Assembly (NCBI RefSeq): GCF_001423615.1
Contig: NZ_LMOU01000001.1
Location: 2,060,453 to 2,124,452 of the forward strand
Length of the DNA: 64,000 nucleotides
Source of the DNA: Microbacterium sp. Leaf159
GTDB taxonomy: Bacteria > Actinomycetota > Actinomycetes > Actinomycetales > Microbacteriaceae
Direction: 5' to 3'
Every line of letters begins with the position of its first letter. Position 1 is the first letter of the stretch. This document shows, piece after piece, positions 1 through 64,000 of the stretch. The position numbers and the translations under genes are program-made. Below the pieces are notes generated by a model. The model was not told the origin of the DNA. It did not search any database and was given only the letters and a program-made list of their open reading frames with translations.

Positions 1-564
1 GTTCAGCACCCCGAGACGGATCGACACGTCGAGCATCGACACCGGCTCGTCGGCGACGAGCAGCGACGGGCGGGACGCGAGCGCGCGGGCGATCGCCACG
101 CGCTGACGCTGGCCACCGGAGAGCTCATGCGGGCGGCGGTCGATCACGGCATCCGCGTCGAGCCGCACGCGCTCGAGCAGTCGGCGCACCTCGGCCTCGG
201 TCTCCTTCTTCGGCACGACGTCGTCGAGACGGATCGGGCGCTCGATGTGGTACCTGATCGAGTGGTACGGGTTGAGCGAGGCGAACGGATCCTGGAACAC
301 CATGCGCAGCTGCTGGCGGTACTTCCGCAGCCCCTTGCCGCGTCGAGGGATGGGCTTGCCGTCGAGGCGGACCTCTCCGGTCGTCGGCGTCTCGAGCTGG
401 GTGAGGATCTTCGCGATGGTCGACTTTCCGCTGCCCGACTGGCCGACCAGGCCGATGGTCTGCCCGGAGTTCAGCGTGAAGCTGACGTCGTCGAGCGCCT
501 TGAGCTGACCGGCTCCGCGGACGTTGTAGGTCTTGGTGACGTGGGAGAACTCGAGAGTGGTCAT
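1..564 (-). CDS. Peptide-type ABC importer ATPase (DppF/OppF class), C-terminus beyond the window
   Basis: Cytoplasmic ATPase subunit that would energise uptake of peptides or a similar solute. 188 residues are present from the ATG; the C-terminal part is missing. Seen in order: Walker A GQSGSGKST (residues 41-49), Q-loop MVFQDP followed by FASLNP, signature LSGGQRQR and Walker B LLVADEP. FASLNP after the Q-loop and LSGGQRQR are typical of the second ATPase of dipeptide/oligopeptide systems. The ATG overlaps the stop of the upstream ATPase gene as ATGA, so the two are translationally coupled. The transported solute cannot be read from the ATPase. No permease gene is present in the window, so the membrane subunits must lie to the left or elsewhere. 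Confidence 0.9.
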   Translation of the reverse strand, partial: MTTLEFSHVTKTYNVRGAGQLKALDDVSFTLNSGQTIGLVGQSGSGKSTIAKILTQLETPTTGEVRLDGKPIPRRGKGLRKYRQQLRMVFQDPFASLNPYHSIRYHIERPIRLDDVVPKKETEAEVRRLLERVRLDADAVIDRRPHELSGGQRQRVAIARALASRPSLLVADEPVSMLDVSIRLGVLN

Positions 565-1385
565 CGGGTCAGCACTCCTCGCGCACCGGTGAGACGGGGG
601 AACGACGACAGCAGTGTCTTCGTGTAGTCGTTCTGCGGATTCGTCCAGATCTGCTCGGCGGACGCGAGCTCGACGATCTCTCCCTCGCGCATGATCGCGA
701 TGCGGTCGCTGATCTCGAGCAGCAGGGGAAGGTCGTGCGTGATGAAGATCACCGAGAAGCCGAACTCGTGTCGCAGCTGCGAGATCTGCTTGAGGATCTC
801 TCGCTGCACCAGTACGTCGAGCGCGGTGGTCGGCTCGTCCATGACCATCAGCTGCGGACGGAGGGCGAGGGCCATCGCGATCATGACGCGCTGGCGCATG
901 CCGCCCGAGAGCTCGTGCGGGAACGAGCGGGTGCGCTGGCGCCCGACTTTGACGATCTCGAGCAGCTCTTCGGCCTCGGCACGGCGCTGCCGACGCGTCA
1001 TGTCGGGGCGGTGGATCTCGAAGACGTCCTCGAGCTGCGACCCGATCGTGGCGACGGGGTTGAGCGCGTTCATCGCCCCCTGGAACACCATCGACACCTT
1101 GTCCCACCGGAACTTCTGCATCGCGTCGACGTCGAGGGCGTTGATGTCGACGTCCACGCCGGATGCATCGTGGAACGTCACGCTGCCGCCGGCGATCACC
1201 GCGGGGGCACGCAGCAGGCGCTGCACCCCGTAGGCGAGCGTGGTCTTGCCGCACCCGCTCTCTCCCGCGAGGCCGAGGATCTCGCCTCGCTGCAGTTCGA
1301 GGGTCACGTTCTTCACCGCCTCGACGGGCGGATCGACGTCGTACACGACCGAGAAGTCGCGCACGCTGAGCAGGGGTTCTGACAT
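561..1385 (-). CDS. Peptide-type ABC importer ATPase (DppD/OppD class)
   Basis: First of two ATPases of a peptide-type importer, 274 residues, somewhat shorter than the usual 320 or so. Walker A GESGCGKT lies near residues 40-47, the Q-loop is MVFQGAMNALNP, the signature is LSGGMRQRVMIA, Walker B is LMVMDEPTTALD, and the switch histidine is in FITHDL. GAMNALNP and the GMRQR signature are characteristic of the DppD/OppD partner. The shortening is at the C-terminus, where members often carry a longer oligopeptide-transporter extension. It overlaps the second ATPase by 4 nt and follows the binding-protein gene after a 72-nt gap holding a strong hairpin. Solute specificity is not determinable here. 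Confidence 0.9.
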   Translation of the reverse strand: MSEPLLSVRDFSVVYDVDPPVEAVKNVTLELQRGEILGLAGESGCGKTTLAYGVQRLLRAPAVIAGGSVTFHDASGVDVDINALDVDAMQKFRWDKVSMVFQGAMNALNPVATIGSQLEDVFEIHRPDMTRRQRRAEAEELLEIVKVGRQRTRSFPHELSGGMRQRVMIAMALALRPQLMVMDEPTTALDVLVQREILKQISQLRHEFGFSVIFITHDLPLLLEISDRIAIMREGEIVELASAEQIWTNPQNDYTKTLLSSFPRLTGARGVLTR

Positions 1386-1416
1386 GAGGGGTCCTTCGTC
1401 GGTCGGGAGGTCGGTG

Positions 1417-1448
1417 GGAGGGGCGGATGCGGTCGCATCCGCCCCTCC
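1417..1448 (-). terminator. Perfect 15-bp hairpin between binding-protein and ATPase genes
   Basis: Arms 1417-1431 and 1434-1448 (GGAGGGGCGGATGCG and its exact complement) are separated by only two bases, so the innermost pairs must open to form the loop. It starts 9 nt after the binding-protein stop. There is no T-tract. An attenuator, processing site or mRNA-stabilising structure giving more binding protein than ATPase is the likely role; full termination would silence the downstream ATPases. Confidence 0.65.
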
Positions 1449-1457
1449 GCGCGCTGC

Positions 1458-3122
1458 TTACTCGGCCGGCTTCAGCTTCGTGAGGATCATCACGATGTTC
1501 TGCTGCGTCGGGTCACCCGAGGCGTAGGGGTCGTCCTCGGACGGCCATCCCACGTAGTTGCGGGTGTTGTACTCGCCGAGCAGCGGGTGCGCTCCGAGCG
1601 GGATCGCCGGGACCTGATCGACGAAGATCTGCTCGAGAGTGGTGATCGCCGCGGTGCGCTCCTCGTCGGACGAGGCGTTCGCGTAGGTGTTCAGCGCCTC
1701 GGTGGCCGCCGGGTCCTCGAAGCGTCCGAAGTTGAATCCTGCGATGCCCTCGGGAGAGATCCAGCGCGGGTCCATGGTCGAGGTGTAGAGGCCGTAGGCC
1801 GTGCCGCTGTCCTCGAGCCAGTGGATGATGGCAGAGAACGTGCCCTCGTCGCGGGGTCCGGCCCAGCCGCCCCAGTCGGGCATGTCGATCTTGACCTCGG
1901 CGCCGATCGCCTCGGTGATGTCCTCGGCGATGAGCTCCTGCGCCGTGTTCCAGTCGCTCCATCCGGAGGGGACGGAGAGGGTGAACGAGACGGGCGTGCC
2001 TTCGGGGTCGACGAGCGCGTCGTCCTTCCAGGTGTAGCCGGCCTCTTCGAGGATCCCGCGCGCCTTCTCGGCGTCGACCGAGTAGTCCTGGCCCTCGAAC
2101 TCGGGCTGGATCTCGTCTTCGAGGATCGAGGACAGACCGGTGACGGACCACACCGGCTCGCTGGCACCCTCACGGGCGATGTCGACGTAGGCGTCGCGGT
2201 CGATCACCCAGGCGAGCGCCTTGCGGAACGCCACATCGTCGAACGGCTTCTGCTGCAGGTTCATGAACAGCGTCGCGGACCCGGTGGTCGGAGCCACGAA
2301 GAACTTGTTGTGCTCGGGGTCGGCGTCGAGGAACTGCTCCTGGATCTGCGGGATGAACGCCTGCGCCCAGTCGGCCTCGCCCTGCGCGAGCGCGGTGGTG
2401 AGTGCCGTGTTGTCGCCGTACGAGACGTAGTGCAGCTCGGGAACGGCGAGGTCGCCGCCCCAGTAGTCGTCGCGGGCATCGAGCGTGACCGACTCGGTCG
2501 ACCAGTTCGACAGCGCGTACGGACCGGTGCCGACCAGGTCGTCGCCCTTGACCGGGTCGGTCGCGGGCTCGTCGAACTTCTCCCAGATGTGCTTCGGCAC
2601 GATGGGCACGTGCAGCACGCGGGCCTGGTTGACGTACTTCGACTCCCCGAAGGTGAGCGTGACGGCGTCGCCCTCGACGGTCGCGCCCTCGAACTTGAGG
2701 CCGGCGGTGTCGAGCTCCGGCGTCGAGACGAGCTCGTAGGTGAAGACGATGTCGTCGGCGGTGAACGGCTCGCCGTCGCTCCAGGTGACGTCCTTGCGGG
2801 GCACGACCGTGACCGCGGTGAAGTCGTCGTTCCACTCGATGCTCTCGGCGAGCCAGGGCGTGACCTCGCGGTCACCGGTCTGGTTCACGAGGCCGAGCGT
2901 CTCGAAGATGACCTTGCCGTAGCCGTACTTCGAGGCCGACGAGTCGCCGACGTACGGGTTGTTCGACTCGGTGGTGATCGCGCCGTCTGGCTTGGCGATC
3001 GTCAGGGCGGCACCGTCTCCGGAGCCGCTGTCGTTCGATCCGCCGGCGGCGCAGCCGGCGAGGGCCGAGATGCTGAGGGCGGAGATCGCCGCGACAGCGA
3101 TCAGGGACTTTCTGAGCTTCAT
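1458..3122 (-). CDS. Extracellular solute-binding lipoprotein, family 5 (peptide-type ABC importer)
   Basis: Captures the solute outside the membrane and delivers it to the importer. 554 residues from an ATG preceded by AGGAGAAGC; a longer reading from further upstream would bury the signal peptide, so this start is preferred. N-terminus: basic MKLRK, hydrophobic stretch, lipobox LAGC with the lipidated Cys at residue 24. The mature part has family 5 features: GDREVTPWLAESIEWN, VTWSDGEPFTADDIVFTYE near the start, and PFDDVAFRKALAWVIDR in the middle. Length fits the family (about 500-560). First gene of the left operon and divergent from a TetR gene, whose operator-like inverted repeats sit in the shared intergenic region. 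Substrate unknown. Confidence 0.92.
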   Translation of the reverse strand: MKLRKSLIAVAAISALSISALAGCAAGGSNDSGSGDGAALTIAKPDGAITTESNNPYVGDSSASKYGYGKVIFETLGLVNQTGDREVTPWLAESIEWNDDFTAVTVVPRKDVTWSDGEPFTADDIVFTYELVSTPELDTAGLKFEGATVEGDAVTLTFGESKYVNQARVLHVPIVPKHIWEKFDEPATDPVKGDDLVGTGPYALSNWSTESVTLDARDDYWGGDLAVPELHYVSYGDNTALTTALAQGEADWAQAFIPQIQEQFLDADPEHNKFFVAPTTGSATLFMNLQQKPFDDVAFRKALAWVIDRDAYVDIAREGASEPVWSVTGLSSILEDEIQPEFEGQDYSVDAEKARGILEEAGYTWKDDALVDPEGTPVSFTLSVPSGWSDWNTAQELIAEDITEAIGAEVKIDMPDWGGWAGPRDEGTFSAIIHWLEDSGTAYGLYTSTMDPRWISPEGIAGFNFGRFEDPAATEALNTYANASSDEERTAAITTLEQIFVDQVPAIPLGAHPLLGEYNTRNYVGWPSEDDPYASGDPTQQNIVMILTKLKPAE

Positions 3123-3189
3123 TGCTTCTCCTTGGGCACGGGTCGTTGTGCTGTGGTGCTGTCGGTGCTCGGGCATCCGACCTGTCTTT

Positions 3190-3235
3190 GCTTACTGGCG
3201 AGAAAGTAAGCTGGTGCGAGGTTACTCGTTGGTAA
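3190..3235. promoter_or_regulatory. Two inverted repeats in the tetR / peptide-operon intergenic region
   Basis: GCTTACT (3190-3196), an 8-nt spacer, then AGTAAGC (3205-3211) forms a perfect 7-bp inverted repeat. A shorter one, TTAC-N6-GTAA, lies at 3222-3235. They share the TTAC half-site core and sit between the divergent genes, as expected for operators of the adjacent TetR protein. No clear -35/-10 was recognised. Confidence 0.55.
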
Positions 3236-3289
3236 GTAGAGTTGGCAAGTACGATCCAGTGCAGGATTCCGTGCAGAAGAGGATGGACC

Positions 3290-3937
3290 ATGTCGAAGGA
3301 TGCTGTCGCCCACACGTCCGTCCGGCCTGCCACCCGCGAGAAGCGGGAGCAGATCCTCAAGGCAGCCGTCGAGATCTTCGGCAACAAGGGCTCGACCAAC
3401 GGCACTCTCGCCGATGTCGCCGAGCAGGTCGGCATCACCCACGCGGGCGTGCTGCACCACTTCGGCTCGAAGCAGAAGCTGCTGCTCGAGGTGCTCGCCT
3501 ACCGTGACCAGGCCGACGTGGCCGAGCTCGCCGAGAAGCACATCCCCGGTGGCCCCGAGCTCTTCCTGCACCTGGTGCGCACGGCGATCGCCAACGAGCG
3601 GCGCCCCGGCATCGTGCAGGCGTACACGGTCCTGTCCTCCGAATCCGTGACCGACAACCATCCCGGTCGCGAGTACTTCGAAGAGCGGTACACGACGCTG
3701 CGCCGCGAGGTGACCGACGCATTCCATCTGCTGTGCGCCCAGGAGGGCGTCACCGAGCCCGAGACGGTCGCGACCGCCGCGGCCGGAATCCTCGCCGTGA
3801 TGGACGGCCTGCAGCTGCAATGGCTGCTGCACCGCGACGTCTTCGACCTCGGCGAGGCGAGCGAGTTCGCGATCCGCGCGATCGTGAACGGCGTGCTGCA
3901 CCCCGGACCCACGCTGGAGTCCTACCGCCACGACTAG
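3290..3937 (+). CDS. TetR/AcrR family transcriptional regulator
   Basis: DNA-binding repressor, 215 residues, usual length. The N-terminal helix-turn-helix covers about residues 15-60: REKREQILKAAVEIFGNKG, then TLADVAEQVGITHAGVLHHFGSKQKLL. The C-terminal ligand domain has no assignable ligand. Start ATG is chosen because AGAGGA lies 6-7 nt upstream and the extra upstream residues do not resemble the family. It is divergent from the peptide-binding lipoprotein and probably controls it and itself. Oddity: its last four codons and stop (TAC CGC CAC GAC TAG) are the left copy of the 15-bp direct repeat flanking the downstream island, so the island joins exactly at the end of this gene without destroying it. 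Confidence 0.93.
   Translation: MSKDAVAHTSVRPATREKREQILKAAVEIFGNKGSTNGTLADVAEQVGITHAGVLHHFGSKQKLLLEVLAYRDQADVAELAEKHIPGGPELFLHLVRTAIANERRPGIVQAYTVLSSESVTDNHPGREYFEERYTTLRREVTDAFHLLCAQEGVTEPETVATAAAGILAVMDGLQLQWLLHRDVFDLGEASEFAIRAIVNGVLHPGPTLESYRHD
3923..3937 (+). repeat. Left copy of 15-bp direct repeat flanking the accessory island
   Basis: TACCGCCACGACTAG, the last codons and stop of the tetR gene. An identical copy lies at 8296-8310. The match is exactly 15 bp; the bases on either side differ. Consistent with an attachment site or long target duplication. Confidence 0.8.
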
Positions 3938-4066
3938 CGAGACGTCGAGTCTCGCACGATCTTGGATCCGAGAATCAACCCCAGCTCGTCACGACCGCAA
4001 CAGCCGCTGCTACAGCTGATCCACTCGAGGCTGACTACGAGATCCAAGGTCGGGCCGGTGGCAAGC

Positions 4067-4534
4067 CTACGCGTGCGCCAGAAGCCCGTCGTCAAGTGTC
4101 CAGATTTTGGCCCGAATCTTGGATCGTTCCTCGAACTGGAGCCGCTCCGTGATGATACAAAGGTCGCCAGCGCCAACTTTATTCATTGCGTGCTCGACGT
4201 ACGTCGACATCGTGTCGGCGCCGTCGAGCAGGGTGCGCAGGAAGTTTCTGTCCCACGCGACGTCATGAAGAACCCACGGCGCTTTGCGCTCGCAGATGAG
4301 ATTGAGGATAGCGTCGAGCTTCTCGGCAGTCTGCCGGCGCAACTGCCCATCAGCGAGTTGAGCTATGAAGTTGCCCGTCTCGATGACCGACGTGATCGGA
4401 AGAATGAATCGCTCCCGGCGATTGAGACGCTCCGTCATCTCTCGCTTCACCTCATCCGCATTCTGATCGCGACCTGGAACTGGCACTAAGTTGCAAAGCA
4501 CCGTGGTGTCAATGAATGAAACCTCAGTCATCAT
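4067..4534 (-). CDS. PIN-like domain protein, probable nuclease partner of the adjacent ATPase
   Basis: 155 residues with the outline of a PIN ribonuclease domain. The four expected acidic positions are visible: D9 in FIDTTVLCNL (strand 1), E52 in ITSVIETGNF, D124 in GAGDLCII, and D148/D149 near the C-terminus in IWTLDDGLLAHA. PIN enzymes cut RNA with metal ions; this role follows from the family, not from data here. The ATG (4534) overlaps the ATPase stop as ATGA, so it is made with the ATPase; a second in-frame ATG follows at once. No separate small antitoxin gene is present, so an ordinary VapBC pair is unlikely: the ATPase takes the place of the partner. Function as an anti-phage effector is inference. 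Confidence 0.7.
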   Translation of the reverse strand: MMTEVSFIDTTVLCNLVPVPGRDQNADEVKREMTERLNRRERFILPITSVIETGNFIAQLADGQLRRQTAEKLDAILNLICERKAPWVLHDVAWDRNFLRTLLDGADTMSTYVEHAMNKVGAGDLCIITERLQFEERSKIRAKIWTLDDGLLAHA

Positions 4535-5892
4535 CCGAGCCCCAGGAGTCGCTGAAATTCCGCGTAATCGGGTTCCTCGTGCGCGCCCGACGATAGCTTG
4601 CCGCTCGTCACGGCCGCGCCGAGTGAGCCTTCCGCAAGCGAAATCGCGTATCCGGGAAGATCAATAATCCGCTCAAGCTTGCTGTACCCGGAACCGGGGT
4701 GTCGATAGCAAACGATTATGTTTTCGTTAAGATGACCCTCCGCAGCATCAAGGAGAGCTGGACTATGCGACGTGATCAGCACACTGGTTCCGGTGGATCG
4801 GCTGCTCTCCCGGATCAGTTCGAGCACCCTGTGCGCTTGGGATGGGTGAAGACCGTTTTCGAGCTCTTCCAGCACTACGAGCACTGCACCCCGCGGCTCT
4901 TCGTCGTCTATCGATGACGACATCGCCGAATCGATGTCTAGACCGTTCTGCGGCGAGAGCAATGCCGTCGCGATCCCGATGAAACGGAGAAGACCATCAC
5001 TCATCTCTCGAGCCGGCGTTCGCTCGGATCGCTCAGTCGCCGCACCGCGAGACTCCTGTAGCGCCAACATAACGTCACCGAGTTCACTGCTCACGAACGA
5101 GATGCCTTGAACTCCGTCATCCGCGATCAGCCGCACAAGTTCCCCGATGCGGCGGAATGCATCGGGGTCAGTGGATTGCAAGTTCCTAAGTGCAGCCGAC
5201 AGGTTCTCGCCCGTTCGACGAAGCTCGACATCTCTGCCGGGAACGAAATCTCTCATCAAGTGTGGAATTGGATCGAAGTGAAAGACCCCTCTGAGAGCAT
5301 TCCTCACGGCTGCGACGGCCCTGAGGACAGACCTCTCCGCCCGGTTTGCCCCTGGGACAACCAGGGGAACCTGCGTCAACAGCAGCCTGCTGTCGCGAAA
5401 CCTCGACCACGGATTTGATCCACGTTTACCGTTGTGAATCTCGGCCTCGATCCCGGTACCGGGGGCGCCCGCTCGTCTCGTCTCGAAGATCGGACCATAC
5501 GAACGTGCACCGCTTGCGGCGGCTACTCCATACCCGTAAAGTTTCTCCGCGATTATGCGAATATCGGGCCGAACTTCGATCGTCACCTCGTACCGCAACG
5601 ACTCACCGGCGTAATCTACGCGGCAGCCAAGCGTGAAGCTATTCGTCCCGTGGGGCGCACAGCCCTCGGACCCACCGCGAACCGCTCCCATCTCTCTCCG
5701 GCGTCCGTCTAGCGCATCTATCAGGTCTTCGCCCTCCGCTAGACGGGCGAGCACCTCTAGCCCATCCAACGCGTTCGACTTACCTGAGCTGTTGCGCCCG
5801 ATCAGGAGCGTCAGGTCGTCAAGCGGAAGCGACTCTTCTCGGAAGGACTTGAAGGCAACCAGATTCAGCTCGGTCACGCGGGCGTCTGTCAT
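4531..5892 (-). CDS. AAA/ABC-type ATPase (AAA_21/AAA_15-like, OLD-type without nuclease domain)
   Basis: 453-residue RecF/OLD-like ATPase. Walker A GRNSSGKS is at residues 32-39 after the typical opening VTELNLVAFKSF; an ABC-signature-like SDGLLRFIGIATALL, Walker B LVVLEELENGLHP and switch motif ITSHSPALLDAA follow in order in the last third. No TOPRIM nuclease domain follows; the C-terminus ends soon after the ATPase core. Such ATPases act as sensors or gates for a separate effector, here the overlapping PIN-like gene. Start: the ATG at 5892 has no ribosome site but TACGAT ends 6 nt before it, the leaderless layout seen throughout this window; a longer upstream reading is less likely. Base composition is lower in GC than the flanking genes. 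Confidence 0.82.
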   Translation of the reverse strand: MTDARVTELNLVAFKSFREESLPLDDLTLLIGRNSSGKSNALDGLEVLARLAEGEDLIDALDGRRREMGAVRGGSEGCAPHGTNSFTLGCRVDYAGESLRYEVTIEVRPDIRIIAEKLYGYGVAAASGARSYGPIFETRRAGAPGTGIEAEIHNGKRGSNPWSRFRDSRLLLTQVPLVVPGANRAERSVLRAVAAVRNALRGVFHFDPIPHLMRDFVPGRDVELRRTGENLSAALRNLQSTDPDAFRRIGELVRLIADDGVQGISFVSSELGDVMLALQESRGAATERSERTPAREMSDGLLRFIGIATALLSPQNGLDIDSAMSSSIDDEEPRGAVLVVLEELENGLHPSQAHRVLELIRESSRSTGTSVLITSHSPALLDAAEGHLNENIIVCYRHPGSGYSKLERIIDLPGYAISLAEGSLGAAVTSGKLSSGAHEEPDYAEFQRLLGLG

Positions 5893-5977
5893 GGATAAAT
5901 CGTAGGCCCAACACGCCACCGAGTAGCTAGCACCCAGGACAACCAGCGTCAATCCGACCCTCAGGCCTGGAGGGTCA

Positions 5978-8269
5978 GTGCCCGCCCGGGACGGCGCCTG
6001 CGCAAGCGATATGTGGGAAAGTACGTTCGTGCGCAGTTACAAGAACCTGTCCGACCATGACTTCGAGCTCCTCGTCGCCGAACTACTTGGTGCGGACGAG
6101 GGTCGAGTCTACGAAGCTTTCGCCCGCGGCGCGGACGGAGGAGTGGACGTTCGATCACTTGGCCCTGACGGCTGTCTTGACGTGGTGCAGTGCAAGCACA
6201 TGGAAGGAAGTACCTTCCCGCAAATTAGGTCAAAGGCGAGGGTCGAGGCGACCAAGCTCCGTAAGCTCGATCCACAACCAAACCGCTATCGCTTCGTAAC
6301 GACACACTCGTTGACCCCCGGGAACAAGACTGAACTTCGGAAACTACTTTCACCCTGGATAGCGTCCGACGATGAAATCATTGGGGCGGAGGACCTCGAG
6401 CTGCTGCTCAATCGTCATGTGGCTGTGGAACGCAACCACGTAAAGCTCTGGATCAGCAACTTCGCGTTGCTCGATCGAGTCCTGCACTCAGCGACCTGGG
6501 TGCGTAGCGAACGGATGCTCGAAGAGATTGCCGAGACCCTACCGCGGTTCGTTGATACCGGCGCCTACGGAGTAGCAAGTGATCGCCTGCACAGCGAGAA
6601 GGTCCTAGTTCTATCGGGTCCACCCGGCATAGGCAAGACCACCATCGCCCGGATGCTTGTTGCCGACGCCGTGTCAAAGGGTTACGAGCCGATCGAGATC
6701 TCTGAGGATATTGAAGAGGCTCATTCAGTCCTCGAGGAAAGCCGACTTCAGGTCTTTATCTACGACGACTTCCTCGGAGCGACATTCCTCCATAATCGCC
6801 TGACGAAGAATGAGGACAAACGACTAGCTACCTTTATGCGTCGGTGCCGTCGCTCAAAGAACACATTGTTCATTTTGACTACCCGCGAGCATATTCTTCA
6901 ACAAGCTCGAAGCTGGTACGAAGAACTGGATCGTCTGGACCTGCCGTTGTCGAGACTCCTTATCGAGCTTCGCTCCTACTCGCGGCGGGAGCGCGGCCTG
7001 ATCCTTTACAATCACCTCTTCCACAACCAAGAGCTGACCAAGCCCCAGAAGAGATCGATGCTTCGGAACGCCGGATACCTTGAGGTGGTCGACCACCCCA
7101 ACTACAATCCGCGAATCATCGAATACACGACCGCCAACTACTCCGCGGCGCCGCAGGGAACCAGCACCCTTGATTTCGCTCTCTGGAACCTAGACCACCC
7201 CGAACGAATCTGGCAGCACGCCTTTACTCAACAGCTCGACGACGATTGTAGAGACTTGGTCCTCATCCTAAGCTCTATCCCGAGCGCGATCACCGTTTCC
7301 CGCCTACATCCAGTGTTCGACGCGGTCGTCGCCGAGCGCGGTAGGCGACCGCCCCAGGGAGCGCTCCGACAAGCGCTCCGGGTTCTCGATGATTCCTTCA
7401 CTCGAGCTAGCAATCGCTGGGCGCATGAACCGGAAATAGAGATCGCAAATCCGTCAGTTTCCGACTTCGCCGCATCTTGGTTGCGCGAGAACACCACCGA
7501 TGCTCGGCAGCTGCTGGACGGCGCCATTTACTTCGAACAACTTGAATGGTTAGAGGCACAGGTCGTGCGTGCATCGAAAACGGTGACGTTGCAAGAAGCT
7601 CTTGAGCGAGCCTTCATGCGCACCTTCGATGCCGGACCTCCGACTTGGTGGTTCGACCGCGCGCCCTCGGCTCCTCTTGGACGATACGGGGAGGCTCGTC
7701 TTCTGTTTATTAGGCGAGTTCGTCGCAGGGCGCCCTCGGTTGGCAGCGAACTGTTCAACGAGTGGTGGAAAGAGCAGATGAAGCTTGCGGTCGAGTTGTG
7801 GAGAACAACGGGCGCGCACGACCTCGCAAGCGCCCTGACACTCGCCAGAGCCTTACTCGAAGACGAGCAGTTGAGTTCGGATGAGCAATCAGCAATCACT
7901 GCAGCCGCGATGGCGGCCGATTCAACGTCAGACTGGTCCTTGGTAGTTAGCGTGATCGCCGATTCCCCGTCGCTCTTCGATGAAGACGCACGAGCCTTTT
8001 CAGCGCGCTTCCGCGAGTGGGCAGAAGACCGTCTTAGTAATTCAATCGAGGAGGTTTCGGACTTGGAAGAGCTCTACGAACTCGAGGCCGCCGCCGAGTC
8101 ATTGGGAGTGCCGATAACTTCGCACCTGTGGTCGAGCGCCTATGACGACATAAGCAACAGACCGAACGATGAGGTACCACAAGGTGAGAACTCAATCCGA
8201 CCCCGCATTGAAGTCGAAGATGCAACAGACGGCGAGCTACGCCGACTCTTTTCTCGACTGGGGGAGTAA
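5978..8269 (+). CDS. Mrr-type PD-(D/E)xK endonuclease fused to a STAND-like P-loop NTPase (nSTAND3-like)
   Basis: 763 residues in three parts. Residues about 25-110: Mrr-like nuclease with FELLVAELL, GADGGVDV (D57) and VQCKHM (Q71, K73), the D...QxK active-site pattern. Residues about 205-420: NTPase with Walker A SGPPGIGKTT (from residue 213) and Walker B VFIYDDFLG (about 258-266), then LFILTTREHILQQA as sensor. Residues about 430-763: helical region of unknown type, a plausible target-sensing part. STAND proteins of this kind are known immune sensors in bacteria; whether this one is, is inference. The GTG start is preferred because GGAGGG lies just upstream; an ATG at 6011 is the alternative. 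Divergent from the ATPase/PIN pair across 85 bp. Lower GC than the neighbours. Confidence 0.8.
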   Translation: MPARDGACASDMWESTFVRSYKNLSDHDFELLVAELLGADEGRVYEAFARGADGGVDVRSLGPDGCLDVVQCKHMEGSTFPQIRSKARVEATKLRKLDPQPNRYRFVTTHSLTPGNKTELRKLLSPWIASDDEIIGAEDLELLLNRHVAVERNHVKLWISNFALLDRVLHSATWVRSERMLEEIAETLPRFVDTGAYGVASDRLHSEKVLVLSGPPGIGKTTIARMLVADAVSKGYEPIEISEDIEEAHSVLEESRLQVFIYDDFLGATFLHNRLTKNEDKRLATFMRRCRRSKNTLFILTTREHILQQARSWYEELDRLDLPLSRLLIELRSYSRRERGLILYNHLFHNQELTKPQKRSMLRNAGYLEVVDHPNYNPRIIEYTTANYSAAPQGTSTLDFALWNLDHPERIWQHAFTQQLDDDCRDLVLILSSIPSAITVSRLHPVFDAVVAERGRRPPQGALRQALRVLDDSFTRASNRWAHEPEIEIANPSVSDFAASWLRENTTDARQLLDGAIYFEQLEWLEAQVVRASKTVTLQEALERAFMRTFDAGPPTWWFDRAPSAPLGRYGEARLLFIRRVRRRAPSVGSELFNEWWKEQMKLAVELWRTTGAHDLASALTLARALLEDEQLSSDEQSAITAAAMAADSTSDWSLVVSVIADSPSLFDEDARAFSARFREWAEDRLSNSIEEVSDLEELYELEAAAESLGVPITSHLWSSAYDDISNRPNDEVPQGENSIRPRIEVEDATDGELRRLFSRLGE

Positions 8270-8295
8270 CTGCCACCGCAAGAGGTGGTCAGCAG

Positions 8296-8310
8296 TACCG
8301 CCACGACTAG
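8296..8310 (+). repeat. Right copy of 15-bp direct repeat flanking the accessory island
   Basis: TACCGCCACGACTAG, identical to 3923-3937. Its final TAG is also the first half of the -10 hexamer TAGGCT (8308-8313) that ends 7 nt before the M20 amidohydrolase ATG. Confidence 0.8.
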
Positions 8311-8320
8311 GCTCGGGGCC

Positions 8321-9535
8321 ATGACGATCGACCTCGAAGCGCTCTACATCGACCTGCACCAGCATCCTGAGCTCTCGTTCCAGGAGACGCGCACCGCCGG
8401 CATCGCCGCCGGTCACCTGCGGGATCTCGGCCTCGAGGTGCACGAGGGCATCGGTGTCACCGGCGTGGTCGGCATCCTGCGCAACGGCGAAGGTCCGGTC
8501 GTCTGGGCGCGCGCCGACATGGATGCACTGCCCGTCGGCGAAGAGACCGGCCTCGCCTATGCAAGCACCGCGACCGGCATCGACCCCGCCGGCAACACCG
8601 TGCCCGTCATGCACGCCTGCGGTCACGACATGCACGTCACCGCCATGATCGGTGCGGTCGAGAAGCTCGTCGCCGAGAAGGACGACTGGTCGGGAACCGT
8701 GGTCGTACTGATCCAGCCCGCCGAGGAGTACGGAGCAGGCTCCCGCGCCATGCTCGACGCCGGCCTGCGTGACCTCGTGCCGCACCCCGATGTCGTCCTG
8801 GGCCAGCACGTCACTCCCCTGCCCGCCGGCACGATCGGCGTACGCCCAGGCACCCAGATGGCGGCATCCGACGGCCTCACCGTCGTGCTGCACGGACGCG
8901 GCGGTCACGGCTCGCGGCCGCACTCGACCATCGACCCCGTCGTCATGGCCGCGGCGACCGTCATGCGACTGCAGACCATCGCCTCGCGAGAGGTCGACCC
9001 CCGCGACGTCGCCGTGGTGACGGTCGGCTCGATCCACGCGGGTCTGAAGAACAACATCATCCCCGCCGAGGCGAAGCTCGAGCTCAGCCTGCGCTACCCG
9101 AACGACGAGATGCGCGACAAGGTGCTTGCGAGCGTCGAGCGCATCGTGCGCGCCGAGGCCGCGGCATCGGGAGCAGAGCGCGAGCCCGAGATCCGCACCG
9201 ACCACACCCTGCCGCCGACGATCAACGATGCGGATGCCACGGCACGCGTCACATCGGCGCTGCAGCGCGCGCTCGGTGAGGCGTCGGTGATCGACCCCGG
9301 CATGTTCACCGGCAGCGAGGACGTGTCCTGGTTCGCCCGAGACACCGGGGCGCCCCTGGTGTTCTGGTTCTGGGGCGGCGTCGATGCGGCGAAGTTCGCT
9401 GAGTCAGCGGCGGCCGGCACCCTCGACAAGGACATCCCGACCAACCACTCGCCGTTCTTCGCGCCCGAGATCCACCCGACGATCGAGGTCGGCGTCACGG
9501 CACTGTCGGCGGCGGCGCGCGAGTTCCTCGACTGA
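8321..9535 (+). CDS. M20 family metallo-amidohydrolase (hippurate/N-acyl-amino-acid hydrolase type)
   Basis: Cytoplasmic zinc-type hydrolase that cleaves N-acyl amino acids or similar amides; exact substrate not inferable. 404 residues, normal length. The opening DLHQHPELSFQE, ARADMDALP (D66, D68), the metal motif HACGHDMH (C100, H102) and PAEEYGAG with the catalytic Glu pair all match the M20D subfamily. Later GRGGHGSRPH marks the dimerisation/metal region. The ATG is chosen because TAGGCT sits 7 nt before it (leaderless layout) and the family opening follows directly; a GTG 36 nt upstream adds unrelated residues. Convergent with the next gene, 10 nt apart. Confidence 0.92.
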   Translation: MTIDLEALYIDLHQHPELSFQETRTAGIAAGHLRDLGLEVHEGIGVTGVVGILRNGEGPVVWARADMDALPVGEETGLAYASTATGIDPAGNTVPVMHACGHDMHVTAMIGAVEKLVAEKDDWSGTVVVLIQPAEEYGAGSRAMLDAGLRDLVPHPDVVLGQHVTPLPAGTIGVRPGTQMAASDGLTVVLHGRGGHGSRPHSTIDPVVMAAATVMRLQTIASREVDPRDVAVVTVGSIHAGLKNNIIPAEAKLELSLRYPNDEMRDKVLASVERIVRAEAAASGAEREPEIRTDHTLPPTINDADATARVTSALQRALGEASVIDPGMFTGSEDVSWFARDTGAPLVFWFWGGVDAAKFAESAAAGTLDKDIPTNHSPFFAPEIHPTIEVGVTALSAAAREFLD

Positions 9536-9545
9536 GGCTGTTCCG

Positions 9546-10133
9546 CTAGCTCGGCGGTCCCGGCACGCAGCCCTGCGGTTCGGAGTTGCCGCTGACGACG
9601 AAGTCGCCGCAGGTCAGGAAATGCTCCTGGTTCGCGCCGAGCGCGAACGAGGCCACGCCGACCACGACGACCGCGATCACCACGAGGAATCGCCGGCCTC
9701 GGCTGATGTCCTCGCCGAACTCCGGCCACATGACGCGGGCGAGCACCCAGATCGTGGCAGGCACGCTCAGCAACGCCACGAAGACGGCCAGGAGGTCGAT
9801 CACGACCGTCAGCACATCGTCGGAGTCCAGGGGCACGAACGACAGCACCAGCCAGAGGGACGGCACCAGCAGAGCGAGCGCCTTGAGAACCCGCGGCCTC
9901 CCCCGAGGCTGGAAGAGCACCACGATCAGCGCACCGACCGATGCCGCCCACACAGTGAGCAGCTGATCGAAGAAGAAGGTCCCCCACGCGCCCAGTGTGA
10001 ACGCCGGCCACCAGACCGCGATGCTCATGGCGATGATGACGACGCCGGTCGCGCGGGCAGATGCAGGCGAGCGCGCCGGAGCGAGGCGGTCACTGCCGGC
10101 GTGGCGCGAGTCGTCGGATGGTGGGCTGCTCAC
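9546..10133 (-). CDS. Hypothetical multi-pass membrane protein
   Basis: 195 residues, not recognised. After a polar, Arg/Ser-rich N-terminus of about 28 residues there are roughly five hydrophobic segments (near residues 30-50, 55-75, 82-102, 108-132 and 147-165). The tail after the last segment contains two Cys residues (HFLTCGDF and PQGCVPG) that could form a disulfide outside the cell. The GTG start is supported by TACCGT ending 6 nt upstream, the leaderless pattern. It stands alone: convergent with the amidohydrolase, and 153 nt downstream of moaA with a structured element between. No function can be assigned. Confidence 0.7.
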   Translation of the reverse strand: MSSPPSDDSRHAGSDRLAPARSPASARATGVVIIAMSIAVWWPAFTLGAWGTFFFDQLLTVWAASVGALIVVLFQPRGRPRVLKALALLVPSLWLVLSFVPLDSDDVLTVVIDLLAVFVALLSVPATIWVLARVMWPEFGEDISRGRRFLVVIAVVVVGVASFALGANQEHFLTCGDFVVSGNSEPQGCVPGPPS

Positions 10134-10184
10134 GAGCTCACGGTAACAGCCGACACGACGCCGCCGCCGTCAGGCAGCGCCGCC

Positions 10185-10270
10185 GTTCACAATTCAGGAA
10201 GAACGCGTCGGCTCGGATCGGATTCGTGTCCCGCGAGAGCGGAACGCGCGTTCTCTGCTGCGTTGTGAAC
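10185..10270. other. Nested inverted repeats downstream of moaA (structured RNA or DNA element)
   Basis: Outer arms GTTCACAA (10185-10192) and TTGTGAAC (10263-10270) are exact complements. Inside them AGAACGCG (10200-10207) pairs exactly with CGCGTTCT (10247-10254). The loop of about 39 nt is GC-rich. It lies between the moaA stop and the start of the next gene on the same strand. It does not look like an ordinary terminator, because the arms are long-range and no T-tract follows. Confidence 0.45.
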
Positions 10271-10286
10271 GCGAAGCGGGGCTGAC

Positions 10287-11372
10287 TCAGCCGCCGATGG
10301 CGTTCATGCCGCGGGCGGGCTGCAGGAATGACGGGTCGTTGATCGCGTGTCCCGGCAGCTTGCCGTGCACGCAGGAGCGGAGCATGTCGGCGATCCCGCC
10401 GGCACGCCGGGCGGAGTCGGATGCCCCGTCGCCGCGCAGCACGCCTATCAGGTCGTACTCGGCGTTGGAGAACAGGCAGTTGCGCAGCTGTCCGTCGGCG
10501 GTCAGGCGCAGGCGGTCGCACGCGCCGCAGAAGGGGGCGGTGACCGAGGCGATGACACCGACCTCGTGCGGCCCTCCGTCGATGCGCCACTTCTCGGCGG
10601 GTGCACCGCCGCGACCGGGAACGGGCTCGAGGCTCCATCTTGCGCTGAGCTTCTCAAGGATCTCCTCGCGCGTGACCATCGAGGCGCGATCCCAGGTGTG
10701 CCCGGCGTCGAGCGGCATCTGCTCGATGAAGCGCAGCTGCGCTCCGACCTCCATCGCGAACGCGACCAGGTCGGGCAGCTCGTCGTCGTTCACACCGCGC
10801 ATGGCGACGGTGTTGAGCTTGAGCGGGCGGAGTTCGGATGCCGCCGCTGCCGCGATGCCCTCGAACACGTCGTCGATGCGATCCCGGCGAGTGAGGTCGG
10901 CGAAGCGCTGACGGTCGACCGTGTCGATGCTGATGTTCAAACGTGTGAGCCCGGCGTCGATCAGCGCGGGCAGGTGCTTCGCGAGCGTGATGCCGTTGGT
11001 GGTCATGGCGACCTCGACGGGGCCCTCGTCGCCCTGGATCGCGGAGACGCGGCGAACGACCTCGACGATGTCGGCGCGCAGCAGCGGTTCACCGCCCGTG
11101 AGCCGGAAGGTGCGGATGCCGAGCGAGGCCGCGACCTGCGCCACCTCGACGATCTCGTCGGTCGAGAGGATGCTCGTGCGCGCGAGCCATTCGTTGCCCT
11201 GCTCGGGCATGCAATACGTGCAGCGCAGCGAGCAGCGGTCGGTCAGCGAGATGCGCAGGTCACGGTGCACGCGACCGTGCGTGTCGACGAGTCCGTGCGA
11301 CGCGGGCGCGGCGGCATCGATGACCGCGGCGCTCGGCGCTCGCATCCCGATCACGACCGGCACAGCCGTCAT
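10287..11372 (-). CDS. moaA: GTP 3',8-cyclase MoaA (molybdenum cofactor synthesis, step 1)
   Basis: Radical-SAM enzyme that with MoaC converts GTP to cyclic pyranopterin monophosphate. 361 residues. The radical-SAM cluster motif is CSLRCTYC (C47, C51, C54); FRLTGGEPLLR follows. The C-terminal second cluster is in PFCGACDRLRLTADG and NCLF, and the protein ends in the conserved GG (MNAIGG) needed for activity. The ATG is chosen because GGAGAGGGATGGAG precedes it; upstream codons add a non-conserved extension. It lies apart from the moeB-moeA-moaC-moaD operon but within the same molybdenum block. Confidence 0.95.
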   Translation of the reverse strand: MTAVPVVIGMRAPSAAVIDAAAPASHGLVDTHGRVHRDLRISLTDRCSLRCTYCMPEQGNEWLARTSILSTDEIVEVAQVAASLGIRTFRLTGGEPLLRADIVEVVRRVSAIQGDEGPVEVAMTTNGITLAKHLPALIDAGLTRLNISIDTVDRQRFADLTRRDRIDDVFEGIAAAAASELRPLKLNTVAMRGVNDDELPDLVAFAMEVGAQLRFIEQMPLDAGHTWDRASMVTREEILEKLSARWSLEPVPGRGGAPAEKWRIDGGPHEVGVIASVTAPFCGACDRLRLTADGQLRNCLFSNAEYDLIGVLRGDGASDSARRAGGIADMLRSCVHGKLPGHAINDPSFLQPARGMNAIGG

Positions 11373-11543
11373 CGCTCCATCCCTCTCCCCGACATGTTCC
11401 GAGACTACCCGCGACTCCGGCGCCAAGGCCCGCGCGGCGACGACGACCGGCATATTGCCAGGTCGCAGACCTCCAGTGCGGGTGCTCAACGGTTTCGACT
11501 CGTCCCCGTGTGATTGTCGCCGCGCACCTGTCGGCGACGCCGT

Positions 11544-11654
11544 CTACTGCTGCGGTCGCTGTGGGGCCGTGAAAGCCAGAAGAGCTGGGGTCGAAGAATC
11601 GATTCCCAGCATTGCGGCTGCTGGCACCGCAAGCGCTGCCATCTTCTTGTTCAT
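11544..11654 (-). CDS. 36-residue peptide, translationally coupled to the upstream unknown gene
   Basis: Too short for routine gene calling, but well supported: a strong AAGGAG lies 5 nt before the ATG and the ATG overlaps the stop of the 246-residue gene upstream (ATGA). The product begins MNKK, continues with a hydrophobic stretch (MAALAVPAAAMLGI) and ends in Pro/Gln (PQRPQQ). It could be a small membrane or exported peptide or a modified peptide precursor; the sequence does not decide. No Cys is present. Its only visible partner is the upstream protein. Confidence 0.55.
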   Translation of the reverse strand: MNKKMAALAVPAAAMLGIDSSTPALLAFTAPQRPQQ

Positions 11655-12391
11655 GAGATCTCCTTTGACTCAAATGGGTGGATCCACGCCCGCACTTCGA
11701 GCGCGCTTGCAGGCGCCGCACTCAGCGCCGGTGTCCAGTGTTTGACGATGCCGACGACGCGGTAGTCACCATTCGGACTCATCGCCTCTCCTGCCATGAG
11801 GAGGTTGTTGTCCCGGTCCTCATTGGCGAGAATCTCGTCCGCGCGTCGGAGCATGGCGGTGGTGTTCTGAGAGTGGACAACGACCAGGCAAGTGCCCAGA
11901 AGCGGCCCCAGCTCAGACTCGACGCGATCGACATCAGTGGCCGCGACAACGACTGCGAAATGCTCGGCGTCGTCCACCACGACGAAATGCAATGCTGCTT
12001 CTTTCTCGACCAGCTCGCCAGCGACCGACCGAGCGAGGGAGAGATCGATCCCGGCCCGGCTGCCAGCAGCAGAAGGCAAAGACAGAAGAGCCTGCGTACC
12101 CAATGACGGCGGCGGCGCAAGGACTGCGGCATTCTCAGCTACCGGAATGATGTCCCGAACTGCGACTGCTCCCTCGCGAACCCACACTCCTCGCGCCTCG
12201 ACGTAGCCGTGGGTCAAGCGATCGAGATCCGAAGATGCTTCCAGGTGAATCCTGGCATCGTCCATAGCAAGGCGGGTCTCGGGTGACAGCGAGACCACCG
12301 GAATCAACCACGAGTCGTGTTCGTCGTGGCGGACGAGTCCGCGGGCTGCAACCGTGTCCCCCACTGTCGCCCCTCTCGAAGTGTCTGACAT
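11651..12391 (-). CDS. Hypothetical protein with a coupled 36-residue downstream peptide
   Basis: 246 residues, no family recognised. There is no signal peptide and no clear membrane segment; the sequence is acidic, with Val-rich strand-like stretches such as LHFVVVDDAEHFAVVVAATDVDRVE, which suggests a soluble alpha/beta domain. Of two nearby ATGs, the one at 12391 is chosen because GAGGAG lies 9 nt upstream; the other (12400) is too close to it. It is followed by an overlapping small peptide gene and then moaA, 171 nt further. The 215 nt upstream, up to the modC stop, hold no gene; a molybdenum link is only positional. Confidence 0.65.
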   Translation of the reverse strand: MSDTSRGATVGDTVAARGLVRHDEHDSWLIPVVSLSPETRLAMDDARIHLEASSDLDRLTHGYVEARGVWVREGAVAVRDIIPVAENAAVLAPPPSLGTQALLSLPSAAGSRAGIDLSLARSVAGELVEKEAALHFVVVDDAEHFAVVVAATDVDRVESELGPLLGTCLVVVHSQNTTAMLRRADEILANEDRDNNLLMAGEAMSPNGDYRVVGIVKHWTPALSAAPASALEVRAWIHPFESKEIS

Positions 12392-12606
12392 CGTCACCAT
12401 CTCCTCTTCCTCGCACCGACGCTGGTGCAAGACCCTCCCAAGGTCCCATCGCTACCGTGCGGAGACGAGTTCTGGTCTTATCGGCCGCGTCCGAATGAAA
12501 CTCTGACGGCAACGAGCCTTCTTCCTCCACACCCACCGCGACGCATATCGATATGAAGCGCTGTCAGCGGAGAATTCGATGCTTGATCACGAAAGCTGGG
12601 CGCAGC

Positions 12607-13662
12607 TCAGGGCACCGCGACGAACCGCACCAGGGCCGGGTCCACCCGCAGCCGAATCCGGTCACCGACCGCGACCCCTCCGGCAGCATCCAGCGACAGG
12701 TCGACCGCCCCGACATCGGTGTGCGCGCGCATGCCTCCCAGCGTGGGCTCGATGCGCGCGACCACAGCCGGCCACGACTCCGGTCCGGTGTCGGCCACCC
12801 GCACATCGCCCGGGCGGAAGACCGCGGCGAGCGCGGCACCGTCCGTCGCAGCGAGAGCACGCGAGGCCGGATCGTCACTGGTCAGCAGCACCTCGCCGCT
12901 TCGCCATGCTCCCCCACTCGCCACCCCGACGAGGCGATTCACCCCGGCGATCGATGCGACGAAACCGGATGCGGGTGAGGCGAGCACCTCTCGCACCATC
13001 CCCTCCTGCGTCACGCGGCCCGCCTCGACGACGATCAGCCGGTCAGCGAGCGCGACGGCATCCGCGGCATCGTGCGTGACCGCGACGGTCGTGGTCGAGA
13101 CGAGCTGGTCGCGCAGCATCCGCCGGATGTCACCGGCCGTCTCGGGATCGAGGGCGACGAGCGGCTCGTCGAGCAGCACGACACGAGGGGATGCGGCAAG
13201 CGCACGCGCGACCGCGACCCGCTGCTGCTCTCCTCCGGACAGCTCGTGCGGCATCCGCTCTCCGGCGCCGGGGAGCCCGACGCGCGCGAGCCAGTCGTCG
13301 GCGCCAGCTCGCGCTGCTCGCGCCTCGACCCCCGCCGCACGCGGCCCGAATGCCACGTTCTCTCGCGCCGACAGATGGGGGAACAGCCGGGGCTTCTGCC
13401 CGAGCAGCACGACACCGCGGCGCATCGGCTCGGTCCGCACCCTGGGCTTCGCGACCCGGTCGACGACCCGACCCTCGACGGCGATCTCGCCCCCACCCAA
13501 CGGTTCGAGTCCGGCGAGCGCCTGCAGCAGCGTCGACTTGCCCGCACCGCTCGGCCCCATCACGGCGACCGTCTCTCCCGCCGCCACCTGCAGTGAGACG
13601 TCGACCGTGAAGTGCTCCCGCGGCACGACCACCTGAGCGTGCAGGCCACCGACGGCGCTCAT
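12607..13662 (-). CDS. modC: Molybdate ABC importer ATPase ModC
   Basis: Cytoplasmic ATPase of the molybdate importer, 351 residues. Walker A GPSGAGKST is near residues 35-43, then Q-loop LLGQKPRLFPHL, signature LSGGEQQRVAVARAL, Walker B VVLLDEPLVALD and switch VTHDAADA. The last 110 residues form a Mop/TOBE-like domain typical of ModC, which can bind oxyanion. The ATG overlaps the ModB stop as ATGA, so it is chosen over a start 21 nt upstream. Third gene of the modABC set. Confidence 0.93.
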   Translation of the reverse strand: MSAVGGLHAQVVVPREHFTVDVSLQVAAGETVAVMGPSGAGKSTLLQALAGLEPLGGGEIAVEGRVVDRVAKPRVRTEPMRRGVVLLGQKPRLFPHLSARENVAFGPRAAGVEARAARAGADDWLARVGLPGAGERMPHELSGGEQQRVAVARALAASPRVVLLDEPLVALDPETAGDIRRMLRDQLVSTTTVAVTHDAADAVALADRLIVVEAGRVTQEGMVREVLASPASGFVASIAGVNRLVGVASGGAWRSGEVLLTSDDPASRALAATDGAALAAVFRPGDVRVADTGPESWPAVVARIEPTLGGMRAHTDVGAVDLSLDAAGGVAVGDRIRLRVDPALVRFVAVP

Positions 13663-14447
13663 CGTGCAGCCCCCGGACGCCACCCGCGCACCAGCAGCAG
13701 CACGAGGATCGCGGTGGCGAGCAGCAGCAGTGCGAGGGCGACTGCGGCTCCCTGGGTCACCCCGGCGCCGTTGAAGGCCGTGTAGATCGCCAGGGGCATG
13801 GTCTGCGTGACGCCGGGGCGGTTGCCCGCGAAGAGCGCCGTGGCCCCGAACTCACCGATCGCCCGCGCGAAGCACAGCACCACGCCGGCCACGATTCCGG
13901 GGGCCGCCAGTGGCAAGGTGATGCGGCGCAGGATCGTCCAGCGGCCGGCGCCGAGCGCCGCGGCGGTGCGCTCGTACTCGACCCCCGAGGTGCGCACGGC
14001 GCCCTCGACCGCCAGCACCAGGAAGGGCAGCGCCACGAAGGTCTGCGCGAGGATGACCGCCGGGGTGCTGAACGAGAGCCCGAGCCCGCCGAACCACCCC
14101 GCCCGCCCGAACAGGTAGAGCAGGGCGACACCGCCGACCATGGGCGGCAGCACGAGCGGAACCGTGACCGCCGCACGCAGCACGGCCGCGAGGCGAGGCC
14201 CTGAACGAGCGATCGTCAGCGCCAGCGGCACGCCGATCACGATGCACAGCAGCGTGGCGATGAGCCCCGTGCCCAACGACAGCAGCAGCGCCGAGCGCGC
14301 GGCCTCCGACGTCACGTCGGCGAGGAAGGTCGACCATTCGACGCGGGCGACCAGGGCCGCGAGCGGGAGGATGAGGAACGCGAGACCGATCAGCGCGGGG
14401 ACGGCCAGGGCACGCGGCGCGTATCCGCGGGCTCCGGCCGCGCTCAC
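13659..14447 (-). CDS. modB: Molybdate ABC importer permease ModB
   Basis: Membrane channel subunit, 262 residues, about six membrane segments. The ATPase-contact loop is near EYERTAAALGAGRWTILRRITLPLAAPGI, whose EYERTAAALGA...I.LP pattern is the EAA motif of this class. The GTG start overlaps the modA stop (GTGA). Its own stop overlaps modC. The close packing with a lipoprotein and ModC-type ATPase identifies it as molybdate permease rather than a sulfate or phosphate one. Confidence 0.93.
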   Translation of the reverse strand: MSAAGARGYAPRALAVPALIGLAFLILPLAALVARVEWSTFLADVTSEAARSALLLSLGTGLIATLLCIVIGVPLALTIARSGPRLAAVLRAAVTVPLVLPPMVGGVALLYLFGRAGWFGGLGLSFSTPAVILAQTFVALPFLVLAVEGAVRTSGVEYERTAAALGAGRWTILRRITLPLAAPGIVAGVVLCFARAIGEFGATALFAGNRPGVTQTMPLAIYTAFNGAGVTQGAAVALALLLLATAILVLLLVRGWRPGAAR

Positions 14448-15229
14448 GGCTTTCCGAATCCGAAGTCGGCCAGGATGCGCTGCCCCTCGTCTGACAGCAC
14501 GAAGGCGACGAACGCCTCGGCGGCCGCGGAGTTCGGGGCTTCGGACAGTGCGGCGATCGGATAGTGGTTGACGACCTCATCGGCGCCGGCGGGCACGATC
14601 ACCTCGACGTCGTCGCGGCCGATCACGTCGGTCGCATACACGAGCCCGGCATCCGCCTCGGATGCGGCGACCTTGGTGAGCACCGCCGTGACGTTCTGCT
14701 CGAGGCTGGCCGCCTCCACCGTGACGCCCGCGTTCGAGATCAGGGTGGCGGATGCGGCACCGCACGGCACCTCGGGGGCGCACAGCACGGTGGTGACGTC
14801 AGCCAGGTCGTCGAGGGTCTCGACGCCGCCGGGGTTGCCGGTCGGCACGGCGATCACGAGCGTGTTGGAGGCGAACAGGGTCGGGTCGACCGCGGCATCC
14901 TCGAGCTTGTCCATATTCGCATCGTCGGCGGAGGCGAAGACGTCGGCCGGGGCACCTTCGAGGAGCTGCGTGACCAGCGTCGAGGACCCGTCGTACACCC
15001 CGCTGAAGTCGACGTCCGGGTTCGCCTCGGTGAACGCCGCGCCGATCTCGTCGAACGCACCCGAGAGCGAGGCCGCCGCGTAGACCGTGAGCTCCCCGCT
15101 CACTGTGCTCGCGGATGCCTCGTCGGCGGCGGTCGGTGTCGGCGATTCGGCACCGGCGGCGCACCCCGTGAGGGCGAGCGCTGCGGCGGTCAGCGCGACC
15201 GTGAGGGTGCGGCGGAGGGTGCGGTTCAT
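14444..15229 (-). CDS. modA: Molybdate-binding lipoprotein ModA
   Basis: Extracellular molybdate/tungstate receptor, 261 residues. Lipoprotein signal with lipobox ALTGC (Cys23). The mature protein shows the ModA pattern: LTVYAAASLSGAFDEIGAAF, YDGSSTLVTQL, GAPADVFASADDANMDKL, and near the end ALSEAPNSAAAEAFVAFVLSDEGQRIL. It begins 3 nt after the stop of the HTH-Mop regulator and overlaps modB by 4 nt. Unlike the other three binding-protein genes in the window, no hairpin separates it from its permease. Confidence 0.94.
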   Translation of the reverse strand: MNRTLRRTLTVALTAAALALTGCAAGAESPTPTAADEASASTVSGELTVYAAASLSGAFDEIGAAFTEANPDVDFSGVYDGSSTLVTQLLEGAPADVFASADDANMDKLEDAAVDPTLFASNTLVIAVPTGNPGGVETLDDLADVTTVLCAPEVPCGAASATLISNAGVTVEAASLEQNVTAVLTKVAASEADAGLVYATDVIGRDDVEVIVPAGADEVVNHYPIAALSEAPNSAAAEAFVAFVLSDEGQRILADFGFGKP

Positions 15230-15232
15230 GTG

Positions 15233-15625
15233 TCAGTCCTTCGGCACTTCGACGACGACGTTGGTCGCCTTGACGGATGCGGTGGCGAGCGAGCCCACCT
15301 CGAGCTGCAGCTCGCGGGCGGCCTCGGCCGACATCAGCGAGACGACGCGGTGGGGTCCGGACTGCAGGTCGACCTGCGCCATCACTCCGTCGATCTGCAC
15401 GCGGGTCACGATGCCGACGAAGCGGTTGCGGGCGCTCGAGAGCGCATGATTCGACTCCTGCGCCTCCTCGGCGAGCTCCACGGCACGGGCGGCGAGGGCG
15501 TCTCCGGGGATCTCGGCGGGCACGGCGTCGGTCGTCGGCAGCAGTCCCTGGTCGATCCAGCGCCGCACCGTGTCGTCGCTCACGCCGAGCAGCTGTGCCG
15601 CACGTGAGATCCGAAAGCTCTGCAT
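15233..15625 (-). CDS. HTH plus Mop/TOBE domain regulator of the mod operon
   Basis: 130 residues. The N-terminus is a MerR/excisionase-like helix-turn-helix (residues 1-32: FRISRAAQLLGVSDDTVRRWIDQG). After a linker, residues about 60-130 form one Mop/TOBE domain (SARNRFVGIVTRVQIDGVMAQVDLQ, then ELQLEVGSLATASVKATNVVVEV), the molybdate-binding fold of ModE and molbindins. This domain order is common in actinobacteria in place of ModE. It is the first gene of the modABC operon, so probably autoregulatory. ATG supported by TAATGT ending 6 nt upstream; two CCGC-N4-GCGG sites lie just beyond. Confidence 0.88.
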   Translation of the reverse strand: MQSFRISRAAQLLGVSDDTVRRWIDQGLLPTTDAVPAEIPGDALAARAVELAEEAQESNHALSSARNRFVGIVTRVQIDGVMAQVDLQSGPHRVVSLMSAEAARELQLEVGSLATASVKATNVVVEVPKD

Positions 15626-15631
15626 GAGTGA

Positions 15632-15680
15632 ACATTACCGCAGAAGCGGATACTGAGGCAGAAAAAAACCGCATCAGCGG
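15632..15680. promoter_or_regulatory. mod operon promoter with duplicated CCGC-N4-GCGG palindromes
   Basis: The -10 hexamer for the minus-strand regulator gene is TAATGT (15637-15632). Palindromes CCGC-AGAA-GCGG (15638-15649) and CCGC-ATCA-GCGG (15669-15680) follow upstream, 31 bp centre to centre, about three helical turns. An A-rich stretch lies between them. The first abuts the -10 box, so a bound protein would block RNA polymerase. They are candidate operators of the HTH-Mop regulator. Confidence 0.55.
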
Positions 15681-15775
15681 AAGGGAGGCGTGCGAGCCGC
15701 ATCCATCCGCTCCGCACCCCGGGCGAATCCCCCTGCGCCCGCCGCAATCGAGCACCCCGGGCATAGCCTGGGGAC

Positions 15776-16543
15776 ATGCAGCCGCTCGTCGCCCCCGCGC
15801 CCGCCCTCGACCCGGCAGAACTCGTCCGCACCGCCAGGCACGCGGTGCTCGCGGGCATCGGAGAAGAGGGCCAGCGCCGCCTCGCCGCAGCCCACGTCAC
15901 CGTGGTCGGCGCCGGCGGCATCGGCTCCCCCGTGCTTCTCGCACTGGCCGCGGCAGGAGTGGGCAGCATCACCGTGATCGACGACGACATCGTGGAGCTG
16001 ACGAATCTGCAGCGCCAGCTCGCCCACCGCGTCGAAGACATCGGCAGGCCCAAGACCACCTCGGCGGCGCGCGCGATCATGGCCCTGTCGCCCGGGGCGG
16101 ATGTCGTGACGGCGGCGGAGCGACTCGACTCCGAGAACGCCGAGCGCCTGTTCGCCGGCGCCGACATCGTGGTCGACACGAGCGACTCCTTCGCGACCCG
16201 GCGCGATGTCGCCGCCGCGACCGAAGCCCTCGGTGTCCCCCTCGTGTGGGGCGCCGTGCAGGAGTGGCACGCGCAGGCGACCGTGTTCTGGTCGAACCCG
16301 CCAGAGCACGATCCGGTCGTGCTGACCGATCTCTTCCCGCTCGGCACCGAGGGCGAGCCGCCCAGCTGCGCGCAGGTCGGCGTGCTCGGCGCGCTGTGCG
16401 TGCAGGTCGGAGGGATGCTGGCGGGCGAGGTCGTGAAGCTCATCACCGGCGCGGGCGCGCCGCTGCTCGGGCGCCTCGCCATCATCGACGCACTCACCTC
16501 GAGACAGCACGAGATCGCGATCCGTTCGGCGGTGTCGGCATGA
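15776..16543 (+). CDS. moeB: MoeB/ThiF family adenylyltransferase (MoaD activation)
   Basis: Adenylates the C-terminal Gly of MoaD so that it can carry sulfur to the pterin. 255 residues, E1-like fold: GAGGIGSPVLLALAAAGVG nucleotide-binding loop, VIDDDIVELTNLQRQ with the conserved Asp and Arg/Gln, IGRPKT, then DTSDSFATR. SCAQVGVLG holds the conserved Cys region. There is no C-terminal rhodanese domain, unlike MoeZ. ATG with TAGCCT ending 6 nt upstream (leaderless). First gene of moeB-moeA-moaC-moaD, overlapping moeA as ATGA. Confidence 0.92.
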   Translation: MQPLVAPAPALDPAELVRTARHAVLAGIGEEGQRRLAAAHVTVVGAGGIGSPVLLALAAAGVGSITVIDDDIVELTNLQRQLAHRVEDIGRPKTTSAARAIMALSPGADVVTAAERLDSENAERLFAGADIVVDTSDSFATRRDVAAATEALGVPLVWGAVQEWHAQATVFWSNPPEHDPVVLTDLFPLGTEGEPPSCAQVGVLGALCVQVGGMLAGEVVKLITGAGAPLLGRLAIIDALTSRQHEIAIRSAVSA

Positions 16544-17787
16544 GCGCCGCGAGCGGCAGCCGCCGCACGGTCGAGGAGCAGTTCGCGCGGGTGCTGGATG
16601 CCGTGCGCACACTGCCCGCCGAGACACGGCCGATCCGCGACGCCGCCCACCGCACTCTTGCGGAGCCCGCGACGGCGGCCCACGACATCCCCCTCTTCGA
16701 CAACTCGGCTATGGACGGCTTCGCGGTGCGAGCGGCCGACGTCTCCGCTGCATCCGCCGACAACCCGGTGGTGCTGCGCGTGGTCGCCGATCTGCCCGCC
16801 GGGGTGTCCGACGACCCGCCTCTGGATGCCGGCGAGGCCGCGCGGATCATGACAGGCTCCCCGACGCCGACCGCGGCCGATGCGATCGTGCCCTTCGAGG
16901 ACACCGCCGGAGGGCTCGCCGACTCGCTCGGCGAGGTGCGGGTGCTGCGGGCACCGGCGACACCGGGAGCATTCGTCCGCCGCCGCGGCGCCGACCTGCG
17001 AGCGGGGGATGCCGTCGTGCTCGCCGGCGAGCGCCTCGGCGCCTTCCAGCTCGCGGCGGCCGTCGCAGCCGGCGTCGAGACCGTCTCGGTGACCCGGGCG
17101 CCGCGTGTGGCCGTGGTCTCGACGGGCAGCGAGCTGCTGGAGCCGGGTGAGCCCGCCACCCGTGGCCGAATCCCCGACTCGAACGGCCCGCTGCTCGAAC
17201 TGCTCGTCGCCGCAGCCGACGCCGAAGTCGTGCTCGTCGCCCGGGTCGCCGACGATGCCGACGCCGTCCGCACCGTCACCGCGACCGCCGTCGAACGCGG
17301 CGCCGATGTGATCGTGTTCACGGGCGGCGTCAGCGCCGGAGCCTACGAGCCGGTGCGCGGCGCCTTCGACGGACAGGGTGCCGTCGAGTTCGCGAGCGTC
17401 GCGATGCAGCCGGGCAAACCGCAGGCGTTCGGCGCACTCGACTCCGGCACGCTCGTGTTCGGGCTGCCCGGCAACCCGGTCAGCGTCGCGGTCTCGTTCG
17501 AGGTCTTCGTGCGGCCGGCGCTGCTCGCGCTGCAGGGTCGCTCCGAGATCCATCGCGCTCGCGCATCCTTCACGGCGGATGCCGCCTGGACCACCCCTCC
17601 CGGGCGGCGCCAGTACCTGCCCGCCGTCGTCGACCTCGCGAACCGCACGGTGCGCCCCGCGACCGCCGGAGGGTCCGGATCGCATCTGGCCGGCGGTCTC
17701 GCCCGGGCACGCGCTTTCGCGATCGTGCCCGCCGAGGCCGAGGCCGTCGCCGTGGGCGACGTGATCGATGTCATGCTGGTCGAATGA
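16540..17787 (+). CDS. moeA: Molybdopterin molybdenumtransferase MoeA
   Basis: Inserts molybdate into adenylylated molybdopterin. 415 residues, usual length. Motifs: FDNSAMDGFAVR near residue 50, MTGSPTPTAADAIVPFE, RRRGADLRAGD, VSTGSEL, then VFTGGVSAGAYE (usually GGVSVGDYD) and GLPGNPVS. The same reading frame stays open about 300 codons upstream, but that part lies antisense or out of frame within moeB; the ATG overlapping the moeB stop is the real start. The 3' end overlaps moaC by 4 nt. Confidence 0.94.
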   Translation: MSAASGSRRTVEEQFARVLDAVRTLPAETRPIRDAAHRTLAEPATAAHDIPLFDNSAMDGFAVRAADVSAASADNPVVLRVVADLPAGVSDDPPLDAGEAARIMTGSPTPTAADAIVPFEDTAGGLADSLGEVRVLRAPATPGAFVRRRGADLRAGDAVVLAGERLGAFQLAAAVAAGVETVSVTRAPRVAVVSTGSELLEPGEPATRGRIPDSNGPLLELLVAAADAEVVLVARVADDADAVRTVTATAVERGADVIVFTGGVSAGAYEPVRGAFDGQGAVEFASVAMQPGKPQAFGALDSGTLVFGLPGNPVSVAVSFEVFVRPALLALQGRSEIHRARASFTADAAWTTPPGRRQYLPAVVDLANRTVRPATAGGSGSHLAGGLARARAFAIVPAEAEAVAVGDVIDVMLVE

Positions 17788-18263
17788 GTTTCACGCACCT
17801 CGACTCGGCCGGTCATGCGCACATGGTCGATGTGACCGCCAAGCAGCCGACCGTCCGCACCGCGACCGCTCGCGGCTTCGTGCGCTGCAGCCCCGAGGTC
17901 ATCGCGGCGCTGCGCGACGGCACCGCCCCCAAGGGCGACGTGCTCGCGGTCGCCCGCATCGCCGGCATCCAGGCCGCCAAGTCGACGCCCGCCCTGTTGC
18001 CCCTCGCCCACGTGATCGGCGTGCACCGGGCGAACGTCGAGCTCGACATCGTCGACGACGGCGTGCACGTCGAGGCGACCGTCGGCACCGCCGACCGTAC
18101 CGGCGTCGAGATGGAAGCACTGACAGCCGTCTCGGTGAGCGCTCTCGCGATCGTCGACATGATCAAGGGACTCGACCGCTCGGTCGTCATCGAAGACGTG
18201 CGCATCGTCGCGAAGTCGGGCGGACGCTCGGGCGACTGGGTGCGCGAGGGCGAGACCCGATGA
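17784..18263 (+). CDS. moaC: Cyclic pyranopterin monophosphate synthase MoaC
   Basis: Second enzyme of the pathway, completing the rearrangement of the MoaA product to cPMP. 159 residues. Conserved blocks: HMVDVTAKQPTVRTA at the N-terminus, KGDVLAVARIAGIQAAKSTPALLPLAHVI in the middle and GVEMEALTAVSVSALAIVDMIKG with the catalytic Lys, followed by SGGRSGDW. Overlaps moeA and moaD by 4 nt each, a tightly coupled operon. Confidence 0.95.
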   Translation: MSFTHLDSAGHAHMVDVTAKQPTVRTATARGFVRCSPEVIAALRDGTAPKGDVLAVARIAGIQAAKSTPALLPLAHVIGVHRANVELDIVDDGVHVEATVGTADRTGVEMEALTAVSVSALAIVDMIKGLDRSVVIEDVRIVAKSGGRSGDWVREGETR

Positions 18264-18514
18264 CCGCGCCGCTGACCACGACCGTGCGCGTGCGCTACTT
18301 CGCGGCCGCCGCAGAGGCTGCGGGCACCGACTCGGAGGAACGCGGCGAGCGCTCGCTCGCACAGCTCCGCGCGGCACTCGTGGCGGAGCATCCGGCTCTC
18401 GCCGACATCCTGCCGCGCTGCGCGGTCATGGTCGACGGCGTGCGCAGCGACGACGACCGATCGCTCGACGATGCTCAGCTGATCGACGTGCTCCCGCCGT
18501 TCGCCGGAGGCTAG
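18260..18514 (+). CDS. moaD: Molybdopterin synthase sulfur-carrier subunit MoaD
   Basis: Small ubiquitin-like sulfur carrier, 84 residues, ending in PPFAGG; the terminal Gly-Gly is what MoeB adenylates and what becomes the thiocarboxylate. VRVRYFAAAAEAAG at the N-terminus and the VLPPFAGG end match the family. ATGA overlap with moaC fixes the start. Its partner MoaE is encoded on the other strand, convergent, 125 nt away; that gap holds no gene. Confidence 0.92.
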   Translation: MTAPLTTTVRVRYFAAAAEAAGTDSEERGERSLAQLRAALVAEHPALADILPRCAVMVDGVRSDDDRSLDDAQLIDVLPPFAGG

Positions 18515-18639
18515 ACCACCGGCGAAGCGATGGCCGCGGGGCGTGCGCTTCGTGCGGCGATCTGCGCTTCGGAAGGACGCGGATGCCGAGAACGGCCGTC
18601 AGAAGCGCAACTGGCCGCGTGAAGCAGCCGCAACCCGGC

Positions 18640-19080
18640 TCAGCCGCCGATGCCCTTCCAGGACGTCGATCCGTCGGACTCGACCTGACGCTTCCACACG
18701 GGCAGCGAGGTCTTGATGTCCTCGATGATCGCGCGGCACACCTCGAACGCCTCGGCGCGATGCTCGGCGGCGACCGCGATCACGACGGCCGCATCGCCCA
18801 CGTCGAGCCGTCCGATGCGATGACTCACGGCCACCGCGACGCGGGCCTCGCCGACGGCATCCGCTGCCGCCTCCTCCGCGATGCGCCGCAGTGTGGTCTC
18901 GGCGTCGGGGTGCGAGCTGTACTCGAGCCCGACGACAGGCGTCTCGGCATCCGGGTCGTTGTCGCGCACCCGGCCGATGAAGGTCGTCACGCCGCCCAGC
19001 GCAGGGTCCTCGACGGCGGCGAGATGAGCGTCGAGGTCGAGGCGCTGGTCGGAGATCGCGGCGATCCGCACCTCGTTCAT
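18640..19080 (-). CDS. moaE: Molybdopterin synthase catalytic subunit MoaE
   Basis: Transfers two sulfurs from MoaD to cPMP to make molybdopterin. 146 residues. The conserved GGVTTFIGRVRD motif is near residues 29-40, EYSSHPDAE follows, then SHRIGRLDVGDAAVVIAVAAEHRAEAFE and PVWKRQV with the catalytic Lys, ending SWKGIGG. Start ATG overlaps the mogA stop (ATGA). Confidence 0.94.
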   Translation of the reverse strand: MNEVRIAAISDQRLDLDAHLAAVEDPALGGVTTFIGRVRDNDPDAETPVVGLEYSSHPDAETTLRRIAEEAAADAVGEARVAVAVSHRIGRLDVGDAAVVIAVAAEHRAEAFEVCRAIIEDIKTSLPVWKRQVESDGSTSWKGIGG

Positions 19081-19565
19081 GCGTGGTCACCGCCCTCGAC
19101 CTGGTCGACCACGTGTCTCGCGACGGTCAGCACCACGGGAACTCCGGATGCCACGGCACGCGTGGATCCCGGCAGGTTCACGACGAGCGCTCCGGCCGGG
19201 TCGACGACACCGGCGAGCCCGCGGGAGAGCACCGACAGCGGCGTGTCGGAGAGGCCGCTGTGACGCAGTTCCTCGGCGATGCCCGGCACCTCGCGGGTGA
19301 TGACCTGACGGGTGCCCTCGGGGGTCTCATCTCGCGGGCTGACGCCCGTGCCGCCCGTCGTCACGATCAGCCGCACGCCCCGCGCGACCGCTCGGCGCAG
19401 TGCATCGGCGACGGAGGCCGCCCCATCGGGGATGACCTCGGCGTCGGGGCAGTGCCACCCGGCATCCCGCAGCAGACCGACCGCGATCGGACCGCCTCTG
19501 TCTTCGCGTTCCCCGGCGAACGAACGGTCCGAGACGGTGATCACGCAGGCGGGGAGCGACGTCAT
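19077..19565 (-). CDS. MogA/MoaB family molybdopterin adenylyltransferase
   Basis: Adenylates molybdopterin before metal insertion. 162 residues, MoaB/MogA fold: ACVITVSDRSFAGEREDRGGP at the N-terminus, VTTGGTGVSPRDETPEGTR (the nucleotide/pterin-binding block) in the middle, LVVNLPGSTRAV near the end. First gene of a two-gene operon with moaE. The ATG has TAGGGT ending 6 nt upstream, the leaderless pattern. MogA and MoaB cannot be separated with certainty by eye, so no symbol is given. Confidence 0.9.
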   Translation of the reverse strand: MTSLPACVITVSDRSFAGEREDRGGPIAVGLLRDAGWHCPDAEVIPDGAASVADALRRAVARGVRLIVTTGGTGVSPRDETPEGTRQVITREVPGIAEELRHSGLSDTPLSVLSRGLAGVVDPAGALVVNLPGSTRAVASGVPVVLTVARHVVDQVEGGDHA

Positions 19566-19605
19566 GGCTCCACCCTAGGTGCTGCCCCGCAGCGACGCAC
19601 GGGCA

Positions 19606-21261
19606 TCACGAGACGCGGATGAGCGAACGCTGCCAGCCCGACGATCCGTCCGGCGCGATCGGTGCGCGTTCCTCGATCTGCATGTCGCCGTTCTTGTTGA
19701 TCGCTCGCACGGCCACGTAGTGCGTGCCCGGTGTCGCATCCCACTCCATGAACCACTGCACCCAGGTGTTCTCGTTGATCGGGGCCGAGAGCGTCGCCGG
19801 CATCCAGTCGCCCTCGTCGATGCGCACCTCGACGCGCTCGATTCCCACCGTCTGCGCCCACGCGACACCGGCGATCGGGATGCGACCGGCATCGACGGCC
19901 TGGCCGACCTTGGGGGTGTCGACGCGCGAGGCGAACTTGATCGGAGCCTCTGCGCTGTATCCGCGCGGAGTCCAGTAGGCCTCGTCCTTGTCGAACGTGG
20001 TGACCTTGAGCTCGGTGAGCCACTTGGTCGCCGAGACGTAGCCGTAGAGCCCCGGCACCACCATACGCACGGGGAAGCCGTGCTCGAGCGGCAGCGGCTC
20101 GCCGTTCATTCCCACGGCGAGGATCGCGTCGAGGTTGTCATCGGTCAGCGCCGACAACGGCGTGCTGGCGGTGTAGCCGTCGACGCTCTTCGACAGCACC
20201 ATGTCGGCACCGGACTTCACCCCGGCCTTCTTCAGCACATCGCGCAGCGGAACACCCAGCCACACGGCGTTGCCGACGAGGCCCCCGCCGACCTCGTTCG
20301 AGACGCACGTGAGCGTGACCGCGTACTCGTCGAGGCCCATGTCGAGGATGTCCTGGAAGCTCATCTCGACGCGCTGATCGACCATGCCGTCGATCACGAG
20401 ACGCCAGGTCTCGGGGTCGATCGTCGGCACGGTCAGTGCGGTGTCGACGCGGTAGAAGTCCTTGTTCGGCGTGATGAGCTTAGTGAGGCCAGGGATGTCG
20501 AGCTCGGCACCCTTCGGGACGGTCACCGTCGACTTCGGCGACGGCAGTTTGAGGGCGTCGCGGATCGACGCGACGGATGCGACCGTCATGCTCACGGTGC
20601 GCGAGGCGACGCCCACGACGACGGCGGCGACGCTGGCGATGCCGGCGAGGATGAAGAACTGTCGACGACCCAGTGCCTTCGCGGGCTTGCCGTCGGAGGC
20701 CTCGGCCTCGGCATCCGCTGGCTCGGTGGTCTCCCCCTTGCGGTCGACCATCGCGGCGGGAACGGCGGAGGCCTTCCACGCGACGAGGCGGCGGGTGAGC
20801 ATCACGAGGATGACGGAACCGACGATGGTTCCGAGCACGGGAGGCAGGAAGGCGAGGGGCGTGACACCGGCTCTGGTCACGATCGCCGCGGTGGAGAGCA
20901 CGCCCGCGACCACCAGGGCGATGACGCCGAGCGGGGGACGGAGCAGCTGCAGGATGCCGGCGATCGCCGACGCGATCACCACCGCGAGACCGAGACCGGC
21001 CAGGAGCGCGATCTTGTCGTACTCGCCGAAGGTCGCGATCGCGAACTCCTTGAACGGCTGGGGCACGATGTCGATCACGAATCCGCCGACGGCGAGGAGG
21101 GGGCTGGCCGAGCGCGCGAAGATCAGCGCGAACAGCTCGGCGGTCGCGAGGAAGACGAGTCCGCTGATGACGCCCGAGAGGGCCGCCCAGAAGAAGAACC
21201 TCTTGCCTCTGCTCTGCCGTGTGCTCGTGCCGCGCTCTTCTGCGGTGCTGCGCTGTGCCAT
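19606..21261 (-). CDS. Membrane-anchored molybdopterin-dependent oxidoreductase (sulfite oxidase/YedY-like)
   Basis: 551 residues. The first 160 form about four or five membrane segments; a further segment follows the RR pair at residues 199-200 (RRQFFILAGIASVAAVVVG), which resembles an internalised Tat-like anchor. From about residue 260 the sulfite oxidase molybdopterin fold begins: VTLTCVSNEVGG with the Mo-ligand Cys319, VWLGVPLRDVLKKAG, a PVRMVVPGLYGYVSATKWL block, and a C-terminal immunoglobulin-like domain (VEVRIDEGDWMPA). The heme domain of animal sulfite oxidase is absent. It is the likely user of the cofactor made by the neighbouring genes; the physiological substrate is unknown. Confidence 0.88.
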   Translation of the reverse strand: MAQRSTAEERGTSTRQSRGKRFFFWAALSGVISGLVFLATAELFALIFARSASPLLAVGGFVIDIVPQPFKEFAIATFGEYDKIALLAGLGLAVVIASAIAGILQLLRPPLGVIALVVAGVLSTAAIVTRAGVTPLAFLPPVLGTIVGSVILVMLTRRLVAWKASAVPAAMVDRKGETTEPADAEAEASDGKPAKALGRRQFFILAGIASVAAVVVGVASRTVSMTVASVASIRDALKLPSPKSTVTVPKGAELDIPGLTKLITPNKDFYRVDTALTVPTIDPETWRLVIDGMVDQRVEMSFQDILDMGLDEYAVTLTCVSNEVGGGLVGNAVWLGVPLRDVLKKAGVKSGADMVLSKSVDGYTASTPLSALTDDNLDAILAVGMNGEPLPLEHGFPVRMVVPGLYGYVSATKWLTELKVTTFDKDEAYWTPRGYSAEAPIKFASRVDTPKVGQAVDAGRIPIAGVAWAQTVGIERVEVRIDEGDWMPATLSAPINENTWVQWFMEWDATPGTHYVAVRAINKNGDMQIEERAPIAPDGSSGWQRSLIRVS

Positions 21262-21351
21262 GGTCTGCTCCTTCGCACCGAGGACGGTGTGGTCTCGGGT
21301 TGTTCGGAGCGGACGCGCGAACGGATGGTCGCGGCATCGGATGCTGCGTGA

Positions 21352-21621
21352 TCAGAGGCGGCGCGCGGTGATGGTGTCGCGGTCCTGCAGTTCGCGCAGC
21401 GTGCGCAGGCACCTCGAGCAGAGGATCTCGACGCGACGCGGGTGGTTCTCTCCGCACACGCAGTCGACCGACACGCGCCACTTGGCCTTGCGGCCGCAGG
21501 CGGCATACGCCTCGTCGTCGCCGTGGTCGCACTCGCACAGCTGGCGCCCTCGGTCGAGTCCGGGGACCTCGACGAGGGTGCGCTCGATGTCCGAGACAGG
21601 GGCCTGCTGCGTCTTCACCAC
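21352..21621 (-). CDS. Small Cys-rich hypothetical protein
   Basis: 89 residues from a GTG with GGGAG 9 nt upstream; a second GTG follows directly, and no ATG gives a comparable start. Seven Cys and two His residues are arranged as CECDHG, YAACGRK, VDCVCGENH and ILCSRCLRTL, suggesting one or two metal-binding knuckles. The C-terminal part is basic (RELQDRDTITARRL). No named family recognised. It lies between the alarmone synthetase and the oxidoreductase on the same strand, 90 nt before the latter. Confidence 0.65.
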   Translation of the reverse strand: MVKTQQAPVSDIERTLVEVPGLDRGRQLCECDHGDDEAYAACGRKAKWRVSVDCVCGENHPRRVEILCSRCLRTLRELQDRDTITARRL

Positions 21622-21676
21622 CTGTCGATGCTCCCAGGGCCGTGCAGCCCCGCGCAACACCGCGACGGGTGGCGCG

Positions 21677-22375
21677 TCAGACCTGCACGACGTGCGGGGG
21701 CGGCGGCGGGGCGAGCTGACGCTGGGGCACGCCGTGGGCCTCGCGGTGCAGACGCTCCATGCGGCTGTCGAGTTCGGCCGCGGCCTCGGCGGCATCGGTC
21801 AGGCTCTCGACGAGGTGCGACGGCACCTGGTTCGAGAACTTGTAGTAGATCTTGTGCTCGAGGCTGGCCCAGAAGTCCATCGCGATGGTGCGGAACTGCA
21901 CCTCGACCGGCACCGACAGGGCACCGGTCGAGAGGAACACCGGCACCTCGATGATCGCGTGCAGGCTCTTGTAGCCGTTGTCCTTCGGGGTCGCGATGTA
22001 GTCCTTGACCGTGACGACGGTCACGTCGTCCTGCGCGGTGAGCAGATCGAACAGACGGTAGACGTCGGCGACGAAGCTGCAGGTCACGCGCACGCCGGCG
22101 ATGTCGGTGATCTCGGCGCGGATGCGCTCGAAGTCCGGCTCGGCGATGCCCTTGCGGGCGATCTTCTCGACGATGCTGTCAGGAGTCTTCAGCCGGCTCT
22201 TGACGTGCTCGATCGGGTTGTACGCGTGGTGGTGGGTGAACTCGTCACGAAGGATCGAGATCTTCGTCTCGACCTCCCGCATCCCGAACTCGTATTCGCG
22301 CAGGAAGCGCTGGAACTCATCGCGGAGTTCCCGAGTCTGCTGGATGGCGTCATCGGTGACCTGGAGGGACGTCAT
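21677..22375 (-). CDS. Small alarmone synthetase (RelA/SpoT synthetase domain)
   Basis: Single-domain (p)ppGpp synthetase, 232 residues, without HD hydrolase or regulatory domains, as in RelP/RelQ. Seen: HVKSRLKTPDSIVEKIARKG, DIAGVRVTCSFVADVYRLFDLL, KDYIATPKDNGYKSLHAIIEVPVF (pyrophosphate-acceptor region) and VEVQFRTIAMDFWASLEHKIYYK. The tail is Pro-rich (APPPPPHVVQV). ATG at 22375 is supported by TAACGT ending 7 nt upstream. It would raise alarmone levels in stress independently of ribosomal sensing. Divergent from the broken SnoaL-like gene. Confidence 0.92.
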   Translation of the reverse strand: MTSLQVTDDAIQQTRELRDEFQRFLREYEFGMREVETKISILRDEFTHHHAYNPIEHVKSRLKTPDSIVEKIARKGIAEPDFERIRAEITDIAGVRVTCSFVADVYRLFDLLTAQDDVTVVTVKDYIATPKDNGYKSLHAIIEVPVFLSTGALSVPVEVQFRTIAMDFWASLEHKIYYKFSNQVPSHLVESLTDAAEAAAELDSRMERLHREAHGVPQRQLAPPPPPHVVQV

Positions 22376-22482
22376 GTCTTCGACGTTACGCGTCCGTGAT
22401 CGGAAGTGGCTGTGCATCGTCGATGAGAAATCGAGTCGAACCCCCGTTGACGATGTCGGAGCCCGGGTCTAGAACGGAGGAC

Positions 22483-22842
22483 ATGACCAGCGCAGGAGAG
22501 AAGTGGACCGAAGCGTAGGTCGAGGCCTGGAGGTCGAACGATCCCCAGCAGATCGCGGCGCTCTTCAGCGAGGACGCCAGGTATCTGACGAGCCCCGATT
22601 CCGAGCCGCGCGTGGGCCGAGCCGACATCGTCGCCGGCTGGCTCGAGGATCTCGACGAACCGGACACGTGGTCGTTCGAGTGGTGGATCGTCCGGGAGGA
22701 TGCCGGTTTCGTGGCGATCGAGGGTCGGACGAAGTATCCCTCCGAACGCGACTACCTCAACCTCTGGGTCGTTCGTCTGGATGACGAGGGCCGGGCGACC
22801 GAGTTCACCGAATGGTACATGCCACGCCCGCACGAGGACTGA
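22483..22842 (+). pseudogene. SnoaL/NTF2-like small protein gene interrupted by an in-frame TAG at codon 12
   Basis: A good ribosome site (GGAGG) lies 2-3 nt before an ATG that opens MTSAGEKWTEA, then a TAG (22516-22518), then an uninterrupted frame VEAWRSNDPQQIAALFSED and on to a stop, 119 codons overall. The joined product is the usual length and layout of a nuclear-transport-factor-2-like (SnoaL) protein: an N-terminal helix, ALFSEDARYLTSP, GRADIVAGWLEDLDE, then strands ending WYMPRPHED. One base change (for example CAG to TAG) explains it. A GTG at 22612 could give a 76-residue remnant lacking the first part. Recent nonsense mutation, readthrough or sequencing error are all possible. Confidence 0.7.
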
Positions 22843-22867
22843 TCGGTCGCGCATCCTCGCACCGACC

Positions 22868-22950
22868 CGTAAGGATTCCGTGAGGACGGCGCATGCGCCC
22901 GTAGGGATTCCGTGAGGAACGCGTGAGGAAGGCGTGTGCGGGCGTAGTGT
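22868..22950 (+). promoter_or_regulatory. OmpR-type operator array and -10 box upstream of the KimA-like gene
   Basis: Half-sites of the form CGTRRGGA start at 22868, 22879, 22900, 22911 and 22922, with degenerate copies at 22890 (CGCATGCG) and 22933 (CGTGTGCG). The step is 11 bp except one of 10, so all face the same side of the helix. The -10 box TAGTGT (22945-22950) begins 12 bp after the last half-site start and ends 8 nt before the GTG. A related array lies upstream of kdp (29714-29753). The layout fits activation by an OmpR-family regulator such as KdpE. Confidence 0.7.
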
Positions 22951-22958
22951 CGCCCGAC

Positions 22959-25034
22959 GTGTCAGATGAATCCCGGGACAACACCGACGCCCCTCCCCGC
23001 GCCAAGCGCATCCTCATCGGCGACCCGCTGACGAGCGAGCAGGTCGACGATCAGCTGCTCCCGAAGAAGATGGCGTTGCCGATCTTCGCATCGGACGCAC
23101 TGAGCTCTGTCGCCTACGCGCCGCAGGAACTCGTGATGATCCTGCTGATCGGCGGCCTGACGTTCCTGTCGTTCACGCCGCTGGTCGCGGTCGCGGTCGT
23201 CGTGCTGCTGATCGTGGTGGTGCTCAGCTACCGACAGCTCATCAAGGCCTACCCGTCGGGCGGTGGCGATTACGAGGTCGCGTCGAAGAACCTCGGCGAG
23301 ATCCCGGGCGTCATAGTGGCCGCCGCTCTGCTGGTCGACTACGTGCTCACGGTCGCCGTGTCGGTGGCATCCGGTGTCGACAACATCATCTCGGCCGTCC
23401 CGGGGCTCGATCCGCTGAGGGTCGAGCTGGCGGTCGGCTTCGTGATCCTGATCATCCTCGTGAACCTGCGCGGTGTGCGCGAGGCGTCGCTCGTGTTCGC
23501 GATCCCCACCTACGTCTTCATCGCCTCGGTCGGCTTCATGATCGTGACCGGACTCATCCGGACGTTCCTCGGCGATGCGCCGGTCGCATCCAGCGCCGAG
23601 TTCGCGGTGAACGCCGAGAACCTCGGCCAGGCGGCGGTCATCCTCCTGATCCTCCGTGCCTTCTCGAGCGGATGCTCCGCCCTCACCGGCGTCGAGGCCG
23701 TCTCGAACGGCGTGCCCGCCTTCCGCACGCCGAAGGTGCGCAACGCGCAGTCGACGCTGGTGCTGATGGGCTCGATCGCGGCCTGCCTGTTCGCCGGCCT
23801 CACGGCACTCGCCCTGATCACCGGCGTGCACTACGCCGAGAACCCGTGCGACCTGATCGGCTTCGACTGCTCCAACCCGCAGCCGAGCCTGATGGCGCAG
23901 ATCGCGTCGGCGACATTCGGCGGCGGCAGCATCATGTTCTTCATCATCCAGGCGGCGACCGCGTGCGTGCTGCTCCTCGCGGCGAACACCGCCTTCAACG
24001 GATTCCCCCTGCTCGGCTCGGTGCTCGCCCGCGACGGCTATGCACCGAAATCGCTGAACACCCGCGGCGACCGCCTCGTGTTCTCGAACGGCATGATCGT
24101 GCTCGGCATCGCCGCGATCGCCGTGCTCGTGATCTTCCAGGCGAAGCTCACGACGCTGATCCAGCTGTACATCATCGGCGTGTTCGTGTCGTTCTCACTG
24201 GGACAGATCGGCATGGTGCGGCACTGGAAGCGCGTGCTGCGGGGTCCCGTCGAGAAGACGCCGGGCTCGGGGATCGACGGTGCCTCGGCATCCGATCGCC
24301 GCTCGGCCAAGATGGGCCTGGTCATCAACTCGCTCGGTGCCGCCATGACGGTCACGGTGCTGCTGATCGTGACGATCACCAAGTTCACCCACGGCGCGTA
24401 CCTGGTGTTCTTCGCGATCCCCGTGCTCGCCTTCCTGATGATGGGCGTCAAGCGGTACTACCGCGACGTGGAGCACGAGATCGCGATCGATGACACCACC
24501 AAGTTCGGCGCCACCGGCGACCTCGCGATCGTGCTCGTCAACCGCCTGCAGAAGCCGGTCATCAAGGCGATCGACTATGCGATCGCCGCCAAGCACGGCA
24601 AGACGCTCGCGGTGCACGTCGCCGTCGCATCCGACGATGCCACCCAGCTGCAGAAGGACTGGGCCGACCATCTCGTGCCGATACCACTCGTGATCGTCGA
24701 GTCGCCGTACCGGTCGTTCGCCCAGCCGGTGTCGCAGTTCATCAAGCAGTACCGCGCGAAGCACGGCTCGTCGGTCGTCACCGTGTACCTGCCGCAGTAC
24801 ATCGTGGGGCACTGGTGGGAGACGTTCCTGCACAACCGCCGCTCGCGCCGCCTGGCCAACCAGCTCATGCTCGTGCACGGGGTGTCGATCACTCTCGTAC
24901 CGTGGCTGCTCGACTCGTCGGAGCTCATCTACGGTCGGCGTTCGCGGCCGCTGCCCGGGCAGGAGCGCGCAGGCCGCCCTGTCGTCGTGAACGGACGCCG
25001 CGCGCATCGTCCCGAGGGACCGCCCGAGAGCTGA
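22959..25034 (+). CDS. KimA-like potassium importer (APC superfamily)
   Basis: 691 residues. About the first 35 are polar; then ILIGDPLTSEQVDDQLLPKKMALPIFASDALSSVAYAPQ, which matches the entry region of KimA-type APC transporters, followed by about 12 membrane segments to residue 490 and a C-terminal cytoplasmic domain of about 180 residues. PSGGGDYEVASKNLGE is the conserved first-helix/loop region. KimA proteins import K+ with protons; assigning that function here is family inference, strengthened by the operator array shared with kdp. The GTG start is chosen from the TAGTGT box and family alignment; a start 36 nt upstream is less likely. Followed by a long hairpin terminator. Confidence 0.8.
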   Translation: MSDESRDNTDAPPRAKRILIGDPLTSEQVDDQLLPKKMALPIFASDALSSVAYAPQELVMILLIGGLTFLSFTPLVAVAVVVLLIVVVLSYRQLIKAYPSGGGDYEVASKNLGEIPGVIVAAALLVDYVLTVAVSVASGVDNIISAVPGLDPLRVELAVGFVILIILVNLRGVREASLVFAIPTYVFIASVGFMIVTGLIRTFLGDAPVASSAEFAVNAENLGQAAVILLILRAFSSGCSALTGVEAVSNGVPAFRTPKVRNAQSTLVLMGSIAACLFAGLTALALITGVHYAENPCDLIGFDCSNPQPSLMAQIASATFGGGSIMFFIIQAATACVLLLAANTAFNGFPLLGSVLARDGYAPKSLNTRGDRLVFSNGMIVLGIAAIAVLVIFQAKLTTLIQLYIIGVFVSFSLGQIGMVRHWKRVLRGPVEKTPGSGIDGASASDRRSAKMGLVINSLGAAMTVTVLLIVTITKFTHGAYLVFFAIPVLAFLMMGVKRYYRDVEHEIAIDDTTKFGATGDLAIVLVNRLQKPVIKAIDYAIAAKHGKTLAVHVAVASDDATQLQKDWADHLVPIPLVIVESPYRSFAQPVSQFIKQYRAKHGSSVVTVYLPQYIVGHWWETFLHNRRSRRLANQLMLVHGVSITLVPWLLDSSELIYGRRSRPLPGQERAGRPVVVNGRRAHRPEGPPES

Positions 25035-25058
25035 GCCGCGCCGGTTCCCGAGCGCCGT

Positions 25059-25129
25059 CTCGCTCTCCGGTCGCAGTTCGTGCCGCCCGAGAGAGAGATT
25101 TCGGCGGCACAGAGTGCGACCGGAGCGAG
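25059..25129. terminator. Long interrupted hairpin after the KimA-like gene
   Basis: Three stem blocks pair in register: 25059-25065 with 25123-25129, 25068-25075 with 25115-25122, and 25080-25087 with 25103-25110, separated by a 2-nt bulge and a 4-nt internal loop. A purine-rich loop (GAGAGAGA) tops it. It sits 24 nt after the stop and upstream of the GNAT promoter, so it separates the two transcription units. Confidence 0.65.
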
Positions 25130-25175
25130 AAGGAGACGGATGCCGGCCGCGCAGCCGCCTCAATAGGCTGGGGCG

Positions 25176-25775
25176 ATGACCGCTACGCCGCACGCCGATG
25201 TCTGGCCCGTCCGCACCGAGCGCCTGCAGATCCGCCCGATGACCGCGCCCGACATCGATGCGATGTGGACGTGGCGGCACCTGCCCGATGTGAATCGCTG
25301 GCTGGGGCTCGCGCCCGACACGATCGAGGCGTTCCGCGAGCGGTACCTCGACCCTGAGCGCCTCGCCTCGATGTACATCGTCGAGCTTCTGCCGGCAGAT
25401 GGCACTGCAGCCGCGACCCCGATCGGCGACGTCATGATCAGGATCGGCGACGGGTGGGGTCAGCTCGAGGTCGCCGATCAGGCGAAGGGCGTCGAGGCGG
25501 AGCTCGGCTGGGTGCTCGATCCCGGCTACACCGGACGCGGCTATGCGACCGAGGCGATCCGAGGCGTGATCGACGTCTGCTTCGGCCCGCTGGGGCTGCG
25601 CCGGGTGCACGCCGGATGCTTCGCCGACAACGAGCCGTCGTGGCGCTTGATGGAACGCCTCGGGATGCGCCGCGAGGAGTTCAGCCGCAAGACCGCGCTG
25701 CACCGCTCGGGCGAGTGGCTCGACGGCATGAACTACGGCATCCTCGCAGAGGAGTGGGCGGTCACGGACTCCTGA
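25176..25775 (+). CDS. GNAT family N-acetyltransferase (RimJ/RimL type)
   Basis: 199 residues. Opening RTERLQIRPMTAPDIDAMWTW is typical of the RimJ/RimL group, LGWVLDPGYTGRGYATEAIRG carries the acetyl-CoA pyrophosphate loop (Q/RxxGxG/A as GYTGRGYA), and AGCFADNEPSWRLMERLGMRREE is the conserved C-terminal helix. Acceptor unknown; protein N-termini or small amines are usual for the family. ATG has TAGGCT ending 6 nt upstream. The last 14 nt overlap the stop of the convergent toxin gene. Confidence 0.9.
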   Translation: MTATPHADVWPVRTERLQIRPMTAPDIDAMWTWRHLPDVNRWLGLAPDTIEAFRERYLDPERLASMYIVELLPADGTAAATPIGDVMIRIGDGWGQLEVADQAKGVEAELGWVLDPGYTGRGYATEAIRGVIDVCFGPLGLRRVHAGCFADNEPSWRLMERLGMRREEFSRKTALHRSGEWLDGMNYGILAEEWAVTDS

Positions 25776-26073
25776 ACACGTCGTGGTCTCCGACGCGACG
25801 CCACCGGATCCGGGGTTCATCGTCGACAGTGACGATCTCGAACGTGGCTCGACCGTCGGGCGAGGAGAACGACCAGGTCATCTCGAAGATGCCTGGCGCA
25901 GCGCGCATGGACTTGATCCTGAGTGACGCCGGCCAGGGCGTGGACGGATCTTTCGCGAAGGCATCGCAGGCCGGGATGAACTTCTCGCGCAGGATCTTCC
26001 GGAACTCAGCGAGATGAGAAGACTTCAGTCTGCGGACATCGGTGTCGAAGCTCGGGGTCGTCTCGAACTTCAC
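25762..26073 (-). CDS. RelE/ParE superfamily toxin of a toxin-antitoxin pair
   Basis: 103 residues from a GTG overlapping the antitoxin stop (GTGA). The N-terminus VKFETTPSFDTDVRRLKSSHL and the C-terminal strand pair ATFEIVTVDDEPRIRWRRVGDHDVF have the RelE-superfamily outline, with basic residues near the end as in mRNA interferases. Family members cut mRNA on ribosomes or poison gyrase; which one cannot be told. The partner is an AbrB-type antitoxin, as in PrlF-YhaV pairs. Overlaps the GNAT gene tail to tail. Confidence 0.72.
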   Translation of the reverse strand: MKFETTPSFDTDVRRLKSSHLAEFRKILREKFIPACDAFAKDPSTPWPASLRIKSMRAAPGIFEMTWSFSSPDGRATFEIVTVDDEPRIRWRRVGDHDVFRSP

Positions 26074-26381
26074 TGCTCGGACTCGAGGGCTTCGAGGCTC
26101 TCGAGGAAGGCCTCTCCGCTGTCGAACGTCGACACGCGCCCGGCCGCCACGTGCGCATCGACCTCGCGCTCTCGCTGCTGCCACCTCTCGGTCCAGAACC
26201 ACGCTTGCTCTGCGGGCACGGGCACAGCGGCCCGCAGCTCCACGACCCCATCAGCGCGCTCGGTCACTTCGAGCTGGGTTCCGGGCTCGTTCAGACGCAG
26301 GCGTTCACGCACGCTCGCAGGGAGGGCGATGAGGCCGCGACTCTGCACGCCGACGTAGCCATGGAACTCTGCGGTGGACAT
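26070..26381 (-). CDS. SpoVT/AbrB-domain antitoxin
   Basis: 103 residues. The N-terminal swapped-hairpin domain is clear: FHGYVGVQSRGLIALPASVRERLRLNEPGTQLEVTE, the DNA-binding AbrB/MazE fold. The C-terminal half (AWFWTERWQQREREVDAHVAAG to the end) is acidic and Trp-rich and would wrap the toxin. ATG has TACACT ending 6 nt upstream. Two tandem TTACAGCA copies lie further upstream as a candidate autoregulatory site. Coupled to the toxin gene by GTGA. Confidence 0.85.
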   Translation of the reverse strand: MSTAEFHGYVGVQSRGLIALPASVRERLRLNEPGTQLEVTERADGVVELRAAVPVPAEQAWFWTERWQQREREVDAHVAAGRVSTFDSGEAFLESLEALESEQ

Positions 26382-26387
26382 GTGTCG

Positions 26388-26438
26388 AGTGTACTGCGAT
26401 GCAGATACACAGGGAAGCTGTTTTACAGCATTACAGCA
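26388..26438 (-). promoter_or_regulatory. Antitoxin promoter: leaderless -10 and tandem 8-bp repeats
   Basis: On the minus strand TACACT (26393-26388) ends 6 nt before the antitoxin ATG. Two perfect tandem copies of TGCTGTAA (plus strand TTACAGCA at 26423-26430 and 26431-26438) lie about 30 nt upstream of the -10, with a third partial inverted copy (GCTGTTTTAC) beside them. A likely AbrB-type autoregulatory site. Confidence 0.45.
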
Positions 26439-26461
26439 GGCCGCTTCTCGGAGGCGACTTC

Positions 26462-27640
26462 TCAGCCCGAGACGAGCGCGAGCACGAGCGTCGCGACGAG
26501 CACGGTCGGCACGGCCACGATCGCACCCCAGAGCATGAGGCTGCCCCAGCGGATCTCGACGCCGAGCGACACCACCCGGTGATGCCACAGCAGGGTCGCG
26601 AGAGAGGCCCAGGGCGTGATCAGCGGGCCGAGGTTCACGCCGATCAGCAGCGCCATGAGCGCGACCGGGTCACCGGCGGCGGGTTCGAGGATCAGGTAGG
26701 CCGGCAGGTTGTTCACGCCGTTCGCGGCGAGCGCGCCAGCGGTCGAGAGACGCAGCAGCTCTGCGGGTGCGTGCCCACTGGTGGCCAGCACCGACAGGAA
26801 GTCGAGGAGGCCGTTCGCGTGCGCCGTCTCGACCACGACGAACAGCGCCGCCGCGAGGCCGATCGCCTGCCATGGCACGAGCGACAGCCGCAGCACGTGT
26901 CGACGCCGCATGCCGAAGAGCACGATGAGGATCACCGCGGCGACGGTCGCGGGGATCCAGACGTCATGGGTCAGTGCGAGCAGCGGCATCAGCAGCACGA
27001 GTGTCGCCGCGGCTCCCCAGAACAGCAACGGATCAGACGGCTGCCCTCCTGACGGCACCCGGTATCCGCCGAAGAGCGTGCGCCGATGGCGCAGGGTGAG
27101 GATCAGTACGGGGATCAGCACGCCCACCAGCGTCGGCGCCCAGCTGAGCGCGAGGAACGAGAGCGGGTCCTCGCCGATCGCGCGCGCGGCCAGCAGGTTC
27201 GTGAGATTCGAGACCGGCAGGGCGAGGGATGCCGTGTTCGCGAGCCACACGGTCACCAGCGCGAAGGGCAGGGGTGGGATGCCGACGCTCTGCGCGAGCA
27301 CGACGACGACCGGCGTGACGATCACCGCCGTGGTGTCGAGCGAGAGGAACACGGTGCTGATCACCGCGAGCACCACGACCGACACCCAGAGCAGGATGAC
27401 GCGACCATGCCCCCCACGCGCGAGGCGCTGGGCGACCACGTCGAACACGGCCGCATCGCGCGCCAGTTCGGCGACGATCGTGATCGCCACGACGAACCCG
27501 AGCACCGGCGCGATGCGGGCGCCGAGTGCCCCGGCATCCGCCCGCGGAAGGATGCCGGAGACGACGCAGACGACGGCGACGGCGATGAGCACCAGGACGA
27601 TGATCGTTCCTGCACTCAGCCGCCGTCGCGTCGCACTCAC
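26462..27640 (-). CDS. ArsB/SLC13-like anion permease
   Basis: 392 residues, about 10-11 membrane segments. Characteristic stretches: FLSLDTTAVIVTPVVVVLA, WLANTASLALPVSNLTNLLAA (the substrate-loop region with NLTNLL) and ALAANGVNNLPAYLIL, the pseudo-symmetric second loop. These fit the ion-transporter superfamily containing ArsB and Na+/dicarboxylate carriers. No arsenic genes (arsR, arsC) are nearby, so arsenite is unproven. GTG start with TACACT ending 6 nt upstream. The gene is monocistronic as far as visible; 80 nt separate it from the antitoxin gene. Confidence 0.85.
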   Translation of the reverse strand: MSATRRRLSAGTIIVLVLIAVAVVCVVSGILPRADAGALGARIAPVLGFVVAITIVAELARDAAVFDVVAQRLARGGHGRVILLWVSVVVLAVISTVFLSLDTTAVIVTPVVVVLAQSVGIPPLPFALVTVWLANTASLALPVSNLTNLLAARAIGEDPLSFLALSWAPTLVGVLIPVLILTLRHRRTLFGGYRVPSGGQPSDPLLFWGAAATLVLLMPLLALTHDVWIPATVAAVILIVLFGMRRRHVLRLSLVPWQAIGLAAALFVVVETAHANGLLDFLSVLATSGHAPAELLRLSTAGALAANGVNNLPAYLILEPAAGDPVALMALLIGVNLGPLITPWASLATLLWHHRVVSLGVEIRWGSLMLWGAIVAVPTVLVATLVLALVSG

Positions 27641-27673
27641 TCGCTGAGTGTAGATCCGGTCGGTGTGTGACGT

Positions 27674-28030
27674 TCAGTCCTCGTCCCAGGGGAGCTTCAC
27701 CACCGGCAGGATGTAGACCCGGCCCATGACGGCGGTCGGATGCTTCGCCATGAACGTCGCTGCTTCTTCGATCGACTCTGCGGTGAGGAGGTCATAGCCC
27801 GCGAACCACTCCTTGAACTCGGGGAACGGGCCGTCGGTGACGAGCACCTTGCCGTTTCGCACGGCGACCGACTTCGCCTCCTCGGGCCCGGCCACGGGTG
27901 CGCCCTCGCCCAGGCTGCCGTCAGCCCTGCCCTCTTCGGCCCAGTCTTCGAGCAGGCGCTGATCCTCTCCCTGCGACATCGTGCCGCCGGTGGGATCGGT
28001 CATGTGGATCACGAGGTACTTGTTGCTCAT
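27674..28030 (-). CDS. YCII/DGPF-domain protein paired with ECF42 sigma factor
   Basis: 118 residues with the diagnostic VTDGPFPEFKEWFAGYDLL block. DGPF-domain proteins are the constant neighbours of ECF42 sigma factors, which matches the overlapping upstream gene (ATGA). The fold is related to YCII proteins with a conserved His/Asp pair and possible enzymatic activity; the substrate is unknown. In this family the sigma factor usually controls the DGPF gene, but here both are in one operon. Confidence 0.88.
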   Translation of the reverse strand: MSNKYLVIHMTDPTGGTMSQGEDQRLLEDWAEEGRADGSLGEGAPVAGPEEAKSVAVRNGKVLVTDGPFPEFKEWFAGYDLLTAESIEEAATFMAKHPTAVMGRVYILPVVKLPWDED

Positions 28031-29301
28031 CTGCTCTCTCCGTTCGATGCGGTCCCGGGCGTTCCGGGTGCGGGAGGCGTCGCGAGTTCGTCGCGGCGCC
28101 GGGTCAGGTGGATGATCTCGGCGGCGTTGTCGGCGAGCGCGATCGCACGTGCGTACGCGTCGCGGGCCTCTGCCTCGCGGCCCGCGGCCCGCAGCAGTTC
28201 GGCGCGCGTCACGTGGAACCCGTGGAAGTGGTCGAGCGCGTCGTCCAGCTGCTCGACGAGCGGCAGCGCCTCCTCGGGCGAGTCCCGCTCTGCGAGCGCG
28301 ACCGCCTTGCTGAGGACGACGACCGGGCTGGGGTCGATCCGCTCGAGCTGCTCGTAGAGTTCGACGATGCGCGCCCAATCGGTGTCGGCGGCATCGTTCG
28401 CTCGCACGTGCACCGCGTTGATGTCGGCCAGCAGCCGATGACGACCGGGTGCCGCACGAGGCGGCCCGTCGAGAAGCGCGAGCCCCTCCCCGATGAGCTC
28501 GTGGTTCCAGGTCGCGCGGTCCTGTTCGTCCAACCGCACCAGTTCGCCCTCGGTCGTGACTCTCGCCGTGGCGCGCGCCTCGCTGAGCAGCATCAGCGCC
28601 AGCAGACCCGCGACCTCCGCGTCGTCGGGCAGCAATTCGCGGAGCAGCCCGGTGAGCCTGATGGCCTCGCCGGTCAGCTCCCGACGCAGCGCGGGCACAC
28701 CGGCCCCGGACGCGAAATACCCCTCGTTGAAGACGAGGTAGAGCACGGCGAGCACCCCGTCGATCCGGGCCGGAAGGTCGTTGGCCGCCGGCATCCGATA
28801 CGGGATCCGTTCGGTCTTGATCTTCGTCTTGGCCCGGGTGATGCGCTGCCGCACCGTGGACTCCGGGATGAGGAACGCCCGCGCGATCTCTTCGACCGTG
28901 AGACCCCCGACGATTCGCAGAGTCAGGGCGACACGCGCCTCGAGCGAGAGCGCCGGGTGGCAGCAGGTGAAGAGCAGTCGCAGGCGATCGTCGTCGATGA
29001 CTCCTGTGGGCTCCGGTGGTTCGGGATCCTGCAGCATCAGGGCCTCCCGCTGCTTGGCGTCGCGGAACGACTCCCGGCGGAGCCGATCGATGGCCTTGCG
29101 ATAGGCCGTGGTGGTGATCCAGCCGGCGGGGTTGGGTGGCACACCCTCCTCCGGCCAGAGCTCAGACGCTGCGGCGAAGGCCTCAGCCGCCATCTCCTCG
29201 GCGAGGTCGAGATCCCCGCATCTCCGGGTGAGACCACCGACGATGCGCGCCCACTCGTCTCGGTACACCTGCGTGACGCGCGCCGCGACGTCGATGTTCA
29301 C
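28027..29301 (-). CDS. ECF42-type RNA polymerase sigma factor with C-terminal TPR-like domain
   Basis: 424 residues, much longer than a normal ECF sigma factor because of the C-terminal extension. Region 2: LTRRCGDLDLAEEMAAEAFAAASELWP; region 4: LTVEEIARAFLIPESTVRQRITRAKTKIK. The C-terminal 220 residues are helical TPR-like repeats ending at RAELLRAAGREAEARDAYARAIAL, the ECF42 hallmark. No anti-sigma gene is nearby, consistent with control through the C-terminal domain. The GTG start has GAGGAG 5-6 nt upstream; an ATG at 29400 that overlaps the preceding small gene is an alternative giving 33 extra unconserved residues. Confidence 0.9.
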   Translation of the reverse strand: MNIDVAARVTQVYRDEWARIVGGLTRRCGDLDLAEEMAAEAFAAASELWPEEGVPPNPAGWITTTAYRKAIDRLRRESFRDAKQREALMLQDPEPPEPTGVIDDDRLRLLFTCCHPALSLEARVALTLRIVGGLTVEEIARAFLIPESTVRQRITRAKTKIKTERIPYRMPAANDLPARIDGVLAVLYLVFNEGYFASGAGVPALRRELTGEAIRLTGLLRELLPDDAEVAGLLALMLLSEARATARVTTEGELVRLDEQDRATWNHELIGEGLALLDGPPRAAPGRHRLLADINAVHVRANDAADTDWARIVELYEQLERIDPSPVVVLSKAVALAERDSPEEALPLVEQLDDALDHFHGFHVTRAELLRAAGREAEARDAYARAIALADNAAEIIHLTRRRDELATPPAPGTPGTASNGESR

Positions 29302-29396
29302 CGAGGCTCCTCGATCCGATTCCGGCGCTGCATCACTCAGACTCTCTCCGTCCGCACGATCGAGCAGGCTCTGCGTCGAGCCTGCCCTCCCGACGA

Positions 29397-29642
29397 TCAT
29401 CCCGGTTCCCCGCTTCCGCCGGAAGAGATACGTGCCCAGAGGCGGCGAGCGCGCTCACGGAGGGAAGGACGCCGGATCAGGCTCGGATGCTCGAGCGCCG
29501 CTCGACGTCGCATGATCTGCTCCTCGGCTTCCTCCGCCTCGAGCCGGTAGACCAGGTTCGCCACCATCGGGTCGTTGTACACAGCCGCCACCGCGTCTCT
29601 CGTGTCGTGGGGAGACCGCGTATCGGTCGCCTCCACCTTCAC
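29397..29642 (-). CDS. Small charged hypothetical protein upstream of the ECF42 gene
   Basis: Unrecognised. The start is uncertain: a GTG giving 81 residues is used, while an ATG at 29567 would give 56. The region MVANLVYRLEAEEAEEQIMRRRAALEHP is a likely amphipathic, partly coiled helix with many Glu and Arg, followed by a basic Arg-rich tail. No membrane segment. Its stop overlaps an in-frame ATG of the sigma-factor frame (ATGA), hinting that the two are coupled. Confidence 0.45.
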   Translation of the reverse strand: MKVEATDTRSPHDTRDAVAAVYNDPMVANLVYRLEAEEAEEQIMRRRAALEHPSLIRRPSLRERARRLWARISSGGSGEPG

Positions 29643-29713
29643 CACGAACGCCGAGACCCGGATGCGACAACGAGGCGCGAGAAAGTTCGCGCGAGTCCGA
29701 GATGTGAGCATCC

Positions 29714-29763
29714 CGCATGCATCGCGCACACCCCCGTAGGCAAAGCGTGAGGATCGTCATATT
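29714..29763 (+). promoter_or_regulatory. OmpR-type operator array upstream of the kdp operon
   Basis: Half-sites CGCATGCA (29714), CGCACACC (29725), CGTAGGCA (29735) and CGTGAGGA (29746) are spaced 11, 10 and 11 bp. The same order, half-site sequence and the single 10-bp step before CGTAGG occur in the KimA-like gene promoter. A possible -10, CATATT (29758-29763), starts 12 bp after the last half-site start, again as in the other promoter. The likely binder is KdpE, encoded at the end of this operon. Confidence 0.62.
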
Positions 29764-29793
29764 CCGGTCTGCACGAGAGTTGTATCGAGTCTC

Positions 29794-29877
29794 GTGCTCG
29801 ACATCATCTACATCGCGCTGACTCTCGCGCTGTTCGCCCTCGTCTCCCTGGTCGCGAAGGGGGTGGAGCGACTGTGA
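29794..29877 (+). CDS. 27-residue membrane peptide at the head of the kdp operon
   Basis: GTG-started, sequence [26 protein letters not shown] after the initiator: one hydrophobic helix followed by a short basic tail KGVERL. Its TGA overlaps the GTG of kdpF (GTGA), so it belongs to the operon. Peptides of this kind precede kdpF in other actinobacterial kdp operons as I recall, without an assigned role. It may be an accessory of the Kdp complex. Confidence 0.7.
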
Positions 29878-29963
29878 TCGTCTTCGAGATCATCGCCGCC
29901 GCCCTCGCCGTGGCCGCCGTCGTCTACCTCGTGGTGGCTCTCGTCGCCCCGGAGAAGTTCTGA
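29874..29963 (+). CDS. kdpF: Kdp K+-ATPase small subunit KdpF
   Basis: 29-residue single-span subunit that stabilises the KdpABC complex. One hydrophobic helix ending in the family signature [12 protein letters not shown] (Y-L-x-x-A-L-x-x-P-E-x-F). GTG overlaps the upstream peptide stop, and the terminal A of its TGA is the first base of the kdpA ATG. Confidence 0.88.
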
Positions 29964-31660
29964 TGGGCGCCGGTTCGTCGATGAGCGCCGACCTCTGGTT
30001 CGGCATCCTGCAGGCTGCCGTCCTCATCGTCGCCCTCGTGCTGCTCTACCGCCCCGTCGGCGACTACATGGCCCACGTCTTCAGCACCCCCCGTGATCTG
30101 AAGGCCGAGCGAGGCATCTACCGCCTGATCGGCGTAGACCCGGCATCCGAGCAGACCTGGCGGGCCTACGCCCGCAGCGTGCTCGCGTTCTCGGTCGTCG
30201 GCCTGCTGCTGGTCTACGGCCTGCAGCGTCTGCAGGGCTTCCTGCCGCAGTCGCTCGGACTCCCGGCCGTTCCCGAGGGTCTGGCGTTCAACACCGCCGC
30301 GTCGTTCGTCGCGAACACCAACTGGCAGTCCTACTCGCCCGAGCAGACCATGGGGTACACCGTGCAGCTCGCCGGCCTCACGGTGCAGAACTTCGTCTCC
30401 GCCGCCGTCGGCCTGGCCGTCGCGGTCGCCCTGATCCGCGGTCTCTCCCGCCGCGGATCGACCACGATCGGCAACTTCTGGGTCGACCTGATCCGCGGAC
30501 TCGGACGCATCCTGCTGCCGATCGCCCTGATCGGCGCCATCGCCCTCATCGCGGGTGGCGTTGTGCAGAACTTCGCCGGCTTCACCGATGTGACCACCGT
30601 CTCGGGAGGCACGCAGACGGTCCCCGGCGGACCCGTCGCCTCGCAGGAGGCCATCAAACTGCTCGGCACGAACGGCGGCGGATTCTTCAACGCCAACTCC
30701 GCGCATCCGTTCGAGAACCCGACCGGCTGGACCAATCTGCTGCAGATCCTGCTGATCCTCGTGATCCCGTTCGCACTCCCCCGCACGTTCGGCCGCATGA
30801 TCGGCGACGACCGTCAGGGCTACGCGATCGCCGCCGTGATGGGCACGATCTTCCTGGTCTCGACCTTCGCCCTCTCGGCCCTCGAACTCGCCGGCCGCGG
30901 CAGCGCCCCCGAGCTCGCGGGTGCCGCCATGGAGGGCAAGGAGGTGCGCTTCGGCATCCTCGGCTCCACCCTGTTCGGCAGCGCCAGCACGCTGACGTCC
31001 ACCGGCGCCGTCAACTCGATGCACGACTCGTACACGGCACTCGGCGGCATGATGCCGATGCTCAACATGATGCTCGGAGAGGTCGCCCCCGGCGGCGTCG
31101 GCACCGGTCTCTACGGAATGCTCGTGCTCGCGATCATCGCGGTGTTCGTCGGCGGACTGCTCGTCGGCCGCACCCCCGAGTACCTCGGCAAGCGCATCGG
31201 CCCGAAGGAGATCAAACTCGCGAGCCTCTACATCCTCGTGACGCCGACCCTCGTGCTGGCAGGCACCGCGCTGAGCTTCGCGATCCCCGGCATCCGCTCC
31301 GACGTCGAATCGACCAGCATCCTGAACCCCGGCGTGCACGGCATGAGCGAGGTGCTCTACGCCTTCACCTCCGCCGCGAACAACAACGGCTCGGCCTTCG
31401 CCGGACTCACCGCGAACACCCCGTGGTTCAACACCGCACTGGGAGTCGCGATGCTGCTCGGCCGGTTCCTCCCGATCGTCCTCGTGCTGGCTCTCGCCGG
31501 GTCTTTCGCCGCGCAGCAGCGCGTGCCCGAGAACACCGGAACACTGCCCACGCACGGACCGCAGTTCGTCGGCCTCCTCGCCGCCGTCGCGGTCATCATC
31601 ACGGCACTCACCTACTTCCCCGTGCTCGCACTGGGACCCCTCGCTGAAGGACTCGTCTGA
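29963..31660 (+). CDS. kdpA: Potassium-transporting ATPase subunit KdpA
   Basis: K+-selective channel-like subunit of the high-affinity P-type pump, 565 residues, about ten membrane segments. Selectivity-filter-like loops: [33 protein letters not shown], and [15 protein letters not shown], all KdpA hallmarks. The ATG is chosen for its overlap with the kdpF stop and the GGAGAAG 7-8 nt upstream; an ATG 18 nt later lacks a ribosome site. Confidence 0.96.
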
Positions 31661-31661
31661 C

Positions 31662-33812
31662 ATGACCCTCACCACCACGCCCTCCGAGACACCGTCGGAA
31701 CAGCAGGATGCTGCGGCATCCGCCCCGACCACACCGCCGCGCTCTTTCGGCTGGGCGCAACTGACCCAGGCGCTTCCCGGCGCGCTGCGCAAGCTGAACC
31801 CCGCATCTCTCGTGCGCAACCCCGTGATGCTGCTCGTCTGGGTCGGCGCCGCGTTCACGACCGTGCTCGCGATCGCCGAACCGTTCCTCGGCGGCCCCGC
31901 CGACTCGGGCGGAACCCCGGTGCCCGCACCGTTCACCTGGGGCATCGCGATCTGGCTGTGGCTGACCGTGCTGTTCGCCAACGTCGCCGAGTCGGTGGCC
32001 GAGGGCCGCGGCAAGGCTCAGGCTGCGAGCCTGCGCAAGACCCGCACGAGCACCATGGCCCGTCGCGTGGTGCGGTACGACGCAGGCGCGGATGCCACGG
32101 CCGAGCGCACGGAGACGGTCGACGTCTCGTCGGCCGAGCTGCAGCGCGATGACATCGTGATCGTCACTGCGGGCGAGCTGATCCCCGGCGACGGCGACAT
32201 CGTCGCGGGCATCGCCACGGTCGACGAGTCGGCGATCACAGGCGAGAGCGCCCCGGTCATCCGCGAATCCGGCGGCGACCGCAGTGCCGTCACCGGAGGC
32301 ACGCGAGTGCTGTCGGATCGCATCGTCGTGCGCATCACCTCGAAGCCCGGCGAGACGTTCGTCGACCGCATGATCGCTCTCGTCGAGGGTGCCAGCCGTC
32401 AGCGCACGCCGAACGAGATCGCGCTCAACATCCTGCTCGCGAGCCTGTCGATCGTGTTCGTCGTCGTGGTGCTCGCACTGAACCCGATCGCCTCGTACGC
32501 GGCGTCGCCCGTCAGCATCCCGGTGCTGATCGCCCTGCTCGTGTGCCTGATCCCCACCACGATCGGCGCCCTGCTCTCGGCCATCGGCATCGCCGGCATG
32601 GACCGTCTCGTGCAGCGCAACGTGCTCGCGATGTCGGGCCGCGCGGTCGAGGCCGCAGGAGACGTCACGACCCTGCTGCTCGACAAGACCGGCACCATCA
32701 CCTACGGCAACCGCCAGGCCCACGAGGTGCTGCGACTCGGAGGCGTCGACCCCGACGAACTGCTGCGCGTCGCCGCCCTCGCATCCCTCGCCGACCCGAC
32801 GCCCGAGGGCGCTTCGATCGTCGAGCTGGCGCTGAGCCGCGGCATCCGGGTCGACGAGCCGGCGGATGCCGTGGTCGTGCCGTTCACCGCGCAGACCCGC
32901 ATGTCGGGCCTCGACCTGGCCGACGGCACACAGATCCGCAAGGGCGCAGGCTCGGCGATCAGCGCCTGGCTCGGACTCGGGGCGGATGCCGAACTCACCG
33001 GCCTCGTCGACGGCGTCGCCTCGAGCGGCGGCACCCCGCTGGTGGTGGCCGTGAAGCACGCGGCGGGAATCGGCGAAGTGCTCGGCGTCGTGCACCTCAA
33101 GGACATCGTGAAGGACGGCCTGCGCGAGCGGTTCGAGGAACTCCGCAGCATGGGCATCCGCACGGTCATGATCACGGGCGACAACCCGCTGACGGCCGCC
33201 GCGATCGCGAAGGAGGCGGGCGTCGACGACTTCCTCGCCGAGGCGACCCCCGAGCAGAAGCTCGAGCTGATCAAGCGCGAACAGGAGGGCGGCCGCCTCG
33301 TCGCCATGACCGGTGACGGCACGAACGACGCCCCGGCTCTCGCCCAGGCCGACGTCGGCGTCGCGATGAACACCGGCACGTCGGCGGCGAAGGAGGCAGG
33401 CAACATGGTCGACCTCGACTCGGACCCGACCAAGCTGATCGACATCGTGCGCATCGGCAAGCAGCTGCTCATCACCCGTGGAGCGCTCACGACGTTCTCG
33501 CTCGCGAACGACATCGCCAAGTACTTCGCCATCATCCCGGCGATGTTCATGGGCGTCTTCCCCGGGCTCGCGGCGCTCAACATCATGCAGCTGCACTCAC
33601 CGGCATCCGCAGTCACCAGCGCGATCATCTTCAACGCGATCGTGATCGTCTTCCTCATCCCGCTCGCACTCCGAGGGGTCAAGTACCGTCCCGCGAGCGC
33701 CTCGCAGATCCTGCAGCGCAACCTGCTCGTCTACGGCCTGGGCGGGGTGATCGCGCCGTTCATCGGCATCAAGCTGATCGACCTCGTCATCACCCTCATC
33801 CCCGGTTTCTGA
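31662..33812 (+). CDS. kdpB: Potassium-transporting P-type ATPase subunit KdpB
   Basis: ATP-hydrolysing subunit, 716 residues. Phosphorylation motif DKTGT with D341, TGES in [16 protein letters not shown] (actuator), KGAG...AISAWL in the nucleotide domain and [25 protein letters not shown] hinge. About seven membrane segments. It starts 1 nt after the kdpA stop. Energises K+ movement through KdpA. Confidence 0.97.
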
Positions 33813-33855
33813 CCGGCATCCGCCTCGCTTCCCTCTCGCCTCTGAAAGGCCTCTC

Positions 33856-34455
33856 ATGTCCTCCTCCCGCACCGCTGCCCGCACCACCGGCGTCGCGATC
33901 CGCGCGATGCTCGTGCTCACCCTCGTGCTCGGCGTCGGCTACACGCTGGTCGTCACCGGCATCGGCCAGCTGCTGCTGCCGTTCCAGGCGAACGGCTCCC
34001 CGCTCGCCGACGGCAAGGGCAGCTCGCTGATCGGGCAGTCCTTCACGGATGCCGACGGCGAGGCGCTTCCCGAGTACTTCCAGTCGCGTCCCTCGGCCGC
34101 CGGAGACGGCTATGACGGAGCGGGGTCGAGCGGCAGCAACCTGGGCCCGGAGAACCCCGACCTCGTCGCGGCGATCGGCGAGCGCCAGGCGGCCATCGCC
34201 GAGCGGGAGGGCGTGAGCATCGAGGCTGTGCCGGCCGACGCCGTGACCGCTTCGGGCTCGGGCCTCGACCCGCACATCAGCGTCGCCTACGCCCTGCTGC
34301 AGGTGCCTCGGGTGGCGGCCGAGCGGGGCATGCCCGAACAGCAGGTGCGCGACCTCGTGGAGTCTAGGATTCAAGGGCGGGATCTGGGATTCCTCGGCGC
34401 AGAACGCATCAACGTCGCCGAACTCAATCTCGCGCTCGATGAGCAGGAGGGCTGA
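33856..34455 (+). CDS. kdpC: Potassium-transporting ATPase subunit KdpC
   Basis: 199 residues with one N-terminal membrane segment (about residues 15-38) and a large outside domain. GSSLIGQSFTDADGEALPEYFQSRPSAAGDGYD and SGSNLGPENPDL are the standard KdpC blocks, followed by DPHISVAYALLQVPRVA. It increases ATP affinity of KdpB. Stop and kdpD ATG share one base (TGATG). Confidence 0.95.
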   Translation: MSSSRTAARTTGVAIRAMLVLTLVLGVGYTLVVTGIGQLLLPFQANGSPLADGKGSSLIGQSFTDADGEALPEYFQSRPSAAGDGYDGAGSSGSNLGPENPDLVAAIGERQAAIAEREGVSIEAVPADAVTASGSGLDPHISVAYALLQVPRVAAERGMPEQQVRDLVESRIQGRDLGFLGAERINVAELNLALDEQEG

Positions 34456-36989
34456 TGACGGCAGAGCGGATGCCGCGGCGCGGCCGACTCCGCGTGCTGC
34501 TCGGCGCAGCCCCCGGTGTCGGCAAGACCTTCGAGATGCTCGTCGAAGGACGCCGGCTGCTCGATGAGGGCCGCGATGTGGTGATCGCGATCGTCGAGAC
34601 GCATGAGCGCGCGGCGACCGCGGCGCAGACCATCGGCATCCCCGAGGTTCCCCGTCGCACCGATCTGCACCGGGGCGTGCCGCTGAGCGAGATGGATCTG
34701 GATGCCGTGCTCGCACGCCGCCCCGAGATCGCCCTGGTCGACGAGCTCGCCCACACGAACACCCCCGGGTCGCAGAATCAGAAGCGCTGGCAGGACGTCG
34801 ATGTGCTGCTGGACGCGGGCATCGACGTCGTCACGACCGTCAACGTGCAGCACATCGAATCGTTGAACGCGGTGGTCGAGAAGATCACCGGCATCGCGCA
34901 GCAGGAGACGATCCCGGATGCCGTGGTGCGGGCGGCCGACGAGATCGAGGTCGTCGACCTCGCCCCGCAGACGTTGCGCGACCGTCTCTCGGCCGGACTC
35001 GTCTACCCCGCCGAGCGGATCGACGCAGCCCTGTCGAACTACTTCCGCCTCGGCAACCTCACAGCACTCCGCGAGCTCGCACTGCTGTGGCTGGCCGACG
35101 AGGTCGACAGCGCGCTGCGCAGCTACCGCGCCGACCACGGCATCGAGGGCGCGTGGCAGGCGCGCGAGCGCGTGGTCGTCGCGCTCACGGGTGGCCCGGA
35201 GGGTGAAACGCTGCTGCGCCGAGGGGCGCGCATCGCGGCACGGTCGGCCGGCGGCGAGCTGCTCGCGGTGCATGTCGCAGCCCAAGACGGACTGCGCGAC
35301 GAGACCCCGGGTGCTCTTGCGGCGCAGCGCTCTCTGGTCGAGTCACTCGGCGGCAGCTTCCACCAGATCATCGGCGACGACATCCCCGAGACCCTCGTCG
35401 AGTTCGCACAGGGCGCGGATGCCACGCAGCTCGTGATCGGCGTCAGCCGGCGCGGGCGTCTCGCGGCGGCGCTGACCGGACCGGGCATCGGATCCGAGGT
35501 CATCCGCCGCTCCGGCGACATCGACGTGCACATCGTCACGCACGCTGCCGCGGGCGGACGCGTCGCCCTCCCCCGCATCACCGGCGGTGCCCTCGGATGG
35601 CGACGTCAGCTGCTCGGGTTCGCGGTGGCGCTCGTCTTCGGGCCGCTGCTGTCGTGGGCGATGTTCGCGTTCCGCAGCCCCGAGTCGATCACCGTCGAGG
35701 TGCTGGCCTTCCAGCTGCTCGTCGTGATCGTCGCCCTCGTGGGAGGGCTGCGACCGGCCGTCTTCGCGGCGGTGCTGTCGGGCGTCACGCTCGACTTCCT
35801 GTTCGTCGCTCCGCTCTTCACCATCACCATCGCGCATCCGCTGCATGTGCTCGCCCTCGCGCTGTACGTGACGATCGCCATTCTCGTCAGCATCATCGTC
35901 GACCAGGCGGCCCGGCGAGCCCGCACCGCTCAACGTGCCGCCGCCGAAGCCGAACTGCTCGCCGCGGTCGCCGGCAACGTGCTCCGCGGAGACAACGCCG
36001 TGCTCGCCCTCGTCAGCCGCACCCGCGAGGCGTTCGGCCTCACCGGCGTGCGGCTGCTCAGCGCCGACGGCGAGGTGCTGGCGAGCGACGGGGAACCGGT
36101 GCCCGACGGCCGCGCCACGACGATCGCCGTCGGATCCGGGCCTGCGCCCGCTGTGCTCGAACTGCACGGGGAGCCCCTCGACACTCCGGCCCGACGACTG
36201 CTCGACGCGATCGTCGCGCAGCTCGCCGCGGCGATCGAGCACACCGACCTGCGCGCGACCGCACGCGAAGTCGCCGCCCTCGCCGAGACCGATCAGGTGC
36301 GCAGCGCCCTGCTCTCGGCGGTCAGCCATGACCTGCGCCGACCGCTCGCCTCGGCCGTCGCCGCGATCGGCGGGCTGCGCGCGGCGCACTCGCTGTCGGC
36401 ATCCGACCGGGAAGAACTGCTCGCCACGGCCGACGAGAGCCTCGCGACCCTGTCATCGCTGGTGACCGACCTGCTCGACGTCAGTCGGGTGCAGGCCGGC
36501 GTGCTGGCTGTCTCGACCATGCGACTCGACGTCGCGGGCCCCGTGCTCGCCGCCGTCGATGAGCTGGGTCTCGGTCCGTCGGATGTCGAGCTGGCACTCG
36601 ATGCCGAGCTGCCCGCCGCCTCGGCTGATCCGGTGCTGCTGCAGCGCGTGCTCGTGAACGTGATCGCCAACGCGTACCGCCACTCGCCCTCCGAGAGCCG
36701 GGTGATCGTCTCGACCAGCACGATCGGCGACCACGCCGAGATCCGCGTCATCGACCGCGGCGCCGGGGTCCCCGCCGAGAAGCGCGATGAGATCTTCCAG
36801 CCGTTCCAGCGGCTCGGCGACACCGACAACACCACCGGACTCGGCCTCGGCCTCGCCCTGTCGCGCGGATTCGCCGAGGGCATGGGCGGTACCCTGACAC
36901 CCGAGGACACCCCCGGCGGTGGACTCACCATGGTCATCTCGCTGCCCCTGGCGGCAGAGCCCGATCCCCTGCAGGAGGAGACGGAGTGA
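34455..36989 (+). CDS. kdpD: Osmosensitive K+ channel sensor histidine kinase KdpD
   Basis: 844 residues. Residues about 8-215: KdpD domain with Walker A GAAPGVGKT (17-25) and ALVDELAHTNTPGSQN. About 225-345: universal-stress-protein domain (VVVALTGGPEGETLLRR). About 385-490: four membrane segments. Then a GAF-like region, and the kinase: SHDLRRPLASAVAAIGG with phospho-His at residue 625, N-box NVIANAYRHSPSE, and GLGLGLALSRGFAEGMGG. It phosphorylates KdpE when K+ is limiting; overlaps kdpE (GTGA). Confidence 0.95.
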   Translation: MTAERMPRRGRLRVLLGAAPGVGKTFEMLVEGRRLLDEGRDVVIAIVETHERAATAAQTIGIPEVPRRTDLHRGVPLSEMDLDAVLARRPEIALVDELAHTNTPGSQNQKRWQDVDVLLDAGIDVVTTVNVQHIESLNAVVEKITGIAQQETIPDAVVRAADEIEVVDLAPQTLRDRLSAGLVYPAERIDAALSNYFRLGNLTALRELALLWLADEVDSALRSYRADHGIEGAWQARERVVVALTGGPEGETLLRRGARIAARSAGGELLAVHVAAQDGLRDETPGALAAQRSLVESLGGSFHQIIGDDIPETLVEFAQGADATQLVIGVSRRGRLAAALTGPGIGSEVIRRSGDIDVHIVTHAAAGGRVALPRITGGALGWRRQLLGFAVALVFGPLLSWAMFAFRSPESITVEVLAFQLLVVIVALVGGLRPAVFAAVLSGVTLDFLFVAPLFTITIAHPLHVLALALYVTIAILVSIIVDQAARRARTAQRAAAEAELLAAVAGNVLRGDNAVLALVSRTREAFGLTGVRLLSADGEVLASDGEPVPDGRATTIAVGSGPAPAVLELHGEPLDTPARRLLDAIVAQLAAAIEHTDLRATAREVAALAETDQVRSALLSAVSHDLRRPLASAVAAIGGLRAAHSLSASDREELLATADESLATLSSLVTDLLDVSRVQAGVLAVSTMRLDVAGPVLAAVDELGLGPSDVELALDAELPAASADPVLLQRVLVNVIANAYRHSPSESRVIVSTSTIGDHAEIRVIDRGAGVPAEKRDEIFQPFQRLGDTDNTTGLGLGLALSRGFAEGMGGTLTPEDTPGGGLTMVISLPLAAEPDPLQEETE

Positions 36990-37657
36990 AGCTCCTCATC
37001 GCCGACGACGACCCCCAGATGGTGCGGGCATTGCGAATCACGCTCTCCGCTCACGGATACGAGGTCGTCGTCGCTCCCGACGGGGCCGCCGCCGTGGCCG
37101 CTGCCGCGCAGACGCACCCAGACCTGATCATGCTCGACCTCGGGATGCCGCGGCTCGACGGCATCGAGGTGATCCAGGCGCTCCGCGGATGGACGAACGT
37201 GCCCATCATCGTCGTGTCGGGGCGCACCGGGTCCGCCGACAAGGTCGAGGCGCTGGATGCCGGAGCCGATGACTTCGTCACCAAGCCCTTCCAGGTCGAC
37301 GAACTGCTCGCGCGGCTCCGTGCGCTCTCTCGCCGGTCGGTGCCGGTGGGAGGAGAGTCGACCGTCGGGTTCGGCGACGTGGTCGTCGACCTCGCGACCA
37401 AGACCGTCACCCGGGCAGGATCGCGGGTGCACCTGACCCCGACCGAGTGGCGCATGCTCGAGCACCTCGCGCGGCACCCTGGAGCCCTGGTCACCCGGCA
37501 GGATCTGCTGAAGGAGATCTGGGGCAGTGAGCAGGTGTCGGACTCTGGCTACCTGCGGCTCTACATGTCGCAGCTGCGCAAGAAGCTCGAGGCCGAGCCC
37601 AGCGCGCCCGAGCACCTGCTGACGGAGTCGGGCATGGGCTACCGGCTCGTGCTCTGA
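36986..37657 (+). CDS. kdpE: OmpR-family response regulator KdpE
   Basis: 223 residues. Receiver domain: acidic pocket DDD (7-9), phospho-acceptor D51 in IMLDLGMP, and the conserved Lys in FVTKPFQVDELLAR. C-terminal winged helix of OmpR type (VHLTPTEWRMLEHLARHPGALVTRQDLL, then LRLYMSQLRKKLE). Partner of KdpD. Proposed target sites are the 11-bp-period arrays upstream of the kdp operon and of the KimA-like gene. The end lies only 9 nt from the convergent TspO gene. Confidence 0.95.
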   Translation: MKLLIADDDPQMVRALRITLSAHGYEVVVAPDGAAAVAAAAQTHPDLIMLDLGMPRLDGIEVIQALRGWTNVPIIVVSGRTGSADKVEALDAGADDFVTKPFQVDELLARLRALSRRSVPVGGESTVGFGDVVVDLATKTVTRAGSRVHLTPTEWRMLEHLARHPGALVTRQDLLKEIWGSEQVSDSGYLRLYMSQLRKKLEAEPSAPEHLLTESGMGYRLVL

Positions 37658-37666
37658 GCTCTGCGC

Positions 37667-38461
37667 TCAGGCCGCGACGTCTGCCCGCGACCGACGCAGG
37701 ACGCCGAACGCGCCGGCTGCGACGAGGGCGACAGCGACGATGATCCCGGCGATGCCGACGACGGTGCTCTCGGGCTCTCCGGTGAAGCGACCGACCGCGA
37801 GCCAGCCGAGACCCCACGCCGTCGCGAGGGCGGGGGCGATGCGCTTGGTGACGAGCGCGCAGGCGACACCGATCACGAGCACGACGGCGAGCACGGCGAC
37901 CGCCCAGATCTCGGCCTGGTCGGCCCAACTCTCGGGGGCGATCTGCGTGAGCCACGCCGTGGCGTTGGCGACGGTCGCGATCGTCACCCAGCCGAAATGC
38001 AGACCGTTGGCTCCGTCGACGACGATGCGCTCGGGCCAGGTGCGGGCGCGGCTGCGTCCGAGGATCACGATGACACGGGCGAGGGTCGCGAGCAGGACGG
38101 CGATCACGAGCACCGTGAGGGGCAGCGACAAGAACTGCGCCGTCACGAGCCACAGTCCGTTGAGGATCATGGATGCGGCGATCCATCCGCCGACTGCGCG
38201 CTGGCGCTCATCTGCCCGCTGCGCCGGCAGCGCCTGCCACACCGTATACGCGATCAGGCCGATGTAGATCAGCGACCAGATCGAGAAGGCGGGGCCGGCC
38301 GGGGCGAGGTACGACCCCTCCGCCGACAGCGCTCCGTCTTGCAGCTCACTGACCGAGGTGCCGCCGAAGGCACCGGATCCGACCGCCGCGGCTATCAGCA
38401 TGAAGGTGGCCGAGGCGATGATGAACGACTGTCGGGCGATGTCCTGCGTCCGGGATTCCAT
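37667..38461 (-). CDS. TspO/MBR-related tryptophan-rich membrane protein
   Basis: 264 residues, about seven membrane segments, longer than classical five-span TspO (about 160). Conserved features include GPAFSIWSLIYIGLIAYTVWQALP, ILNGLWLVTAQ, NGLHFGWVTIATVANATAWL and WGLGWLAVGR, the W-rich loops of the TspO/MBR superfamily. Ligand unknown; relatives bind tetrapyrroles. ATG with TAGGTT ending 6 nt upstream. A GCTAGCC-A-GGCTAGC palindrome lies 62 nt upstream. Confidence 0.75.
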   Translation of the reverse strand: MESRTQDIARQSFIIASATFMLIAAAVGSGAFGGTSVSELQDGALSAEGSYLAPAGPAFSIWSLIYIGLIAYTVWQALPAQRADERQRAVGGWIAASMILNGLWLVTAQFLSLPLTVLVIAVLLATLARVIVILGRSRARTWPERIVVDGANGLHFGWVTIATVANATAWLTQIAPESWADQAEIWAVAVLAVVLVIGVACALVTKRIAPALATAWGLGWLAVGRFTGEPESTVVGIAGIIVAVALVAAGAFGVLRRSRADVAA

Positions 38462-38522
38462 GCTCGCAACCTACGCGCGAGCGGGTGGGTGCGCAGGAGC
38501 CTTGACACCGGCATCCAGAAAC

Positions 38523-38537
38523 GCTAGCCAGGCTAGC
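38523..38537. promoter_or_regulatory. 15-bp palindrome in the TspO / TetR intergenic region
   Basis: GCTAGCC-A-GGCTAGC has perfect 7-bp arms around one base. A plus-strand TTGACA (38502-38507) lies 17 nt before TAGCCA inside the palindrome, so a plus-strand promoter pointing into the 3' end of the tetR gene is conceivable. Alternatively it is an operator for the minus-strand TspO gene. Binder unknown. Confidence 0.4.
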
Positions 38538-38560
38538 TAAATGACACTGTCGCGGCGCGC

Positions 38561-39124
38561 TCAGGCGGCGACGGCCGCGTCGATCAGCACTTCGGCGGCA
38601 TTGCGCGCCTGCACGGCGACCTGCGGATCCGCGGCGATGGCGGCGGTGCTCTGCGCACCCTCCGCGAGGATCGACAGCTGCGCGGCAAGAGACGCCGGCG
38701 CCCCCGCATCCACCACGAGTCCCGACATGTAGGCCTGGAACGAGGCCTTGTGGTCACGGACGATCTGCGCGACCTCGGGGTTCGTGCCACCGAGTTCACC
38801 GAACGCGTTGATGAAGGCGCAGCCACGGAAGTCGTCGGCGCAGAACCAGTCCTCGAGGTACCCGTACACGGCGAGCAGGCGGTCGCGGGGGTCGGCCCCG
38901 GCATCCGCCACAGCCCCCGTCAGCCCCGACTCCCACTCCGCGTGTTTGCGCGCGAGCACAGCGGTGACGATGTCGGTCTTCGAGGGGAAGAGCGCATAGA
39001 GCTTGCGCAGCGAGACCCCGGCCGCGGCCCGCAGCTCATCCATGCCGACAGCCGCGTAGCCCTTGCGGTAATACAGTTCGTCGGCCGCCGCAAGGATCTG
39101 TTCACGCACTGTTCCGTCCGTCAT
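38561..39124 (-). CDS. TetR family regulator of the adjacent alpha/beta hydrolase
   Basis: 187 residues. Helix-turn-helix at residues about 5-50: VREQILAAADELYYRKGYAAVGMDELRAAAGVSLRKLYALFPSKTDIV. C-terminal domain begins at the WFCADDFRGCAFINAFGELGG block, which is typical of the TetR_C family with conserved aromatic and Cys residues. ATG has TACACT ending 6 nt upstream. Its operator candidates lie between it and the divergent hydrolase; the first lies within its own promoter spacer, so autoregulation is likely. Confidence 0.92.
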   Translation of the reverse strand: MTDGTVREQILAAADELYYRKGYAAVGMDELRAAAGVSLRKLYALFPSKTDIVTAVLARKHAEWESGLTGAVADAGADPRDRLLAVYGYLEDWFCADDFRGCAFINAFGELGGTNPEVAQIVRDHKASFQAYMSGLVVDAGAPASLAAQLSILAEGAQSTAAIAADPQVAVQARNAAEVLIDAAVAA

Positions 39125-39137
39125 GCTCCCAGTGTAC

Positions 39138-40062
<925 letters not shown>

Positions 40063-40076
40063 TCCGCGACCGGCCC

Positions 40077-40112
40077 GAGAGCCCGGCATCCACCTCAGGA
40101 TGCCGGGCTCTC
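40077..40112. terminator. Bidirectional terminator hairpin between convergent genes
   Basis: Perfect 15-bp stem: GAGAGCCCGGCATCC (40077-40091) and its complement (40098-40112) around a 6-nt loop. It lies between the convergent hydrolase and galactanase stops, 14 and 6 nt away, and can serve both. Confidence 0.8.
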
Positions 40113-40118
40113 GCGCTG

Positions 40119-43826
<3,708 letters not shown>

Positions 43827-43827
<1 letters not shown>

Positions 43828-45449
43828 CACTGGTACTCCTCGAGCTTGCGGGTCTGTCGGAAGCTCAGCGCTGAGATGAGACCGACCACGATGAAGGCGA
43901 TGATCGACAGCGCACTCGCGAGGCCGTAGTCGGCCGCACCACCCGAGACGCCCGAGACGTCGTAGATGGCCGAGACGAGGATGTCGGTCGAACCCAGTGC
44001 GTACGGAGCCCCGGCGATCGCCGGCCCGCCGTTGTTGAAGGTGTAGATCACGGTGAAGTTGTTGAACGCGACGGCGAACGAGGCGATCAGGAGCGGCGCT
44101 GTCGACACGAGCAGCAGCGGCAGCACGATCGAGCGGAAGCGCTGCAGCTTGTTCGCCCCGTCGATCTCGGCGGCCTCGAGCGTCTCGCCCGGGAGCGATT
44201 GCAGCGCACCCGTGCACACGAGGAACCAGTACGGGTAGCTCAGCCACACGTTCACGAAGATCACCGCTGCTCGGGTGAGCCACGGGTCGCCGAGCCAGTT
44301 GATCTGCGAGCCGAAGAAGAACAGGTCGTTGATCACGCCGAACTCGGCGTTGAACATGCCGCGGAAGAGCAGTGCGGCCATGAACGCCGGGAACGCGTAC
44401 GGGAGGATGAACAGCGCCCGGAGGAACCGCCGCCCCTTGACCCGAGGGTCGTTGTAGACGATCGCGAGCCCGAGTCCGACGGCGAAGCTGAGCACGACCG
44501 ACAGGATCGCGAACGCGAAGGTCCAGACCGTGACGCTCAGCAGGGTGCCGGCGAGGTTCGCATCGGTGAAAAGCTTGAGGAAGTTGGCGAACCCGACGTT
44601 CACCGACCACCCCGTCGGCAGCGCCGTGCCGTCCTCGGCGACGAACGCCCCGAGATCCGAGGCGGTGTAGACCGTGCCCGACTGCGTGTCGGTGATGGTC
44701 TGCGCCTCGGCATCCCACACCAGCGTCGGCTCGTAGACCGCTCCGGTGGATCCCTCTCTGGTGCGGATCGAGCCGTCGTTCGGGTCGTCCGACACCGGAA
44801 CGCGGAGTTCCTGGATCGTCGCGCCGAGCGTCGCATCCGTCAGCACCGACGCCCGCGGGACGACCGTCCAGCCGGGCACCTCACTGGGAGCACCGGTCGT
44901 GCCGACCTCGGCGCCCGAGACATCGGACAGCGGCTCGGTGGCCGACCCGACCTGCACATCACCGTCGTCGTCGACGATCGCGAAGCCGAGTTCACCGCCG
45001 CGCTCGACGATCGACAGCGGATATTCGGAGGAGCCCTCGACACGGCGCTCGCCCTGGATGAGAGCCGCCTCGACCGCCTGCTCCTGCGTGCCGACGTGGC
45101 CGGTGCCGTAGTTCGTGAAGGCGATGTAGGCGGTGTAGCCGAAGATGAAGATCTGGAAGACGAGCAGGAAGATCAGGCCGGGGAGCAGGTACTTCAGCGG
45201 CAGCGCCCGACGGGTGAAATACACCCAGTCGGCGATGATCACCAGCAGCACGACGACGCCGAGGACGATCCACGACTCGGCGCTCCACGCCGAGATCGCC
45301 GTCATGATGCCGAAGGCGTTGACCAGCGCCATCAGGGCCAGCTTGATGAGGAAGCCCCAGCCGAGACCGCGGAAACGGCGGGCGTGGGATTCGCGCGAAG
45401 GCTTCACCACAGGGGTGGGCGCCTCGGTGGGCGGTGCCTGGATCGTCAT
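43827..45449 (-). CDS. Sugar ABC importer permease (MalF/GanP type) with large extracytoplasmic insert
   Basis: 540 residues, longer than simple sugar permeases (about 300). After three N-terminal segments (about residues 30-105) comes a large outside insert of about 180 residues, comparable to the P2 loop of MalF, then five more segments. EAA loop: ETLEAAEIDGANKLQRFRSIVLPLLL. The insert should contact the binding protein. Preceded by a 13-bp hairpin after the binding-protein gene. Confidence 0.92.
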
Positions 45450-45474
45450 GTGTGCGTCCTGTCTGCGGATCGCA

Positions 45475-45506
45475 GGACGGGGAGGGGTTCGGGCCCCTCC
45501 CCGTCC
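45475..45506 (-). terminator. Perfect 13-bp hairpin between sugar-binding protein and permease genes
   Basis: GGACGGGGAGGGG (45475-45487) and its exact complement (45494-45506) around a 6-nt loop, 7 nt after the binding-protein stop. No T-tract. Same position as the hairpins at 1417-1448 and 59461-59490, so an expression-tuning structure rather than an operon end is likely. Confidence 0.65.
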
Positions 45507-45513
45507 GGCAGGA

Positions 45514-46740
45514 TCAACCGGCGAGAGTCGTCTCGAGGTCGGCGACCATGGTGTTCCACGTCGACACCGGGTCGGCGCCGTTGATGATCTGCGCCTGAGC
45601 GGCATTCCAGAGGTCCCAGACAGATCCCATCTCAGGGATCGACGGCATCGGCACGCCGGACTGAGCGGAGGCCACGAAGCCGGCCGTGATCGGGTCGGAC
45701 GAGACCTCGTCGGCGAGCGTCGACCATGCGGGGATGCGGGGGTCGGCCTCGTACAGAGCGCGCTGCGCGTCTTCGGTGCCGAGGTAGTTCGTGAGGAACT
45801 CCTGGGCGAGGAGCGCGTTCTTGCTCTTGCTCGAGAGGTAGAAGCCCTGCACCCCCACGAAGGGTGCGGCGGTCTCGCCACCGGCAGACGGGATCGGGTT
45901 CACGGCGACGTTGACACCCTCGAACGCGCTGATCGCCCACGGTCCCTGGATCGTGTACGGAGCCTTGCCCGAGGCGAACAGCTCGTTGTTGATGTCGTAG
46001 TCGACCGTGGTCGAGATGTAGCCGGTGCCGTTCGAGCCGTTGGCGCCGAGCCAGCTGGCGAAGGCCTCGCCGGGCGCTCCGCCCATGCCGACCTCGCTCG
46101 TGTACGAACCGGTGTCATCCTGCACGAAGACGGGGGCGCCGAACGAGGTCTGCAGTCCGTACATCGTGTATCCGTCACCGGTCTCGCCGCCCGTGTTGAT
46201 GACGAACGGACGCTCGGTGCCTGCAGCGACGCCCTTGGCGATCATGTCGTCCCAGGTCGCGGGAGCCTCGGCGCCGACGAGGTCGACGTTCTGCACCAGC
46301 GCGATGGTCTCGAGCGAGTACGGCAGCGCGTAGAGCTGGCCGTCGTAGGTCATGGCGTCGAGGGCGACCTGCTCGAACTCCGATGCCTTGTCGCCGAGGT
46401 CGATCGTGTCGACGACACCGGCGGCGACGAGCGCGCCGAGCCAGTCGTGCGCGCCGACGGTGATGTCGGGGCCCTCGCCGGTCGGAACCTGAGCGATGAA
46501 GTCGTTGCGGAGGTCCTCGAAGTTCTTCTGCACGAGGGTGACCTTGGCTCCGGTCTCCTCCTCGAAGGCCTCGGCGGCAGCGGTGATCGCGGCTTCGCGC
46601 TCTGCATCCGTCCAGATGACGAGCTCGGCCCCGTCGCCGGATGCCGTGTCGTCGCCGCCCTCCGGTGCGCCGGCCGAGCAGCCTGCCAGGAGGACGACTG
46701 CGGACAGAGCGAGTGCGCCGACTCCGATGTGCTTGCGCAT
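45514..46740 (-). CDS. Sugar-binding lipoprotein (MalE/GanO type)
   Basis: 408 residues. Lipoprotein signal with lipobox LLAGC (Cys21). The mature protein begins ELVIWTDAEREAAITAAAEAFEEETGAKVTLV, a standard family 1 opening, with ITVGAHDWLGALVAAG, YALPYSLETIALVQN, and the C-terminal VWDLWNAAQAQIINGADPVSTWN helix. Binds the oligosaccharide released by the galactanase. ATG with AGGAAAACGC upstream. Confidence 0.93.
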   Translation of the reverse strand: MRKHIGVGALALSAVVLLAGCSAGAPEGGDDTASGDGAELVIWTDAEREAAITAAAEAFEEETGAKVTLVQKNFEDLRNDFIAQVPTGEGPDITVGAHDWLGALVAAGVVDTIDLGDKASEFEQVALDAMTYDGQLYALPYSLETIALVQNVDLVGAEAPATWDDMIAKGVAAGTERPFVINTGGETGDGYTMYGLQTSFGAPVFVQDDTGSYTSEVGMGGAPGEAFASWLGANGSNGTGYISTTVDYDINNELFASGKAPYTIQGPWAISAFEGVNVAVNPIPSAGGETAAPFVGVQGFYLSSKSKNALLAQEFLTNYLGTEDAQRALYEADPRIPAWSTLADEVSSDPITAGFVASAQSGVPMPSIPEMGSVWDLWNAAQAQIINGADPVSTWNTMVADLETTLAG

Positions 46741-46819
46741 GCGTTTTCCTATCTGTTGTGGCCGACGATGCGCTTCGCGTCATCGCGACCGGGTGTGAGT
46801 GGGTGGTGCTGGTGTTCGG

Positions 46820-46866
46820 GTGGTGCTGAGTGGTGCGGGTGGTGCTGAGTGGTGCGGGTGGTGCTG
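46820..46866 (+). repeat. Tandem 19-nt repeats between the GH42 and binding-protein genes
   Basis: Two exact copies of GTGGTGCTGAGTGGTGCGG (46820-46838, 46839-46857) and 9 nt of a third, in the 126-nt gap of the operon. Simple G/T-rich slippage-type repeat; no coding or operator role is evident. Confidence 0.6.
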
Positions 46867-48876
46867 TCAGTGGGTCGCGGTGCGGATGACGGCGACGCCG
46901 CCCGCCGCGATCGTCAGGGCGCCCGAGACCTCGGCACCCGTGAGCAGATCGACGCCTGACGCCTCGAGCTCGACGTCGTCGTCACGGTGGTTCACGGCGA
47001 TGCGGTAGACCGCGTCGGCGCCGTGACGCGTGACGACCTCGAGCCCATCGGCGACTCCCGACGGCGCGATGTCGGCATCCGCATAGACCTCGTGGAGCAG
47101 AGCACGCATGCCCGTGGCGTCCAGGCGGGTGCCGACGTACCAGCCGGTTCCCGCGCCGTGCGTGTGCCGCGTGATCGCCGGCTCGCCTTCGCCGGGTCCG
47201 CCGGAGAAGTTGGCGACGACCTCGGCTCCTTCGAGCGCGATGTCCTCCTGCCAGACGTCGGCGACGACGCCCTCGTGGTCGACCCAGTCGAGGCCGTGGC
47301 TCTCGCCCTCGCGCAGCGGCAGGAACTCCTCGACCGTCAGACCGAGCGCGTCACGCAGCGGGGCCACGAAGCCTCCGGCGTGCACGGCGTCGTTCTCGTC
47401 GACGATCGCCGAGAAGAACGACACCAGCAGTGTGCCTCCGTCGTTGACATAGGCAGTCAGGTTCGCGGCATCCGCGGTGCTCAGCAGGTATTGCGCCGGG
47501 GCGACGACCAGGCGGTAGCCCGAGAGGTCGTGACCTGGCAGGGCGAAGTCGACCGTGATGCCGTCGCGCCAGAGCTGCTCGTAGAAGCGGCGCACCTGGG
47601 CGGCGTGCGTGACGTCTTCGGAGGGCCGCCATTCGAGATCCTGCGCCCAGAACGATTCGAAGTCCCAGAGGATCGCGACGTCGGCCTTCACCGTGGTGCC
47701 CTGCACCTCGTCGAGGCGGCCGAGCGCTGCGCCGAGGTCGACGACCTCGCGGAAGACGCGGGACTCCGCTCCGGCGTGCGGCAGCATCGCGGAGTGGAAC
47801 TTCTCGGCGCCCGAGCGCCCTGCGCGCCACTGGAAGAACAGGATGCCGTCGGCCCCGCGGCCGAGGTGCGTGAGCGAGTTGCGGGTCATCTCGCCGCGGC
47901 GCTTGGCGATGTTGCGCGGCTGCCAGTTGACGGCCGACGTGGAGTGCTCCATGAGGATCCACGGCTTGCCGCCGCCGACCGAGCGGCTGAGGTCGGCGGC
48001 GATCGCCAGACCGATGTGCGCGTCTTCGTCTGCCGCCCACAGATAGTGGTCGTCCGAGACGATGTCGACCTCGCGGCCCCAGGCCCACAGGTCCGTGGTC
48101 CAGCTCTGGTTCGCCATGAAGTTGGTGGTGACGGGCTGGTCGGCGTGTGCGCGGATCGCGTCGCGCTCGGCGATGAAGCACGCGCGCAGCTGGTGATCCG
48201 TGAAGCGGGCGAAGTCCAGGCGCTGCGCCGGGTTCACGACGCTCGGGGCGATGGCCGGGGCACCGACGTGCTCCCAAGCCGAGTAGTGCTGACCCCAGAA
48301 GGCGGTGCCCCAGGCGCGGTTCAGCGCCTCGAGCGAGCCGTACTTCTCCTGGAGCCAGAGTCGGAAGGCGGCGACACCGTTCGGGGAGTAGTCCTCGCCG
48401 ACGGGAACGCCGTACTCGTTGTGCACGTGCCAGAGCACGACCGACGGATGCTGCGCATAGCGCGCCGCGAGAGCATCCGCGATCCGCACGATCGCCTCGC
48501 GGTAGGCCGGAGACGAGTGCGACGCCATGCCGCGGGAGCCGAAGCCCATCGTGCGACCCTCGCGGTCGATCACGTGAGCGTCGGGGTTCTTCGCGAAGAA
48601 CCAGGCCGGCGGGGATGCCGTGGGCGTGCCCAGGTCGACCTTGATGCCGTTCTCGTGCAGCAGGTCGAGCAGCTCGTCGAGCCAGCTGAAGTCGAACTCG
48701 CCCTCGGCGACCTCGATGAGCGCCCACGAGAAGATCCCGACGCTGACCAGGTTCACGCCGGCCTCGCGCATCAGCACGACATCCTCGCGCCAGGTCTCAC
48801 GAGACCACTGCTCGGGGTTGTAGTCGCCGCCATAGGCGATTCCGCGCAGGTCGGGCCAGGCGTGGGGGGAGGTCAT
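46867..48876 (-). CDS. GH42 beta-galactosidase
   Basis: Intracellular enzyme hydrolysing beta-galactosides, 669 residues, normal length. GGDYNPEQW at the N-terminus is the GH42 signature; acid/base Glu is in LWHVHNEYGVP, nucleophile Glu in WILMEHSTSAVNWQ. A trimerisation (class-I glutamine amidotransferase-like) middle domain and a small C-terminal beta domain follow. The ATG near GGAGTGCCG is preferred to a start 57 nt upstream. First gene of the operon; divergent from lacI-type gene across three operators. Confidence 0.94.
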   Translation of the reverse strand: MTSPHAWPDLRGIAYGGDYNPEQWSRETWREDVVLMREAGVNLVSVGIFSWALIEVAEGEFDFSWLDELLDLLHENGIKVDLGTPTASPPAWFFAKNPDAHVIDREGRTMGFGSRGMASHSSPAYREAIVRIADALAARYAQHPSVVLWHVHNEYGVPVGEDYSPNGVAAFRLWLQEKYGSLEALNRAWGTAFWGQHYSAWEHVGAPAIAPSVVNPAQRLDFARFTDHQLRACFIAERDAIRAHADQPVTTNFMANQSWTTDLWAWGREVDIVSDDHYLWAADEDAHIGLAIAADLSRSVGGGKPWILMEHSTSAVNWQPRNIAKRRGEMTRNSLTHLGRGADGILFFQWRAGRSGAEKFHSAMLPHAGAESRVFREVVDLGAALGRLDEVQGTTVKADVAILWDFESFWAQDLEWRPSEDVTHAAQVRRFYEQLWRDGITVDFALPGHDLSGYRLVVAPAQYLLSTADAANLTAYVNDGGTLLVSFFSAIVDENDAVHAGGFVAPLRDALGLTVEEFLPLREGESHGLDWVDHEGVVADVWQEDIALEGAEVVANFSGGPGEGEPAITRHTHGAGTGWYVGTRLDATGMRALLHEVYADADIAPSGVADGLEVVTRHGADAVYRIAVNHRDDDVELEASGVDLLTGAEVSGALTIAAGGVAVIRTATH

Positions 48877-48937
48877 CGGCACTCCATCGGGTCGGTGCGG
48901 TCGTGGTGCGTGTCCCGTGCTGCTGTCGCTCATTCGA

Positions 48938-49047
48938 CTGGGACCGGTCTCAGGTTGTTCCGGAGAACGGGACTGGGACCGGTCTCAGTTCTACCCCAGG
49001 TGCGCGGGAGATCACAACCGCCGTTACCGAACTGAGACCGGTCCCAG
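48938..49047. promoter_or_regulatory. Three LacI-type operators CTGRGACCGGTCYCAG
   Basis: Sites at 48938-48953, 48973-48988 (both CTGGGACCGGTCTCAG) and 49032-49047 (CTGAGACCGGTCCCAG). Each is a near-perfect palindrome with the central CCGG step usual for LacI-family operators. Centres are 35 and 59 bp apart. They lie between the divergent GH42 gene and the regulator gene, allowing looping and control of both. Confidence 0.85.
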
Positions 49048-49091
49048 TTTCGACTACCGCTGGACGGGATGCTGTGGGTAGAGTCACAGCG

Positions 49092-50099
49092 ATGAGTGAT
49101 GTCAGCGCGAAGCGCAAGCCGACGATCCGCCAGATCGCGGCGCAGGCGGGGGTGTCCCGCAGCACGGTCTCGCGCGTGATCAACGGCGGGCACTGGGTGT
49201 CCCCCGACGCCAGACAGGCCGTCGAAGAAGCGATCCTCGCCACCGGCTACACCGCCAACCATCACGCCCGCAGCCTTGCCACCGGTCGCGCCGGCTCCCT
49301 GGCGTTCCTGCTCACCGAGCCGCAGCAGCTGCTGTTCGACGACCCGACGTTCGCACTGCTGCTGCGTGGCGCCGCTGAAGCACTCGCCCAGCGCGCGATG
49401 ACCCTGGTGCTGCTCGTGGCCGGAACACCCGCCGAACGCGAGAGCGTCGCCCAGTTCCTCAGCGCCGGACACGTCGACGGCGTCATGCTGATCTCGTCGC
49501 ACGAATCCGACCCTCTGCTCGATCAGCTGATCGAGGTCGGCATCCCCACCGTCTGCTGCGGCCTGCCGCTCGGACACGAGCGCGAGCTCTCGACGATCTC
49601 CGTCGACGAGGTCGCCTCCGCCCGCGCGATGGCCGCGCATCTCGTGGCGCAGGGGCACCGCCGCATCGGCATGATCACGGGCCCCGACGACACCCCCGGC
49701 GGGCGCTACAGACTCGTCGGATTCCGCGAAGAGCTCGGCGAGCTGTACGACGAGTCGCTGGTCGAACAGGGCGACTACTCGTACGAATCGGGTGTCGCCG
49801 CGATGACCCGGATGCTCGAGCACGACGTCGACGCCGTGTTCGCCGCCTCCGACCGCATGGCCGCAGGAGCCATCGCCGCCGCCCGCCGCGCGGGCCGCCG
49901 CGTGCCCGAGGACATCGCGATCGCCGGCTTCGACGACTCGGGCCTCGCCGCGACCCACGAGCCGCCGATCACGACCATGCGCCAGCCGTGGGATCAGATC
50001 AGCGCGCAGATGGTCGCCGTGCTGCTCGAGGTCATCGCGGGAGCATCCCCTCGCTCCGTCATCCTCGACACCGAGCTCGTGGTGCGCGCGAGCGCGTAG
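49092..50099 (+). CDS. LacI family repressor of the galactoside operon
   Basis: 335 residues. HTH: PTIRQIAAQAGVSRSTVSRVINGGHWVSPDARQAVEEAI, then the sugar-binding type 1 domain (GSLAFLLTEPQQLLFDDPTF to the C-terminal TTMRQPWDQISAQMVAVLLEVI). ATG chosen because TAGAGT ends 7 nt upstream; the frame remains open further upstream across the operators, which is not coding. The binding sugar is unknown but probably a galactoside. Confidence 0.93.
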   Translation: MSDVSAKRKPTIRQIAAQAGVSRSTVSRVINGGHWVSPDARQAVEEAILATGYTANHHARSLATGRAGSLAFLLTEPQQLLFDDPTFALLLRGAAEALAQRAMTLVLLVAGTPAERESVAQFLSAGHVDGVMLISSHESDPLLDQLIEVGIPTVCCGLPLGHERELSTISVDEVASARAMAAHLVAQGHRRIGMITGPDDTPGGRYRLVGFREELGELYDESLVEQGDYSYESGVAAMTRMLEHDVDAVFAASDRMAAGAIAAARRAGRRVPEDIAIAGFDDSGLAATHEPPITTMRQPWDQISAQMVAVLLEVIAGASPRSVILDTELVVRASA

Positions 50100-50120
50100 A
50101 ACGAGCCTCTGCGCCCACGC

Positions 50121-50579
50121 TCAGCCCCGCAGAGGGAACCAATGCCGTTCGCGCAGGACGGACCCTTCGCCGACCCCGACCCAGGATCCCTCGACGACGG
50201 GACTGGCCTCCGACGCCCAGACGCCGAAGTGGGCGTGCGGCATCGGCCAGGGGTAGTCGGCGTGGGGCGAGTCGACGACGTTTCGCACCGCGCCCGTGAA
50301 CGTCAGCGGCGCACGGCATCCGGTCACCTGTTCAGCGAGGTCGGCGATCGCGATCTCGCCGCACGGGTCGTCGGCGCCGACGATCCGGTGCGGCAGATCG
50401 AGGCGGCCGTCCTCATGTCTCGGCACGCAGAAGACGCGATCGTCATGCCGCAGAAGCAGCCGGACAACGCTCATCGGCCGGGGCGGCGTGCGGCGCCGAA
50501 TCACCTCGGCCCTGCCGTGTCGGGGCAGCCACGCGGCATCCGGTGTCACGTGGATGACGGTCTCGTCGTCTGTGGTCAC
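50121..50579 (-). CDS. Nudix-like protein with degenerate Nudix box
   Basis: 152 residues. The fold is suggested by VVRLLLRHDDRVFCVPRHEDGRLDLPHRIVGADD and the following helix. The canonical box (G-x5-E-x7-REUxEExGU) is reduced to GADDPCGEIAIADLAEQVTG: the RE..EE metal ligands are not conserved. It may be a non-hydrolysing or divergent member. GTG start with TACGCT ending 6 nt upstream. Ends 22 nt from the lacI gene, convergent. Confidence 0.6.
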   Translation of the reverse strand: MTTDDETVIHVTPDAAWLPRHGRAEVIRRRTPPRPMSVVRLLLRHDDRVFCVPRHEDGRLDLPHRIVGADDPCGEIAIADLAEQVTGCRAPLTFTGAVRNVVDSPHADYPWPMPHAHFGVWASEASPVVEGSWVGVGEGSVLRERHWFPLRG

Positions 50580-50622
50580 CCCGCGAGCGTAACCGCAGAA
50601 GACGGCGTATTCCGTGTACGCC

Positions 50623-51489
50623 CTATGACCGGTCGAGCACCTCGCGGAGCTTGGCGGCGAACGCCTCGGGCTGGCCGGCATAGCCGAATTCGCCGCCCAT
50701 GAAGCCGCCGTGGTGGCTGGGGAAGACCGTCGCCTGCTGACCGAGCTGCTCGGCCAGGGCGATCGCGGTGCGGCCGGTGTAGACCTTGAGCGACTCCTCC
50801 CCTACCGCCACGACGATCCTGGTGGGCGCAGCCTTCAGCGCCTCGATATCCGGAACGTAGAGAGGAACCGCCCAGGAGAGTTCCGACAGCAACGGGTCGT
50901 CTCGCTTGCCATCGTCATCGGTCGGCATCCCGAATGCCGCGGGGTCGGGCGCGGGCAGGTAGAGGAACTCCTCGGTGACTTCGCCCTCCCACGACGTCAT
51001 CGCGATGAACGCCGCCATTCCGGCACCCCAGCCCTTGTCCTGATATGCCTGGGTATAGGCCACTCGGGCTCGATGTACCGCTTCGGCATCCGGCAGCACG
51101 CTGTCGATCGGAGGCTCATGGGCGACGAGAGTCGCGACGTCGTGCGGGTGGGCCGTGACCAGAGCGAGTGCACTCACGGCTCCGCCGCTGCTCGCGAGCA
51201 TGTCGACGGGTCCGACGCCGAGCGCCTCGACGATCGCGTGGACGTCCTCGGCCTGGGTCTCCGGCTCGTTCGTCTGTCCGCCGTCCTTGCGCGTGCTCCG
51301 TCCCAACCCTCGCGGGTCGTAAGTCACGACGGTGCGATCATCGAACAGCGTCACCTGCGCCTGGAATCCGCTCGCATCCATCGGCTGGCCGATCATCATC
51401 AGCGGAGGACGACCATCCGCCGTCGGCAGCGGCCCGTGCACGTCGTAGACGAGGTCGACCTCGGGGAGCTCGCGCGTGTGCTGCGTCAT
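50623..51489 (-). CDS. Alpha/beta hydrolase
   Basis: 288 residues. PPLMMIGQPMDASGFQAQ (oxyanion region), TYDPRGLGRSTR, nucleophile elbow DMLASSGGAVSALAL (A-S-S-G-G, Ser at second S), then acid PTRIVVAVGEESL region and His in FPSHHGGFMGGEFG. The elbow is G-less at position one, unusual for the classic GxSxG. ATG with GGAGG 7 nt upstream. Substrate unknown; no operon partner. Confidence 0.85.
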   Translation of the reverse strand: MTQHTRELPEVDLVYDVHGPLPTADGRPPLMMIGQPMDASGFQAQVTLFDDRTVVTYDPRGLGRSTRKDGGQTNEPETQAEDVHAIVEALGVGPVDMLASSGGAVSALALVTAHPHDVATLVAHEPPIDSVLPDAEAVHRARVAYTQAYQDKGWGAGMAAFIAMTSWEGEVTEEFLYLPAPDPAAFGMPTDDDGKRDDPLLSELSWAVPLYVPDIEALKAAPTRIVVAVGEESLKVYTGRTAIALAEQLGQQATVFPSHHGGFMGGEFGYAGQPEAFAAKLREVLDRS

Positions 51490-51624
51490 CGGGGGCCTCC
51501 TCGCCGGCGGAACGATTCCACTGGGATGCTACGGCGCGGCCTCCGCCGGCGCCACCGCTTCGCGGCTGAGCGAGTGCAGGTCGCACATTCACTCGCGTCG
51601 GCTCCCCATGTCACCGGATTGCCT

Positions 51625-52272
51625 TCAGGGAGCCGACAGCCGAAACGCCTTCTTGATCGCGTGTTCCGCAGCCAGGGCGTCTCCTACGACGAGAGCGTCT
51701 CGTAACGCTGGACAGCCCGCCGCCACACTCGCCCAGTCGGCGTTCCCCTGAGCTCGAGTCGCGGACAGGTGAAAGGCGAGGCCGCGGACGACCTCACGAG
51801 TTGTGCTCACGAGGACGGGATTGGGACAGTGGGTGATGAAGAGGTCGATGAGCTGCCAGCCGAGCGCGACGAGGCGCCGGAGGTCATGCGACTCCACCAA
51901 TGGCTCAACCCGGTCGAGGAGCCCGAGAAGAGTGCCTCGCTGCCGCGTCGACAACACGGGGACCGTCACCCGAACGACCCCGCCCATCAGTGCACCGAGT
52001 GTCTGCAGCACAGCGGTCCGATCCTTCGGATCCGGCGCAGCGACTCGGGTGTAGCTCTGCGGCGCCGTCTCCACCAGCCCGATCCTTGAGAGGTTGTTCA
52101 GCGCCTCACGGATCGGCTGCTTCGACACGCCCAACCACGTCTGAAGCTCCGCGTCGTGGAGCACCTCGCCCGGCTCCAGCGTTCCGTCGAGGATCGCGTC
52201 ACTGATCTGTTCTTCGACCCTCTCGCGCAGACTCATCCGCAGAGCCGCAACCGGCACGAAGGGTATTGGCAT
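51625..52272 (-). CDS. GntR family transcriptional regulator (FadR/FCD type)
   Basis: 215 residues. Winged helix: SLRERVEEQISDAILDGTLEPGEVLHDAELQTWLGVSKQPIREALNNLSRIGLV. The C-terminal helical part fits the FCD/FadR ligand domain, with DRVEPLVESHDLRRLVALGWQLIDLFI containing His/Asp candidates. ATG at 52272 with CAGGAG 6 nt upstream. The upstream frame extension is unlikely. Ligand and targets unknown. Confidence 0.88.
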   Translation of the reverse strand: MPIPFVPVAALRMSLRERVEEQISDAILDGTLEPGEVLHDAELQTWLGVSKQPIREALNNLSRIGLVETAPQSYTRVAAPDPKDRTAVLQTLGALMGGVVRVTVPVLSTRQRGTLLGLLDRVEPLVESHDLRRLVALGWQLIDLFITHCPNPVLVSTTREVVRGLAFHLSATRAQGNADWASVAAGCPALRDALVVGDALAAEHAIKKAFRLSAP

Positions 52273-52459
52273 GATGGCTCCTGAACTGGCATTCTGCTCG
52301 CGCAAGCGTTCGAAGCGTGTCGAGTTCCGATGATCTTCGACCGCTCCGAGACGATGATCGGATGGGCGGCTCCGGCAGCCCACCCGATCGTCTGGACGCC
52401 GCTGTTGGGGCAGCTTCGCGTCCTCGAACGCACCCCTGGGGAAGGGTGCGAGTCCGACA

Positions 52460-52488
52460 GCGTCCGGGACCTCACAGCACCCGGACGC
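52460..52488 (-). terminator. Hairpin after the leucine-rich-repeat gene
   Basis: GCGTCCGGG (52460-52468) and CCCGGACGC (52480-52488) form a perfect 9-bp stem with an 11-nt loop, 8 nt after the LRR gene stop on the minus strand. No strong T-tract. Confidence 0.55.
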
Positions 52489-52496
52489 ACACAGGA

Positions 52497-53939
52497 TCAG
52501 ACCTTGCGGTTCCGCCTGCGCAGCAGGAGTGTCAGAGCACCCAAGGCTGCAAACCCCGCTCCGGCGAGAGCAGTCCCCCACGCGAACTCAGCGCCCGTCT
52601 GCGCGAGTGAGCCCGCAGGCTTCGCGGCGCCGACACCATCAGCAGGGGTCTCAGCGCCCGACCCGACGATGGGGTCGACGACGGTGGTGGCCTCGCCCGT
52701 CAGCGTCACGACGATGCTTGCGGAGCCGCCCTGACCATCGGCGTTGACGACGGCGTATCGGACGGCCTCGAGCGAGGTCGTTCCGACGAAGCCCGGGTCC
52801 GCAGTGAACTCGATGCGACCGTCGACGACGCGGAACATCCCATGGTCGACGATGAGCGACGTGGTCGGCGTGCCCGCGGAGTCGAGCAGCATCAACGTGA
52901 CGGGGTCCACAGCGGGCTCGCCGGGGAGGCCGTCATTGGCGAGCACGTCGATGGACACACTCGCGCCCGACACGACCTGAGCGACGTCATCGACCAGTGT
53001 GGTCGGCACAGCCACGTGCGCCCCGACCGAGTCCTGAGCGATGGACCCGGTGAACGCATTCGTGGTCGTGCCCGGAACGGCTGTCTGCCACGAGACGACG
53101 TTGCTTCCTGTCGCGGCGTATGCCCATGAGAGGCCATCGGGCGAGACGATCGCGGATCCCGAAACCGCCGCGACTCCCACATCCTCACCGTCAAACCCGG
53201 TGACGGGGGTCGCCTGCGTTGCATCGACCTCGATCTGCGGCAGAGTGAGGGTTTGGAACCGGGCGCTGAAGTAGCGTCCGCTGCCGGCGATCGAGCCCGC
53301 GATCGCCGCGACGGGGGAGATGTCCGCGATGTGGTTCGCATCGAGGACCAGATAGGTCAGCCCGGTCAGCCCGGCAAGGGGTGAGACATCTTCGATCCGG
53401 TTGTAGTGGATGATCAGGGACTCGAGATCACGGAGACCCTCGAGCGGATCGAGGGATGAGATCTCATTGTGGTTCAGCTCGAGCTCGACCAGCCCTGTCA
53501 GACCGCTCAGCGGCGAAAGATCAGAGATCTGGTTCCCATTCAGAAGCAGTCGCCGAAGGCTGGGAATGCTGCTCAGCGGTGAGAGATCAGCAATGTCGTT
53601 GTCGCCGAGATCGACATCACTGAGTGCCGTCAGGCCCGACAACGGTGCGAGATCCGCGATGTCGTTCAGATGGAGATCGGCGTACACGAGCGAGCTCAGC
53701 ATCTCGATCCCCTCGAGGCTCTGGATGCCGCGGTCGCCGCAGTGCAGGTATTCGATCGCGGCGACGCGGTCTTCCGGAAGAGGGCTCCCTGGCACGAGGC
53801 TGAGGGTCTCGGTGATGCATGCGGCGAGCGCATCGTCAGGAATGACGACATCCGCAGCGTTCGCCGGCGACGGTGCGAGGAGTACGACTGCAAGCCCTCC
53901 CGCCACGGCGGCAGCACTCAACTTCTGAAACGTGAACAT
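52497..53939 (-). CDS. Cell-wall-anchored leucine-rich-repeat (internalin-like) protein with LAQTG motif
   Basis: 480 residues. Signal peptide ending NAADV near residue 28. Residues about 70-230 are internalin-type LRRs (IADLAPLSGLTALSDVDLGDN and repeats of LxxLxLxxNxIxDLSPLSxL). Then an all-beta region of about 200 residues with VTLMLLDSAG and a fibronectin/Ig-like outline. C-terminal sorting signal: LAQTG (445-449), hydrophobic segment, then RRRNRKV. LAxTG motifs are cut by class E sortases of actinobacteria. Likely a surface binding protein; the ligand is unknown. No sortase gene in the window. Confidence 0.9.
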   Translation of the reverse strand: MFTFQKLSAAAVAGGLAVVLLAPSPANAADVVIPDDALAACITETLSLVPGSPLPEDRVAAIEYLHCGDRGIQSLEGIEMLSSLVYADLHLNDIADLAPLSGLTALSDVDLGDNDIADLSPLSSIPSLRRLLLNGNQISDLSPLSGLTGLVELELNHNEISSLDPLEGLRDLESLIIHYNRIEDVSPLAGLTGLTYLVLDANHIADISPVAAIAGSIAGSGRYFSARFQTLTLPQIEVDATQATPVTGFDGEDVGVAAVSGSAIVSPDGLSWAYAATGSNVVSWQTAVPGTTTNAFTGSIAQDSVGAHVAVPTTLVDDVAQVVSGASVSIDVLANDGLPGEPAVDPVTLMLLDSAGTPTTSLIVDHGMFRVVDGRIEFTADPGFVGTTSLEAVRYAVVNADGQGGSASIVVTLTGEATTVVDPIVGSGAETPADGVGAAKPAGSLAQTGAEFAWGTALAGAGFAALGALTLLLRRRNRKV

Positions 53940-54198
53940 GTGGATCCCCCAATGTCGATGGATTGTCTTGTGCGCGGCGAACGCTCCTCGATGAGCTCTC
54001 GCCAGAGTGGCGAGATGACATCGATGCGAAGCGGTCCCAGAACCGCGGCCCCCCAGGGCCTCGATCAGCAGTGAGTACGACTCAGCAGCGATCCCGTTTA
54101 GTATACATCTATATTAATATATTTGTGCAAGTCCACGATCATCCCAATGTGACGTTCGGGCCCGATGCGGTGAGATAGCGCGCACTCGAACGGGCGCG

Positions 54199-54618
54199 AT
54201 GCGACAGTATGGTGCGATGCGCCACCGTTCCTCGACTGCTGCCTGCGCGATCGCACTGATCAGCCTCACGGCGCTGACCGGGTGCAGCTTCACGTCCACG
54301 ACCCTCGCCGTGTTCGAGACCGATCGGGTGGCGGAGGACGAGCTGCCTCCCCTCGAGGAAGACTCCTATTCGCCGGTCGATGTCGAATCGAGCCGCTACG
54401 TCGGAGAGTACGAGGGCGTGTCGCTCTGGATCGCGAAAGGTACGGATTCATCGACGTGCCTCGTGGCGATAACCGACCCGGAAGACGACTGGGGAATCGG
54501 ATGCGGCGGCCTGCCGACGAGGATCAGCGGCTCCGGCCATACGTTCGAGGTCCGCGCAGACGATTGGCCCGCCCCCGAGGGGATGACGCGCGTCTCTGAC
54601 AACGTCTACGCCGAGTAG
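54199..54618 (+). CDS. Small hypothetical lipoprotein
   Basis: 139 residues. Lipoprotein signal: basic MRHRSS, hydrophobic AACAIALISL, lipobox LTGC (Cys29 from the first ATG, Cys23 from the second ATG at 54217, which would make a tidier signal peptide). The mature domain is acidic with SRYVGEYEGVSLWIAKGTDSSTCLVAITDPED and two Cys. No named family. Separated from the LRR gene by 259 nt, including an AT-rich stretch (54100-54126). Confidence 0.65.
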   Translation: MRQYGAMRHRSSTAACAIALISLTALTGCSFTSTTLAVFETDRVAEDELPPLEEDSYSPVDVESSRYVGEYEGVSLWIAKGTDSSTCLVAITDPEDDWGIGCGGLPTRISGSGHTFEVRADDWPAPEGMTRVSDNVYAE

Positions 54619-54671
54619 CGAGCCGACTCAGCCGCGCGCGGCGAGGGCTGCAGCCCCCTGGTGCGATGCCG

Positions 54672-54689
54672 GTAGTTGTGTTTCACTAC
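54672..54689. promoter_or_regulatory. Candidate PadR operator at the padR start
   Basis: Inverted repeat GTAGT-N8-ACTAC. The right arm overlaps TTCACT (54682-54687), which ends 6 nt before the GTG and takes the place of the -10 box. Suggests autoregulation by the PadR protein. Confidence 0.45.
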
Positions 54690-54693
54690 TACT

Positions 54694-55035
54694 GTGTCTC
54701 GAATACAAGCCCGCCAGGACGCGCAGCTCACTCGTGCTGCACTCCCGCTGCTCGTGCTACACCTCATCCAGCGCCACGAGTCGTATGGATACGAGCTGGT
54801 CGAACGCCTGAGCGCGCTCGGCCTTGAAACGAGCACAGGGCTGGTCTATCCGGTACTGAACCGCCTGGAACGAGACGCACTCGTCGTGACCACCTCCAAG
54901 CCCTCGCCGAGCGGCCCTCCGCGGAAGTACTTCTCGCTGACGAATGCGGGTGTCGCTGCGTTGGAAGTCGCAACATCTCAGTGGCAGCAGACGGCTGACG
55001 TTGTTTCCCAAGCACTCGATCCCGCAAAGGACTGA
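54694..55035 (+). CDS. PadR family transcriptional regulator
   Basis: 113 residues. Winged helix with ALPLLVLHLIQRHESYGYELVERLSALGLETSTGLVYPVLNRLERDALVV and PPRKYFSLTNAGVAAL, the PadR pattern. The GTG start fits the leaderless spacing and lies after a TTG alternative 18 nt upstream. Directly followed by a HAAS-type membrane protein, a common pairing in which the regulator controls the membrane gene. Confidence 0.9.
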   Translation: MSRIQARQDAQLTRAALPLLVLHLIQRHESYGYELVERLSALGLETSTGLVYPVLNRLERDALVVTTSKPSPSGPPRKYFSLTNAGVAALEVATSQWQQTADVVSQALDPAKD

Positions 55036-55037
55036 CC

Positions 55038-55565
55038 ATGCCCCGCTCAACTGTCACGAAGCGTCCGCTCGGGATGCGTGAATCGTTGTATCTGTCGCGG
55101 TTGGAGTGGCACCTCGAAGGGGTCGTCCGAGCATCCGAGCGCAAGCACATTCTTCGGTCGCTGCGTGAACAGATCAGCACTGACCTTCGTCCCGTGAAAG
55201 TCGTGCTCACGGATCTCGGCTCGCCGCGCACGCTGGCGCTGCGTTACGGCGAGGGTGAGAGACCTCGACCACTTTGGCAGATCGGCATACTCACTGCCGC
55301 GACAGCGTTGATGGCGTACTGGGTCCTGTTCGGCGTCTTCACCGGCGGGATGCTCGCGGCGGTCGACAGCGCCGCGCCCATGAGCGCGGACGCCACCTTC
55401 CTCTTCGTGCCCGTGATGGCATTCTCCGACGATCAGGGCATCGGCGTCGGGTGGACGGGCGGCTGGGAATGGCTCATCGTGCCGCTCGTGATCGTCGCTG
55501 TCGCGCTGGTCGTCGGCGCACGGACATGGCGGCTGTTCCGCCGCGACTCGGAACCGAAGTCGTGA
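55038..55565 (+). CDS. HAAS/DUF1700-like membrane protein
   Basis: 175 residues. The N-terminal 70 are soluble and helical: YLSRLEWHLEGVVRASERKHILRSLREQI, as in HAAS domains, which act as partner or signalling domains next to PadR genes. Then three membrane segments (about residues 80-105, 120-135 and 143-163). Starts 2 nt after the padR stop. Function unknown. Confidence 0.8.
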   Translation: MPRSTVTKRPLGMRESLYLSRLEWHLEGVVRASERKHILRSLREQISTDLRPVKVVLTDLGSPRTLALRYGEGERPRPLWQIGILTAATALMAYWVLFGVFTGGMLAAVDSAAPMSADATFLFVPVMAFSDDQGIGVGWTGGWEWLIVPLVIVAVALVVGARTWRLFRRDSEPKS

Positions 55566-55582
55566 TAGCGACAGCCGCCGAC

Positions 55583-56539
55583 TCAGCCACGCATGGCGAC
55601 GCCGCGGCGCCAGTAGCCCATGAAGGCGACCTGCGAGCGGTCGATGCCGAGATCCTTGACCAGGTGGCGGCGCAGCGTCGTGACGACGCCGCTCTCGCCG
55701 GCGATCCAGAAGTAGCGCTCGGCCGGAGCATCCGCCGCAGCGATGTCCTCGCCGAGACCCGAGTAGTCGGGCGTCTCCCAGAGCAGATCCTCGGACTCGA
55801 TGTCCTTCACGTCGATCTCGTCGGCCGCGTCCGCATCGCCGAGGTATCCGAGCACGGCCGGGATCAACCGCACGCCGTGGGGCTCCCCGATGTCGCGGGG
55901 CAGCCAATGCACCTCGACCCCCGACGGAGCGTCGATGCGCAGGATGTCGGACGGAGATGGCACCTCGATGAAGGCCACTCCCCGCAGGTCGCTCGGGGCG
56001 TCCTCCAGGATGCGGGCGATGGCCGGAGCCGCCGTCTCGTCACCGGCGAGCACGATGGAGGTCGCCGTGCCGGGCTCGTACTCGGCACCGCCATGAGCCG
56101 CCGCGGCGACCCCTCGACGCGGTCCGACGATGAACAGCTCCTGCCCGACCTCGGCCGCGCTGGCCCAGAGCGACGCGGGGCCGGTGAGTCCCGATGCGAG
56201 ATGCAGCACGAAGTCGACGTCGAGCTCGGTGCCCGCATCGGTCACGCGCAGGTCGCGCACCGAGTAGGTGCGCATGGATCCGCGCTCGGCCTCGGGCACA
56301 GCGAGGAAGGACCCCCACCAGTCGCCGGTCTCACGATCGAGATCGGGGAGGATGCCGGATGCCGGCGGGAAGACGATCTTGATGCGCGAGTCGAAGACGT
56401 CGCCCGGCGTGCCGAACTCGAACAGGTCGTCGCCCCCGAACGTCACGCGCACGAAGTTCGGCGAGACGCGGGCGACACCGCGCACCTCGGCGCGGGCGAG
56501 CACGTAGGTGGGGCGTTCGGTGGTGGTCTCAGCGGACAT
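55583..56539 (-). CDS. Siderophore-interacting protein (ferric-siderophore reductase, SIP family)
   Basis: Flavoprotein that releases iron by reducing the imported ferric siderophore. 318 residues. FAD-binding block MRTYSVRDLRV (R-x-Y-S/T), the central VDFVLHLASGLTGPASLWA region, and the C-terminal NAD(P)H-binding YFWIAGESGVVTTLRRHL and VAFMGYWRRG. Overlaps the end of the ATPase gene by 11 nt, so it is the last gene of the siderophore operon. Confidence 0.92.
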   Translation of the reverse strand: MSAETTTERPTYVLARAEVRGVARVSPNFVRVTFGGDDLFEFGTPGDVFDSRIKIVFPPASGILPDLDRETGDWWGSFLAVPEAERGSMRTYSVRDLRVTDAGTELDVDFVLHLASGLTGPASLWASAAEVGQELFIVGPRRGVAAAAHGGAEYEPGTATSIVLAGDETAAPAIARILEDAPSDLRGVAFIEVPSPSDILRIDAPSGVEVHWLPRDIGEPHGVRLIPAVLGYLGDADAADEIDVKDIESEDLLWETPDYSGLGEDIAAADAPAERYFWIAGESGVVTTLRRHLVKDLGIDRSQVAFMGYWRRGVAMRG

Positions 56540-57329
56540 GATGCCTCCCGATCGGTGTGACCATCGGCTTTCCGGAGACCGGATCCGTGGTGATCTGATT
56601 TGCGAGGTCGAAGACCTCTTCGACGAGCTGGGCGGTCACGACATCCTGCGGAGCGCCGGTGGCGTGCACCCTGCCCTCCTTCATCGCGACGAGCTCGTCG
56701 GAATAGCGCGCGGCCAGGTTGAGGTCGTGCAGCACCATGACGATCGTGGTGCCGCGCGAGACGCTCAGGTCGGTGAGCAGGTCGAGCACCTCCACCTGGT
56801 GCGCGACGTCGAGGAATGTGGTCGGCTCATCGAGCAGCAGGATGTCGGTCTCCTGCGCGAGCGCCATTGCGATCCACACGCGCTGGCGCTGACCGCCCGA
56901 CAGCTCGTCGACGCTGCGGTCGGCGAGATCCGTGGTTCCGGTCGCGGCGAGAGCATCCGCCACGACCTCGTAGTCGTGGGTGCTCCAGCGGGCCAGCATC
57001 TTCTGATGCGGATGCCGACCGCGACCGACCAGGTCGGCGACCGCGATGCCCTCGGGCGCCACAGGCGACTGCGGCAGCAGACCGAGGATGCGCGCGACCT
57101 CCTTGGTGGGGCGCGTATGCACCGACTTGCCGTCGAGCACGACCTCCCCCGCGGTGGGCGAGAGCAGACGGGCGAGCGAGCGCAGCAGCGTCGACTTGCC
57201 GCATCCGTTCGCCCCGACGATCGTGGTGATCTTGCCGGGGGCGATCGCGAGATCGAGACCGTCGATGATCGTGCGATCGCCGTAGGCGAGAGTGACGGAC
57301 TCGGCCGCCAGAGTGTGCGCCTCGGTCAC
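56529..57329 (-). CDS. Iron-siderophore ABC importer ATPase (FecE/FepC type)
   Basis: 266 residues. Walker A GANGCGKST, signature LSGGQRQRVWIAMALAQ, Walker B ILLLDEPTTFLD, and the AHQVEVLDLL tail typical of FepC-type ATPases. GTG start overlaps the permease stop (GTGA). The reading frame continues upstream within the permease gene, which is not coding. Drives the two permeases upstream. Confidence 0.93.
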   Translation of the reverse strand: MTEAHTLAAESVTLAYGDRTIIDGLDLAIAPGKITTIVGANGCGKSTLLRSLARLLSPTAGEVVLDGKSVHTRPTKEVARILGLLPQSPVAPEGIAVADLVGRGRHPHQKMLARWSTHDYEVVADALAATGTTDLADRSVDELSGGQRQRVWIAMALAQETDILLLDEPTTFLDVAHQVEVLDLLTDLSVSRGTTIVMVLHDLNLAARYSDELVAMKEGRVHATGAPQDVVTAQLVEEVFDLANQITTDPVSGKPMVTPIGRHHVR

Positions 57330-58408
57330 AGGGAGCCTCCCGAGCGGTTGGTGCGGATGAGCAGATAGATCAGATACGGAGCGCCGAGCACACCGGTGAT
57401 GACGCCGACCGGGTAGCGCTCGCCGAACGCGAACTGCCCGATGAGGTCGCCGCCCAGAACCAGCACGGCGCCGATGAACGCGCTCGGGACGAGCAGGTTC
57501 GCGCCGGGACCGGTGATGCGGGCGGCGATGGGGCCGGCCATGAACGCGACGAAAGCGATGGGCCCGGTGGCGGCTGTCGCGAAGGCGAGCAGCGCGACGG
57601 CCCCGAGGATGAACAGCAGGCGGGTGCGATTCACGCGCACGCCCAGGCCGGATGCCGAGTCGTCGCCCAGCTGCAGCGCTCCGAGCGCCCTGCCGTTCGA
57701 GAGCATGAGCGGCAGGATGACCGCTGCCGCGATGGCGAGCGGCATGACGCGCTCCCACGAGGCGTTGTTCAGGCTGCCGGTGAGCCACTGCATGGCGGTC
57801 TGGATGTCCCAGCTCGCCGCGCGCGACAGCATGTACGAGATGACGCTCTGCAGCATGGCTGCGACGCCGATGCCGATCAGGATCAGTCGCGTGCCGGCGA
57901 AACCGTTCTTGATCGACAGCAGGTAGATGATCCCTGCGGTGATGATCGCCCCGCCGAGTGCCATCAGCGAGACGACGGGTCCGTTGAGCGAGAGAACGAC
58001 GATGCCGACGACGGCCGCGGCCCCCGCGCCGTTCGAGATTCCGATGATGTCGGGCGAGGCGAGCGGATTGCGCAGCAGCGTCTGGAACGAGACGCCCGCG
58101 ATACCGAAGGCGAAGCCCGAGAGGATCGCGAGCACGGCTCGCGGCAGACGCAGCTCGCCCACGGTGAACGATGCCCCCGGCACCGTCTGGCCGAGCATGA
58201 CGCGGATGACCTCGTCGAGCGGATAGAACGTGTTGCCGATCATGAGGGCGACGGTGAACAGCACGACCAGCAACGCACCGAGCACGATCGTGGCGACGGC
58301 ATGGCGGCGGTGGCGCGAACGACGCCCGGCGATGATCGCCGCGACCTGATCGCGCGACCGGTCGGATGCCGGCGGGGTGTGGGCCGCAGCCCGGTCGATG
58401 GTGCTCAC
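57326..58408 (-). CDS. Iron-siderophore ABC importer permease (FecD/FepG type)
   Basis: 360 residues, about nine to ten membrane segments. FYPLDEVIRVMLG, LPRAVLAILSGFAFGIAGVSFQTLLRNPLASPDIIGISNGAGAAAV and GPIAFVAFMAGPIAARITG are FecCD family blocks. A basic N-terminus of about 45 residues precedes the first segment. GTG overlaps the preceding permease (GTGA). Confidence 0.93.
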   Translation of the reverse strand: MSTIDRAAAHTPPASDRSRDQVAAIIAGRRSRHRRHAVATIVLGALLVVLFTVALMIGNTFYPLDEVIRVMLGQTVPGASFTVGELRLPRAVLAILSGFAFGIAGVSFQTLLRNPLASPDIIGISNGAGAAAVVGIVVLSLNGPVVSLMALGGAIITAGIIYLLSIKNGFAGTRLILIGIGVAAMLQSVISYMLSRAASWDIQTAMQWLTGSLNNASWERVMPLAIAAAVILPLMLSNGRALGALQLGDDSASGLGVRVNRTRLLFILGAVALLAFATAATGPIAFVAFMAGPIAARITGPGANLLVPSAFIGAVLVLGGDLIGQFAFGERYPVGVITGVLGAPYLIYLLIRTNRSGGSL

Positions 58409-59448
58409 AGTTCACGCACCTTCTGACGGCGGACGATCCAGATGAAGAACGGGGCGCCGATGATCGCGGTGATGATGCCGACTTGGATCTCCTCCGACGA
58501 CGGCGCGATCACGCGGCCGACGATGTCGCTCGCGAGCAGCAGAGCGGCGCCGGCCATGGCCGAGAACGGCAGCAGCCAGCGGTGGTCGGTGCCGATCAGC
58601 ATCCGGCACACGTGCGGGATGACGAGGCCGACGAAGCCGATGGGACCCGCGATCGCGGTGGCTGCGCCCGCGAGGATCACGGCGCCGACGGCCGAGACGA
58701 GGCGGGTGCGGAACACATGCTCGCCCAGCCCCTTGGCCATGTCGTCGCCGAGGGCGAGGGAGTTCATGCCGCGGGCGCTCACGAAGCAGATCAGCGCGCC
58801 GAGCGCGAGCACGGGAGCGGTGATCGCGATGCGCGGCCATTCGGCACCGCCGACTCCGCCGATCTGCCAGGACTGGAACGCCTGCAGCAGGTCGACGCGC
58901 GGCAGCATGACCGCGCTGATGAGCGAGGCGAAGGCCGCCGAGGTGGCGGCTCCCGCGAGAGCGAGCTTGAGGGGGGTCGCGCCGCCGCGTCCGAGGGAGC
59001 CGACCGTATAGACGAAGGCCGCGGCGAGGGCGGCCCCGATGATCGCGAGGGCCATCTGGCTGTAGGCGTCGGTGAGGCCGAGGAAGGCGAGACCGAGCAC
59101 GACCGCGAGCGAGGCACCGTTCGAGACGCCGAGGATGCCGGGGTCGGCGATGGGGTTGCGGGTGACCGCCTGCATCGTGGCGCCTGAGAGTGCGAGAGCG
59201 GCCCCGACGAGGAGCGCGAGCACCGTGCGCGGAAGACGCTTGATGATCGCAGCCTGAGCCAGCGTGTCATCCTGCCCGCTGAGAGCGGCGAAGATGTCGT
59301 CGATGCTGACGGCGCGTACGCCGAAGCAGATCGACAGGATGCAGAGCACGAGCACGACTCCGACTCCGACGAGGAGCCAGAGCGAGCGCGCCCACGCCGG
59401 GCGCCGCAGGTCTGCGGTGCCCGGCGTGGGGATGGTGACAGCGGTCAC
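58405..59448 (-). CDS. Iron-siderophore ABC importer permease (FepD type)
   Basis: 347 residues, FecCD family with LPRTVLALLVGAALALSGATMQAVTRNPIADPGILGVSNGASLAVVLGL and GPIGFVGLVIPHVCRMLIG. It pairs with the downstream permease to form the channel. GTG start 32 nt after the binding-protein stop, beyond a hairpin. Confidence 0.93.
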   Translation of the reverse strand: MTAVTIPTPGTADLRRPAWARSLWLLVGVGVVLVLCILSICFGVRAVSIDDIFAALSGQDDTLAQAAIIKRLPRTVLALLVGAALALSGATMQAVTRNPIADPGILGVSNGASLAVVLGLAFLGLTDAYSQMALAIIGAALAAAFVYTVGSLGRGGATPLKLALAGAATSAAFASLISAVMLPRVDLLQAFQSWQIGGVGGAEWPRIAITAPVLALGALICFVSARGMNSLALGDDMAKGLGEHVFRTRLVSAVGAVILAGAATAIAGPIGFVGLVIPHVCRMLIGTDHRWLLPFSAMAGAALLLASDIVGRVIAPSSEEIQVGIITAIIGAPFFIWIVRRQKVREL

Positions 59449-59460
59449 GGGTATTCAGTG

Positions 59461-59490
59461 CGCGAAGGTGACGCCGAAGGTCACTTCGCG
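59461..59490 (-). terminator. Hairpin overlapping the stop codon of the siderophore-binding gene
   Basis: CGCGAAGGTGAC (59461-59472) pairs with GTCACTTCGCG (59480-59490) with one bulged base and a 7-nt loop. It includes the binding-protein stop codon. Third instance of a hairpin between an ABC binding-protein gene and the next gene. Confidence 0.55.
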
Positions 59491-60515
59491 GCGAGCGGTG
59501 CTGCCAGCAGAGCGAGGTAGTCGGAGAGACCCCACGGGATCGACAGCGGCGAGGGGTTCGCGGAGGCTGCGATCGGCGTGGCATCCGGGAGGATCGCGAT
59601 GCGGCCCTCGGCGATGGCCGGGATCTTCGACAGCAGCGGGTCGGCCTGCAGCGTCGCGATGAGCGAGTCGTCGCCGTAGGTCACGAAGACGTCGACGTCG
59701 TCGAAGGCGTCGGCCTCTTCGGAGCTGACCGTCAGGTAGAACTGGTCGCTGTCGGCGTTCTCCTCGACGATCGACGGGAGCGGAAGGCCCAGGTCATCGT
59801 GCAGGTATCCGGGGCGCGTGTCGATCGCGGTGTAGTAGCCGACCTGGCTCAGGTCAGACGGGTCGACGTAGGCGAACAGGACCTTCTTGTCCTTGAGGAC
59901 GCTGTTCTCTTCGAGAGCGGCCTCTGCGTCGGCGTGCAGGTCCTCGATCAGGGCCTCACCCTCGGCCTCGAGACCGAGTGCCTTCGAGTTGAGTTCGATC
60001 ATCTCGTCGACCGGGGTGCCCCAGGCGACCTCGGGGTACGCGACGACCGGGGCAATCTTCGAGAGGGTGTCGTACTCCTCCTGCGTGAGACCCGAGTAGG
60101 ACGCGAGGATCACGTCGGGCTCGGTGTCGGCGACGGCCTCGTAGTCGATGCCGTCGGACTCGTCGAACAGCACGGGCTCTTCGCCGCCGAGTTCGTCGAG
60201 CTTCTCCTCGACCCAGGGCAGGATGCCGTTGTCGTCGTCGTCGCCCCACGTGGCCTTGCTCATGCCGACCGGAACGATGCCGAGAGCGAGGGGAACCTCG
60301 TGGTTCGCCCAGGCGATCGTCGCGACGCGCTCGGGCTTCGTCTCGATGGTGGTCTCGCCGTACACGTGCTCGATCGTGACGGGGAAGGCGCTGTCATCGG
60401 CGGGGTTGCCACCGGCGGAGTCGGAATCGGAGCCGGTCGACGGCGTCGCGCAGGCGGTGAGGCCGACGGCGAGAGCCGCGGCGACACCGGCGGCGATGAG
60501 ACGAGAGGTGCGCAC
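59481..60515 (-). CDS. Iron-siderophore-binding lipoprotein (FepB/FecB type)
   Basis: 344 residues. Lipobox LTAC (Cys22). Mature protein: FPVTIEHVYGETTIETKPERVATIAWANHEVPLALGIVPVG, EPDVILASYSGLTQEEYDTLSKIAPVVAYP, and IAEGRIAILPDA, typical of periplasmic-binding fold type III. GTG start with AAGGGAACGCC upstream. First gene of the operon; two DtxR-like boxes lie just upstream, so iron represses it. Confidence 0.92.
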   Translation of the reverse strand: MRTSRLIAAGVAAALAVGLTACATPSTGSDSDSAGGNPADDSAFPVTIEHVYGETTIETKPERVATIAWANHEVPLALGIVPVGMSKATWGDDDDNGILPWVEEKLDELGGEEPVLFDESDGIDYEAVADTEPDVILASYSGLTQEEYDTLSKIAPVVAYPEVAWGTPVDEMIELNSKALGLEAEGEALIEDLHADAEAALEENSVLKDKKVLFAYVDPSDLSQVGYYTAIDTRPGYLHDDLGLPLPSIVEENADSDQFYLTVSSEEADAFDDVDVFVTYGDDSLIATLQADPLLSKIPAIAEGRIAILPDATPIAASANPSPLSIPWGLSDYLALLAAPLAAK

Positions 60516-60569
60516 AGGCGTTCCCTTCGGGTTGGGATGAGGGGGTGCGGCGCAGAGGGGCGCCAGGCT

Positions 60570-60614
60570 TTGGTAAGCCTGGCCTAATCTAACAGAAAGT
60601 TAGGCAAGCCTCAT
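60570..60614 (-). promoter_or_regulatory. Two DtxR/IdeR-type iron boxes
   Basis: Upstream of the siderophore-binding gene lie TTGGTAAGCCTGGCCTAAT (60570-60588) and TTAGGCAAGCCTCAT (60600-60614). Both resemble the TTAGGTTAGGCTAACCTAA consensus of iron-dependent repressors. An iron-bound DtxR/IdeR would shut the operon off. Confidence 0.75.
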
Positions 60615-60705
60615 CTCGGGGTGCCCCTGGGAACTGCATATCGCGCCGCCGTCGCGACGCTGACGAGCATGGCGCTACCCTCGATCTGAGCCTGAGGGGG
60701 AGCTC

Positions 60706-60747
60706 ATGGAATACGTGCGCGCAGAGAGCCCACGTCAGCGTGGCTGA
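60706..60747 (+). CDS. 13-codon leader ORF overlapping the start of the downstream membrane protein gene
   Basis: ATG with a strong GAGGGGGAGCTC site, encoding MEYVRAESPRQRG then TGA. Its stop lies within the coding start of the 260-residue gene, whose GTG (60740) has no ribosome site of its own. A coupling leader that feeds ribosomes to the GTG is plausible. Alternatively the leader is only a fortuitous ORF. Confidence 0.4.
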   Translation: MEYVRAESPRQRG

Positions 60748-61522
60748 CGGCATCCTCCGCCAGACCACGATCGAGCGGCTGGCCTATCCCCTCCCTCCTT
60801 TCGCCTCGACGAGGGCTTTCCGGTTTCCGCTCTACGGTTTCGGCGCCGTCGCCCTCCTCGCCGTCAGCTTCGAGAACGTGGGTCTCATCAAGGCCCTGCT
60901 CGGAGGGTGCTTCGTGATCATGGCTCTGCTGTGGGCACAGGCGGTCAACGAACCGTCGATTCCCGGCGGGGTCGAAGTGCACACGTCGCCTGGAGCGATC
61001 TCGGCACGGTCGAAAAGGACCGCCGGTATCTATGCCTCCGCGCTTCTGGCTGTCAGCGCCGTCCTTCTCGCGCTGTACGTGTGGGTCGCGGCCGCCGAGG
61101 GTCTCAGTCGACGCTTGTCTTACAACCTGTGCGCTGCGCTCGCGCTGGTCGGCGTCGGATACGCGATCTGGCGCCTGATCGCCGCGCTGCGCTCGGTCGA
61201 CTTGCTGTTCGATGATCGAGGGCTGACCGCCGCGGCACCGCTCTTGCGCAGCCGCACCCTGGACTGGGATGCGATCGACCATGCGGTCGGCGATCGGAAG
61301 CGCCTCTCCCTGACGCTCTCAACGGGGGAGGTGCTCGTGCTCGGCACCCGGCTCCAGCGCACGGATCACACCGTCCTGGTCGAGCTGATCAACCGGTGCG
61401 CGCAGCATCCCGTCGCCCGAGGGCGCATCGGCGATGTGATCCTCGGCGATCTGCTGCTCGATGCGGCGGCCGACGGCGCAGAGCCCGCTGACCCCGATGA
61501 GCCCGCGCGCGCTGAGCGCTGA
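60740..61522 (+). CDS. Hypothetical membrane protein (PH-like C-terminal region)
   Basis: 260 residues, not recognised. Two hydrophobic segments near residues 34-66 (probably a hairpin), two more near 93-115 and 128-148, then a soluble C-terminus with SVDLLFDDRGLTAAAPLLRSRTLDWDAIDHAVGD, which could be a PH-like/bacterial PH strand set. Pro/Asp-rich tail. The GTG start is chosen because it opens the frame and is overlapped by the leader ORF; other starts lie within the first membrane segment. Function unknown. Confidence 0.6.
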   Translation: MADGILRQTTIERLAYPLPPFASTRAFRFPLYGFGAVALLAVSFENVGLIKALLGGCFVIMALLWAQAVNEPSIPGGVEVHTSPGAISARSKRTAGIYASALLAVSAVLLALYVWVAAAEGLSRRLSYNLCAALALVGVGYAIWRLIAALRSVDLLFDDRGLTAAAPLLRSRTLDWDAIDHAVGDRKRLSLTLSTGEVLVLGTRLQRTDHTVLVELINRCAQHPVARGRIGDVILGDLLLDAAADGAEPADPDEPARAER

Positions 61523-61556
61523 GCCCTCGCTGCCGGCTCCGTACATGGAGGGGCGA

Positions 61557-61909
61557 GCGGGGCCAGTTGCGCATCGCGGATCGGTGAATCGGATGGGGAA
61601 CTGACCCCGCATAGAGTTCGGATGCGGAACTGACCCCGCACCCCGCACCCCGCACCCCGCACCCCGCACCCCGCAGTGCGCATAGCGGACGGGCGAGCGG
61701 GGCCAGTTGCGCATCGCACGGTCGAGCGGGGTCAATTGCGCATCGCTGATGAGCGCCTCGGATGCGGAACTGACCCCGCACAGAGTCCGTATGCGGAACT
61801 GGCCCCGCACAGCATCCGGATATCGAGCGGGGTCACATACGCATCGCTGACGAGCGCCTCGGGTGCCGAACTGACCCCGCACAGCATCCGGATGCGGAAC
61901 TGATCCCGC
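61557..61909. repeat. Cluster of ten 19-nt direct and inverted repeats in a gene-free region
   Basis: Consensus GATGCGGAACTGACCCCGC. Direct copies at 61592, 61621, 61761, 61790, 61862 and 61891; inverted copies (GCGGGGYCARTTGCGCATC type) starting at 61557, 61697, 61726 and 61827. Each differs by 0-4 bases from the consensus. The whole 478-nt interval between the membrane protein and cold-shock genes holds this cluster, a heptamer run and the cold-shock terminator, and no credible gene. The opposed copies can pair into hairpins. Confidence 0.85.
61634..61675 (+). repeat. Six tandem copies of CCCCGCA
   Basis: Exact heptamer repeat directly continuing the end of a 19-nt repeat copy (whose last bases are CCCCGC), so it probably arose from it by slippage. 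Confidence 0.85.
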
Positions 61910-61948
61910 ACGCACCGGCATCCGCGCGAAGACCCCCGGGCATGCAGA

Positions 61949-61982
61949 AAGCCGGCCGGATCCGTGAGGATCCGACCGGCTT
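61949..61982 (-). terminator. Terminator of the cold-shock gene
   Basis: Stem 61949-61963 with 61968-61982, 14 of 15 pairs matched around a GTGA loop; on the minus strand it is followed by TTTCTG. It lies 18 nt past the cold-shock stop. Confidence 0.75.
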
Positions 61983-62000
61983 CAGGAAGTCAGCGCGCGC

Positions 62001-62204
62001 TCAGAGAGCGCGGATGTTCGCCGCCTGCATGCCCTTGGGGCCACGCTCAGCGTCGAATTCGACCTTCTGGTTCTCGCGGAGCTCCTTGAAACCGGAGCCG
62101 GCGATTGCCGAGTAGTGGGCGAAAAGGTCGTCCGTGCCGTCATCGGGAGCGATGAAGCCGAAGCCCTTTTCCGCGTTGAACCATTTCACAGTGCCAGTGG
62201 CCAT
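62001..62204 (-). CDS. Cold-shock protein (CspA family)
   Basis: 67-residue single OB-fold RNA chaperone. [20 protein letters not shown] (RNP1) and DLFAHYSAI (RNP2) are intact, followed by [23 protein letters not shown] has only a weak AGAAAGTAG site and a leader of about 80 nt, as cold-inducible csp genes often do. The frame continues upstream but that part is the untranslated leader. Confidence 0.95.
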
Positions 62205-62281
62205 GTGTTTTCTACTTTCTGTTTTCAAACGGCCGCTTGCGCGGCCCGCGCCGTGACGGAACGTCCGACATACGCGCACGC

Positions 62282-64000
62282 TCAACGTACCACGGCAGGC
62301 TGACCGCTGGCTCCGAACTCCGACTTCTGCTGCAGGACGGCCGCTTCTGTGCGCGTGCTGACGCCCAGCTTTCGCAGCACCGCCGACACGTGGACACTCA
62401 CGGTCTTCGCGCTGATGAACAGCCGTTCGCCGATCTGCCGGTTGCTGAGCCCCTCGACGATCAGCGCGAGAACCTGCCTCTCCCGCGCGGTGAGCGGGTC
62501 GGATTCCGTGACGGCACGGGAGGAATCGGATGCTGCGGCGAGGCCCGCGGCATCGGAGAAAACCCCGACGGCCTGTGAGAGCGGAACATGCCCGAGCCGG
62601 TCGGCCTCACCGAGCGCGTGGGTGAGCACGGCCGCGGCTTCGGTGCGCTCGCCAGCGTCGACGAGCAGGCGAGCGAGCTCGAGCCGTGTCGTCACCCGGA
62701 ACGTCACGGGCACGTCGTCGTGATCAGCCAGGTCGACAGCCGCGCGCATCACAGCGACCGACGGCGAGAGCAGCGCCTCGAGGATCCTCCCCCACCGGTC
62801 ACCCTGCAGCGGGGCGGGCTGCGCGAGCCACGCTCCCCGCACGTCGCCGATGGCCTCCTCGACGTCGACGCCCGATGCCCGGAGCTCGGCGATCAACCAC
62901 GACGCTTCAAGGAGAAGTCGGCGCTGGTGGAGGAAGACGGGACCGGCATCCGCCAGCATCGCCCTGATCTCGGCGAGCGCTCGCGCGTGATCGTTGCGGC
63001 CTTCGGCGACGGCGACACGCATCATCACCTCGTCGTACCAGATCTGCCGTTCGACGCGTCCGGTCTCTTCGAACGACGGATGCCATTCCCGCAGGATCTC
63101 CGACGCCTGCTCGTGCCGGCCACGCCACGACAGCACGCGCACGCGCGTCATCGTGGAGTACATGTGCGAGATGCGCAGTGTCCGCTGCGAGAGCTCGCGC
63201 GCCAGCATCCCCTCGACGCGGTCGATCTCACCCATCTCGAGAAGGGGCACCGCCATGTTCTGCGTCATCAGGGCGCCGGTCGTGCGCTCGACACCGAACG
63301 CCCGCGCCGGGGCGAGGCCGTCTTCGGCGACCTGCACCGCGTCTCGGTAGCGCCCGAGCAGACCCAGAAGGTCGGAGTAGTTCACCCGGTATCGCATCTC
63401 GGCGTTCGTGCCCTTCGCCAGCTGCAGGGCGAGTGCGTACTCGCGATGCCCGGCGTCGAGATCGCCGAGGTGCGCGCGGGCGCCGCCGCGGACGTTCGCC
63501 GCGATCGAGGCCTCGTCATCGGACCCCGCCCGAACCGCTCGCTCTCCGGCCTCGACCGCCAGCGTGATCGCCTCGTCGAGACGCCCCGCGATCATGTACC
63601 TGCTCGCCAGCTGGTTGAGGATCGATGCGCGGAGCCGATCGTCGTCAACCCTGTCGTCGAGCACCTCGAGCGACTCATGAAGCAGCGCGATCGAGCCTTC
63701 GCGACCGAGATTCATCAGGTAGTACGCCTTGTCGCGCAGCAGCCTCGCATGCGTGCGCGGATCGACCGTCGCCGGTTCGACCTCGTCGAGGGCGACGTTG
63801 ACCACAGCCAGCGCCCTCTCACCGTCTCCGGCGTTGCGCAGCACCGAACCGAGGGTGCGCAGCAGCTCGAAGCGCTCGATGTCGACGACGCTTTCGGCGT
63901 CTGGCACCTGGATCCACAGATCGAGGGCGAGCTCGCCGAATCGGGCGGCGCTCGCGAAGGCGAATCGCGACTTGGCGTCGAGCATGGCGGTGACGGCTGC
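62282..64000 (-). CDS. LuxR-family regulator (helical repeats plus C-terminal HTH), N-terminus beyond the window
   Basis: The frame is open to the right edge; a possible ATG at 63985 exists, but large LuxR regulators usually carry an N-terminal ATPase, so the gene probably extends further. Visible: about 490 residues of TPR-like helical repeats (for example [19 protein letters not shown]-type helices, [14 protein letters not shown]), then the Lux[48 protein letters not shown]. MalT/LAL-type regulator; ligand and targets unknown. Ends 78 nt from the cold-shock start, on the same strand. Confidence 0.82.

Follow-up and report, generated by a model that had tools for sequence, protein, structure and literature searches.

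Composition of the locus

The window analysed here, a 64,000-nucleotide stretch of the Microbacterium sp. Leaf159 genome, contains an open frame of 763 codons on the forward strand (5978-8269, beginning with GTG 5978; residue numbers below follow this frame), and the matching frame of the opposite strand is broken by many stops. Clear homology to relatives sets in at about residue 18, where several aligned relatives begin, and a GGGAAAG lies seven bases upstream of GTG 6029. From these two features we infer that GTG 6029 is probably the start, with ATG 6011 as the alternative, giving a protein of 746 aa. The resulting Mrr-nSTAND3 gene (6029..8269, +) is the sole nSTAND3 match above cut-off in its genome; a scan for promoters and terminators returned nothing above shuffled sequences. 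A second Mrr protein of the same genome (L001 1201-2400; G000 contig C2, 506310-507509) has HTH and Mrr_cat matches in an open frame of 1446 aa, with an AAA_16 match just below cut-off, and is perhaps another nuclease-NTPase sensor.

The gene lies in a low-GC insert (3938..8295) between a TetR-family gene and an M20-peptidase gene, and GC content, taken in 1-kb windows, is 0.56-0.61 between 4001 and 8000 versus 0.63-0.74 in the rest. A 15-bp direct repeat, TACCGCCACGACTAG, bounds the insert: its left copy (3923..3937, +) ends on the TetR stop codon, its right copy spans 8296..8310 (+), and a third repeat-like place with two mismatches is found at 50803 in the window. With at most one mismatch the repeat occurs at 2 places in the genome and a backwards control pattern at 5, so that the repeat, taken alone, does not prove an insertion. 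The proof is an empty site: in a close relative (G001, locus L055), whose M20-peptidase protein is 97% identical, the two flanks join at a single repeat copy. Of the 29 M20 loci compared across the genus, 8 covered both flanks within the stretch analysed, and 0 of those 8 had an insert of similar size between them. We know of no earlier description of empty-site evidence for this 4.4-kb insert. No recombinase gene was recognised in 3938-8295, and a search of plasmids for DNA-level relatives of the insert gave no match. The 4.4-kb insert thus described carries two candidate defence systems.

The second candidate system is PDC-M07AB, encoded on the reverse strand and divergent from the main gene. 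PDC-M07A (4531..5892, -) is an AAA_21/AAA_15 ATPase of 453 aa (PADLOC 4.5e-182; Pfam AAA_21 2.1e-26); PDC-M07B (4067..4534, -; 155 aa; PADLOC 1e-51) overlaps it by 4 bases and, at an E threshold of 0.01, matches nothing in Pfam. The idea that this pair and the Mrr-nSTAND3 gene form one larger system was not supported: tblastn with P0002 and P0003 (E 1e-5) gave hits at 0 of 23 relative loci, some of which have little flank. A look-alike pair beside one relative (L037) is ABC-transporter-like.

Domain architecture and structure model

For comparison we collected 26 sequences, the protein itself included, from genomes, plasmids, and phage and viral records. Set aside were a truncated sequence (L004), one split in two frames (L042), one with internal stops (L053), a near-duplicate (L045, of L039) and a TIR protein that has only the N-terminal domain in common (L044), leaving 21 to be counted.

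The N-terminal part, residues 21-120 (6038..6337, +), is an Mrr-type (PD-(D/E)XK) nuclease domain conserved in all 21 proteins. Pfam Mrr_cat matches residues 22-120 at E 2.6e-5, above the Pfam cut-off; at a threshold of E 0.001 it finds 15 of the 19 proteins in alignment A1. The first-pass annotation had assigned an Mrr-type active site to D57 (6146-6148), Q71 (6188-6190) and K73 (6194-6196), correctly so; it had also named loss of catalytic residues in homologues as evidence against its reading, and on checking they proved to be kept in 21 of 21. Together, Mrr_cat and the D...QxK active site indicate an Mrr-family PD-(D/E)XK nuclease. A helical connector (residues 121-188; 6338..6541, +), mostly common to TIR/short-pAgo effector proteins, leads into the nSTAND3 NTPase at residues 191-348 (6548..7021, +; Pfam PF20720, E 1.9e-50), a domain found by Pfam in 19 of 19 A1 members. 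Its Walker A motif GPPGIGKT with K220 (6635-6637, +) and Walker B motif YDDFLG with D263-D264 (6764-6769, +) had been placed rightly, at about 213 and 258, and an LTTRE with R303 lies inside the same domain. GxPGxGK and DDFxG are invariant in the alignment of relatives, and PF20720 with Walker A and an acidic Walker B points to an nSTAND3/STAND NTPase. Residues invariant across the 21 proteins, this one included, are D57, Q71, K73, P216, K220, D263, D264, R303, H346, H373 and R379.

An AlphaFold2 model built from seven sequences (mean pLDDT 76.9, pTM 0.56; it starts at residue 12, so that model numbers are 11 lower than protein numbers) begins with a nuclease of alpha/beta fold, from which a helical connector leads to an alpha/beta NTPase; a helical and winged part comes next, then a solenoid made up of helices only and, at the end, one last helix. 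When the full model was compared with the PDB by Foldseek, the top eight matches were Avs4 bound to a portal (E 5e-9), human SAMD9 (2.9e-7), two Avs5 filaments (2.4e-6 and 4.2e-6) and four plant NLR chains, from wheat NLRs (1.2e-5 and 1.3e-5) and RPP1 (2.5e-5 and 8.7e-5). VIA-align gave Z 13.0-14.7 for NLRs, the highest being the TIR-NLR WRR4A (14.7 over 286 residues), 12.8 over 289 residues (model 163-517) for CED-4 and 11.6 over 289 residues for EfAvs5. Archaeal ATPases reached Z 13.6 and 12.8 and proteasome ATPases up to 12.3, a range overlapping that of the NLRs, so Z-scores alone do not single NLRs out; in the model, the NLR likeness is singled out by how far the alignments extend, to model residue ~517 and through the winged-helix part, together with the Foldseek order. 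Global TM-scores against Avs4 and Avs5 are low (TMq 0.26-0.30, Foldseek), so the match is one of module order and NTPase fold and not of overall shape.

The structural alignments to NLRs, CED-4 and Avs5 end at about model 508-522, or protein 519-533. On that extent we assign residues 351 to ~515 (7028..7522, +), helical and winged-helix-like, to the C-terminal half of the STAND module, and residues ~516-747 to a variable sensor. The NLR/CED-4-like helical and winged-helix half following the NTPase is a feature of the predicted model only. The first-pass annotation had likened the order nuclease-NTPase-sensor to that of Avs and nSTAND immune sensors and had proposed structure prediction with comparison to Avs and nSTAND3 proteins; the comparison, with Avs4, SAMD9, Avs5 and NLRs at the top and Avs4 and Avs5 among the best, supports that view, as does membership in the PADLOC family PDC-S73 described below.

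The variable sensor and the conserved tail

The putative sensor is a variable all-helical solenoid at residues 516-747 (7523..8218, +), delimited by pairwise identity and the model. Among the 21 proteins, mean pairwise identity falls from 0.40 in the nuclease and 0.38 in the NTPase to 0.26 in residues 351-515 and 0.13-0.15 in the sensor, then comes back up to 0.24 in residues 748-761; the drop is as would be expected of a ligand-facing arm. A sensor of 330 residues had been claimed. The length did not hold, since the region covers about 230 residues followed by a tail at 748-763, and its lack of a recognised family did: no housekeeping family, which would have spoken against a sensor, was found there among the Pfam, NCBIfam and PDB-sequence matches listed. 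The one PDB-sequence match listed for the region is a designed helical-repeat protein (E 0.0045).

Modelled on its own, the sensor is again a helical solenoid. The best Foldseek match of this sensor-only model had E 0.14, so that none passed a threshold of 0.001, and VIA Z-scores of at most 9.1 among helical repeats may reflect just a common arrangement of helices. A specific sensor fold was not found, the fold searches having returned generic helical repeats only; Avs sensors are absent among the matches listed, which excludes nothing. No DNA-binding domain was recognised in the sensor among the Pfam matches listed, in the sensor model or in the fold searches. By analogy with Avs proteins, the sensor may bind a phage component.

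These results bear on whether the protein is instead a type IV-like restriction enzyme, in which Mrr would cut modified or foreign DNA, the C-terminal half would read DNA directly and the NTPase would be a motor or a switch for proof-reading, with no protein ligand of the NLR type involved. The nuclease is indeed of the Mrr family, and most of the plasmid relatives taken are annotated 'restriction endonuclease' (L041 as AAA family ATPase), but that label derives from their N-terminal domain alone. In 19 of 19 aligned members the NTPase is nSTAND3; McrB is absent among the best 50 Foldseek matches and matches in sequence at the P-loop only (E 2.2e-4), and the model shows the sensor as a helical solenoid, with no DNA-binding domain recognised in it. 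We regard a restriction enzyme of this kind as unlikely, and an NLR-like sensor as the better reading of the same domains.

Beyond the sensor, the protein ends in a conserved amphipathic tail (residues 748-763; 8219..8266, +; ELRRLFSRLGE here), recognised by motif counts. All of the 21 proteins except L006, 20 in total, carry the pattern [LIVM]xx[LIMV]F within their last 25 residues; with the last 60 residues shuffled in 2000 trials, the mean was 0.54 and the maximum 5. Of the 21, 17 carry a longer pattern with a further hydrophobic residue, for which shuffling gave a mean of 0.07 and a maximum of 2. Because the patterns were defined after viewing the alignment and the sequences are related, these contrasts are descriptive. 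Between this protein and its four closest relatives, identity is 0.14-0.38 in the tail and 0.22-0.39 in the sensor; tail identity is no higher, and what is conserved is therefore the hydrophobic pattern and not the individual residues. We know of no earlier description of this tail pattern. A beta-clamp-binding tail was considered and dropped: beta-clamp-binding motifs follow the pattern QLxLF, and the spacing here, LxxLF, fits an amphipathic helix.

In the full model the two blocks at the tail end have pLDDT 81 and 74 after a preceding block at 46, and in the sensor-only model they have 45 and 43. Confidence in the full model and not in the sensor-only model weakly suggests that the tail docks on a conserved part of its own protein, although the poorer alignment of the sensor-only job could also produce the contrast. 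As a tentative proposal, possible rather than probable in our judgement, PDC-S73 proteins would be compact bacterial nuclease NLRs with a built-in C-terminal latch, a short amphipathic helix that follows a poorly ordered linker and docks on a constant surface. Such a surface would be called for by a tail that is conserved while the sensor before it varies. The latch would dock on the protein's own NTPase or nuclease, or on one host factor, and would either hold the protein off or build the active oligomer.

Distribution and genomic context of the family

The PADLOC model PDC-S73 (PDLC05079) matches residues 21-513 of the protein at 8.3e-127. With a threshold of E 1e-5 it matches all 19 A1 members, and it also recognises two relatives on viral contigs (L086 and L087). 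By these profile matches, the protein belongs to an already catalogued family of defence candidates. Its distribution is patchy, with members in 4 of 99 genomes of the genus. We found 4 strong matches among 398 genomes in the family, and members in 1 of 396 genomes in the order and 3 of 396 in the phylum, in scans limited to two scored candidates per genome, which may have overlooked members; all of these counts include the genome studied here. The family-level search gave 23 matches, of which 19 were left out of the count of relatives: these are short matches around the P-loop with E-values no better than 2.2e-5. Relatives were taken from 10 of 47 matching plasmid records and 1 of 2 phage records. 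A profile scan of viral contigs gave at least seven loci, two of them the family members L086 and L087 and five others matching only 21-89 residues around the P-loop; four single-protein scans of the same contigs added no further relatives.

Two internal stop codons in a phylum-level copy (L034/L053, genome G849) and the split in two frames of a plasmid copy (L042) indicate that loss of function occurs in the family. Together with the rarity of the gene in the genus, these broken copies are what one would expect if the gene were a decaying passenger of its insert and no active defence gene. The copy studied here is intact and keeps the conserved residues, and we consider such decay very unlikely.

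Large neighbouring proteins, 20 in all, picked by hand and without a background control, were scanned at nine relative loci, and 4 of the 9 loci had clear defence neighbours: type I R-M with PDC-S18 (L005), PDC-S06 (L038), PDC-S46 with Cas13-ApeA/PDC-S58 (L039) and GajA of Gabija (L040). Defence neighbours at L047 were weak, and at L037, L046, L051 and L052 no specific one was found among the large proteins scanned. Of the viral-contig relatives, L086 is near a phage-type integrase gene and L087 is flanked by a portal gene on one side and a P2-type gpA gene on the other, a place that corresponds to the old/tin hotspot of P2-like phages as described in two papers (PMC9122126; PMC9519451).

This context also speaks to a selfish stabiliser or plasmid-competition module, which would sense incoming plasmids or conjugation rather than phage and respond by abortive DNA cleavage. 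Conjugative or mobilizable plasmids account for 33 of the 47 matching plasmid records, a count that includes weak and N-terminal-only matches, and two relatives are next to or near repABC. Yet relatives also occupy the P2-like prophage defence spot and a chromosomal defence island, and the closest structural matches include antiphage proteins; a role confined to plasmid competition seems to us improbable, and phage sensing remains our preferred reading.

Two further settings were observed. Distant relatives in two species of the window's genus (L049 6867-9077 and L050 7115-9316) lie directly downstream of a ribonucleotide reductase small-subunit gene, called by a Pfam match for L049 and by eye for L050. 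These relatives have a GC content of 0.56 versus 0.66-0.67 for their locus, and their position may represent a second insertion site or old inheritance. On a Prosthecochloris plasmid (L035 941-8295), the relative adjoins a diversity-generating retroelement (Avd and reverse transcriptase) and formylglycine-generating-enzyme-family genes.

A candidate NLR-like sensor and its known counterparts

We consider it probable that the gene encodes a one-gene NLR-like antiphage sensor. Computation shows the architecture with its conserved catalytic and nucleotide-binding residues, a fold like that of NLRs and Avs proteins, a mobile context that is often rich in defence genes, a variable sensor and a conserved tail. 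By analogy with Avs4, Avs5 and NLRs, the protein would bind a ligand, assemble, cleave DNA and act against phage. The resting protein would be an autoinhibited monomer or small oligomer until a phage protein binds the helical C-terminal solenoid, whereupon the nSTAND3 NTPase would bind ATP and self-assemble. Mrr domains clustered in this way could cut double-stranded DNA of the phage, the host or both, and the cutting would end the infection or kill the cell. If this is right, the protein opens no new class of system and is an actinobacterial, half-size addition to the bacterial NLR-like sensors, with an Avs5-type NTPase joined to an Mrr nuclease. Ligand mapping would be easier on so short a sensor than in the 1500-residue Avs4, and the conserved tail would offer a small element for studying how a sensor is locked or assembled.

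Avs4 (8dgf, bound to phage portal) shares the order nuclease-NTPase-helical sensor, and its effector is likewise Mrr-type. It is the best Foldseek match of the full model, at an identity of only 11%, and its chain (8dgf_B) has 1534 residues against a 763 aa frame and a protein of ~750 residues here, which departs from the length of Avs4. Avs5 (9nc9, 9jap; SIR2-nSTAND3-repeats) has the nSTAND3 Pfam family in common with our protein and a similar length in its solved chains (769 and 833 residues), with 12-13% identity, but its effector is SIR2 where ours is an Mrr nuclease. No SIR2 family is among the best 25 of 32 Pfam matches, all of which except Mrr_cat fall on the NTPase, and the 11 PADLOC matches that pass HMMER's filters at an E of 1 or less include no Avs model. 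By the features compared (SIR2, length and a PADLOC Avs match), the protein counts as neither Avs4 nor Avs5. PMC12931631 describes Avs5 as an nSTAND3 protein whose C-terminal repeats are poorly conserved, like the sensor here, and whose C-terminus is required for activation.

The PDC-S73 profile itself is matched over 1-751 of 752 positions by the prophage relative L087, whereas the C-terminal 250 residues of our protein lie outside its match (residues 21-513 only). No paper naming PDC-S73 was found in open-licence PMC, and PMC8195603, in the part available, defines nSTAND1 and nSTAND2, not nSTAND3. The Mrr-STAND-repeat plan, however, is already published: PMC9122126 reports that in proteins of a P4-like satellite hotspot, which join a STAND NTPase to C-terminal repeats, SIR2, Mrr_cat or BpuSI_N can stand in for the N-terminal TIR effector. 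Those Mrr_cat-STAND-repeat proteins are alike in plan to ours, a comparison by description only.

A different kinship links the N-terminus to short-pAgo effectors. The N-terminal 160-180 residues are homologous to those of the PADLOC Aga_(REase-)TIR-PNTD proteins (2.6e-32), systems that have a TIR and a pAgo partner where our protein has an NTPase and solenoid. In Sinorhizobium (L044 4989-8464), the same N-terminal domain, without Mrr_cat by Pfam, is joined to a TIR, and pAgo models match the gene that comes next. To our knowledge this homology has not been described as that of a common effector module, and it suggests that the N-terminal domain serves as one, deployed in both NLR-like and short-Argonaute systems.
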